NCBI GenBank assembly: GCA_020055645.1
Contig: CM034548.1
Coordinates: 32,414,201 to 32,478,200, forward strand
Origin: Tomocerus qinae
Lineage: Eukaryota > Arthropoda > Collembola > Entomobryomorpha > Tomoceridae
Length of the DNA stretch: 64,000 nucleotides
Reading direction: 5' to 3'
The translations under genes and the position numbers were made by a program. This document shows, piece after piece, positions 1-64,000 of this stretch. The first letter of the stretch is position 1; each line of letters starts with the position of its first letter. The notes below the pieces were generated by a model. It had not been told where the DNA came from, made no database searches, and saw nothing but the letters and a program-made list of their open reading frames with translations.

Positions 1-3000
1 AAATCAATTACTGTTTGCAGTTGTCAGATGAAGCTCATTCACTCATCTTACTTATATAAGTATTCCTATATAAAGATTGAAGCATGTTAACTCGCTAACA
101 GACATCGAGATCAAATCTCATCGCAAAATCAGGAGAGGATTTTGCGTTCCTTTGACTTTAGCTTGCTGGGCACGACCTGTTCTTTCGTCTACAAGGCCTA
201 CCTGTCAACAATTCATTTTTGTCGGCGTTTGTGGCTCGCTGAACATTTCTATAGACTTTGCATGGCATGACACTGATGACATGACAGTTCCTCACTGTGC
301 TCTTGTTTCATCTTCTATTCATCCACCTTAATAATAAGAATTTATATCCCATCCACTAAATTAAAAAAGCTTTCTTCACAGATCTCAAGTTCAGCATTAA
401 TTAGCAGAGATTATTCACTTTAACCTGACCCATTCAACTTTTATCATTTAAAAAACTATAAATCGTGATATAAAAGAAATCTATTCGATGTTTTAATATC
501 TAAACACCTGCTACTTTTAAAATATAATTTTTGAAATTCATATCATAGCCAGTTCAGTTATATAATGGGTTTCAAATGATTGAAGATTGCTGTACAATAG
601 TTGTCTCTAAAGGTAATAAAATTCACCGTGTCGCATAATTGTGGTTTGTGTATACGTAATACTCTCTATGGTTGCACGGAATATGCAATATACCGTAAAT
701 AATTAACATTGAAGCTCGTGCTACTACTAATTCCTTATAGCTCTACATAGAATTCAGGTTTTTCCTGTATTGCTATTTATATTAGTATATGAAAATAGTA
801 AAAAATATCCTTTGGATGGATTTGACATAGAGAATCGTAATTTTTAGCAATGTTCTTTTGGGATGTGGGGAGATAGCTGTTGTTCAAGTTAAATGCCTCG
901 ACACTATAGAGTGTCGTTTAAAGTACACTTGCAACGAAACTAAAGTATGTTTTGGTTGAATGCCCTTTCGGTTAGATGGATCGTTGAATATTGGTGACTT
1001 GGTTGTAGTAATGCGGTCTGCTCCGGTGGCGATTAGATGACGAATAAAGAATAATGATGAGGTTTCCTACTGTTAGTTTTGGTTTCCCTCAGACTCACAG
1101 TCAGAACAAAACTGAACAGACTGAGCATCAACCAACCAATATTTGGGTTAGAAAACTTCAAAAAGATCTGGCCTTGTTCCCCAAATTGCATGCAGCCATT
1201 CTCTATTTCAATCCATTTTCTGTCGAGTGCCTGCCGAGTCATGGAGAGAAGACCAACACTCACCAACTCATTCTATACTTATCTGCTACTCTAATATCAC
1301 AATACTTCATTTCTCCTCAACCTATTGAGTTACCCCTTCTCTAAAGGAAACTGCATCTCCAAATTTTTTGAAAAGCCAACTCAGACACAGATGGGAATTT
1401 CTTTCTTATACTTACGCTCTAATGTAAATAGCAACTTACCCGAAAACCTAAATCTCCGACTATCTAAATTGTAAAACTAGACAAAAGTAGTTTTGTTTAT
1501 CTAGGGAAATGGATACGTAGTGTATTGCTTATTGCATTACTTATTGCATCTTATGTAGGAATAAATGGAAGACATAAATATTTCATCGCTGTCTTTCTCC
1601 TCCTTTTTACATATTTCAAGAAGTAGTGATATTTATTTAACGTCAATTGTAAAGAATAGTTAGTATCATCATATTTTAAATAAATAATCGCAATAAATTA
1701 GGAAATATGCTTACTGTAGCATCTGCTGTATTCACGGAGTTTTCTTCGAAATACAAATCTATGTAATATTCTATAAAAATGCAGAAAAACTAATTTTTCT
1801 ATAGATTTGACTGACAATTGAAGGTAACTAGAACTTGTATGCGGTAACTGTAGACCATTACGTCAAATATTTACTATCAGAGATGACCAAATCAAAAATG
1901 GACACCATTGTAGTTTCAGAACCGCTTTTGTTGGTAAGAACTGAACTGAAAATAGCATTAGTATCGACATTGAACGAAGAAATATTAACTTGCAGGGCTA
2001 GTGTATTTGTTATTCAATGATATGTTTAGAGAGGACAATATATTTTTGTCTCCCGTAGTTTGTCCCCAATTTTCGTGAGGTACAAATCTTGAAATACTGA
2101 AGCAATCGCATTTTGCTCCCTGCTTACAATGATAGACGTTATTACCTATGTGTAATCTTTTCTTAAGCCTGAATAGTCTACTTTAGTCTCTATGCAACGA
2201 ATAAGTGCACCGTATACTTACTATGAGTATATTTCTCATAAGCCGTTTACTCAAAACATAGATCATGGGAAATGATATGAGAAAACCTTCAAGTGCATTA
2301 TATCCTGGAGAAAGAACTGTTAACTTAAATCCATCTAACAGACTTAATCATTTGAAACGGAAAATATTGCATAACATCACTCTATAGTGTAATAGAAGCA
2401 AAAGGAAACGGAAGATAAAACAAATAAAGGTATAGTAAAAAGGATCTGGCAGTTTCTATAGGGATTCATCAACTATACTTACTAGTCTTATATTCACTCT
2501 TGAAAAAGAAGACCAAATATTTTGTAAGACTAGAGCCTTTCTGCATGTACATAAGTTAATCTGACATTCAAGTATGGCATTATGGTAAAATGGGCAAATA
2601 TTTACTTATTTATACCGAACATCGCATTAAATATTTAATCTCGTGAATGCCGAAACAGACAAAACATACATACATAAACATAATATTGATACATCATAAT
2701 ATAGGTAATATGAATATACTTGAGGCAATATATTTCTTTCTAAAGTGCTTGAGTATAGCAGACGAGGAATAGTGAAATGGATCTACCGCAGTTAGAATGG
2801 AGTTCTCCAGCAAAAAACAAACATGTAATTAATATCTTCCTTTTCCAATAAATAATATTCCTAAAGTTGAATGAAAAGACATCCGCTCCGGCCTTTTGTT
2901 TACTTTTCTCTTGAACTCTTACTCAATTATACCTTATTCTTGTGAGGTAATATTTTTTCCCATTTCAAGTGTACTCCAACACAGATAGAAATAAATAACT

Positions 3001-6000
3001 CAAAAATCTTTGCATTCTTTTGACTCTGTACATCCACTCAAACTCTTGATACACTTTATTTCAAACTTCTCTTCCTTTATGGGCCATGAGTTTCTTTGTT
3101 TCAACAAATGGAATGAGATATGTATGAATTTGCAATAGTACCGAACTTTTTTCTGACGAAGAGAAGAAAATATCTTCCTCCAAGGATTTTTTATTTTTTC
3201 TTACCTTAAAGCAAATTTCCATTGAGAATATTGTTTCTTTTGTTCAAAGCCATTTTTCAGCATTTCTAAGCATGGATAAATAATTTTCTTGCCTACCCTA
3301 CTTATATCCTTCTGACTCTTATATGGATGGACACCTGACAAATATTATTACACTTATTAACTATTTAATCTATCAATAGATCATTATTTGTACATTTTAT
3401 TAGGTTATTCCTCTGTATGATCAATTTGTTTAAATGACCACTAATAAGTAACAATTTCACAGATTTTATCTAAATATTTAGTATCTACTCCATTCCTTTA
3501 CGATCTTTCCCTACTAGCAAAGAAATTTTGACATCATTGTTGTGTTGGAAGTGTTTAAGCAGTTGATTTTGTTAAATCAACACTTGCCACTTGTTCCTTT
3601 TGTACTATGAACCTACAATATACTACACAAGACAAACGTTTAATGTTTGCATAAATGATTTAAGTGTTGGGCATAAAATCCAATAGGAATTCTTGTTTTC
3701 CTCTAATGGAATTATTCTGTATTGGAAGTGAAGTAAGTAGCTAAGGAGTACATTGTATTTGTTTATGTACAACGGACACCAGTAATAAATGTTAGTTAAG
3801 TGCACGCTTCCTAAACCGCAATTACACTCCATGTGCACAACAGGATCGTAAGATGAAACCGAAGAATATATAAGTAGTAAGTAGTATTGTTTACATTATT
3901 CATAACTTGTTGGTTTTGCAGTAATAAATAAGCAACTAGCCATACCTAAGTCAATACAAATTCAAAATGGCACATTATCTATCTGCAAATGCACTGTTAA
4001 AAATTTACTTTCTGCTATCGTGATTTGAGGGGTGAATGAATACAAGACACTATTGATGACCAGGCCACGATTTTTATGTTGGCTCTTAAATAATTTATGT
4101 TAGGCAAATAACAGATGGGACTTTAGATCGCTTTTAGAATTGTATGCAAGTGGCATACGAATTACATATTGCCGACGCAGTAAATTAAACTATGGAAATT
4201 AAACAGTCTATCCTTAAGCCTCATAAAATTCTGCAAAGTACATTGATACTTCTTATCGTAAATCCCAACCCCGCAAGAATACAATAACCAAACTGCACAA
4301 ACGTTATTCATTGCAAAGTGGCACTTGTATTTTTTTGAGCAGTAGCAAATTACCAGCTGAAAATGAGCTTCATTTTAATCTCCACTTGTATTGGTCAAGT
4401 ATATACCAATGTATAAAGTACTATAAACTGTGAATTTAGTCGTGTTTACTTTAGCCCAATAAAATTTGCAAATAATGCCAGCAGTAACAATGGAGCAAGT
4501 CATAAACAATGTTACCATCTAAATTCACGCTGAAATTGATGTAAGAGGTATTGTCATCACGATTAGGACGATGAAAATTTTAATAGATTGGATTTCACAG
4601 CTAGTAATTGCAATTGGTTTGAATTAGAAGCAGGATGAGAATTGAAGAACTTAAATTTAAGTTTTACTAAGCATTAATCTTTTGTGGGAGTATAAACGGT
4701 TGTATTTAGTATTTGGAATCCCAAACGGTTGACTTATGGACTCAGGAAAGCAAAAATACCTACTGACAATGGTGCGGTGTTATCTGGGAAATTTATTCAC
4801 CACATTGGATAGGTAGATAAGAAAATGGTAAGGATTTCTATGGAATTTCTTCCACTAGTGAATTAGCATGAATAGTCCATTTTCCTCAATTTGGAATAAT
4901 CAGTGTATAAAACTATAGCAATGTAAATGTTAGAACTGTGCTATGGTGGAGTGAGTAAGAAGTGGTATTTGATTTGGAGTGAGAAGGGTTAGGGAGTATT
5001 TTAAATGGATGTAAATGTAGGATAGCAGAGTGATTGTGAGATATCTCAGTCACATAAGTAGACGCAAGAGATAATAGAGATGCAGATGTCGATCATTTTG
5101 ATGCGAGGTGAAGTACGCGTGGAGGGAGGGTGTCACAATTCACGGCTGTTTTATTCCCCACATCTTCTATAGATAAACTCATTTGGCCTATGCAAAGTTT
5201 GTCGTTGTCCTAATGCAATGTTTCTATTCTCTCTGCCAATGCAATAGAGATACAAAGGAATTACGTATAGGGACAGAACAATTGTTCAGTGCACTAAAGC
5301 ATATGAAACCATATTCTATTTTCCGTGTACGTATAGTATTACAATTACCAACCTTTACATTTTTAAAGAGCACTGATGCATAATCTACAATATAATGAGG
5401 ATGATGTGATTCATAGGGCAGCTATTGTAATTTACTTACGTTTCGACTCAATCTGATAGACAAAGCTACCGCTTACATCTAAGTAACAACAGTTAAATCC
5501 CTCTTGGAAATGGAGTTACAGACTGAAGGCGAAATTCCGAAACAAAAGCTGACGTACTTAGATTTTACACATTGCTCCTCCACTGAATCAATGAAGAGCT
5601 TAACAAATTGATTACACTTTGAATTTGGTTAGAGGCTTGTAACTGACCAAAAGATGTCACGTTTTTTTATTCTCTTGCCAGTGGATATTTTCTGTGCAGG
5701 AATGCATAATGTATTAATTTTCAATATGAAATAGTTCTTTGTAATTCATTGCAATACTGCACTTACCTATTACTAATTACCAAAACTGCAATTCAACATT
5801 GACCTTGCTTCTGAATAGATTACATAACATTTCCTATACAAACCTAAATAAATTACAATTAATTCATAGATCTTAGTCACAGATTAATTAATCACTTCAT
5901 TAATATACTCATTAATATCTGTATTGATTTTTATGTAAGAAAATCATTGTTTATCATCCCGCATCAATTTCATGTATTTATTAATGTATAATCGTCCTTG

Positions 6001-6819
6001 AATGTTGAAAAGTAATAGTAATTGCATAATTATAATATATCTTTATATCAATTGATAGCAACCTTGAGTTGTCTTAAATACTATTAAATTAGTAAGAGTA
6101 AAATAATAGTGATTAGATATAAGGACGAATTATTTGAATTGTTCTTAGGTGCATCTATTCTTATTTACAGTTCCAAGCTGAATAGCTATTATTTATACTC
6201 GTGTATTTATTAGTATGCGTCTAACATGTTTTATTGGTGGACATTTCATTATCGGCTTGATTTGTCATTGGAGTGAAAATGAAAAGCATTAAAGAAGATC
6301 ATCAGCTCAGGTTTCATTGAGCTCAATAGAAATAGAGAATGGCTCTCACACCCCCTGAGTGTGACTAATAACAAATAACATAAGAGAATGAAAAGGACCT
6401 AGCCTTAACGATTACACATTGAAGGGAGACTAAACCAGATTGAATTGATTTGTCAGGAAGGGCAATTGGCAATCGGTTTCATTTTATTAATAGGTATTGC
6501 TAAATGTAATAAATAGGAGTAGCTAATAGGTACCTATATATAGAGTGTCTTTTGTCCTTTGCAATTCGTCATCATCTTCTATTTTATTACCATACTCTTA
6601 ATACTAATGTAAAAATGTTCTGACAGATAATTGTAATCAGCAGGTGCTTACTACAATGCAATCGATCAAAAATGTCTCAGCCTAATTAAATTGCTTTTAC
6701 TCGCATTTGCAAAATGAAATTGCCCTTTTGCTTCAGCAGTTGTTTTCAAGTCCATGAGAACCAAGTATAGATAACTTACGAACATCTTCCAATTTACTAG
6801 AATTATCTGAATAGTCTAC
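1..6819. other. non-coding AT-rich stretch, no gene seen
   Basis: No open frame here exceeds about 96 codons, and none shows a recognisable motif. The sequence looks unique: I see no tandem array, long inverted repeat or transposon end. It is rich in runs such as TTAATTAAT and ATTAATAT, most densely around 5840-6090. A TAGGTACCTA palindrome followed by an AT run lies near 6530. This could be intergenic DNA or a large intron, and the sequence alone does not decide between them. Confidence 0.6.
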
Positions 6820-7450
6820 ATGCGTAAAATTTGCTTAGAGAATGACAAGGAGAGAGTGGCCCAAGTTTTGCATGGTGGTGGCAACGGGGAAGAGTTTGTT
6901 GAGACTATGGATTGTGTATTTAAAAGGAATTATTTATTAGTGCTTGCTCGTGGCACGGCAAGTTGGGCTGTTAAGAGATCTGGAAAAGAAGCAGTGAACA
7001 ATAGTACGTTATTGGGGTGTGTGTCTGCGTCGTGGAGACAAGGCAGGCCACCCTTCGTCACATTCTCTAATGAGCAATTGATGACTCGTTGAGTTGAGTT
7101 GTTCATTTGAGAGTGGGACGCTGTTAGAATGGCATTGCTAATTGCCTTCCCCTGCCTGGATTTGGCTCCGTCTCGCTTTGCTAACTTTCTGTGAGGGTCC
7201 GTCGAAAATTGAAATGCGTACGGAGAGCATTTACTTAGTGGAAGAATTGCTCTTTGATTCGATTACATTGGAGCGTGGAGTAAACTTGTGTCAAACTTGT
7301 CTCCGTACATATGTATTTAGCACCTAAACATCGTTCCGATGGAAATTATCACGAAAACGATATCACTCCAGTCTCCGGTTTACCTCGACCTGAGCCATCC
7401 ATTACCACCCTTTAATCCCATTTGTTTTGTTTCGCATCGTTGGCAACTTG
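6820..7450 (+). other. G+C-richer island containing a 90-codon open frame
   Basis: Spot counts of two 60-base lines (6841-6900 and 7021-7080) give about 50-53% G+C, against roughly one third in the surroundings. An ATG-initiated frame runs from 6820 to 7092 (90 codons). It has a mixed, fairly charged composition with a Gly-rich run near residues 19-24, but I recognise no domain. Positions -3 to -1 before the ATG are ACA-like, with no strong start context. A second 61-codon frame follows at 7142-7327, but it begins at a non-ATG codon. The island could be a single exon of an unknown gene, a regulatory element or the relic of a transferred or mobile sequence. A coding role is possible but unproven, since frames of this length are expected by chance. 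Confidence 0.3.
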
Positions 7451-10400
7451 GCACCCAAAACACAATTTTAATTCTTGAAAACCTTGTTAAACACTAATAG
7501 CTGCATTTATTTCCGTCAAAACATTTTATTAATTTAACGTATATTTATAGTAAGCACTCTGTGTTTACGCTAAAGATATCGTTTAAAAACAAGTTCATAA
7601 AAATTAAAATTGATAAAATCTTTCTAATGCATTAAATACTCTATCGTTTATTTGTTTAATATCCATTAGTTTTTTTATTTTGGCAGACAAAATGTTTATA
7701 ATATTGTTGAAAGAAATTTCTGCTATATAGATATAATTTGCACTAGAGCCGACATTCATAAACGTAACGCGGATATTATAGTTAGGATTTGATGACGCTT
7801 ATCATGTAATTTTTTCATCGTAATGTATGTGAGTGTCGATATTATATGTAAGTAGTCAAGTTATCATGCTGTGTTAACGAGTCTGCAATTCGTCAACATT
7901 GTTATCAATCTGTCTTCGTCTCCTGAGTGTACCTGTGTTTTATTTTTAATTGACTTGATGTCTGTAGATTTGTCTGAGATAAGGGGATGTTGTTGTGTGA
8001 GGATTCTGGATTGACGAGACTGCTGTAGGTGGGTGCTGGAGCATCTGTTACATACATTATCTAAAAAAGAAAAGTAAGTTTTTGTGCAGTCCTTTAGATT
8101 GGAGACAGTTATATTGCATTCTGTACAAGTTCAAAGTAAAGTAGTCATTGAATTATATCTGTAAACCTTCCTATAGCTCTCAAAGATCGAAACTGGCATA
8201 AAAAAATGTGCACTACACGCTCTCTGACTTGATGCTATGCAGTTTAATTCGATCGAGCTTTGTGCTTCTGCTCACAAACATGTTTTGTTGAAATATTGCA
8301 CTGTTGGATTGATTTTGACAACAAGTACGCTCCTATCAAGGAAATTGAATTACAGCCAACGGTTTTTCTCCTTATTATTTCTGTTTGTGCAATTGATTTC
8401 CCTTTGCCCATTTCTATATTGAAAATATTCTTGGTGGAAGTCACACTGCAGAGCGAATAAAATTATTGCTTTAACTCTTTTTAAATTGGAGACGAGAATT
8501 GAGTGATGATTAAATGCATTAAATTTAATGTAGCCAAGAATTTTTATCGCTCCGATGAAATACATTCCTTAACATTCTTTTTTTTGGTCATTTTGTTCCG
8601 TCTAACCAATCTAGGCTGAAATTGTAAAAGATTGGTTTCTTAGTTAAAATATTTAAATAAAAAGCATGTACAAGTTTATCCTTGGCTATTTTATGCTGCA
8701 TTTTTTGTTCGGATAGGTAGCTTTATTTGGCCTTACGTTAAGTTATGATCTATTTTTTGTGACGTGTGAAGTGCATTGCTCTTTCCATCTAATATAAACA
8801 AGTTTTTAATTTCATACGTATTCACTCTATTTTGAATGCAGTACTTAACGTGAGTTTTGCAATATATCATGCAGCACTACATACAAATCTGTTGTGATGA
8901 AAAGCTGTATTAGTAGCATTAATGCAATTGCATAATAACAGAGTACTAAGAAGGTGTGCGAATGTGTATCTGCAATTCGTTTTTGTTTATTAAGACTATA
9001 CAGCGGCTTAACGGCTTATTTCATAGCAATATGTCCAATGTCTGCCAGAGCCTTGTTCTCAATCAGATTACAATTGATTTCGTCATATTATTGCAATGCA
9101 TTTTTATCTGAACTGTGTTACCATTGATTCCATACCTACGTGACAAGAAACTTTTGAGTCACTATTTACTATCTTCAAAATCAGGAGCACTGTTTTATAT
9201 TCATGCATGCAGAAATAAACGACTAGCATATTTTAATGGCTAAATTAATACCATCTGTCTGTCATTGTTTGCGTAATGTCTACTTAATGCAATCTCACCT
9301 GATGTGATGGACATAGATTATTTATAAATATCAAACATACACTAAATCATTTTCATCTTAGAAATACTCTGTTTATTAGTTTATTTGAATTTTTGAATTT
9401 CTTAAAATAAATAAATCATTAGTTTGCAAAATTTTAGTGCAATAATATTATGAATCATTGCATTGGCATTTCTACTTGAAGACAGGGGAGCGTGTCTCAG
9501 AGTTTCTTATCATGCAATAGTATTCAGAGCCTGAAATGAGGACTAGCTACCAATTATAATGAAGAGTGAAGATGGTGATAAGAGCCAGCATAATATATCT
9601 AATGGGTAAACAGCAATGGATAAGGCACCTTCTGTGCTCACAGGGCAAAGGCTAGATCATAAGATGGATTGCATTACATCAAAAGTTAACCATGCTATTA
9701 ATAGTCGCTTAATTGAACTCCAAGCCTGCTGCGAATTCTTGTTTTGGTTTTTCTTGCTGCAATACCAAAGACTTTTCCCTAAAGATAACAAATGTTAATG
9801 TATCCGCACATAAGATCCTAATTATATTAATATATAGCTCCAATCTACTAATTGCTCTTTTATTACTAATGTACACAATCATGATTATTTGTGCATGCGA
9901 AAGAATGTAGCGTTCAATACAAGGTTATCGGAACTCTCTGGATAATAGTCGAGTTTCTTCGCGTCAAAGGTTGTTGTTGATGCGGAAAAGGTAAAGAAAA
10001 GAGAGTTTCATGATCACCAGGAGGATCTCTCCATTTGATGCATCAGCTTGGAACGGAACAAACTATTGTGATATCCTAGTATTTGGAGTGTAGTTACATT
10101 ACTTGTGCATACCTAATAAGTTGCAGTAAGGTACCTTAAGAGACGGCCAGATTTGTGCAGATTTGTTGTATGCAGTAATGATTCTGATTCTGGTGCATGG
10201 ATTTTATTAGTTATATCGTACTTCACACTTCGATAAATAAAACGTATTATTTAAAGTGTGAAATTGTATTGAATTGGCGTAATTTTTAAAATATCTTTGA
10301 AAACCTTTACAAATAAACACTTAAGTGTAGGTACTGTGGGTAGGTATCAATATCAATGCCATTTATTTTGCTATGCATGCAAAAATACTATAGGTGTTGA

Positions 10401-13400
10401 AATGTTAAAACAGTAGGTTTTACCACTAGTTATTTTCATGGCATTATTAGGTACTGTGCATATTTTATTTGGAGATAGTAGTATTAGAAAATTGTACTTA
10501 TATTTACTAGTGATGTACGAGAATAAGAAAAGGAATGAAAAATATGTCAGATAGGTTGAATTGAAACTGTAAAACCATGTTCTAGTTCTGTGTTAAGCTT
10601 CAGAGGATAATGATTCATGGGATTCTCCGAAATCAATAGTAATTATTGTTTGCCACTTCTTAATTAGAGAGAGCTAAAAAAAATTGAGAGTTACATATTT
10701 ATCTCCTACTAGTTCTGCCTTGTGCTCAAGTTCCCATCGTTGTAGGCAGTTACGTTGGTTTAACAAGAAAAGAGATAATAGTACGAGGAAACTGTAAAAG
10801 TACATGCTTTCTATATTGCAGAATGTGTGTACGAAGTAATATGACTTTATTTAGTGTGCCCCTATAGCAGTGGATTTGTATAGAGCATTATTACGTAGGT
10901 AACTAAATGAAAAATGAGTTTAATTTTGAGGAAAATGTTAAGAAAAGGAGTTCATCGCGGTTTGAAATCAGATCATCATACTCGTGAGTGAGAATGAGGA
11001 AAATTGATAAGGAGATCCTATTAAGAGCTCATGAGAAGTCTTTAATTTATTATTCTCTCTCTCTCCATGCAGGAGTTCTATAGTGTATGTTCACACACAA
11101 CAATGCACAGTGCAATGAAAATTGAATGGAGGTACCTAATGCATAGACATCTGTAGTATTTACTTGAGGATGTAGCTATATGATTTTGAAGTGTTTACAG
11201 AGCAATTTGGAAAGAATGCATTTAATATTGTGCCCTGCATCTGTCTCTGTTATCTGTGTCTTTGGCCATAGGAGGGCAGAGAAGAAGAAGAAGAGCGGCG
11301 TATTATAGGAGGATGAAGAGTCTGGCTCAGGTTGACGTTCGAGTTATGTCTGTACATTACAAGTACAGTACAATAGTCTACATTAGATGTACATTAGACA
11401 CAGAGCTGATAATATATGATTCTGTCAGATGGAATCGTTGTTATCTTGTAAGTTCTCCTCATTACTTTCTGTTAGTTAGTTAGTTAGCCTAAGATCATCA
11501 TTATTAATGAATGAGAGTACAACATGCAGTGGGTTATGTACCCACGGACCAATATAATAACTATTTACAGTTGCAAAGCATGACAAGTCGCCTGCTGATT
11601 TAATTCCAGTCAAGTCGAACTTTTTTATGCAAAATATTTCTACTGCAGTCACTATGCAGATGAGATTCTTAATTCTGCAGAACTTGGCTTTTCCCAACCT
11701 GGCTAATGACTGACAGGACAGTTTTAAATCCCTTCAGTCTATTTACCCCCATATTATCTCATCTTCTCTCTGTCTTTTACTTCTGAACTGAATTAAAGTA
11801 GCTAGCGGTGGAATGAAACTTTGAGCCCTATAATTTTCGATAAAATAAATTGAATTAATATAGAAGGATTCATTGGTTTCTCTTGGGGGATTTAGTAGTA
11901 GCATCCATTTGTTTATTCTTACTTACTTTGTACAGTGTGAAAAAAAGATTCTTTAATATCATTAGAGCTGACTCTAGCTTTGGATTGGGGCGTTGGCTAA
12001 AGCATTATTTTCCTTGCACATTTTCGCTTCACTTAGCAATTGTTATAGGTTGAGAAAAAGTATTATTTCTTTAGAGTTGGGCAAAACGGAATGACTGTCT
12101 TGAATCTCTGTGAACACGGCAGCCGGCAATTGCAATTTTGCAATGCATAGCTCCAATTCCAATCCAATCAAACTCGATCGTCATGTCGTGTCGTGTGGCA
12201 TCCTGGGGATTCCTTTGCTGCGGATAATTTTTCTACGAATATTCATTACTCACTCTAGTAATTTACTGTATAGTGCAACCAGACAATACGATTTCTAGTA
12301 TGCAAATTGTGCAAAAAGTTTCTCAACTCCCCTAATGGCAGAATATTTTATTTGGACAAAAGAAAATTAATTCACATAAAGCATCTACTTAGCCCCCTAA
12401 TTAACTATAAAGTTTTCTTTTCTCAAGGGAATTGATTGGATTTTGTCCTCGTGAAAATCAAATAATAAGCTAAAATACAGAATAGACTGGTTAGGTAACT
12501 TATTTCTATAATTATAAACACATACTACAATCATTATATTTGCAATTCAATCTATTAGCTATAAGCTATGGCGTACTTTCTGTGGCATTAATAAAGTTCC
12601 CCATTTCCCTCCTTAATTAATACTGAGAGATTCATATTTACTGCATGCTCACACTCATTCTCTACCTATAGCTAACTAGTAGGCTGTAGATTTAAGAAAT
12701 TTTCATCACCGCCCTCCACTACCCCGTCGTCAGTGTTACACTTTTAATTGGCGAGAATTCAAAAACTTCATACTTGTACGCTTGTTTCTAAACATCTATA
12801 CGGTAGCTACTTATCTACCATGAATGAGTTGATGCCATGCACACCGTAGAAAATATTTGCTACGTATATTCTATAGGCACACGTTTTGCCGTTATTCCTG
12901 AAATATTTGTCTATATACTAGAGTAGCTCTTTTAGTTAAACTTGAGGGAAGTAGTTTAAAAAATTCTCAAGAAAGTGTCTGCTATTACTATAGTAAATCT
13001 AAGATGAAGGTAAATTTTTCTTTGGTTTCCTTGATGAAGTGTTGGGTTGTGTTATTTTGAAAGCAACAGATGAGTTTGGTTTAATTTAATTTAACTTGGC
13101 ATGGCAAGGCACACCTTAAAAGCTACCTGACTCATTTAAGCTTCTAATAAATCTACAGTAGATGATTTTAAGGAGTCAGTGGTTTGGTTACGGCGAAATG
13201 AAGAAGGAAAAGCGTTGCATTTCTTCATTCTATGGAAAATAATATTTAATTAGAGTATAAGTCTCAGAAAGACAAGTTCACTCTCAACATTCTCTGCCTA
13301 AGGTGACTTTAGCACAAATCAGCATTAAAACAAACACCTTAAGATTTAAATGACTAATTACGTTGCATGTTGACAATGACTAAGTAGTCTGCACTTTGTG

Positions 13401-14035
13401 AATAGTATCCTTATCTGCAGTGTACTGATATGTCTGTATCCGTAGACTAATTGCAAGTGTAAAAGGAGGAGATTATATTTACCTATTTAGTAGATAAATG
13501 GAGGTAGTGGGAAAACTTGATGGGGAATTACTCGAGAAAAAGTGAGCTGGAATGAGAAAGAATTCTGGTTAGGGAAATAAGATCTGTCGTACGTGAAGAC
13601 AGAGCAGAGACTCGAGTTTTGCTCATTGAATTTCGTTGAGAGCTTTTCATCACGTTCTCTCCTTCGTTCTGCTTGATTGGTAATTGTCGTTGTTTCACAA
13701 TCTTTCAGTTTCTACAGAGGTAAATGCAAACCCAAGTCAGAGCAATTGACTCCTATACATTTCTGCGACTCATTGCCTTTTCTTAGACTCTAAACTACGA
13801 GATAAGCCAAGTTTAAAGCTAAAACCAAAACGACAATTCACATCCGATTCTACTTTGACTTGTAAAAAGGGAAAACTGACTGTAATGACATGAGACGAAG
13901 GGGCTTTGCTATCTGCATTTGCCACCACCGATGAGTTCTGCCTACAGAATGATATTTAATACACCAAGAACGTCATTCTTTCCTTCACAAGTTAAAAAGT
14001 TGTCAGGTGTATGCTTTTAGATGTAAACCAGGCTA
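7451..14035. other. non-coding AT-rich stretch, no gene seen
   Basis: Only short chance-length frames occur here, and none is recognisable. Words of the TGCAAT/ATTGCA family recur densely around 9000-9910 (see findings). A short (GTTA)n run lies at 11471-11487, and a CT-rich run followed by CAG lies near 11050-11073. An interrupted pyrimidine-rich region and several small palindromes, such as the 14-bp CATTAAATTTAATG at 8517-8530, are present. I see no transposon ends until 14039. Confidence 0.6.
11471..11487. repeat. short (GTTA)n microsatellite
   Basis: Four tandem GTTA units plus one base are visible directly. The tract is too short to be notable beyond its possible use as a polymorphic marker. 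Confidence 0.8.
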
Positions 14036-14038
14036 AAT

Positions 14039-14326
14039 CCTAGTATACCGACGCTCAACGGAATAGACCGATATATAGCTCATTCGAAAGATCTCGTCGA
14101 GTACATCACGAATATGATATTGGTTTTTGGGGCAACCCCCCAAATAAGAAAGTTATGGTCGGTTAAAGTTGAAAATATGACTATTTCGATGCCTATATTT
14201 TTAGAAAACGAAGAGTTACAAGTTCTTTAGGACATCGTTGTTTTGATCTTCATGGTGAATTTACTTGTAACTATGGCAACGTAGCTAATAACAACATGCA
14301 GGTTGGGTTTTGTAAAATTCTAAATT
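14039..14326 (+). repeat. left terminal inverted repeat of the 14039-16225 element
   Basis: This 288-bp arm pairs with 15937-16225. I found four substitutions and one single-base indel between the arms. The base missing here lies in the run GAAGAGTT, where the other arm reads GAAAGAGTT. A near-palindrome of the form TTGGGGCAACCCCCCAA at about 14130-14146 could form a small subterminal hairpin. Near-identity of the arms implies recent insertion or arm homogenisation. Confidence 0.9.
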
Positions 14327-14343
14327 GCACCAACTTCTATGTT

Positions 14344-15890
14344 TAAAAAAATGCTAATTGTGACCACGTTCCATGTTTAATTTTCATCAATATTAACTAG
14401 GTTTAGGCTTTAAACAAAATGCTAATTGTGACCACGTCCCATGTTCGATTTTCATCAATTTTAATTAGGTTTAGGCTTTAAAAAATGCTAATTGTGACCA
14501 CGTCCCATGTTCGATTTCCATCAATTTTAATTAGGTTTAGGTTTTAAAAAAATGCTAATTGTGACCACGTCCCATGATCGATTTCCATCAATTTTTATTA
14601 GGTTAGGTTTTAAAAAAATGCTAATTGTGACCACGTTCCATGTTTAATTTTCATCAATATTAATTAGGTTGAGGCTTTAAAAAAATGCTAATTGTGACCA
14701 CGTCCCATGTTCGATTTTCATCAATTTTAATTAGGTTAGGTTTTAAAAAAATGCTAATTGTGACCACGTTCCATGTTCGATTTCCATCAATTTTAATTAG
14801 GTTGAGGCTTTAAAAAAATGCTAATTGTGACCACGTCCCATGTTCGATTTCCATCAATTTTAATTAGGTTAGGTTTAAAAAAATGCTAATTGTGACCACG
14901 TCCCATGTTCGATTTCCATCAATTTTAATTAGGTTAGGTTTTAAAAAAATGCTAATTGTTACCACGTCCCATGTTTAATTTTCATCAATTTTAATTAGGT
15001 TAGGTTTTAAAAAATGCTAATTGTGACCACGTGCCATGTTCGATTTCCATCAATTTTAATTAGGTTAGGTTTTAAAAAAATGCTAATTGTTACCACGTCC
15101 CATGTTCGATTTCCATCAATTTTAATTAGGTTTAGGTTTTAAAAAAATGCTAATTGTGACCACGTCCCATGTTCGATTTCCATCAATTTTAATTAGGTTA
15201 GGTTTTAAAAGATGCAAATTGTTACCACGTCCCATGTTTAATTTTCATCAATTTTAATTAGGTTAGGTTTTAAAAGATGCAAATTGCGACCACGTGCCAT
15301 GTTCGATTTCCATCAATTTTAATTAGGTTAGGTTTTAAAAAAATGCTAATTGTTACCACGTCCCATGTTCGATTTCCATCAATTTTAATTAGGTTTAGGT
15401 TTTAAAAAAATGCTAATTGTGACCACGTCCCATGTTCGATTTCCATCAATTTTAATTAGGTTAGGTTTTAAAAAAATGCTAATTGTTACCACGTCCCATG
15501 TTTAATTTTCATCAATTTTAATTAGGTTAGGTTTTAAAAAATGCTAATTGTGACCACGTGCCATGTTCGATTTCCATCAATTTTAATTAGGTTAGGTTTA
15601 AAAAAAATGCTAATTGTGACCACGTCCCATGTTTAATTTTCATCAATTTTAATTAGGTTAGGTTTTAAAAAATGCTAATTGTGACCACGTCCCATGTTCG
15701 ATTTCCCTCAATTTTAATTAGGTTAGGTTTTAAAAAATGCTAATTCTGACCACGTCCCATGTTCGATTTCCATCAATTTTAATTAGGTTAGGTTTTAAAA
15801 AAATGCTAATTGTGACCACGTCCTATGTTCGATTTCCATCAATTTTAATTAGGTTAGGTTTAAAAAAATGCTAATTGTGACCGCGTGCCC
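14344..15890 (+). repeat. tandem array, about 23-24 copies of a unit of about 66 bp
   Basis: The word CTAATTGTGACCACGT or a close variant recurs about every 66 bases, and I count about 23 full units plus a degenerate last one (ACCGCGTGCCC, ending near 15890). Each unit runs AATGCTAATTGTGACCACGT, then CCCATGTTCGATTTCC (or ...TTTAATTTTC), then ATCAATTTTAATTAGG, then TTAGGTTTTAAAA. The A-run length varies. Units differ mainly at GTGACC versus GTTACC, CGTCCC versus CGTGCC versus CGTTCC, and TTCGATTTCC versus TTTAATTTTC. There are no unique spacers, so it is not a CRISPR array. No open frame runs through it. Internal arrays like this can seed satellite DNA. Confidence 0.95.
14948..15605 (+). repeat. 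higher-order repeat, period about 264 bp, 2.5 copies
   Basis: Four unit types succeed one another in a fixed order. A has GTTACC and TTTAATTTTC. B has CGTGCC and TTCGA. C has GTTACC and TTCGA, and is followed by AGGTTTAGG rather than AGGTTAGG. D has GTGACC, CGTCCC and TTCGA. The order is ABCD from 14948, ABCD again from 15211, then AB from 15475, a spacing of 263 and 264 bases. The variant AGGTTTAGG linker after both C units supports block duplication over coincidence. The second block has GATGCAAATT starts in A and B that the others lack, so the blocks have diverged slightly. Confidence 0.8.
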
Positions 15891-16150
15891 TTAACTAAAT
15901 CAAAAATGATGAAAATTGAAGTTAGAACAATGAAAAAATTTAGAATTTTACAAAACCAAACCTGCATGTTGTTATTAGCTACGTTGCCATAGTTACAAGT
16001 AAATTCACCATGAAGATCAAAACAACGATGTCCTAAAGAACTTGTAACTCTTTCGTTTTCTAAAAATATAGCCATCGAAATAGTCATATTTTCAACTTTA
16101 ACCGACCATAACTTTCTTATTTGGGGGGTTGCCCCAAAAACCAATACCAT
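15860..16150 (-). other. 96-codon open frame lying in the right arm of the TIR element
   Basis: The frame starts at an ATG at 16150 and covers most of the right arm, then continues through the spacer into the last array unit. Upstream of the ATG it stays open to the outer tip of the element at 16225. The predicted peptide is of mixed composition with no motif I recognise and a hydrophobic C-terminal part. The left arm carries the same beginning (ATG at about 14118), but a one-base deletion near codon 34 breaks the frame. Of the arm differences, one is synonymous (GTC/GTT) and one is Val/Ile. This is too little to argue selection. It may be chance, or a relic of the parent element's gene. Confidence 0.2.
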
Positions 16151-16225
16151 ATTCGTGATGTACTCAACGAGATCTTTCGAATGAGCTATATATCGGTCTA
16201 TTCCGTTGAGCGTCGGTATACTAGG
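15937..16225 (-). repeat. right terminal inverted repeat of the 14039-16225 element
   Basis: This 289-bp arm is the reverse complement of 14039-14326 with four substitutions and one extra A. Read inward from its outer tip on the minus strand, it stays open in one frame across the whole arm. That frame is described in a separate entry. Confidence 0.9.
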
Positions 16226-16228
16226 AAT

Positions 16229-19200
16229 GTTCCGTAAACCAAAATGGGACTCTTGAGGATATGGTTTACTAAGTATGCTGAAATTGATTTGAATGAGAAA
16301 AATTCTGTCAAACTGCTATTTTTTATGAATTCATAGCCAACGCTCTGCTTATTACAAATATAGGGTGTAAAGAAGTGCATTCAGGTTTTTCCAACACTTT
16401 TATGTCACGTGCTGGTATTAGACATTACTACAAGTGCATAGGCAGAGCATACTATATTGTAGTATGAATAGCATTTCGTGTTGTTTGGTTGTAAGTGGAC
16501 AATATGAATTAAATGGAGGAAGTAGAGAACACGAAAGGATCGGATCGTAAATTTAAATGAGTTATCATGATCTTCCTGTGTGAACTGATGTAAAGTGAGA
16601 AAATACAAAGAAAATTTATAATTTTCTTGGGGAAACTATTTACTACTTAAGCAAGGTGGAATCAGTCTGTGCTAAAACTTTTATAATAATATGAAACTAG
16701 AGTTGCTAGCCATCTTGGAGTTGCTATAGCTATTTGTTTTCTAAAGGCAAGTACACGATAAAATGGAATATGATGAGAGATATTTGTCTTGTTGTCTGTC
16801 AAAGGAGCTGCAAGAGAGAAAATGATGATGATGATACGAATGTGTCCACGAAATCTGGATCACGATTCCTGAGGTTTCAATGCTTTGTAATTTGCACCTG
16901 GCTAATGTTTACTTCACTACAGCACAAGTGCACTCTTCATCAAATCCACCAGCATGTTCTACTGAATTGAATCTTTTAACCAGCCGAGCCTACCAAACGA
17001 AAAACAAATGCATCAATGCACATCTTGTGCATTTCAAGTCAGCTATGTTGTACCTCATTTGATATTTCACTAGGAAAATAGAAAAAATGAGATATTAGGT
17101 GTGTAGTGAATCTAGAGATTCTATCTTAATAGCAGTCGTTCACTTGTACTCCTAGTGTTAGTTACATATGTAATAAAGAACATAAATAGATAGAACCAAC
17201 TATTTATTCCTTTTAAAATTATCAGAATTGCCAGTGCTCAAGAAGTATCTGTTTACTTATATATTACATATCTGTTTCTATAGCAAGACGAGAAGGCATT
17301 CTATTTCTCCGTAAGTATCTGACAGAGTACATAACCCATTATCAACGCTGATTCTATGTAAACCAAGATGAGAAATGTAATTCTGATAATGGTTCATGCA
17401 TTATCTATTAACAACTATAAAGATATTCACGTCCTACATGTCGCATCACATTATATAAAATTTACATGGGATATAAGAGTAAATATTCATCTTACTATAA
17501 GACTATAGTCATCACATATATTTACTTAATTATATTTATTGTGTATTCGTCGTGTACATAAGTATGAAATTAAAATCAAGCCGTAAATTCAAACTTATAC
17601 TTATGTATTCAAGTTCAAGCATTCAGCTCTGAAATTGCTCTCGAGCCATTTAACTCCATCACTTGTTCCATATGTATTAAAGTATGTATTTGCAATGCTA
17701 TCGGGTACAACTTTTTCATCCATCTTTTATTGTATGTATTTAATAATGCATTATATTTACCTGCAAATATTTGTATTGTAAATTAAATCAAACATAATAA
17801 CGTTGTTGTTGTATATCCTTAATGACATTTTAATATGCATTTCCTTAATTTTTTCACATCTTATTCTCAACTCTTAACAATGCGAAATATACTATAGTAT
17901 TATGCTAAAGTAAATACTACTTGGGTCTACCTCATTGAGTTTTTATACCTTTACCACAGCGGCACAAATCTTTGAAGTTCAAAAGGGAGGACATTGCATC
18001 TGACAACTAAGAGCCCATACAGAAAACTTATTTAACCGAAAATCATGTTAACTGTCGGAAAGAACTAGCAGAAACTCATAAGTAAACAAGTATTATATTA
18101 CTTTTACAAACGTCTTAAATGATTATAATAGAAATGCGAAAAGACTAATGTGCATAGAGAGGTACAACACAAATAATATTCTTCTATTTCTTGTTCCTCA
18201 GTTCTCCTCATCGGTTCCTTATTATCTTTGTATGTACATAGTATTCTCAATTCAATGCACTTCACTCACTCCCAAGCTATTAAATTCCATGTACACAGAC
18301 AAGACATCATTCCAACTTGTTTTCCTTACGTCTTGTCAATGAATGTTAATAATTACATAATGCCTAGTCAAAAAACGACAAAACTATGATAGTAAATCTA
18401 ATTACACAAAGATAGCAATATCATCACATTTGATGAATCTTGTTTCCTCATTAAATCCCAAATACCAACATCTTTTTCTCTGATGAATTGTGAGCTAAAA
18501 CAAATGATAACTCATGACATCCTGGGTTTTATTCACTCGCTCGGAATTTATTTTATGAATGCTTTAGACTGTATTTTTTGATCAGTTTTCAACTCTGATC
18601 TATTATATACTGCAAGAAAGCAGAAATGGTGTAAATGGAAAAAACAACTGTATGTTCATTGTATTAAATTTGTTAGATGCTATATAGAACGAACATTAGA
18701 GCAATATTCTACCTACAAAAGGAAAAAAAGTGTGGTGGTTTGGTTTGGTTTCATTTACACTAGTTACGTTTCTTTTGCATGGAATTGATATCTTAGTATA
18801 GAGAGTTCTGCAGTGTGAAGGGCAAAATAATATTGCGAGTGGGATTAAAATATTGAATTTGGTATGAAATGCATGTCGAATGACTACCGAAATCAAAATC
18901 GTAGTGTTGAATGCGGATAAAGTGATTATTACTGCAGAGGAAGCATAAAACTATGTATAGTTAGTATAGAGTGGTTATGCATGTATGTTTTGGCTGAAGA
19001 GCAAATAAGTATGAGTGTATGTTCACCCAGACCACAGTACCAAAAAACACGTAAGTTTTTTTATGAAAGAAGTCAGTTGATTTTCCTGAATCAACTTAGC
19101 GTAGAATTTTTCACAGTTTTTGTTCTCACTTGTTGAGACGAGCTTTGCGTGTCTAATTATCTCAATCTCACCTCACCTCGGCGTATTACTCATTTTAAAA

Positions 19201-22200
19201 ACTCTCAAGTCATAACTAAGGGAATGAGTAAAGATCCGAGAGTCGAAAATTAAATGTTGGACTTGTTATTCAGTTCACTGTGGATTTCAAGGTATAGCTG
19301 CCGATAAGTCAGTTAGCTAAAACTACTCCGCTTAAATTGCTCATTGCTTCTGATAGTAATCAAGTCGAGAAAAATGCAGACACGAGTTAAGTAGCATCCA
19401 GCGATGTGGAGTTGCCATTTGCTGGGTTTTAATTTTTGTAGTCTTAGTTAATCAGTCGCACATCAATACATTTACTCACGTTGGTTATAATTTCTTTGGA
19501 AATTAGGTAGAGGTAGGACGAGAAAGAATTCTCCATAAAAGCTATTTGGAGACTGCTACACTTGTAAATAACTGACAATGATGAAGAAACAAACAATGGA
19601 GAGTTTTGTGATGAAAAAATGTGCTTATTAGTTAGAGCTGAGCCAAACGAAGCCAACATCACGTAGATTAATTTGGATTCTGATGCTATTTTTATTATAT
19701 CACGTTTTTTTCACACGGCCCTTTTTATCACAAAGGAATGATTAAGATTCTCCTAGATAGAATTAAGAATGGCAATCTTGAGACTCATCTGCTCAGTGAT
19801 AAGTATTAGGTAGGCATTCTTTTTCATGTATTTACTTACTGCCTAACAACTAACCTGACTAGCCGGACGGAGTAATAAGCACATTCTGCTTCTATCTAAA
19901 CCATAACTAAATAAAACCGTTCGGTTATTTTCTTGCAGACTTATGTATTAATGTGAGAATTAAAAAACAAAGGTTAATCTTGACAAGGAAAATTGCATTT
20001 TCCATTGTGCTGATTAAATACCGAGTTTTCTACCTGCACTCTCATCTTGCTCTCTTATACACAGTTCCGATATACACAAACAGACAGACACACACTACCT
20101 CAGCAACCAACCGGCAGTCAACACTTTGGTCATGCTATTCATTCAATTATGAATTGCATTTTTGCATTTTGGATTGCACTTGGCCGTCATGCCCTCGTTT
20201 CCTTTCCCTAATTCATCCACGAATGATAAAACATGTTCTATTGTCAATGTGCTCTGTTTCAAGCTGTGAATAGCACTTCTCATTTAGTTCTTATTTTTCG
20301 TCATGTCTGCTTTTTGGATACTACAATTACAATTTCGAAACACAATACAATGTCATGTCTGGTTTACTTGCCTCCTAATCTACTGTGCATAATGGACAAA
20401 TGGAGATTTCAATGCATAATTGCTCAGCATCATTTCCCAGACAGAAAGGAGACAAGATAGAGATCCGTATTTGTATTTTGCAGACGTTTTCATATGGCAA
20501 ATTATTGCCTTGGCAGTGTGCTAACTGATAACAGGTCTGTAGTTTTTTCTCCGTCTGGCAGGTTCTGTGGCCTTTGCTACCTTGCCTTACTTTATAATCT
20601 AACATCACACTAGTTGCTTAGTTTTCAAATATAAAAAAGTTGTTCAGCGCTCCCTGGAAACCATAACAAGGTGTGATTTTATTTGCAGAGAAAACAGTTT
20701 GCGAATTCTGTTGTAATTTATAGCATTGTACTATACAAGTAAAGGAGCATAAAAATTGGCATTGTATCTGTACATTTGATAGGTTTGTTGAATTCATGGG
20801 TTATTTTATTACCCAGCCTGTAGATAGTTTTCCTTCTTTCTATTTGCACAGCACACAATTGAGTACGATATGCATGTGTGGAAATATTTAGGTAGGACAA
20901 AGATCATGGAAGCAGGATGAGGTCATGATATTGTTGTGAATTCTATACTGCTGTAAATAAATAATTTTCAACTTCTCCCCATGATTCTTTTTCTATCCCT
21001 TCAGACATCTTTCACAACGCACAAAAATCTTGCTTAGGTACTTTCTTCTTACTTCCTTGTAACAATGTCTAGTCAGTGTCCGTTATTATTCAAGATTCAT
21101 TCATTATATGATCTGAAATGTACAATGCAAGTCTGTGTTTACTTACCGGGCTGAAATGACAAGAAATTTTTAGAGTGCGAAAAATGGCAGACAGAAATAC
21201 ATAAGAATAGAAAATAGCCTACCATTAACCTATAATATTTGACACCTTAAACAAGTTGACATGCATGTATTAAATAAGTATATCATTAAGGTATGTAGAA
21301 TATTCTGTTGATACTCGCAGTGAGTGACTTCTTATTAATCAACTTGTGCTGGGCACTGTAAGCAACTAACGGCATCATCTATGCACATGTTTTCAATTCC
21401 AACGGTGTGGACTGTGGAGTCAGAGTCATAAGTAACGTTAATCCATGCAGTCCACCTTTCATTGGAATTCATCACACATTGATCTTACATCCTTTTCTTT
21501 TTTTTCCATTCATTCAAATACACTCTGCAAAAAATGTGACTCCGTAAAACACTGTAGTAGTACATATCACTGGCGTGGCATAGCTTGGCATATGGGCCAC
21601 CATTTTCTAGTGCATTGTAGTAAATGTTCTGTGCAAAACTCTTTTTTGACACGTTGTGAACATAAAGTAAAACGAAGCTACGTGCGGTCGCGTCGTTGTG
21701 CCGTTTTCTCTATGTGAGTTGAGTTGATTTGAACAAGATATGATCTTGAATTTCGTTGACTACGACAAGCCAAATCACAAGTAGGCACTGCACTTGAATT
21801 ATAGGGAATTCTTTTCTTCATCTGCCTTAATATTACATTGCTATGCATACTGATAGTCTAATTTGCATCTATAGTAACTGCCAACTTCAGAGAATCTTTA
21901 TTGATGCATCTACTGTTGTTATCTAGCAATGATATAATTATGATCTTGTAAAGGAAGAAACAGTTCAGCTATTTAAATTGGTCATCTAAGCATTCTTTTA
22001 TTGTGTAATAATTATGTACATTTAGGAACACATCAAAAGATTTACTTAAATATTGGTTCCGTTTTTACATTCAATTAAATTAAAACTTAAAGACGAAAAA
22101 ATAATGCTCTGTTTTGTCTGAATAATTTAATTGGATAAATTCAAATGACCATTCAAAATCATCGTTTAGGATACAATTATTTCTATTCTGTTCAACTAAG

Positions 22201-23159
22201 TGGTTGTAAGGATACTTTGGTAGATCTAACCCAATTGATTTGATAGTGAGTAGCATATTCCATGTGAATACTACCTCAGTAGAAAATACTTTAAAAATAA
22301 ATATGAACACCACACGATATCAACCTCATTAGAAGGTGTTCATGAAGAGTAATATTTGTAGGGCGACTCCACACTTCTTGACACATAAAATGCGTAAATT
22401 AAAATAAATGGTTGATAATAGATGGGAAATTTGATTGGATTCGCTATGATAGAAATATGTGTGAAAATGAGACATGGGAAAGTCAAAGTAAACGTTCATT
22501 TTTTTCTTATACGTCAATTTTATATAAGGGCTTTCTTGTAGTGTACTTGGTATAGTATTCTAGAAGCCTAGTAATTTCCTTGCACTAAAATTAATCTGTC
22601 ACAGTCAATAATATGAACATATCTATTGTCAAATTTAGCTTAATTGTAATTTTGTTATGTTCAGAAGGTACTTCGATTATAGTAAATGTCTTCTGAGCTG
22701 AGATGCTGCATACTGTCACGGTTGAAACGTTGTATTAGATGGGTATAGTAGCTAAAAATATACATTGAACAAAACTGTACCTATATAATACAAATATATA
22801 GGTACAGGTGTAATAATATAACGTGTACCTAGAGTAGTATAATTATAGTCATCGCTTTTCCTACTGCGAACTAGAATTTAAATCGAAACACGGAAGAGCA
22901 TTAGTCATACTCATTGTTATATTTTGATTTATTTCGACTTGTCTTGAGTTACTTGAGATGAATCTTCCCTTGCCTCGGCCTTTGCTACGACTTAAATGAT
23001 GAAAATGATTAAGATGTGATTTATGTTGTGTTACATTATCGATTGTGTGATTTGATTAGAATTAATTTTGCCTTCGGCCACATTTTCGCCTATCTCTTCT
23101 GTAACTATTTCATTATCTATCAATTTCTAATTTATCATTCATCTTTATATATGCTGTCA
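16229..23159. other. non-coding stretch, no gene seen
   Basis: Nothing resembling an exon, RNA gene or mobile element was found. Frames up to about 106 codons occur (19953-20273), but they are not recognisable and start at non-ATG codons or sit in pyrimidine-rich sequence. TGCAAT/ATTGCA words cluster again near 20141-20180. The only structured site noted is the perfect hairpin at 22775-22807. Confidence 0.6.
22775..22807. repeat. perfect 13-bp inverted repeat with 7-base loop
   Basis: CTGTACCTATATA at 22775-22787 is followed by seven bases and then its exact reverse complement at 22795-22807. The stem is AT-rich, so it would be only moderately stable. No poly-T run follows it, and nothing marks it as a terminator or a microRNA precursor. 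It may simply reflect the common GTACCTA-type words of this genome. Confidence 0.6.
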
Positions 23160-23640
23160 AAATTATTTGATTAAGTAAGTGATAATCTTATATGATATTA
23201 AGTAAATATCACTCATGGCATCTACACATCTTCACGGTTTCACAATTAAGAAATATATTTATTTTAATTGTTCAATGCAAAAATTGGCAGATAATATCAA
23301 CCCTTCATTTTATTCCAAGTTTTCTAATGATTGATTTATTCACCATTTAATATAATTATAATATCATTAAAATATTATACTGTAATTGTATCAGATAATT
23401 AGCTATAATTATATATCTGTAATTACAACTGATTCATTCATGTACAACTCAACAGCCATAGCTAATTATGAAAAATTAGTCCTTGGTTTAAAAAAAGTTA
23501 TATAATTCAATATTCATGTTGTAAAAAAGCAATTATAATAATTATAAATCTCCAATTAATTAGGTTTAAATAAATTATTATTTATGTATTCAGCGTCGAT
23601 GACAACCAATCCCTGTGTATTAATTAAAACACTATTAGTA
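23160..23640. other. very AT-rich patch with repeated TAATTA/ATAATTATA words
   Basis: This patch is visibly more AT-rich than its flanks. It is built of many overlapping ATAATTATAAT, TAATTAG and AATTATTA words, several in palindromic pairs around 23340-23470. Such words are homeodomain-type core sites (TAAT), but they are also expected in any AT-rich DNA. A matrix attachment or enhancer role is possible, and the sequence does not show one. Confidence 0.4.
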
Positions 23641-26600
23641 TCTTATTTTTTGAAGTCTCGAAAAACATTGTAAATTGAGGGAATGTCTCGAGTGAAAATA
23701 AACCATGCAAAAAGTGATACAAAATGAAATTATTGGCGTTATTAATGTGATACGTTTGCATCCAATTTGGACTGAAACGTTTAAGTTAAAATAGGAAAAC
23801 AGGACGTACCGTAACAAGTTAGGTAGGTGTAGAAATGTACATTAAACCGGCATTTCTTTGAAGATATGTCTGTAGCAAAAGTACATTAACGGATGTAACT
23901 GCAGCAGAAATGCAGTGTGCCGGTTTCTGTCTAGAAAAGTTGATGACAAATGGCTATGTTTTGCTCGTGTGCACGTAAATAAAATAATATTTTTTTGCTT
24001 TGACACGAAATAACAGGTAATATTAGGTATAGTCGGATAAAAAGAGGAAGTTTGTGGTTTTCTTTGGCTTTGTCAAGCGTTTAACTGCCGTTTCCTCTTT
24101 AAAATGACTAATGCATCTTCTCTGTAACTACTAATGGAACAATGGAAGCATAAAATAATCCATAGCCACCTTTATCGCTGTCTCTGTCTCCTCTGAAAGT
24201 AAGAATATTAAATATACTATTATTATAGTGTTAGAAATGGAGAAAGACTTGCAACTATAATATAACGATACTGTTCTAGTTAAGCTCATAGCTTCCTTAA
24301 TGATACTAAAAATATGATTTGGTATATAGTTACTGTCTGTGATAAATATTTTGTGCAAAGACGTAGATGATTGAAAATCCGTTAGATAAGATGATACTTT
24401 TCCTATTTCTTTGAAAGTTCCATAATTGCAGTGTATTTTGTAGCATAGAGATGTAATCCTGCTATACTTACATAAGTAAGTACTTAGATGAACAATGAAA
24501 AGTTGGTACACAAGAAAATAGAGAGCTATTTAGTTGGCACAACAGGAGTTTATGGGACTTGGATTTTCTTTCTTGATCTGTAGATGAGTTACATAAATAG
24601 CATGCTGGAGGCGGAGGGCAAAAATGTATTCTTGCAAGCACCGAAGTGATAATATTGACAATGGTAGGAAATAATACATAACAAGATAGAATAAAAAAAT
24701 GTCGAATTAAAGAGTAATTCAGTCACAGTCAAATCCTAATGACATTGGTTTGACTCAATTGGCATCCTTAGGTTGACGATGAAAGGAAATGGGTATTTTA
24801 GTACCTAGTGAAATGTGGATACAGATGAGGATTATGTGTAATGCCTAGTTCATGGGATCATCTTTTATTGCCCGTGAAAGAGATTCAGGAAAGAAGTCGG
24901 AGGCAAAGCAACTGAAATAATCTATTGTGTTTTTGGACACAATAGTAAAGCATAGCTAATAGCACCTTTTGCTGGTTGCTAATCTTGATGTAGTAAATAC
25001 ATGTGCATTTGCAAATATAGATACGTGAGAAAAAAATGCATACATGACTTACTAACTGAGTCAGTTTGCTAACGTATAATTCGAAGAGTTTAAAAAGTAT
25101 TGTGATAAGGAGTCCACCTTGTGCAGTTGGGTATGCACTGTACTGTAATCTCCATTGTAGTGGCACTCTACCTGTAGTTTCTGGGAGTCTAAAACGTATT
25201 TCTTGTTATCGTGTTTTTTTGTAGTGTAATTCTCGTCTCGACACTCATGTTCCTGTTATGTTCTGTGCAAATAAATTATTTTCTTTTATTATAAGTTAAA
25301 AATAGATTTAGATACTTATTTATATGTATTATGTGAATGGAGCTGGAGGTAAGAGCAGAGCGTGAACGGATATTTATTATAGGCGTATTAAGGAGTAACA
25401 TGATTTCACACGGTAAAGTACGAGGGCGCAAAATATTTTTCTTTTTTCGGTCTCTGCATATTCCATTCAGCTTTAGCTCGAAATAAATCTGCGCGATTAA
25501 GTGAGACTACAATAGCACAATGCAAATGTGATTGAGTACTGTTATGTTTTGATATGCTGCAATGCAACTTCAGTAGTAAGAATGACTAATGTTCTATAGT
25601 GGTACAGTTTGTACAGCGTTTTTTAATGAAAAATACATAAGGTTTAAGGTACGTATCATGATCCTTCGTTTATTTATTACTTTCAAAGAAACTTTGAGTT
25701 ACCTAACACCCATTTTATAATAGTACGGAGATTACCTTGTAAAAGCAAACGAGCCTGAGCTGCAGGTTTATATCTTTTCAATTGGATCCCGTAATCCCAT
25801 CTGTCCCAATTGAAATAATACCTAATAAAACACAAGAAGTTTGCCAAACACTTTTCACACAATATCAAATAATACTTCATTCTATGCGAAAAATTTGTAC
25901 AATTGGTAAATTAGTGTGAAATAATACTCTCTGCCATTTGTAACTGTTGTAACATACATGGCTACACTTTAATACTATAAAGTTTTTTTTAATGTTTTAA
26001 GTTACAAGATCATGGTTAGTACTACTTACTACCAGAAAAAATACCCAATTTTACAAAATTCATTTAGAGGTGAAAGAAACAAATAAATGGCTTGTTATTT
26101 CATCTTTTCTACAATTATCTATCTACAATTTAAAAAACAATGACCTCATCGTTGCTTTTGCAATCATATACATATAGACACTATCTACAGATGCTTGGGA
26201 CGGTTTGGTAAATAATGAATCAAAATTTTCACTTGCATGAGAATATTATCATGAGCGTCATGAAGGTTCAAGGCGATAAAATTTGCACCATCATACTATT
26301 ATGAACTATCTTTGAAAAAGGTTCTTCGGTTTCCGTGTTCATTTTTCAGTAATAATCTATATGAAATATATGCATCATGTTTACCTTTTTTCTTACGAAT
26401 GCACTAATATTTATAAACTAATGCCAGAAATTCAGCAACGTTATTGTTTTCTGAATGGTAAGAATTGTAAATTGTTCATAAATATTGGAAAAGTTCAGCA
26501 CTGATATTTGAACCACGAATAATTGGTTGGACAAGGATTTATTAGCAATTAGGATAAAATCAGAGGGAGTTTATTTAAGGAGAAATGAGTTAACAGTTAT

Positions 26601-29299
26601 AAATTGTAACTCATGAGGATACAAGGGAAAGATAATCTGAATAGAGGTGAACCCAAAGTAATGAATCATATTAGTTTATAACAAGGATTATCCGCTGATT
26701 TGTACGTGTTTAGTGGCAAAGTGTGATATCATTTTATATTGTAGGGTAGTTGTAAACATCCAGATTCACACAGTCCTCCCAAATTGCAATCTGTACCATA
26801 TAATAATAAAGTGAAACACTAAAAGTCAAAGAAAACTGTAGAACAGAACAATAAACATGTATCGTACTCAATCTGCAAAGGAATATTATTATTCGCTGTG
26901 CGCACCTTAGTTAGTTATTTGCTACTACAGGCAAGAAATCGTGCTCCTGATGCCTCTACGTAATGTGGAGGAGAAAACAAGAAAATTCCTCGAAAGAAAT
27001 GTGTTGTTGGCAATTAGCTCTCACATTGTATGAGGATGGAGCAACGTGAGGACGAAGAAGACATAAAAGAGATAACCAATCCTTACATGGAGTTAATGGC
27101 AAAACTGCTAATTTTTAATGTGTCGAGTATGAGTTTCCGAGGATTTTATCACAATTTAAATTAGTTAATGGCTAGGAAAACCAGTAGACAGAACATTTAG
27201 GTTCATATTACGGAAAAATTTGTATTCGCACTGAAGCAATTAGCTCGCAGTCAGTCATAAACTCAAAGAAATACAATTCTACATTTATGTGATATGTAAA
27301 AGAGCGACAGGCAGATCCTCACGTCCATATAAAATACTGCATGAACGACGAATGCGGAAAATGGTGATAAACTCGTGTCAGTATCCTGTTGCCTTGTGTG
27401 TACTATTAATTGGCAATGCACAAGATTGAGACAGACATAGAGATACAAGTTCACCCCAAGATGTATAAAATCCAGCTCTAACATTAATACTAGAGTAAAA
27501 GTCTCAAAATCAGTCCCGTCGGCTTGACTCTAATGTAGCCTTTAAATTTAATGTGTACACATGTAATAATGTTGGAGCCACATTCATATGCCATCTTAAA
27601 CTGTCCTTCTGCTGAATACCAAGTTCAGAAACATAATATAGAGCAGCATGTAAAGGAGTTTACTACTAATAAGTGGTAATGTGAAGAAGATATTGCTCGA
27701 GAGATTGAATTGAGTTTCTTGCCATCCCTCACCTGCCTCGCTTCCGCCTTAGATATTCCTCCAATCTGCAAAATCAGTTAGAATTTACAATTTACAGCAA
27801 TTCATATATGTAAAACTGTCTTGGAGAGTTATTATCGTGGCTAAAGGAAAGTTGAAGGTAACCCGGTTTTTTCTTTGATATCATCGTTTTCATATGTGCA
27901 TGCATTTCAAATGCATATCCTGAATATTTCGTCTAAAAGGTTGATCTATCTATCTGAATATTTCCAAGTCCAAGATGAAACCAGACGAAATAAAATATCA
28001 TCACACATAGGTATATACCAAGGAGGTAGTAGTCGTAGTAGCTGTTCATGTTTATGTACTGTTTACCTCACGTATGTATAATTTACATGAAAGTAGTAGA
28101 AAAGAGAATTTGTACGGGTGTCGTGCCGTGTCAGTATGAGTAATAATCTTGCTTCGCCGTGCCTTTGAGTCCCAAGACAGACTGTGTACATAATAAGTAT
28201 AATGTGTCTGGAACGAGTGTTCTAATGATCTATGAATGTACAGACTTCTATCTCCGTAAATATGTAGCGATATTTGTAGTCTAGTAGTCCACACTGTATT
28301 TATTATCTATCGAGGGTGTAAATATGAAGCAAGACTCTCTATCTGCGCAATCTCTCTAATACAGAGTACAATATTGTATTACTCACAACTAATACAACTA
28401 TTTACCATAATAATACTCTATTACAGCTATAATATAGGAGGGTTCTCCTAGTAGTAGATTCCTTTATTATTATTAGGAAGAGAGAAAAGAGTGTTGTTGG
28501 CAGTTTCTCAGGAGTGAGTAGTATAATGATAATGGTCATACGAGTAGTAGTAACTAATGCAAAAGTTGATTGTAAGTTGAGCTGAGATTTTTCGCTGGAA
28601 GCGAAATTCGTAAAGAAAGATGAGGAAAGGAAAACGTCTCTGTCTCATGCAGCACCATAATATGATAGTCTTTGGTGTACCACAGTTTCTACTATATACT
28701 GCAAGTTAATGGGCACTACTGGTAGTTTATGTTATGTGAGTTGATTTAATGGCAAAAGCTCAAAGTGAGCGGTGAAGTGAACTGAATATCGGAGCGTAGC
28801 TACAGCGAGCGTGTAAAAAATGTTCAAGTTATTAGCAACTCTTTTGTTATTATTATTACACGAAGGAACACTTAATCGTCCTGTTCTTTCTTTGCACGTC
28901 AAACGTTCATCCCATTCCGTCTCCTTATTATTTCCCTATCTCCCTTATTGTTAGTAATTTGCTTTGATTTGGCATACAGGACGAGTACAAATACTTATAC
29001 AAACTGTATCTACCGAAACTTTTCATTTCCGTCCTCTGTCTATAAGTAATAAGTATTTTACACGAAAGCATTTCAGAAGAAGATAGTAGAGCAATGTAAA
29101 AAGACTGTTCTGTATTCCCTGCTGCTCGCCACCAACCAACTCGGTCGGAGACAGTTCAGGCATAGTTACTTACTGTTTTTTTGCAAAAAGAATAAAAAAT
29201 GGTTGACGACGAGGAGCAGGGAAGAAAGAACAACATGTCACATCAGAAAGAGATGAAGGAAAACGTGATTCATAGAGGAGAATGATCTGGTCCTTTTTA
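23641..29299. other. non-coding stretch, no gene seen
   Basis: The longest frame is 126 codons on the minus strand (24131-24511). It begins at a GTG, has no recognisable motif and matches chance expectation. GTA/TAG triplet words recur around 28025-28045 and 28450-28560 without forming a long microsatellite. No transposon ends or RNA genes were recognised. Confidence 0.6.
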
Positions 29300-29530
29300 G
29301 CTGGAATTAAGCTGCCACATCACATCCATCCTTCTCATCTGCATCTCCATCTATTCTGTGCACTTTTATCTTTTTGCCGATTCCTACTTCGTTTTTATAA
29401 ACCCACTTCCTTCATTTACCGTCACTGTCATTTTTATCTTGTCTTTCCCTCATCTACTACACAAAACATTTGTCTCCTTTTCATACCGGCTAAATTCAGT
29501 TTATCTCTTTCCTTACACATCCTGTAAATT
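29300..29530 (+). other. pyrimidine-rich stretch
   Basis: The plus strand here is strongly enriched in C and T, with few purine runs for about 230 bases. Two overlapping frames (29282-29527 and 29358-29570) exist because stop codons are rare in such sequence. Their products would be rich in Leu, Phe, Ser and His. I take these as composition artefacts, not genes. Confidence 0.45.
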
Positions 29531-32500
29531 TAAGGTAGATGTTTGCAAATGCATGCATTTAGTCGGCTAATTTGTAGAAATTCCATAAAATGATTCATGG
29601 ATACATGTATCTTTAGAGAAACAATTGGATTCTTTTCATACCCTTCAATTATATAAACAAACACAAGAGAAAAAAGCTTTTCTTGCTCATTTATGTTTTA
29701 TTGTTGGTTATTACTACTAGTTATGACTCCTTTGGATATCTCTAGAAAAATATATTTTCCTTGATAATAAAGACAGACATGCTTTTTCATATTTTTAGTG
29801 AGTAATAATGTATTTTTACATTTGAGACTTGAGATTATGACTGACTTAATAAGTTGCCGACAGAAAGAGAATGAATGACAGTCAATTCATCCACTCGAGT
29901 CTATGCAGATAGATTCCCTCCTTTCCTATGTTCAGACACAGACTCTTTTTGTCTTGTGTGTGCTAATCAAAGCCATATAATAAACAGAGATAGAGACTAC
30001 AATGCAATCTTTATTTTTCTCACACTTTTATTCGTCGTCAGAATTGCATGTCACTTTTATATTGTTTTTTATGAATAATAAAGAGAGTACGTAGTGAAAG
30101 CGAAAGATTTTTAACATATCCACAAACTAACTAACTAAGAAAACTATAAATATACTATATAAAGATTACATATGTTTGCCTCATTAATGTACACTATTAC
30201 TAATCTAAAGAACGTTAAGTGAGGGAATAAGCTATGAATATTATTCCAATTAAAATCTGACAAAGATCTAGCTTGACTGCTTATACCTACCTACTTATTT
30301 GTATATTAATATTTTAATAATTAGATGGTCGGTACGATATTAAATATGAATGATTATGCTTTAGTGCTTAAGATCAGCATCATAATTATATACCTACCTA
30401 AGGAAGAATTTTAATTTGATTTTATCTGTGAAACTGCAGAAAGTGAACACAGAAAATGTAATGAGCAGTGTTACGGATTAATTAAATTACTTTGTGAATT
30501 ATTCATTGTAATTAAACGCTCTAGATTTTATGAGATTTTATACAGTTTAGTTATTAAAGTCAATGCTTTATGATTTTCTGATGGATTGCATTGACCTTTT
30601 TCTGTTAAGAAATAAATTATTCCGCTATTACGTTATGAGCCATATCCTTTCCCTTATGTATATATTGGGCTCTAACTATACACCAATTATCATCTTAATA
30701 GTGCAAATTACCTACTGATCTAATAGCGTCTAATGCATAAGCATTGTAACTGTACATTCTACTTGCACTGAATATGAAATTATATTATTATAGCACTCTA
30801 AAACTAATTTGTTGACTTATAGGCATCTAATTGGGTATAACCTACGTGTATTTAATGTTTGTTTATTTTACCGTTTTGTATCCTAGCACCACATTTACTA
30901 TAACGTAATAATAGAACAGCATTGAACGTAAACATGACTTTCCTTGACTGTGAAAACTTTGGTTTGGCACTCGAACAAAAATATATACAGTACAACTGAT
31001 ATATAGAGTATACTGAAAGTATTTACATGCATTTTCACATAGAGTTGAGGGCGAACCAATAATGACGTGGAAACACAAAAATACATCACGCATCAACTTA
31101 ATTGCTGTATCTTTAAACTGGATGCTGTCTACGCACTACATTTTCTATTCCTATTATAAGTAACTATAACATATAAATGTATACTGACTACATGTGGTAC
31201 ACATTTACTAGTTTTTTTGTTTACAAACATTTTTTTGGCTTTTATTCACAAACTAAAGGGATGGTAGCGTACTAGATAGTAAAATTGGGATACAGTGTAT
31301 AGGCAGAACCACAACATACTTTATTTTTATAGAAAAGTCTACTATATTGATGCAATTTGGGGGATATAAGTGCATAATAGTGCTTTAGGCTAAAGTGATA
31401 CACTACTCTGCTGATATTAATAATAAATTGATCCAGATCACAAAAAGTAAGTTTAGAGTTTAGCCAAAAATTAATGAGTTAAATTGAGTATAGTGCATAT
31501 CGCTTTTATGGTATCGAATGGCTCGAAGGAGAAAAGGTGAGACGAAAGGAAACTAAACCAGACTGCCTCTGGAGCTCAATTAGAATTCTTCAGCTTTATA
31601 ATTGGAGTGTTGATTTATCAAACTGTTGCTTTTCTTATACTTGCCTTCAAGCCTTTACTCTCTACGCTTGAAACTATCAGTCTTATTACCACTTTGAGTG
31701 TAAGGTAGAACAGACTAGCCTTTGACATGCTTTTTCTGTATATGCATATACATAGGCGTATTATTATTGTCAGCGAGAGAAGAATGAAACGAATATATCT
31801 AAATTTATAATGCGTGCTGTTTGCAATTCCTTACAACTGTTTTGCATGCATGTTACCAATTTGCATTTTAAAATATCCGTTGATTTCATTCATTCATAAT
31901 TCCATTCGTAGATTCACCGTCATCCTACGTTTTGTTGACCTTCACCCTGTATTACAGTCAACACTGTTGTTGGTTGAATTTTGATTCCATTCACGTCGGT
32001 TATTATAGCGTGTCCTTTCCTGCTGGATATTCTTAAGCATTTATGATGCAATTTTTATACTGACTCTTTCTCTAAATTATTTATGTATGCGAACACTTGA
32101 ATATAATAGCATGCATATGTATATTATCCTACAGTGCATGCAATACAAACAAGGAGAAACATCAACAAACTGCCAAATTACGGGATGTATTTGACGTAAA
32201 CACAATCTCCGTGTAACTACTGTCGTAATTTTCTGTATATTTTAGCATCTTTATACAAGTTCAGCGTCACAGTAAAATGTAATACTTAAATATCCACAAA
32301 TAGATCATCCCATGTATAAGTTGCTGATTGGACTTTGGAGTATTTCCAATGTTAAGCTATTCATTTCAGTTCTTTCATGACTTTAAGACTGTTGTTAACA
32401 GAAATACGCTGCTTGGAGTTTATTTACATGTGTTTATAGGTATATAGATAAAACTGCGTAAACGTATAGGTAGGTATTATTATACATTTGTATATAGTAG

Positions 32501-34819
32501 GTTTGTATACATAGGTAGATATAGACAGAACAGCAGCTGGCGAATTTACAAGAATGTTTGCATTTCTTTGGGCGCGTCTGCCTCTATGCAGTTGGCTATA
32601 CTATTTATGGACCGCTCCGTACAGGAGTTTTATATAATTTGCCAACATCTGCTTACTTAGCACTTCATAGGGTTATACCTAGGTTAATGCTGCTGAGAGA
32701 AGATGATAAGAAATTCGGTCGGTTCGGTTCACCAATGCTACCTATATACACTCTACTACGTACTACGTATGTGTATGCGTCTAGTGTATACAAGTTGATC
32801 TACTCATGAGCAAATTACCTATATATGACAATCTAAAATCGTCATAAATACAACACATCTTTAAACACACCCATCCGAGATAGTCTTGCGCATTTTATCA
32901 ATTATTTACTGAAATGAAACTTGTAGTTTTTACACAAAAAACGAAATATCTCCATCAGTTCTGAACGGTATTTGACGATTTTAGCATTAAAAAATAGAGA
33001 ATTCTGCGGGGATTCTGTTAAAATTAATTTAAAAAATAATAAAGCTTTCTTTCGAGCACAATTTGATTCTGAATTCTGTGACATAGTCGATACTGGGGAG
33101 TTGAGAGATTCCGGAGTCGGGAGAATGTAATTTTGCAAAAGCTTCCTATCCTCCTCCTGCACTCTCTGCATGTAAAATTTCTAACGTGTACTCTCAGCAT
33201 CTTACATTGCCCTTCTTCTGTGCATTGCTAAATGCAATATACTTATTTCTACTCATTGCTCAGCACAGTTCGTTCGTAGTATTGAGTTGGTGCAATGCTA
33301 GCATAATGCACGATACTTTATCTAGTTCAACATTACAATTTGAAATGATTTAATTTAATTCAGATTTGAGAAGATGTTATCTTTAATGGACAAGTAGTAG
33401 TAAGTATTAAAGTAATAATATGGTCTGTACTCCAATAAATATAACATGATAAACCAATTTGATATTAAATATGTTGTACACATCTGCAATCTGGAAAATA
33501 TGGTAATACCGCACTAAATACGTAGCGTTATTATGCTACGGTAATGTGCAAGCATGCTGGGTCTGTATTGAATTAATGAAATGGTTCTAGTGCATGTAAT
33601 ACGCTTCACATTAATGTGATAAGGTTTTGTGCTAAAGTCAAGTTGTAAAATATGAGATGCCACAGGTGAGAGATTCTGGCAAAGCATTTAGTTGATGGAA
33701 AGCTGTAGTTATTGAGTTTTAGGTTGATACATTTTCTATAATGAGGATAGTGAGCGAAATCCATAATTTATATTTAATACGGAGATGATTTATCGAAAAG
33801 TGTTCATGATTGCCTGTAGGACTGTGGGTTTGAGATTGTGTTAAGTAATGGCCGGTTGTTTAATGCAAATGTAACTAATCGTAAGCTATCGACAAGTCAA
33901 CTACGTGCTCAAGTGGGGAAGACCCTCGCTGTGACAAAGACCGGCTTAGCCTCACACTATTTTATTATACGACCTGCTTAAAATCCTGCAGTTATTTATC
34001 AATGCCCTTTTCCTTGGTTATTTATGCTTCGCCACTGTCGGCTTTTTAAATCAATCACCGATTGAATTCTGTCAAGATGATTCTGATTGCAGCTCAAATG
34101 AATCAAGTGGAACGCAACGCTTGTTACTATTGAGGATACGTCTGCCTATCACCAGTTCAAACGTCTTCAAGGATGTCCTCCTCAATATCGTCAATACAAA
34201 AAAGACTCTTTCACTATTATCACTTTAAATCCTATCGCTAAGACTTCTATTCAAATCCATTCACTTATGTACGCGTTTCAATTAGATCTAATAATCTACC
34301 TATTGTCTAACAACTATACCATAAATCTAATGCACAAATCACCATAAATAATATTAATTCAGACTCTAATCTAATCTATTTTCCTTTTTACATTAGCTAG
34401 TTTGGCCTATGTAGTTATGTTACATCTTATCGTACATCTGACCACTCTGTAGATTTACTAACGATACTAAAGACTACCGCGTTGGTATTACCAAAAGAAT
34501 TTGCAAAATATATTCATGCAGAAACAAATGCTACTAATTATATGGCGATCGTATCAGATTTTTTTAGAATCTACTTTACCTATTCACCTAAATTGATTAT
34601 TAGTCATTTTCTCTGTTCTATTTGCAATGTACGTACATGTACTTCATTGTAGCTACATGGAATCAAGACAAGCTATTGGCAAGCCTTTCAAAATCATTAC
34701 CTAACTGTCTGAATTTTGACCAACTTCCATGTACTGCAATGTCTGCAATATAAAAGTCCAAAAGAATAGATTTTTTATCTTATTGTCTTGGACTGTTAAT
34801 TCTTCATGAAATGCATTCA
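29531..34819. other. non-coding stretch, one unassigned minus-strand frame
   Basis: The stretch is mostly AT-rich and unique-looking. One ATG-initiated minus-strand frame of 89 codons (32902-33171) has a more protein-like composition than most. It is Glu/Lys/Gln-rich at the start and Phe/Lys-rich at the end, but I recognise no family. Its 3' half, with repeated AT-rich runs, could equally be a transposon relic. The stretch around 32430-32540 is full of ATAGGTA-like words. No other structure was seen. Confidence 0.5.
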
Positions 34820-35556
34820 CAAATAATTTAAATTTCGTTGATATCCATATTCAGTTCTAATACACAAATACAAACCTATGAATATAAATCACTTCTAAAA
34901 CTTATAATGGTAACATAGACGTCACTTGATAATTGTTTTAACGTCTTACATATAGTAAATACAAATATTATTAGATGACTTTCTCTCTCATCAGGGAACA
35001 TTACTAAAATTATTTAATTTATAAATTTGTAAAGTTTTGCAGAATATAAGAAATGTTTATTTGTACAATAATTTAAATTCCGTTGTTATCCATATTCAGT
35101 TCTAATACACAAATACAAACCTATGAATATAAATCACTTCTAAAATTTATAATGGTAGCATAGACGTCACTTGATAATTGTTTTAACGTCTTGCATATAG
35201 TAAATACAAATATTATTAGATGACTTTCTCTCTCATCAGGGAACATTACTGAACTTATTCAATTTAAAAATTATAAAGTTTTGCAGAATATTATAAATAT
35301 TTATTTGTACAATAATTTAATTTCCGTTGTTATCCATATTCAGTTCTAATACATAAATACAAACCTATGAATATAAATCACTTCTAAAAATTATAATGGT
35401 AACACAGACGTCACTTGATAATTATTTTAATATATTATATATTTAAATAAATACAAATAATATTAGATGACTTTCTCTCTCATCAGGGAACATTACTGAA
35501 CTTATTCAATTTAAAAATTATAAAGTTTTGCGGAATATTAGAAATATTTATTTGCT
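34820..35556 (+). repeat. three tandem copies of a 245-bp unit
   Basis: The copies start at about 34822, 35067 and 35311, giving periods of 245 and 244. Each contains TCCATATTCAGTTCTAATAC, CAAACCTATGAATATAAATC, GACGTCACTTGATAATT, AGATGACTTTCTCTCTCATC and AGTTTTGC(A/G)GAATAT in the same order. Copies 2 and 3 share CTGAACTTATTCAATTTAAA, where copy 1 reads differently. Copy 3 has extra changes after GATAATT. The order of changes suggests copies 2 and 3 derive from a later duplication. No coding frame runs through, and the flanks show no inverted ends. Each unit has a GACGTCAC word, a CRE-like half site, whose use is unproven. Confidence 0.93.
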
Positions 35557-38500
35557 CAATGCACAAGATTGCACTTGAGTTGTGAAAGTGTCGATACTTA
35601 AAAAGACGCTATTTGTATAGATTGGTTATTAAATTTATAACTACAAAAGCCCAATGTTGAGGGAGAGTATTCTGAAATAGCCGTATGGTGGGTAATAAAT
35701 TCCCGGTATAAAGGGTTGAAGGTGAGTAATGACAAGAGACATGCAAGTGAATTATGATTATGATGAATAGTATACGTCCCACAACAAAAATGCATTGATT
35801 TGGTTTTTTGCTGTAAGGATGCAGACAGGCACTTTGTGTTGCACAAATATTGTGCCAGAAATGGTTGGGCTGAATTGCCTGTTAGGAATATGCAGATTTT
35901 GGGTAGTATATTTGTATATAACATTCTTTTATCAGTTTTATACCTTTTTGTAAGTATATAATGTGTATAGATGAGTGGACTGGTTCAGTTCCTAGCTTGT
36001 GACACCATAAACTATTCGGTCTATTAGGTAGTTTCTCTATGTCATATTGAATGGCAGAGAGGAGAAGGTTGAATCGAAACTCCATTAGGGACACATGTGA
36101 CATTTTGCATTGTGTTTGACATCGGAACTGAAAAGAGGAGAGGACAGAGTCATTGTGATGGGTAAAGGGGAAATTGACGAGACTGATAGTGTGTCATGGC
36201 ATATCATGATATGATGGGATGATTGAAAACAATCCAAAGCAAGTCAAAAAGCAATGCACTGCAAATTGCAATTGAAAAGGCCAACAGACACTCAATATTG
36301 CAAAAAGAACTCACAGACATGTGAATAGAAAATGGCATAGTTATTAAAGGTCGGGTCATTCGAAGCTAGTACATTCGACATAATAGTAAGTCACATGTGC
36401 ACGGAAACTCATATCAAATTATAATTATAGCCTGTCTATACTACCATTTGTATCTTAATGGTATGTGAATACGGAAATTTTGGATGAGAGAGAGAGAGAG
36501 GATGATCTTGGAGCAATTTGGATTACAATCTTGACACTTTGGCTGTGCTGACAGGACAGAAAATAAATTGGTATCATCTTCAAATGACAAGACAGTGGCT
36601 CAGTATTTATCCTACTTGGAAAAGTCTGTGAATTCCTTTTCTACCTGTTACACTTTCAGAATATGAAATCAGTTCCTGCATAGTATTTAGAATACCTACT
36701 TTAAGAAGTACCTGGTGGAATGATTTTATCTTGGTTAATTGCATGTGCATTAAAAAGGTGTTCTGCACCATTGGGCTGCCTTGTCTTCCTCGCCGTGACA
36801 AATCATCTCGTAGTACGAAGAGGATTCTGTATAGATATATTTACAACGAGTCTGTTCTACTAATCTTACTTTACTTTTAGTCTGTGTTATGAGAGCTAGG
36901 AGCACGATTTATTTTTACAAGCAACTATAGTTTCCACGTCCGAGACCTAGTTTCTATAATTTACGAATAGTGCAATAGTTCTACAAATATTTGTCTAGTT
37001 CACGTTTACCTGATCTGAAAATTACTCCAACGTGCTCAACATTAGTCGAGTCCCTATTTATTATGATTTGATTCTATATTGTATTATTACACTAAAGATC
37101 CTGAGGTTGGTAGGTATAAATTATATTCATTCGCTATTTGATTTTGCATTAAAACTCTTTTGGTTTTGCAACTGCAACTCGGAACAGGTATTAAAGGTCT
37201 GTGCTATATAACCTCCTGTATATGTATTAATGCACCCTAAAATTTTTCTATTAGCCGATAAAAAGGCTTATGCAAATGTAGATATGTGTCTGTTATTATT
37301 TTTATTGCCATATATAAATCAAGTACAGTTTATTAAATACAATTACCTAGGTCTACGTTATGTTTAGAAAAGGTCAAGTCAATTCATGACTTGCTGGTAC
37401 TTGGTTTCCTTCCAATCTTCTATGCTTAATGACATTAGCATACATGCAAGTAAAGCACATAGTATTATTCAGATAGGTACGTACATCATTATTATGTCTA
37501 AATGTAAATATTTTAAATCGCTCGTGTGTGTTCTACATTAGAGCGGTGTGTGTATTTCTCCCTGCATGGTTAATAATGTTCTTCAGACTCAGGATGAGGA
37601 ATGGGTCGAAAAAATATCTTGATAATGAACAGCAAAAAATAATGAGAACTAAGTAAGTAACTGCAATATGTGGGAACACCTAGCTGGATTGAGATGAGAG
37701 GAACAGCGGCCGATTAAGGAAAAACTCAAATGCTAATCGACGATTAAGTACATACAAATAAGGCTTATAAATAAATAATAAAACCCAACTGTAAATACAT
37801 TGTAGGTAGGAACTAAGAGATGCACATGCATTCAGAGTGCAGTCTCTTCATGAGAATTCTTTTATGTCTACCTTGAGTTTATCTCCAACTCCACTTACAC
37901 ACAATTAGGTAGGCACTGTGTCTAAGTATCCCACTAAATATTTTTGTCTTATTCATTATGATGGCCACATACACTACCCTCAATTGCTATAATACATCTA
38001 CTATGCTTTGGACGCCTGATGACTCGATTTGGCTTTGCTCTTTTTGTGAGGTACTTTTCCCTTCTATTTGTTAAATTCCCGTCGGCAAAGCTCTAATCAA
38101 TCGTGTCGTGCGCTCAAGACGAAGATGAACTGAAGATGAAAATGGAATTCAAGCAGAGGAATGTTGAATTATGTCTTCCACTTTTTTCCTTATTATTATG
38201 GCTTCCTTAACAATGACTGCCCTCGACTCTGGCTTACTGACTGCATGTTGACTCCATATCCTCCTCATTTGCATATTGCGTACATTGTGTAAATTGTCTA
38301 CTAATTGAAAAATATATCTATGTTAGTATTATGAAGTCTGCTCGTGCTGTCCCACACTACTTACCTTTGTAGTATCTACTAATTAATACCTTCTGCTTGC
38401 ATTTCCCATCCAACAATGCTGACTTCGTTTCTTAATTGAATTGCTAATAGAGATAATATTTAACTTCTCTCACCTCCTATTTATAAATTACAGGATTTAA

Positions 38501-41500
38501 AATTACTTAATCCTGACCTATTTCTACTCTTAAGTTCAAATTACATTTTGTTCAAATCGTACAATATATACCTAATATTTCCTGCGCGTTTCATATAAAT
38601 ATTGTCTCTGATGAAAATAATGATAAATAATGTAATTAATATTGCAGTAATAATCTCGATTACGATAAATATGCCAAGAAATTTGGTAGAGATTTTTTTA
38701 GAGCATTGTAATGACTTTTTGTATGATTATTTATGTCTTTTAATTTTATGGTGATGCGCTTCTAAGGAAAATGAATTGCATTTAATGGCCCTGCTTGATG
38801 CATCTAGGTTTATTATGCATTTCTTCACTCGTCTGTAAGTTCCGCTCTCTCTGTGCATTGTCAATTGCATTGTTGTAGTACTTTGGTCTTGACAATTATT
38901 TGTAGTCTGCAGTTTTGTATTGTACACCTTATAACATCGTACAAATATAAAGATTTATTATTGCAATATGGAGTCTAGCATTATCATTGTTCACTTCATT
39001 CCCTTTTACTACAGTGCAGTGTACTTTAATTTTTTAATATACTGAGTGACGGCCTACGTCAACACTGTTGGTTTAACTGCATCCGTCCTTAAGTAAATAC
39101 TCCTGTGTTATTTATACATACATTAAACTAAACTACTCTTGTACGCTGTTCAATTTTACTGTTATATGTTTCTTATGGTGCATCATCTCTATTGTTTAGA
39201 TATGCCTAGTGAATTCACATTATATCTGTTACATCTACCCCTTACCTTACGCTATTATTACAGATGCAATATTAGTACTATTGAAGACAAGATGCACGTT
39301 GCACAGTTTTGATAGTAGTGTTCATGATCACGATCCGCCAAAGTTGTGCTTACTAATAAAGAACGTATAAAACGCAACTGCATTTTATGAGACTTTAGAT
39401 ACATTTTATGCTATAAAAATTGCTCAAGTCTCCATGCATTTTGCTTATTAAACGTGACATATAACTCTTATTCATTGAACAGTTTTTTGTCCGTTTCTTT
39501 TTAATTGCAATTTTTGTTTATACTACATTTAGGTCATAAAGTCATAATATAGACATATACTACCGTAGCGGAGCAATGAATATTAACCGCTTAACTTGCC
39601 ATGCCAAATTAATATTTTAAATTCATAAAACAAGTCATTCTGCTCGTGAGACTTTGTTAAAGCTGTGAAATGAGGATGCATAAATAAAGAAATAAACACA
39701 GATAGGATATTCTTCTCCCTCTTCCTACTTGTACTATTAATATATACAAGTCCTCCATACAAATCTCTGATATATTAAATAATATATGGCTGTTATTGCG
39801 GTAATGTTTATTTTAAAAGTGTTATTCCGTCAAACACGCCTCTTCAGTAAATACGTCGTAAAATGAACGAGATTCACATTCTGAACCACTGAAAGGGCCA
39901 AAAGGAGGAAAAGCCTCATGCTTGTCATTCTTTGCCCACTCCGGAAAAGAACATTTTTATTGTGAGTTATCCCCCCGGAAATACATATATTTCTAGGGAA
40001 TTCCTACTACTCCCACTGTACCAGAAGGAAATGGAGACGACGACTAAATTGCATTCTCTGAGAATACAATAAAATTGAAAATGTCGTCTATGTACAACTT
40101 TCCTATGCTGTGGACAGTTGAACTAAATGAATTCGACTTGCTTTTCATCTTATCTCTCTAAGCAAACGCACAAATTGATTTTTATTAAATCTAGCTTGAC
40201 TACATTGCTGTGACATAGACATGTTCATTCATAGTCTTTTATAGGTCGTCACGACCCTACTATACTACTGACCAACAATATTCTTGTATATCATGACAAT
40301 TTTACAACTATACTTACCAACAAAAATCATTTTTGGAAAGAAAAATGCTTATACATTGTCTTTCTCTATTTTGTCTCCCAGATGAAATGATACCATTGAT
40401 TAAGACGATATCTTTCATTTTGCAATTGGCAATATAAATTCCCGAATCTAAGTATACTTGCAACATATTGCTTGTGTCGCAAGAGTGCAATGTAGCATTT
40501 TTCTTTATTTCACGTTGATAAGGAACTTTTATTAGACAAAGATAAAGCAGTACAAGCAAAATGATGATTCTGCGATTTCTGTTTATCAAAGATAAGGACG
40601 ATATTGCACCCTGAGCTATGTGTCCTTATTTTATATCTTCTTGTGTGGCCGATAAGAACGTGATAAAAGAAACGGGCCTTTCAAGATATTATCTGTTCTC
40701 TATTTATGCAGAGTATATGCAATACTCTAAAATTCAGTAATCAGCAATATAGATGAATATTCATAGGTGACATTAAAGTGTCAAGACAGGTATGCACCAT
40801 TTCTTGTAGCAAAAAGTTGACCTTTCATAAAAAGAGCGAGAGTCAGAAGAAGATTTTGCGATTAGCTTTGTGCTATTTTTCTCTGGTAAACAAAGACAGT
40901 AGCTTAGCTAGGAAAGGGAAGATTGATGACAAAGGTAGTAGTACCTAGTATATAGTATACCTACTATGCATGATTACTTTAAGCCACTTTTAATGCAATT
41001 TCTTGGGCAACTGCTTTTTGGCGTTTAGTGCCTGTATGCATTGAATTAAATTAGTCAAAACTAACATGTTTGAAAATGTCTGTTTTGTGTGACAATTCTT
41101 TGCAATAAATCATCAAAATAAAGATTTAAAAATTAAATTCAAAAATGTCATTCTCTGTTGTGATAAACATATTTTTTACCATCTCAGTTACTAAGTTGAA
41201 AAAATTTTCATTTATCTTTTGTTGGTTTTCCCGAAATATTTTCTGTAGCTATGTAGCAAACGTTTCAATATTTTTCTACAGTTCCATTATACTCAATTCT
41301 TAGTTTTCGCTATGCTTGGTTTTCAATGATAAATTTAGGTATAGAGAGAGACTGGTATTAGTAAAACTGGAAGCTTTAGGGACTACTTAGGAAAAAGCAC
41401 GGATTGCGAAAGGGAATAATAGTTCTTTGTTAGAAGGAAAGAGAGGCTAATCCCTGGTTGTCGGATACTAGTAGCAGATATTGTACAATAGAAGTACATT

Positions 41501-42202
41501 GTATTAATGCATGGATCAACAGTGTATGTAGTAAGTTGCAAACAATGGGACACAACAAGATTGGAGTTCAAGATAAGAAAAATAATTGATGGCTTGGATG
41601 CTGGTATATCGTGTAGTTATATTCTTTATTGCACTGTAGGCATTTGCTGAGATTATTCCTACACAATCATTCCATTCACATGTGACTCAAGATGCAGATT
41701 TTCATTTGTGCTTTTCGGTTTATTTTCGGTCTCATTTAGAAGTTGTTTTTGCGTTGCCTAATTCGTATTTTGAATATAATCAACCAAATGGCCTAGTCGA
41801 CTCTTCGTGGAAGAATAGACATGTTAAATCCTCATGAATAATAGTTTTTGCACATACATGGATGGAAGGATATGGAAGTTTCTTTATTGCATGTATTTAT
41901 TAGCAATGCAATGGACAAGAGAGGTTGTACATTTACTAGTTGTAGCTAAAATCCGTTTAACATATAAAAATGTAGCTGTGAAGGCAGTCCTGTTTATCAA
42001 GCTGTATAGGTATCTGTAGTGAGTGTATTCCGCCTGTAGTGCTACGTGCTTTCACATACATGATTCAAAACGTTAATTGAATCATTTCGACTTAACCCCA
42101 TTCAGCCATAAGCAAAAACTGTGGAAAAAAGCTAATCTCTTCTTCTGGTAAACACGGAAGGAATGAAAATCTCTAATGATCAGTATTTAGTGGTATCTTA
42201 GG
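35557..42202. other. non-coding stretch, no gene seen
   Basis: There are only chance-length frames, the longest 108 codons at 35598-35924 on the minus strand, with no family recognised. It holds a (GA)n run at 36486-36501, a perfect 14-bp palindrome CATATCATGATATG at 36200-36213, and dense TGCAAT-type words near 36250-36280 and 38855-38875. The sequence directly before 42203 gives no sign of another nested insertion. Confidence 0.6.
36486..36501. repeat. (GA)n microsatellite
   Basis: Eight GA dinucleotides are visible directly on the plus strand. The tract is short and of no evident function. Confidence 0.9.
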
Positions 42203-42206
42203 TATA
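42203..42206. repeat. target site duplication TATA, left copy
   Basis: The four bases immediately before TGTTGTAGGCGG are TATA. The same four directly follow the right end CCGCCTACAACA at 43372-43375. Four bases is the length I recall for Ginger1-type insertions. The word is palindromic and AT-rich, so an accidental match is possible. Confidence 0.7.
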
Positions 42207-42238
42207 TGTTGTAGGCGGAGAGGGAAAGGTTACTGGGA

Positions 42239-42298
42239 GGGATATAATATCCCTCTCCGACTAGGCAGGAAGAGATAGCTCTGTACCGCTAGCGGTAC
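42239..42298. promoter_or_regulatory. subterminal palindromes and direct repeats in the element arm
   Basis: GGGATATAATATCCC (42239-42253) is a palindrome around a single central base. GTACCGCTAGCGGTAC (42283-42298) is a perfect 16-bp palindrome. ACTGGGAGGGATAT occurs at 42232-42245 and again at 42317-42330 in the same orientation. All are mirrored in the right arm. Repeated subterminal words of this kind are typical of transposase binding sites. That role is inferred from position only. Confidence 0.45.
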
Positions 42299-42580
42299 CG
42301 AGCCATGAGGTTTCCGACTGGGAGGGATATGTCGTAAAGGATTGATATGAATGATTCTATGTGTATAAGTGCCACAAATGTCGCAGATTTTAGGTTACTC
42401 TTATATTTATTCATTGTAATCATTATTTTCTATAATATTCATAAATATTAAGTATATTGCACTTTTTGAATCAGTCATAATAAAATCATAAATTATTAAG
42501 TCAAGATTGACAGTCAAATAGTTAAGTATGTTACGCTGCTATAATTATTAATAATTGATATTCTTTCCAAAGCCAGGAGT

Positions 42581-42667
42581 TCAATCACCTAAAGTTTTGC
42601 AAGAACGGCTGGTGCCGTTGTGGCATTTAGTACCACAGTGTATATCAGTCTTTTTACAGGAACATTT
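42581..42667 (-). pseudogene. antisense copy of the last 28 codons of the transposase-like gene
   Basis: Read on the minus strand from 42667, this stretch encodes KCSCKKTDIHCGTKCHNG, then ten more residues and a TGA (42583-42581). It matches the C-terminus in the right arm with Pro-to-Ser, Asn-to-Thr and Ser-to-Thr changes. The TAA used in the right arm is TTA here, so the frame runs on to the next TGA. Both arms have a TGA at that second position. All cysteines and the histidine of this half of the cluster are kept. Its upstream codons are missing because the arm ends here, so it cannot make a protein alone. Confidence 0.75.
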
Positions 42668-42988
42668 CGTTGGATCAAATACTTATCCAACAAAGTTCTC
42701 CAAAGACTAGAAAATGGTAATCTTAAACTACAATGTGCCAAGGGGATCATTACATGTATAGTAAGTGAAATAAATGTCGGTCGATGGACCGCTGAAATCG
42801 ACACAACTGGATGGCCGGAGGCACCTATGAAGTACATAACTGCATTGCGATCTGTAACATCGTACACCTCTCAATCCATTTGCAAGTGCAAGGGTAACTG
42901 TCAAAGTAAAAAATGTCCCTGTAAAAAGAATGATATACACTGTGGTACTAAATGCCACAACGGCAGCAGCCGTTCTTGCAGAAAATAA
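42668..42988 (+). pseudogene. 3' fragment of a Ginger/KRBA2-like integrase gene with Cys-rich C-terminus
   Basis: A plus-strand frame runs through the loop into the right arm and stops at 42988. The open frame extends back to a GTG at 42620, but codons before 42668 belong to the inverted left arm and are not true coding sequence. The C-terminus has a cysteine cluster of the form CxC-x3-C-x4-CxC-x6-C-x3-CH...C, with its first Cys codon at 42881. The middle part (ENGNLKLQCAKGIIT) resembles, from memory, the short region that precedes this cluster in KRBA2-like/Ginger integrases. The cluster probably binds zinc. An unrelated CXC (tesmin-type) domain is the main alternative. No integrase core, promoter or in-frame ATG at the start is present, so this is a fragment, not a working gene. 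Confidence 0.65.
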
Positions 42989-43371
42989 GATAATTGAACT
43001 CCTGGCTTTGGAAAGAATATCAATTATTAATTATTATAGCAGCGTAACATACTTAACTATTTGACTGTCAATCTTGACTTAATAATTTATGATTTTATTA
43101 TGACTGATTCAAAAAGTGCAATACACTTAATATTTATGAATATTATAGAAAATAATGATTACAATGAATAAATATAAGAGTAACCTAAAATCTGCGATAT
43201 TTGTGGCACTTATACACATAGAATCATTCATATCAATCCTTTACGACATATCCCTCCCAGTCGGAAACCTCATGGCTCGGTACCGCTAGCGGTACAGAGC
43301 TATCTCTCCCTGCCTAGTCGGAGAGGGATATTATATCCCTCCCAGTAACCTTTCCCTCTCCGCCTACAACA
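42911..43371 (-). repeat. right arm (461-bp terminal inverted repeat)
   Basis: The arm pairs with 42207-42667. Its inner 78 bases are the last codons of the transposase-like frame, ending at the TAA at 42986-42988. The remainder is the non-coding tail and terminus. The same subterminal words and palindromes occur here in mirror order, including GTACCGCTAGCGGTAC at about 43280-43295. Confidence 0.93.
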
Positions 43372-43375
43372 TATA
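43372..43375. repeat. target site duplication TATA, right copy
   Basis: TATA follows the right terminus directly and matches 42203-42206. The flank continues as a TA run, so a longer duplication cannot be excluded. The left flank (GGTATA) does not support more than four bases. Confidence 0.7.
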
Positions 43376-46300
43376 TATCTCAAGTATTACTGTATGAAGA
43401 GTATAGAATGATGCATTTAGACTGTTTGGTGTCTACCAATATTTATCTAGACGGTCACTGGTCTTGAAAATAATTTCCTGTTGGGTAGTAAATAAATTCA
43501 CATGAATGACAAAAAGAATTTTGTGCTGTCTCATCATATAGGCACTAATTTCAATTAGTCCAGTTTGCCAACTGTTACAATTTAAATAACTTTTTGTCAG
43601 GGAATAATGGTTCTAAAATTGTTGCTCCTATTGCAACGTGTTAAATAAATTGAAGCAAAGTACCTAAGGGCGTTACATGCATGTAGCACAGCGCCGAGAA
43701 AAAAATTGGAATAGAATCTGAGATACGTCAAATAAGATATTCCCAGGGGAAATTTTATATAGGTCTATAAGGCAGATGGACATTATAGTCGAATGACAAA
43801 AGAAATCTTTAGTGTCTAGCTATGCAATTTATATTCACGGAAGAAAAAGGAATTATTTATATAAACAGATTTTAGGAAGTTGCGAATGTTGGTGAAAATG
43901 AAGAATATGATTATTCTAATAGCACAGAGAGTAAAAAGCATTTGAATTGAAAATGTTTTGATTGATGGAAGTAGTAAGGAGAATTGGCTTTCATTTAGCC
44001 ACAGGTTGTTATTTAATTTATGATGAGGTTTTATGAATGTGTTTGTAAAATTTCGTTTGCAATGTCATAAAATATACGTGAGTTAACGGAATGATGTAGT
44101 GTCTTATAATTCCGTTCGTTAAACTTAGTCTAGTCACTTGAAATTATCTTTCAAGGCATTTATTAATGTCCGTATGAAGAATTTGATTTACAATTAGATT
44201 AGTGCATGTAAAAACAGCAAAAGGCTAAGGTGATTGCATATCAGTGGGGAATTCTACGTTTGTTTTCTTTTTCTGAAATTGCTATGGGCCTTGCAGAGAG
44301 ATACACAACAATGCTTACAAGTATATTCACAATTAAGTGCAAATTCTGCTGACATTTTCGCGAATTGTGAGACTGCCACAGCACAATACGGTATTATTTT
44401 AATTCTTTATGATCAAGTTACCCTCATGCAAGGCATTCTTCAGCCATTCGCTCCGGTCCTCATTGTTATGCTGTTTTGTCATGTTATTTATGTTGTGATT
44501 GACGTGGAGCCTATGAATTCACTGCAAGAACATGTCTCAGCATCATTCATTTCTTTCACTACAACGTCATATCATGTCATACATATCATAAAGACATCAA
44601 AATCATCAGGCTGAGGTTTTCGTCTTGTCTTGGGTGGGTTTCACTCACTTAATCGCTATGGTTTGACGCTTGCTCAAATCATTAGCAATTATATTGCCAT
44701 TAACAAACGTTTTCAATGCTCCCTTCACCTAATTCATCCTTACAAATACACAGAGCTACTCGTTTTTAATTTATAGATCTATACATATATGGAAGTTCCT
44801 AATTACTTCTCACTATAACTGTCCTAACTGTTTAACTGTAACGTACAATTTTCCTGGTTTATTGTAACTTTACTCAGAATTTTACATGTCAACGTATCCA
44901 AATCTCTTCTAATAGTATTAAGGTGTCTGTCCTATTTAAATTTACTGTATGAACGTTTTTATTGCATAAGTATTTATAGCTGTGCCACTAAAATTTATGT
45001 GATAAATGATGAAGTGCAATTTACAGAGATCGTAAATTATTTGCTATACACTGAATTACTAGGAAATTTCATGTTATACTACATCACTTAAATAGATCAA
45101 TGGGTGACAGAATTCAATTATACTTTTGTACTGAAAATTTTTGCACATCATTTTGACGATGGGAGATTTTTCTTTAACATAATTATTGTATTCAATTGTG
45201 GATGATCAATATTTACAGTTTTTAATATACCAATAATATTCGCAATGTATAATTTACTGGATTTTCCACTTTTGTTACAGTCAGTGATTCTTAGTTTAGA
45301 AGAAATTTAAAAGAACTGCGGATGACGTTTAACTCGGAGATTAATAACGTTGAGTAGACAAAGCTTTTTAACGATATGCAAGTGCACAGATATTTGTTCA
45401 GTGGTGCGTAGAAGATGCACTTTTGCATTTACGAAAAGTTTTGAGATTTAATTGCCATTCATCAACTTAATTACTTACGACAGAAGTTTGGAACTTGAAT
45501 TATAGTTTGCATTGTACTTGGTCTGGCAGCTACGACATAAAAACGATGAGTAAGATGAACTGAGCATGATAATTACTGGAAGCAATCCACATGTAATCTA
45601 ATTACACGAAAGACAATGAAGGAAGGCGTGTAATGTAGCAAATAAGTATAGGTGCTTCAATTCTTTTGATGAATTGACAAAGAAATCCTCTGTGAAAGAT
45701 GCGGGTAAAAGACTGGCAAGCTGGGCAACGGCAAAAATTGGAAAACAAAAGGGCCAAACTGTAAATAATGAATAGTGTGTCAAAATTTAAATTCGAATTG
45801 TAAATTAAATGCATTCAATGGAATTTATTTAATGACTGTGGAACACTTATTATGCATCGAAAAAACAGGCTTTATGTAGTATTGTAAGCTGGTCTGGAAT
45901 GATGTTCAATGCAATTTAAATTTGCATAAATGAGACTACAAGTGTGAAATACGGGTGTATCTAGCATATTTACTTTATTACAGCTTCGCAAAGTTGTATA
46001 GTTTGTACTTTCGTTACTAGCAAATTATCTTATGAATGGCATGGCCAACTTGAAATAAAAATTTGCTACAAGTAAATAGATACGAGTGCGGTGGTAGTAG
46101 TACTTAGGTATATGAAATGTTAAGCTAATAAAAGTAGGGTAGATAATAGAGTTGGAATTAAATATGCACATAGAATATTAGGTGGGTTGGGTTTTAGGTT
46201 GAGTCAGATCGCTCGGCGTCACAACATTATGCATAATACCACATGCTATCACCCACATAAATAAATAGGTGCAACACATTAGTAAACCCTTTTGCATTAT

Positions 46301-49300
46301 CTAAAGTACTATTAAACTACTGCTCCTTGTCAGAATTCATTTATATGTAGTATGTGTTAACTTAACATGTATTAGTAACCATATATTATGATTTGTACCT
46401 GCCTTCCCTACACGTTGTAGACTTAAACAAGCCTTATCGCATCTCACCACAGAGAGCAACAATAAAATAATTTGCGAGGAAGAACAAGATAATATATGAC
46501 ATGAGTTGTTTGATGATCCTAGCTGGTTAATAATGTTTTTATGCATCTGATTACCACCGGTGTATATATGCTTGTCATTATACGCGTGCACTATTCTCTA
46601 CTCAAATGAGCATGGCCAATGCATTTACATTTCAATGTAATTATGAATGATATGAACGTGCGTTTAGTATTTCTATGGCATTCGTCGTGCCTCTTTCTCC
46701 TTTGCGTTGTCTTCGTCCACTTGTCTTTCTCTCAGGAAGATGATGGAAATCATTTAAATAATCAACTCCATTATTTTTCACGGACTCCACCACGCTAAAC
46801 AGTTCAAAGCATAGTTTATTGTATTGTAACGCATTAAAATCACTCTCCGACCAACTCAAGTGCATTCTACACACTCACTACTTACTACTAAATATTACAA
46901 CTCTTCTTTTCCTGTTCAACAAAACATTTAAAGGTTACTTGTGTTCATGCAACGCACGTACAATCGTAAACTGTGCAAGAACAAGCATGCCTACTATCAA
47001 AATCCACGTGATAATCATATGAATATAATTTCTTCCTCATCACATTCCCAGTCAACCCTCTATGCCCCTCATAAGTTACCTAATACTCCCCATTAATTTA
47101 TTTCCCTCTGCTCTTCATGCAATTATCAAAATTAATTTCCATAGTCTCGCTCGTCCGTCTTCAGCCAACTGTACAAAATGTAGATTAGCTCACAGTCCTG
47201 ATCCCCATGGGTGACTAACTACTTTCATCTTAGTCAATGTCACTGTCACTTCATCGGTGGCATCCTCCAACAATCGGAATTATCCAAAACACTATCAAAA
47301 TTATTTTTCCTCAACCTCTATTAAAAATGCTTGAAATTTTTAATGCAAATGGCGTTTGAGAATATTTTACATGCAATTTATAATTGCCTACAATAATCTA
47401 CATTCAAGTGCATAAAGCATAAAAACAATTCCCATTTTATATGCAAATTTTGGATACTCAAAAATTGAGGTAGGGTCCGTTATGTTTTACTACTATTTAG
47501 ATTTTAATTTCATTATGGGATATTTTATTATAAAGAAAATTAGTTTTAAATTTTATGACCGCTTTCTATCCATCCATAACAGAAGTAGAACCTTTGAATA
47601 AAAACATCAAGGATTTTTTTAATATATGAATTATTCGGTCCCATGTTTCAAGACATGTATATTTTATATGTGTGAAAATGTTTGTAAAGAAATGTTCGTT
47701 TGGTATCGTAAGTTTTCTTTGAGGACATGCCCAAGACAGTGAATTTCATGTCATGTGGTGTTGAGTATTTACTGCTAGGACTTATAGTCGCTGTGTATCA
47801 CGTACCTATATAGACAAGCATGTAAGTAGGCATACTAATATTATTTCTTCTCACAAAAGAATGAGTAATATATTTTCCGAGGAAAAGTGTCATCTCGTTC
47901 CACCTAGAAGGATGAATAATGGGACATGCATATTTGATATGGAGTCGACAAAGTCAAGCAATGTAAACTAGTCTCACCGTGGGCTGTGTGGTAAGTTTAG
48001 TAACTTACTCAGCTTACCTTCTTGGCTAGATTCACTCATCGACTCAAAACTATATAAAGTAAAACACGGACAAAGACTTTCCTTTTCTTCGTTCAGATTC
48101 ATTTGTAATGTTAAATGCGAGTTATTTGTAACTATAGACGTCTATTAACTAAATCCAAAGCGTCACTATGTACTAATTCGTACCATACAGTTCGACAAAC
48201 TTACTCCTTGCTAGGAACTCATAATAAGTTACTGATACTACGTTGGTACTACGTACAAACTTCCCTTGCATGACTATTATAGTAGTAGTTAGTAGGCAGC
48301 CAAGGAAGCGTTTTATGTCCACTATGCTATGTTTAGTAACTACTATGTTATCCTGTAGGAAGTATTAAAGTACAATCACTGTGTGTAGATATCGGGATAT
48401 GAAACGAACCAAGTTTCCTTTCGGTAGGTTTTCTTTCGTTTTTAGCATGACATCTTATGTCGTCTCCTTTGGTTTCATACATTCAGGTTGGCGTGACCTG
48501 GCTCTTCTTTGTCGCTCAGCTTTGTTCACATCAAACAGAAATATAATTGAATGTCCGAAATATCAGAGGATGAAAATTCAATATATCTATTTCCAATTAT
48601 TTATTCGGTGTAGACTATAATATTTCCTTTGTGTAAATATAGGCAAAGTATGGTCAGTATGGATTACATGTATGTACTGTTAGGTTAGCTTTATTTATTT
48701 ATTCTATACAGTACTAGGTATAAGTAGCTGCCGACATACATGGCTTAGGAAGCAAATAAATATTAATTGAATCAATGTCGGCTAACTGGTCACTATGCAA
48801 GAGATAACATTAGATTATACACAGTGTAGTAGTACACGTACGCTAGTTATATAGTAACTCTATACTGTAGAGTAGGTATGTATGTATAGTAGGCAGACTT
48901 GCATCTGCTTAACCGAAACGCAAAACTAAACTGCTGAATATTTTTTATTCACACGTCGACTCCCTGTCATGTCATGTCAGAGAACATTGAAATAAAACTA
49001 CATTACCTGTGTACATAATGCACAGTCTACAATTCAGTGCACATGCAAATGATTTATTCCTCAAGACATTCATTCGCTATATCACCATTCGTAATAGTAG
49101 AGCGAAGGAGGTAGCTCTCAGGAATATAAAAGACAGACCAAAGCATTTTATTTTGTGATGTACTCAAAGCGTTTGTAATTTATGTGGCAATGTGATAAAT
49201 CCGTATTTTTCTGCTGTGAGGAATCATTCATTGTTTGCTCTGCACTTCTTGATTCATGTGAGTATTGATAGTAGTAGTCTTCTACTTCCATCTCAAATGA

Positions 49301-51700
49301 TCTGATATAAATCATTACTATCTTAAAATTATCAATACGTTTTTATTGTTGGTTTTATGTAGCACTTATTTACTTGTGTTCAGTTAGAGTGAACACATAG
49401 GTAAGACAGATTCTCTTTAGGTAGCTCAAGTAGCAAAATTATAAATATCTATACACACAGTAGAATGGTTGCTAGAGGGAAATAGATCCATTTTTGTATT
49501 TTATGCCTTCACTCACTACACATCAACTCTGTACTACATACGTACATCACTTTACATTGAAAAACTAGCGAGCTATATGATATTATATGCAATGCTGTAT
49601 TTTTTAAGTGTTCTAATGTTAAACTGTATTTTTGTTTGTACAAGGAGAAGGAAAGCCAAGGAAAACATTTCAGTGTTCAATGGAAACTTTTATCTATACA
49701 AACACAACAGACAGAGAGGTGCATGAATGAGCTTGAGCCATTCCACTTAAAACACTCGCAAAAGTGTGCACACTTAAAGATACATTGTAAAAGCAGGTAC
49801 TAAGTACCTACGTAATAGCAATACTAGGAAGACTCAATATAATGACTACTATATACTTACAAAATGTATACATGTGTAAGTTCATCTATTCTCAGTACAA
49901 CTGTAGTTTGTCTTAGGTATAATCATGAAGGCAATATAAAAGCAGAACCGCAAAGATATGCACAAGCATACAGATAGGTACCATAAAGATCAAGAAAGGA
50001 GAGAAAACAGGAGTAGTAATCATATCACACCAAAAACATCTTTAGACTTAATATAGACACTCTGTCTGCTGTATAAAATACTAAAAATATCTTCGTACAT
50101 ATGTTTGCCTATCATAATAGAGTTAGTGAGATATTCCTTCTATCTATTTGATTTTTAAAGATGAATTACTTATTATGAGTAGAGATTTGGATAATGCCAC
50201 GAGTAAAGTGTAGATCGAAGAGCCAAACTATTTTGCAACACTGAACTGATCGATTTAAGAGTTTTATGGTGGTATGTAATGAATGTGTAGGTATACGGCT
50301 ACTATAAGGACAAAGAGGTAAACCAAAATAATTTAAGCAAATTGGGGATACCTGTGACTAATAGGAAAGTTAACTACTGATGCCTTTCCATGTCACATGC
50401 AGCGAAGGCAATTCAATCAATTGAAGGAAACTTGTGTTTTTGGCGTGGAGTAAAGAGTGTAGTGACGTTGTAGGACAGGACGCCACATGCGAATGCTGCT
50501 CAATAAACCAGCAGGCGTCCTCGTGAAATAAAGAGCAATGCATTAAAAGGCAGCCGAAGGAAAGGAAAGCAAACCAGGCCAGAATTGAGTTGACTTTAAT
50601 ATCATCTTCTTCTTCGTCTTCAATCTCAACGCAACAATAAAGACAAGAAAGAGTTTTCATTGTTTGATCTATGACTGAGACTCGCTCGCTTCGCTTTGGC
50701 TGCTGCACAACTTACTTGCTGCACTCCAGGCTCTCCTACACGTTCATTCTTTCTACTAATCTGATTGCAAATGTGCAAGACAAAAATTAATCTATACCTA
50801 ACTTTACTTTATACTCTGTTTTGTTTCGCCTAACACTCCCTCCTCTCTTTTCATTCTACATCGCACGCAATTACTTCCACGTGAACCTTTTAATTCCTTT
50901 CAAACTTATATAAAATCCACTAGAGATCAAAGTGTTTACCAAATCCTCCTCATATCGACAACAACACAAAGCTACTCATGTCTCTCAGAGAAACTTTTTC
51001 CATCACGAAAGCGTGCATGCGACTAACCTTTTCAAATTTGAAAGTATAAAATATAAATATTTAACAAACTATGCGGGTAGTATGGACTACTTTTTCAATT
51101 AACTTATGCACACAAACACTGTAATCTCACTCATTCACTTTCATCTGTAAAAAATCTAGAAATTTTATTCAAAATACTTAAGTATCTATTTACATTATAA
51201 TTTAATGCCACTTAAACCAAGAGGCTCCATTTTTGCCATATAATTTGGCATACTATTAATATTACTAACGTTTGAACAAGTATTTTATGATATTTATTTG
51301 AGCAGCTTAACTATCCTGTTTGTATCATAGAACTATTCTGTGCTCATTTCTTTTTACTGAATTAATTTCGTATACTATGGTACATCATTGCAGGTATTCT
51401 ATGTGCTACAATAGTGAGCAGATTATTACATAATTGAAGTATATTTGAAGTTTAATAAATACTTGTAATTAGCTATGAATTTATGTTGGCAATTTTGTTC
51501 ATTTTGACACTAGAATTTAAGTATTATGAATTACTGTCCCATTTCCCAACTTTTATGTTTATATGAGGTAAATACCATAAGGAAGTCACAACGGTAGTAT
51601 TTCTTTTAAAGGTTGTTAATGGATGTATAGAATCAATGTTAGTAATTAATGAAGTATGAAAAGGGTAGCTTATGAGATGGAGTATAGTATTCACACATTC
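43376..51700. other. non-coding stretch, no gene seen
   Basis: The longest frame is 126 codons at 44234-44614. It begins at a TTG codon and its hydrophobic composition matches no family I know. A 12-bp palindrome TACATGCATGTA lies near 43674-43685. The plus strand at about 47020-47300 is pyrimidine-rich. No RNA gene, array or transposon end was recognised. Confidence 0.6.
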
Positions 51701-51717
51701 ATTTCTGCTTTGAATGG

Positions 51718-51783
51718 CCGAACGTTATATAAAAGCACCTGTACTAATTCAAAAGCGCAAAAGGGAAGAATAGAAACGTTCGG
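51718..51783 (+). promoter_or_regulatory. TATA-like box inside a 9-bp inverted repeat, weak promoter candidate
   Basis: TATATAAAAG at 51726-51735 fits a TATA box well. It is framed by CCGAACGTT (51718-51726) and its exact reverse complement AACGTTCGG (51775-51783). Local G+C is higher than the surroundings around 51775-51800. No clear initiator or coding frame follows, and similar TATATAAA words occur elsewhere in the window (for example near 17450, 48050 and 50910), so this is a weak call. Confidence 0.15.
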
Positions 51784-54700
51784 ACGGCCGGAGTGCAGTG
51801 TGCAGCATTCATTGTGTATTAGTATGGCAAGTACCCAGAACGAAGTGTAGTAGAGTAACCTGTGTAAAAGAATGAAGAAAGGAGAGCAAAGCTCACATCA
51901 AACATCGACATCAATCAACTAACAATAAGCTCATCGTTAGGTTCAATGTAGTTCATTTCACATCACAACAGTTCAGGCAGATTGAACAGAAACTAATACA
52001 TTCATGTCTTGTAGTAGTAGGTGATAGCTGCTTTGAATTTGATGTTCTCAGATATAGTCTGTAGTAATAGTAGCCAAAAGCCAATAATGTATTTAACACA
52101 GGTCAGGTAAATAGAATTATTTTACGGCGAAACGTGGCGAAATGAACCTCGTCAGGTTCTCACCTAGAAATTTAAACTAGGTGATTGTATTGTAATGGCC
52201 CGTAATTGTGTACTTACACGAGTGTAAAGAATCTCCAGGAACAGAAATAAATCAAACGAAAGAATACAATCCTGTTGTTCGGCAATGTTCTATACGGGTG
52301 TACCCACATGACGTCTACTCTCTTTGCCCATATGCATTATCCCTTTGTTTTCTACTATATCGCACTTGACTTACTACTCACTCACTGCCTCTATTATCTC
52401 CACAAATTCCACATTATAACCATACCACATAATAAAACCTTAACTTTGAATCCGTTTCTTCTATACACTATATTATTTGGAAATAGGATAAAAATACCTA
52501 AAATTAGAATAGCGTTTGCTACAAAATTCTCTGTACGTTATAGGTTTCCTATACATAGTATTATTCTATTTCTATACCTATATTTACCAATGCTAAACAA
52601 AATTCCATGGGAAAATATTTGGCAATATCAAAAATACAGGTAGGTATAGCTAAAGAGAATTCCAATACTGTTTTTAGGATTAGAGCAACAAATGCAATAA
52701 CTTCCTCGGTGTTAGTTGCTATTGTTGATGCATAAAATACACAAAATTTTGTTTAAAAAAATTGCTAAATTAAATTCTTGTGAATATCATTTGCAAGAAA
52801 ATATTTCCTTAAGGGTGAATGGGTCTTAAGGGCCTCTACCTTAAAAGGGTTTTATAAATGCGTCCATGTTAAGATGCAAGAAGGAGCTACACAAGAAGTT
52901 AGAAGGGTTTCTTGAATAACTTTGTCAGAGTGTGTTTGATATTATAAGTAGTTTGAGTTTATTGTTAGGGTCTGTAGCTTTGTTTAGAGTGTATGAATGA
53001 ATGAGCTGTTGTATTATATCGTATACAGTTGAGTGGGTTTTAAAAAGTAAACGCAGCGGTTGAATTTTGTATTGTGTAGTGGAGAAGACCGAAAGGGTGA
53101 CAGTGACAATAGAATAGGTGCATGAGATGCAGCGAATAAAATGACTGCATGGTTGACTGGACTCGTTAGGGATGTAAAAGGCTGCTGATAGCTAGATAAT
53201 TATATCTGATTGGAAAAGGTGAGAGAAATGACAGAGATACGAAAGGATAGGTTGAAGCATAGAAAACAGAAATGCAGAGCAGTTTGAGTGTAAGATGTTG
53301 ATTAACCGGTGAGACTAGCAATATTATAAAGTGCAGTCCACTCAGTAGTACAGAAAGCATAACCATAGCACGTAGTAGACATTACCAAGTTTAGCATTTA
53401 GTAGTTCCCAACTAAACCAATTTATTAGTGTGTAGTAGTATCCTAACTAGGAACGGAGGAAGTGCTCCATATGTCAGTAGTACGAAAGAACGGCGATAAA
53501 TAGGTAATACCTACTACACTACATTCTCTAAATTTTTCATAATGGCATGAATAATACTCTTTCATTGAGCTCGTTGTCTTGAAACAAACTGTTATCCATA
53601 TCCATTATAATCCTTAAGTATTTCAAAGAATGTACGAGTTGCCGAACGAGTTGACTTGTTTTTACTACCATGTCTTATACACATACACAACAGGAGTGTT
53701 AATATGTAAATTGACAAATGAATAGAGTAAGTACCTATATAGATGAAGAAAGTTGACATCTAAAGACAGTTTATTAGAGATACCGACCAAAGTGAATAAT
53801 ATTCAATAATGAAATGGATATCAGACTACAATACAACAATAAAAGGTATTATTAAATAGAATTGACTGTATTAAGCATTGTGTGGGTTGGCAATTGTCAC
53901 ATTCTTCTGGACCGGCTTCATTCACATCAGTTTTCATCCCAGTCCACACACCTTGATATTGTAATTGCTACGCATACAAAAGAAATGATTTTATATACCA
54001 AGTATACTGTAATAAATGTAATACGAGTTAGTGGATTTGTAGGTGTATAAATAGATGACTAACAAAATCTTCCTTTATAACACCCACACTCAAAATAAAT
54101 ATTTACTCTGCGAAATATGACTGGCATTAATGTAAACATTACCTACTTGAAATTTAACTTTTCATATAAATATTATGTCGTCTGTCCTGTTGACAGACTT
54201 GAAATACTGGAATTATTTCTAATATTTATTTACATATTCAACTATTTGATCTGTGACACAATTCACAAGTCAAATAAATATTGAATTACCACAAGTGGAA
54301 GAATAAGACAAGTTTCTTTCATTTCTAAGCCAGTTTATTCCAAAGACATGATAAAAATAAGTGTGCTCAATTTGTATATACTTTTGTAATCTTTATTTCT
54401 TTTCGAGACTCAATTTACTTACGGATTCACTTATCGCAGATTCTGGTAGGATCCATTAGGGAACAACAGAACTTCTTTCTCGTTTTATTTTTTCGTGCAT
54501 TGAGTAAGAAAACTTTTACATTTTTGCGACCTTTGCTCTTTAGAGCTAAATCTTCTTACTTTTGTCCGCTTTGTTCTGCTATGACAGTCTGAACAAAGGT
54601 TGTCTTGTCTAAGGACTCGTGCTTACGTCTTAAAGATTTCACATAATGCCAAAGACGACTTTACTTGGAATAACTATTTTTACCATTACTGTAGATATAA

Positions 54701-55557
54701 TAATTCTCATAAAACTAACGTTAGTAATGCCTATCTATTTACGCATTATACAGATGAAATTGAGTACAATATTTAGAGATATTCCATGCATTAACTTTGT
54801 CTTCTTTTATGCTACTGTCAAGACATTTTTTATGCATCTTCCACAGTAATATACATTTATGGCATTGGGCAGAGCATGCAAACATTCATTGACGTTGGTT
54901 GAAATTTTAGAACACTCTTATTTTCATAAGAAACCGTTAATTAATATGTGGCTATTACTTTTCCAAAAGGTATGTAAAGAATTTAATATATGTAATGTTT
55001 ACTGGCAATGTATGGAGTTAATTTGCCCATCAACACCATGTACTTCTCAATTAGTGCCTAGAGCTTAATTTTGTTAGCTTATAATTGACTGTAGTAGCAG
55101 TTGAAACTATGTATTAAGTATAACTTATATTAATATTGTACATGGTAGCAAAATGTTGGAAGTATGGAGGTTATAATATGATTAGCACTATTTAGGAGAG
55201 TACGATAAAAGTATTTTGCAACTGTAATTGTAAGTAAGAGTGCAGGTGTTCATATTTATTATCTTGATCTTGATTTACATTAGTTATTATGAGAGCATGA
55301 AAGAGAGATGAAAGAAGAGACACTGAGAAGATATTGAAATGAAGATGGTTTTCTATTAAGTATATAGACATGATAATGATATGTGTTAATGGGTATACAA
55401 TACAATTTAATAAAAGCATATAATTATAATATAATATAGAGCAATGTAAAATATGTTGTGGCTCATACATCTCGGCGTAAAAAACATATTATGTATGACT
55501 ACGTAAACTAAAGAGGATTAATAAATAAGAAATCATAATTACATTGTATTTGTAAGC

Positions 55558-55572
55558 AGAGAGAGAGAGAGA
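55558..55572. repeat. (AG)n microsatellite
   Basis: A 15-base uninterrupted AG run is seen directly. No function is apparent. Confidence 0.9.
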
Positions 55573-58500
55573 AGTATAATATTATGGTGGATGAATAAAA
55601 TATGGTATGGATGTATTTTATTCCATCGGTGGATGTGAAATGCTGAGGAGATGTGTAAAAGGCAGTGGTCTTGGCTTGGTGTATCTTATGATATGTAGAA
55701 ATAGGAGTAATGTCCCAACAAAATCACACAGCTGTGACGTGGGTTATGGATGAGCTGTAGCGCTTATACAGAGATAATGGTGATGGTCTCTTCTTCTGGT
55801 CTATGGCCAAGTTATTTCAGGTACGATACCTTTAATAAAGCTCATAGTAGCATGGGGATTCACTTAGTTCACTTCCCTACCTTCCTTAACTATAATGAGC
55901 GATGCAATTCGCATCAAAATTCACCTGCCTCCTTGAAACTCTGTCAGATCTCGTCTAACGAGATCTCCGCACCATACGGACGGAATCAGGAATGTTTCCG
56001 TACATACCTAAAGTAAATGCAGAATTTCTATACAGAAGGTTATACCGAAATGTAATTCCCATACAGAAACAAGTCTAGAAATATTATACTACTGGCACAC
56101 GATGATATCCACCAAATAGTTATGAGATTGTAACATATCCTTTGGATTTTTCCGTATAATTTATGATTACGTATTTAGGGAGAGGACAAAGCTATACTTA
56201 TTTTGTTGTTGAGATAAAAGCTCAGAAATTATTACTATCCAACTTGATGCTACTGTTGTAAGTGCTGAGCTTCGTTTCCTCTCTGAGAGATGTAATGCAT
56301 TAGAGTTAAGAAAACGTAAACAATTGCTGCTACTTCAGACACAGAGAGTCGGGTTGAGTAAACTGGAGTAAAATAAGTGGATGGACTGAAAAATGATGAT
56401 GTTGAGTTGCGCTGGCTGGAAGTTTGCTTCGTTCGTTTGTCTTTTCGTGCGTTCACGCTGATTCATTTAATTCCTAGTATTTCGCCTCTCTTGTTTTGTC
56501 TTGTCGATGAACATCAAGATTATTTTCGCAGAGAAACAAAAGTCTATGAAATTGAGTTGTGTGTGGAGCAGAGCAAAACCATCTTTCGGAGATTATCGTT
56601 TGCAAGGAAGAAACTCTGCGTATTTTATGAACAGAAATGCGGACGGTTGAAATGCACATGCATTCATATATTCATGTAGTTCATAAGATTAGATAGTATG
56701 CAATACATTATTACATAGCACAATGCAATTTGCTTGATATTCCCAATTTTCACAATTTTAGATGCAGCATAGCCGGTTCTCTGAGTTAAATATGGAATTG
56801 CTACCAGTTTCCTTTTTACTTGAACCTCGTCGTATATGATTTCAATATCTACTTTACCTACACCTCGCTCTACAACAAAGCTTAACTTCTTTGGATACAC
56901 TTACAAACTACATCTAATCTTAGATTTTCAAGTTTTTCAAGTCATGTTACAGTAGAGTGACCATTTTTCGAAACTTGATTCTTGAGACATATTAACTAAA
57001 TTTGGCTCTTTCCTTACATTTATTTTTGGCTACAGAATACTTAATCTTATATCATGAAATACCATAGACTTATTATTTGCTGATAAACATAACTTATTTA
57101 ATTCTCTCCTACATTCAACTTTTCATTTCCACACTACTATAAGTAAGAACGTTATGTAAATAACTAGTCCACAGTTTGTAGGTAGTGTTTGTATCTTCTT
57201 AAAATAAGGAATGCAGTATTTGTAAAGCAACAGAAAGTGAGACAGTTTAATTGAGTTTATTTTCAAATTGTAAATAAATGTGATCCCTAAAGAGGGGTAC
57301 GAGGCTGATGTGTGGAGGTTTGTTGAGAGGTATGTGTGTAAGGTGGATTAAGGTGAAATAAAGTAATATTCAAGTAGTGATGCATGAGGAGTTTATTCTC
57401 TGTTAGGGTTGAGTGCATATTGCATTGCATCCATTGCACTTCAGTTTACTTTCGAGCATCCACAATTCTCGAGTGCATTTTCCTCTTTCTTTCATACCAT
57501 TAGTTTCAAGTTTCAACATTAAACTGTCTATTTTATTTCGCCAGACCAAAAAGTAGATTCACTTAGGTTTGTAGTATATCTCGAAGGTGGGGAATTAACC
57601 TGCACAATTCCTTCTCATCTTTACGCGAAGAAGACTGCTAATGTGTAACTTGCACAGATAATGTCTATCTTTAGCTACATTTTCAGTTCAGTCATTGTCA
57701 GTTTTAAAATTCAATGCACCTGTTCTGTTTTTAGTTGCATCGGTATGTCTAGTATGCTTTTGTAGCCTTAGGCTGCCCGTGCTAATTTTGTGGGGCTGTG
57801 TATAGAAGAATCCTCGCTTCTCTGTTGCTTAACAAACCCCCTACTATTTATTTATTGAAATAACTGTATGGATGTTTTATTTATTCTTCCGAATGTTTTG
57901 TTAGTGAATTGCCTACATTCGCTGTATTTTTATTTGTATATTATTTATAGCGAGTCATTCAAGATTCTAATCCCATGTGCATAGCTTTGAGTGTATAGAT
58001 AGAGGATTGAAAGGCATACTTTACATTTTGCATAATGTATGCAACAGAAATACAAGTACTCAAGCACATGTTCTATAGGTAACTTTCATAGTTAAAATGT
58101 ATTTTTATTTGGTTAGCAGTCAAGTAGCTAGTCTACAACGATGTAATGGAAATTACAAGAGATGTTTTATGCCTGAATGCAACATTTTATTACTGTAGTA
58201 TTGCAAAGATGCAGTTTCTTTATTTTATGTTGATAAATGCTTTACATTGCAGTTACTAATGTAATTGAATATTTCACAATGCTTGATATGTGTCTCACTT
58301 TCCTAGAACTTTATCATTTGCGATTGGCAGTGAGTGAAATAGAAATTGCAAACTTTGCTTCGTGCTCTTAATCCAATAAAATAAAAGCCAACTTTATTGT
58401 TCCTTTGGCAGCATGCATGTCCAATCACAATGATAATTGTGGATAATGTATATTATAGAAGAGAAACAGGTAGTGACTAAGTCAAGGAAAGAAAGTGGTT

Positions 58501-59024
58501 TTCTTTATAGCGTTTGGCATTGCCACTACAGCATTATAAATAGTCGCGATTTATCCAATTCGATTAGAACTATATCGAAGGTTGTTTGTAAATCTTTAGA
58601 ATTAACATGGAACTGTCAGACACTTTACTCTATACCTATTGATCCAAGAGAAGAATGCACATTTTTTGCATTCTGTATGCCTAAGTGAGTCCTTCTGTAA
58701 GTGCTGCGTAAGACATTTGCATAAACTTGAAAATAGCATTAGTTTGACCATCAAAATCCCAGCGGTCTACCTAGTTTGCGATTTATTTAGATACAAATTG
58801 CTGATATCCTCTGAAGACATGAATATAATCGAATCTAAGTATTGAAAGGATTAGCAATTTTAAATGTACCTACTACTAAGACGTAATTTATGCCGTCACA
58901 AAACCCACATTTTCGACAAAGAACAAATAATAAAATTTTACGATTGTTTGTGGTAATGGTTGAAAGGTTTTTGGATTACTATGGACATAATTACATAAGG
59001 AACGAAATAGCCTTTATTTTTTTA

Positions 59025-59040
59025 TTTGTTTGTTTGTTTT
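59025..59040. repeat. (TTTG)n microsatellite
   Basis: Three to four TTTG units lie inside a T-rich run. The run could be the remnant of an old poly(A)/(T) tail on the minus strand, but no retroelement body is recognised beside it. Confidence 0.75.
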
Positions 59041-60398
59041 AACTGTTGTGGCTTGTACTAGTGTGGCTGTCCATTGTCTTTGGTATGCACTTATCTTGGT
59101 ATTTGGCATTTCAAGCTGTGTTTCATTACCTATACTTGAGTACATGAAACAATGTGCGGATAGCTACAGATGTACATTTAGATATCGCATTACTCAATAC
59201 CTATAGAACAACTGGTAAAAACCACGCAGCCCTATCATTCAAAGCTAACAAGTGCAAATAATGCTATCGATTGTTAAAAGCGCAGTGAATAGAGATCAAT
59301 TTATATTCTACGTGCCAGTGAAACGTTCCAGTTGCAATTATCTACGCTATTTAATGATCACTTTGATTCTTATACAAAGCAGCCTTGTTTCTTCCTTATT
59401 ACCGATCTATTACTGCTAAACCTCTGTGAGCATTGTATTAAAAATAAAGAAAAATAGCAAGCTAATCATTGAAAGAGTTTTTATGTGGTTTGGAGCATAA
59501 AATCCTGCTCTACGTGTTCCATTGCAAATGTAAAGTCAAGACAAATAAAACCGCAGGTTTTAGTAGGTAACAATTGCGTGGAAAATAATTTTACGTAGAA
59601 CCTCCGAACCAAAATGCACTGTGGTTAATTGTATTTACATACTCAATCTCAAGTAAACACAGTCTCACTAATATTAAGACTTAACCCCATCAAAAATCCA
59701 CTTTTCTGTGTGGCGTCACATTTATTACTTTGCCATATAGATTATACAGAACATCCACAGAGATATATATAATAATAATTTAAATAGCCCTTGTAGCATA
59801 GCTATGTGATACGGTAGGATAGTAAATGTTTTTAAAAAAGAAATGAATGAATCGGGAGGTCAGAAAAATACACAGGATAATAACTTGTGTATGATGGAAT
59901 ATAGTCTAAAATGGTATAAAAAGTTATACAAAACAGATAGGAATAACATGTAGAAAGATTGTCTGGCACTACTAACGACTGCATAATAAAGCCAGTGCAT
60001 CAGACCCACTCAACTCAACTCTGCTCAAGTACGTAACAAATAAAGGGCAAACAATTAACCTTTATGTATGGAATAACACCAGCCAGAACTCTACCACCAG
60101 CACATAAACCCAACAAACCACACACACCCCAACAGAAAATAGTAGCAGATAGCTCAGGTATACATCCTTTTAAACGAAATGTCGTGCAATGTGATATGAT
60201 GCTTCGTTACGTAGTAGGCACCTAAAAAAGTTAAATCTAGTCTGGGCTTCCTTTCCCTCAAACTACTCCACAGAAAAAGACAGTCATCTTTCAGCTTTAA
60301 ACATAAGACAGGTTTTTCAATTATCCTTAGTGCATCTGCATAATCTAATAGAGAAGGGAACAGGGGCACTTATTTACTAGATACTTTACAACAAATCC

Positions 60399-60425
60399 CT
60401 ACTACTACTACTACGTACTACTACT
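60399..60425. repeat. (CTA)n microsatellite, interrupted once
   Basis: There are five CTA units, an interruption of the form CGTA, then three more CTA-type units. TAG/CTA triplet words are common across this window, and this is the clearest tract. Confidence 0.9.
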
Positions 60426-60596
60426 GTACATAGCAAATACATTCAGATAAGTTGTAAACACATTGCAATTCTATTTAATGTAATATGTAGCTAGTTATTT
60501 GGTATTAGAATGGATATAGGAATGTAGTGATTATAATTTGATGCTCGCACACGCTATTATACCTATGAATGTGCATATCTGAGCTATTTGCTTTTC

Positions 60597-60660
60597 TTAT
60601 TATTATTACTCTTCAGCGCCACTATTATCATAACCATTACTATTATTACTATTATTATTT
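60597..60660. repeat. imperfect (TTA)n tracts
   Basis: Two TTA-rich tracts (60597-60610 and 60637-60660) are separated by a short unique segment containing AGCGCC. Confidence 0.8.
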
Positions 60661-62627
60661 GCAATAGACATTTGCCATTACATGTCCTGTGATTCCATGC
60701 ATACTAAATGAAGTTTACCTTATATTTTATATGATAGTGAGTAACTATACATGGTTAACTAATCTTAAGCTACACTACTATAACATTATTGCGCTTGTTA
60801 AATTACGTTGCTTAAGTTATTTAATGCACTATATACCTAGGTAAGTAGGAAAATTTATGAAGTTTCATCTGATGAAAGTGTTTCTCATGAAGATACTCAA
60901 CTGCAATATTATGGCATTGTAAATAAGTACAGAGCACACTAATGATAACTTCTCAATTTCCTTTTAAAAGGCTAATCTACTTTTTATTTTCGTTTAGACT
61001 TAAGAATAGTAAAAGCCAAGATAGCAAAAACTGACAGACTTATATACGAATATTAACAACTACTGCAGACATTGTTTTTCTGAAATTTGCTGGGAGTCGT
61101 CGTTAGGGCCACACAATTGTGGTCATCTTGCTAGATGTGTAATTTATCATAAATTACCATTAAATATTCAAAACCCATTTTGATTGTACAATCTTCATTT
61201 GGATGGACAAATAATTGTTAGATGGTCGGAGGAATATTTTGTGCTTGAATTATAGCCCAGTGTGACGTTTACCCATCAGTCTCTATATAATTTGTCTTTT
61301 CAAATAAAGATTGAATGTGTGGACCACAATGTAAATTAGTTCATGAGGATTTTGACATTGAGATTAAGTAGCTTCTACAGCCTGCGTTTACATTGTAAAC
61401 CACCATCATTAACGTTTCTATTATTTTGTTGTTGGTAAAATGAGTGGCTGCTTTTTACAAGTTTCGATTAGAAAAGATTTAGGATTATTTAACTTTGTAT
61501 ATGGAGGACATTGCAGCGTGTGACATTAGGATATGTGATTTAAAAGACGGTTGTTTTGCCCATTGTCAATGGCTATGCAGTAGCTAATACTGTAGGGTTT
61601 GATTTCATACTATACTATTAGAGAATGTGTGGGGAAGGAAAGGATTGTATTTTGGGTAATTGGAATGAAATCGAGCTGATTGTGTTGTGATTGCGATGTG
61701 AGTTGGATTAAATTGACTCTGGGTTTCGCTTGATGAATGCCCAGTGGATTCATGGAGACTTCAAGGTCTTTTTTTATTTTTTGGTGGTGTCTTGCAAGAG
61801 AGACTTTTCTTGACATGGGTACATGTCCATGTGTGTCTGGATCTGGGCAGGCAGGATTTTTTGGTTTAGTTTTGACTTGTGTATGCAACATGGTTTCATT
61901 TTGAAAAAGGAAAAAAGCCTGTGGGATTGGATTGAATGGAGAGGAACGGAGTTAAAAGGATTGTGCCATTATGAATTTATATGTATCTGGTCTGGGATTC
62001 TTGTGCTTATTTTTCCGTATGTAGAATATACATAATGATATAAACACAATTGTTTGTATGAGAGAGGGCATGTTAGTCCAGAAGATGAAAAAGGGTAGAA
62101 CAGGCGGTTTATTTTTCTGTGCAAGAAATGCAGAGACAGATACAGAGATTCACATAATGTATCTAATCTCCGTTTTTCTCAGCTTGTACAGATAGAGTAC
62201 ATCTCTATAAGTACGTGTATCATTTTCCCGTGGTTTTCTATCAAAAATAATAGGAGGCAAGTAATCCTCTGCGGGGAATCAAGACTCTCTTCACACTCCT
62301 TAACTTAAGTTGAGATATGAGTCCGTAGTTTGTACTCTATCAACTAAACTACATAACATCCCAAGCCTCGTTCTCATCAGTAACAAGGGAATGACTACAC
62401 TTTTACATACTTGCTTTGCAGTACTAATAACGAAGATAAGTAGGTGTACATTGCTGTATATATTATTAATATTATATTTTATTGTATGAAAGTGTAGTAT
62501 AACTTAAGTAGCGAGTTGAAAAATGAAACTAGGCTAGCTACAGTTCAATTAACTATTGTGGAAAGAGGTCTTGAAAGTTAGGAAATGGACAACTGTTCTA
62601 CAGGACAAGACAACGTTCTGCCTTTCC

Positions 62628-62646
62628 TTTATTTATTTATTTATTT
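62628..62646. repeat. (TTTA)n microsatellite
   Basis: There are nearly five TTTA units. It lies inside a 73-codon frame (62585-62806) that is not otherwise convincing. Confidence 0.85.
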
Positions 62647-63244
62647 CCGTTGGATTAGGATTTTACTAGCTGAGAGAGACTGTGAGATTGACTACAGGCA
62701 CAATATAGTAGGAGATATCCACGCAGTGGAGTATAATATATCTGTTATGCACTCTTCTTCTGCTCTGGACGGGATTCTATTACATTCATTACATCACATG
62801 AGATGAAATGCGACTGCCAAGCCAAAGCAAAGCAACCATCCAAAACAAGTAAAACTTTAAACTCGCATATCATCTCGAGAACTCATGCGGACCAAAATGC
62901 TTCACAACCAAAGTTGGGATTTTCTCTATATGGAGTGCCTTTGACTTTCCTTCTGGAGAATTGACTTCTTCTGCCCTGGAATGACACGGACTGGGTATCT
63001 TTTCTAATTTTATACGTGAATTGAGGTTCCTTTGTAGGTACCTCCTATTAACTACTTACTGCCTCATGTATACTTATATCTAATTGTAAATACAAGACAT
63101 GCCTAAGTATCTCCTCAGACTCCATTTCCTCTAAACAGAATCATTTTTAAAAGGCAACCAATGTCACGTCATGCATCTATATTAGGTAATATAGAACTTT
63201 GTACTGGAATATACCGACTATGAACACCACTCGATTATCTTTAT

Positions 63245-63263
63245 ATAATAATAATAATATATA
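63245..63263. repeat. (ATA)n microsatellite
   Basis: ATA units run into TATATA. The tract is short and typical of AT-rich genomes. Confidence 0.85.
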
Positions 63264-64000
63264 GCTCCAGTATGCGTAGTTACTTGCTTAATATATCTAT
63301 ATGTAGTGTTTTGGGAACGATTCCGAAGTGAACTACAAATAATATATTTTATTGCCTACATGTACACACCTATGCGTTATATAAATACATTATTACACTC
63401 CGTGGACTTCCTAGTACTTATTAGAGACCGGACTGGAACTGATGTGAGTTATGCACAAGGATATGTAATACACGGAAATAAATTCAACTAGAAGTTTTGG
63501 AAGCTAGGCAGAATGTGTCTCTAGGCAAAGTTAAGTTGAGCAAGAGAAAACAAGTCAGTCGTCGACTCGTTAGAATTTAAGAACGTCTGTTCCTATATGT
63601 GTAGCAAACTGCATGCAGTGGCCATAATGTGCTAGTCGTACTACTAGTAAGTAGAAGACAGAAATAGGCATTAACCTGGGCATTAGCATTATTATTTAAA
63701 TGAGACATGCTTACTCTCCAGAGAAATAAAAATGAAATTAAATGTCTGTTTGTCTCCCGTTCTGCACTGCACTGTCCTGTAAGTAGTCTTGTAATTATTC
63801 TTCGAGGTGTGAGTCTATGCCCTGAGTCTCAACTCGAGAGACAACCACAGTAAATGCCTCTTCTGTGATGCTACTCTAAATCTTACCTTTGCATCTACAT
63901 AGCATGTCTCTTTCAGATTGTGCTTCATTACTGTGACCCTTCATACCTATATTTACTCCCTTCGTTCCGTTTATGTTTACTCATTAACTCTGACAGTCAG

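Follow-up and report, generated by a model that had tools for sequence, protein, structure and literature searches.

Introduction

The origins of fold-back transposons and of other transposons with long terminal inverted repeats (TIRs) are usually guessed from the end products. Tm1 is, by title, reportedly a Mutator/Foldback element, and Tetris is said, also by title, to be a fold-back DNA transposon. Galileo, from Drosophila, resembles the element described here in its long, length-variable TIRs, in having TIR-only copies, and in that its authors propose recombination between TIRs (PMC3573991). Unlike the present element, Galileo belongs to the P superfamily and generates 7-bp duplications, and in the available part of that article its TIR length variation consists of internal tandem repeats and missing TIR sequence, with no mapped inverted copy of the 3′ part of a gene.

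Ginger2/Tdd elements have TGTNR ends, 4-bp duplications, an RTATAY target and a transposase that has H2C2 and rve domains but lacks GPY/F and YPYY motifs, and Ginger1 duplicates a CCGG or CCGT target (Bao, Kapitonov, Jurka 2010, PMC2836005). According to the available part of that article, Ginger2/Tdd elements are about 2.8 kb long, including an aphid element of 2,885 bp with a 166-bp TIR, and its table gives TIRs of 45 to 297 bp, in contrast to the 336 bp of the close relatives studied here. A fold-back form does not appear in that part of the article, whereas here a 3′ end and coding sequence are present as an inverted duplication. Foldback inversions are also known at double-strand breaks in yeast, where they are primed by short inverted microhomologies beside the break. 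As far as the available part of that study goes, they are mostly 5–34 bp at the reporter break (PMC11724301), compared with about 700 bp proposed here, in a transposon that would then have spread.

Here we describe an element found in a 64,000-nucleotide stretch of Tomocerus qinae DNA, referred to as the window. It is a fold-back derivative of a Ginger2-like element and was probably born by inverted duplication of the 3′ half at a hairpin. Fold-back transposons and Ginger2 elements are each known, but their combination, with a readable birth junction, was not met in the literature searched (titles and abstract openings).

Results

The window element is 1,165 bp long. Its arms (42207–42667 and 42911–43371) are 461 bp each, align with no gaps at 97.2% identity and are separated by a 243-bp spacer. 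The ends are TGTTG...CAACA, i.e., TGTTGTAG...CTACAACA, with TATA at both flanks, and the match between the arms reaches 465 nt when the flanking TATA is added. This pair was the longest of three inverted-repeat pairs detected in the window (at least 40 nt, up to 4 kb apart, 14-base seeds), which argues that the pairing of the arms is not due to chance. The loop and the right arm read as the C-terminal part of a transposase, including a Cys cluster, and this tail is 63% and 68% identical over 93 amino acids to those of two relatives, L066 and L067, respectively. A Pfam search with the window C-terminal peptide found no domain, and the integrase core is absent from the element. With its long inverted arms, short spacer and presence at many sites with 4-bp duplications, this is a non-autonomous, Ginger2-like fold-back element, whose features are listed in Table 1.

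Table 1. Features of the fold-back element and its flanks (window coordinates).
Feature	Coordinates	Strand	Basis or remark
Left flank TATA, putative 4-bp target site duplication	42203..42206	.	Palindromic, not proof alone
Whole fold-back element, non-autonomous, Ginger2-like	42207..43371	+	Arms, copies, flanks
Outer left arm, probably an inverted 3′-type terminal repeat, 336 bp (normal TIR length)	42207..42542	-	Normal TIR stops here in L036, L061, L062, L073 and L074; 3′-type at 4/5 columns
Inverted copy of the 3′ untranslated stretch	42543..42589	-	Pairs with 42989–43035; missing from five normal 5′ ends
Final 78 bp of the transposase coding end (25 codons and stop), as an antisense copy	42590..42667	-	Pairs with 42911–42988; ORF
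Putative founding junction, axis of the inverted duplication: GTTGGATCA-AATAC-TTATCCAAC	42669..42691	.	Most other copies have TGATCCAAC as right side
Site of 13 bp missing in the window copy	42692..42695	+	Present in most other 461-type copies
Transposase C-terminal coding remnant with Cys cluster, stop 42986–42988	42683..42988	+	ORF, tail matches
3′ untranslated stretch, stop codon to TIR	42989..43035	+	
Original 3′ terminal inverted repeat, 336 bp	43036..43371	+	
Right flank TATA, putative 4-bp target site duplication	43372..43375	.	

The window holds other repeats. An inverted-repeat element at 14038–16226 has arms of 175 nt (98%) and 129 nt (95%) around a 66-bp tandem array of approximately 23 copies (14342–15886), resembling a satellite inside a fold-back element. 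At 34822–35554, a 245-bp unit is repeated three times in tandem with 93% matches.

The 334-Mb genome (115 contigs) was searched with the whole element, which gave at least 152 matches (40 of 348 candidates were scored, and the counts are lower bounds). At least 14 places span element positions 1–1140 or more at 90% identity or higher, and one of them, L014, has shorter arms, of the 427-bp type described below. The preliminary description of the locus had proposed looking for other copies of the same fold-back shape, and 12 were found with both ends and different flanks (L001–L012). Forty elements were extracted with their ends and flanks, leaving out the end-lacking copies L013, L015, L019, L020 and L044. 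The 4-bp flanks are equal in 35 of the 40, and a purine precedes and a pyrimidine follows in all 35. The exceptions are L011, L034, L062 and L074, with unequal flanks, and L061, for which no right end was recovered. The duplication is TATA in 26 of the 35 and TATC, TATG, TGTA or CATA in the others. TATA is palindromic and AT-rich, and thus the flanks of the window copy are not sufficient by themselves to demonstrate a 4-bp duplication. The length of four is established by the non-palindromic cases, namely TATC/TATC (L014, L016–L018), TATG/TATG (L023), TGTA/TGTA (L025, L064) and CATA/CATA (L036, L046). The flanks vary among copies, which indicates that the fold-back form itself moved, and copies at many sites with 4-bp duplications point to a mobile unit. 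Three copies, L016–L018, have identical flanks and lie about 9.5 kb apart on contig C1, and they therefore resemble a single insertion copied along in a recent tandem segmental duplication.

The termini, the 4-bp duplication and the RTATAY target fit Ginger2 rather than Ginger1. A TGTNR left end is present in 40/40 extracted elements and the corresponding right end in 38/40 (L003 has one substitution there, and L061 was mentioned above). The Ginger1 target CCGG/CCGT was not found at the flanks, which are TATA-like, and Pfam, at E values up to 1, listed neither of the C-terminal domains of Ginger1, OTU and Ulp1, for the frames of L066 or for the tail frame of L067. One relative in the same genome, L066, consists of about 2.85 kb between 127-bp inverted repeats and has one open frame with H2C2 and rve and a second with the tail. 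The rve profile scored 36.9 bits (cut-off 32.6) and H2C2 25.4, just under its cut-off of 25.5. The D, D and E residues are spaced by 58 and 37 residues, and the H2C2 plus DDE core was seen in L066 only. Three other distant elements, L070–L072, match both the integrase and the tail and have inverted repeats of approximately 125–135 bp; L071 and L072 terminate in TGTCGTAG beside TATA. The earlier reading of the element as Ginger-like is thus borne out, since its ends, duplication and target agree with Ginger2 and a relative joins the Cys tail to an H2C2 and rve integrase.

The tail of the window family is approximately 60–68% identical to those of the distant integrase-coding elements. Closer relatives exist as internal deletions: L036, L061 and L062 keep the tail and also the gene start, whose match to L066 begins at residue 14, a Met, and L073 and L074 retain the 5′ part and the 3′ end without the tail. 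No autonomous copy belonging to exactly this subfamily turned up among the 150 tail and 118 integrase matches listed. Eleven of the tails among these matches lie within 5 kb of an integrase match; they are 50–63% identical, and none reaches 80%. With the tails of L066 and L070–L072 only about 60% identical and no intact source among the matches listed, the source may have been lost or missed, or may lie outside the assembly. L067, another of the more distant relatives, contains at 907–2415 an inverted copy of sequence that extends as far as the stop codon of the tail frame (arms 997–1084 and 2125–2212, 93%), possibly an independent fold-back event. Another observation is that, of 40 listed matches, 24 are confined to the sequence immediately internal to the L061 5′ TIR (query 1–185 or 3–185); these matches, of which only L073 was read, apparently represent an abundant miniature family derived from the 5′ end.

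The composition of the left arm was analyzed by comparison with relatives that have a normal 5′ end (L036, L061, L062, L073 and L074), all of which still carry the gene start or its upstream stretch. In these five the TIR runs to element position 336, equivalent to window 42542, and the 5′ and 3′ ends differ beyond it. The outer 336 bp of the left arm are therefore expected in any member of the family. The inner 125 bp (42543–42667) mirror the 3′ untranslated stretch together with the terminal 78 bp of the coding sequence and have no counterpart in the five normal 5′ ends. The preliminary description had taken the whole left arm for an inverted copy of the 3′ end, codons included, and had held that a normal 5′ terminus equal to this arm would speak against it. 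That reading stands for the inner 125 bp and had to be corrected for the rest, where 336 of the 461 bp match normal 5′ ends as an ordinary long TIR.

A test of diagnostic columns, including 5 normal 5′ ends, 10 3′ ends and 16 left arms, was used for the outer portion. Nine columns were listed; column 146 was dropped for lying beyond the TIR, and columns 56, 60 and 125 were dropped because the 5′ ends disagree among themselves, most left arms carrying the commoner 3′ base at these three. Five usable columns remain within the 336 bp: 72, 105, 106, 124 and 137. There the normal 5′ TIRs carry T, G, A, T and A, respectively, in five of five cases, and most of the ten 3′ TIRs have a different base. 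The left arms are mainly 3′-type: they have the 3′-type base at columns 72, 106 and 137 in 16/16 cases and at column 105 in 13/16. Thus, four of the columns uniform among 5′ ends favor a 3′ copy for the outer 336 bp as well, and one, column 124, goes against it, with the 5′-type base in 16/16 left arms; the 3′ TIR of L036 also has that base. Two of the ten 3′ TIRs, those of L061 and L062, bear the 5′-type base at columns 72 and 124, which indicates that the ends of normal elements exchange sequence and that single columns can mislead. A tandem duplication of element positions 175–292 inside the TIR, present at both ends of L061 and L062 and at the 5′ end only in L073, is another sign of this end-to-end exchange. 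Mean TIR distances favored the 3′ end slightly for L036 (0.090 versus 0.101 for the 5′ end) and the 5′ end for L074 (0.101 versus 0.118 for the 3′ end). In a TIR-only tree the fold-back arms formed their own group, which does not separate a 5′ from a 3′ origin and is the reason for relying on single columns; a tree including bases beyond the TIR was set aside for mixing in non-homologous sequence. We conclude that the left end of the fold-back element most probably derives from the 3′ end by copying, in line with the preliminary description.

The center of the element was compared with the corresponding region of relatives of parent type. Parent-type copies read CGACAGATCA-AATAC-TGATCCAACAAAC and fold-back copies TTTTGTTGGATCA-AATAC-TGATCCAACAAAC, with small differences among copies. 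The parent has a 5-bp hairpin, GATCA-AATAC-TGATC, and the mirror of the fold-back copies passes beyond the hairpin, as GTTGGATCA-AATAC-TGATCCAAC. The 23-base axis, with up to three mismatches, had 55 matches in the genome, compared with two for a reversed-pattern control. By our own count, 26 of the 55 are of the fold-back type (three of them being one tandem-duplicated insertion) and 29 of the parent type, 28 with GACAG or GGCAG and one with GACGG. In simulated random junctions, 5 bp or more were shared by the two sides in 0.6% of 200,000 trials. Read backwards from the axis, the left half continues as TGATCCAACAAA and then jumps about 230 bp ahead in the right half to ATGTCCC, with AAA common to both. 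A search for an undeleted palindrome found no place in the genome where both sides of the axis agreed with the intact sequence at up to three mismatches, a threshold that a more diverged copy would escape; the deletion of about 230 bp may therefore equally date from the copying itself. The junction is as expected from an inverted duplication of the 3′ end that was hairpin-primed or used 5 bp of microhomology, and the simplest account, judging from these comparisons, is that the 3′ half was inverted and duplicated around the hairpin and that one arm suffered a deletion. The proposal made at the outset, in which the 3′ end was duplicated head to head while the 5′ end and core were lost, gains support here, and the event can be placed more sharply, at a pre-existing 5-bp hairpin.

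Fold-back copies fall into three arm types, of approximately 461 bp (the window type), 427 bp (L014, L022, L023, L034 and L063) and 362 bp (L024–L030 and L059). The axis of the 427 type reads TTTGTT followed by ATCAAATACTGATCC with 0 to 2 changes in four of the five copies, L023 having diverged there, which suggests that this type came from the same founding event as the 461 type. The spacer of the 427 type contains an inverted N-terminal coding fragment, detected by pattern in four of five copies (three with a longer pattern, L023 with a shorter one) and by eye, with differences, in L063. Elements of the 362 type have TGTCG ends, and the eight copies, located at different sites, share 99.7–100% identity, which points to recent movement. 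L024, the only 362-type copy used, was sister to the other fold-back arms in a midpoint-rooted TIR tree.

Seven copies considered as further arm-length types (L016–L018, L021, L022, L034 and L063) were rejected because they have extra sequence inserted in an arm. When the inserts of L016, L021, L022, L034 and L063 were compared, the only match longer than 60 bp was an 88-bp piece shared by L022 and L034. Inserts of about 550–570 bp are located at element positions ~920–924 in L016 and L063 and near the mirror position of the left arm in L022, and these three show no match longer than 60 bp to one another. The locations suggest that the arms have a preferred insertion spot.

Exchange between the two arms of a copy was assessed in the twelve 461-type copies with both arms free of inserts (L001–L012, L012 with a left-arm deletion), excluding L013, L015–L021 and the other arm types. 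No column split left from right arms in at least 9 of these 12 copies. In the arm tree the two arms of a copy were sisters in 8/12 cases, mostly with weak support, which reached 0.9 or more for L003 and L007 only. Private substitutions common to both arms of one copy numbered 30 over the 12 pairs (16 from L007; 14 without it). Between different copies there were 8 over 132 left-right pairs, 7 over 66 left-left pairs and 4 over 66 right-right pairs. Furthermore, two private deletions are common to the arms of L008. On the opposing side, two 1-base gaps are common to arms of different copies. Private mutations common to both arms of a copy indicate that the arms exchange sequence.

Discussion

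A sequence of events that could have generated the element is as follows. A parent copy would have broken inside the gene, and an inverted duplication would have been initiated at the small pre-existing hairpin GATCA-AATAC-TGATC. The 3′ half, from hairpin to terminus, would then have been copied head to head, taking the place of the 5′ end and the integrase core, and the product would have had arms of about 700 bp around a 5-nt loop. At birth or soon after, approximately 230 bp of the new left arm would have been lost at the AAA match, leaving arms of 461 bp and a spacer of 243 bp. Both ends being 3′-type and the arms holding all of the normal TIR, a transposase of the Ginger2 type, supplied in trans, could bring the two ends together and mobilize the unit. 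With its two 3′ termini the unit would have been movable into RTATAY with 4-bp duplications, would have reached a dozen copies or more, and would keep exchanging sequence between its arms. In a fuller version, for and against which we find the case about evenly balanced, hairpin-primed snap-back of one 3′ end made a spreading, two-ended element out of a dead fragment, which would mean that the 3′-type end is all that a Ginger2 transposase requires; the arms of this element then evolved in concert and its left halves were remodelled, including the inverted N-terminal coding piece of the 427-bp type.

The same product could have resulted from two inverted neighboring copies joined by microhomology end joining at GATCA, with no hairpin priming. 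The family is abundant, which makes inverted neighbors plausible, and GTTGGATCA/GATCAAATAC at the junction can just as well be read as 5 bp of microhomology shared by the parent sequence and its own reverse complement. However, two-copy joining needs inverted copies that were both broken at nearly the same place and whose halves met at mirror positions 5 nt apart, an arrangement that the hairpin predicts directly, and we consider this route possible but rather unlikely. Still less probable is an internally deleted ordinary element that kept its original 5′ TIR and whose left TIR grew inward from the right end by gap repair. While the normal TIR length of the outer 336 bp, the variation of arm length by subgroup (~362, 427 and 461) and the 5′-like column 124 would agree with gap repair, the 3′-type bases of the left TIR at columns 72, 105, 106 and 137 and the mirror-symmetric axis junction common to the fold-back copies argue against it.

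The remaining explanations question the nature of the element itself. A fold-back element of another superfamily could have captured a fragment of a Ginger gene, as the missing integrase core of the window copy and the blank Pfam result for its peptide might suggest. Nonetheless, the same termini and TIR flank relatives with gene start and end in place (L036, L061 and L062), and the tail recurs in the distant elements that code for an integrase and whose TIRs measure about 130 bp, with L071 and L072 ending in TGTCGTAG beside TATA; we regard such a capture as very improbable. Long inverted repeats can be misassembled, and on this general risk a false palindrome could have arisen from collapsed or chimeric reads. 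An artefact is scarcely credible, though, for copies that are found on five contigs with distinct flanks, their own mutations and matching 4-bp duplications.

The coexistence of parent-type and fold-back copies in one genome makes the proposed origin by inverted duplication of a 3′ half readable, from the hairpin junction and the mainly 3′-type left arm to the subsequent amplification. If this origin is correct, a Ginger2-like system would need no more than two copies of a 3′ end to transpose. In addition, the arm carrying antisense coding sequence could give rise to a hairpin RNA matching the transposase tail, a possible, hypothetical source of silencing.
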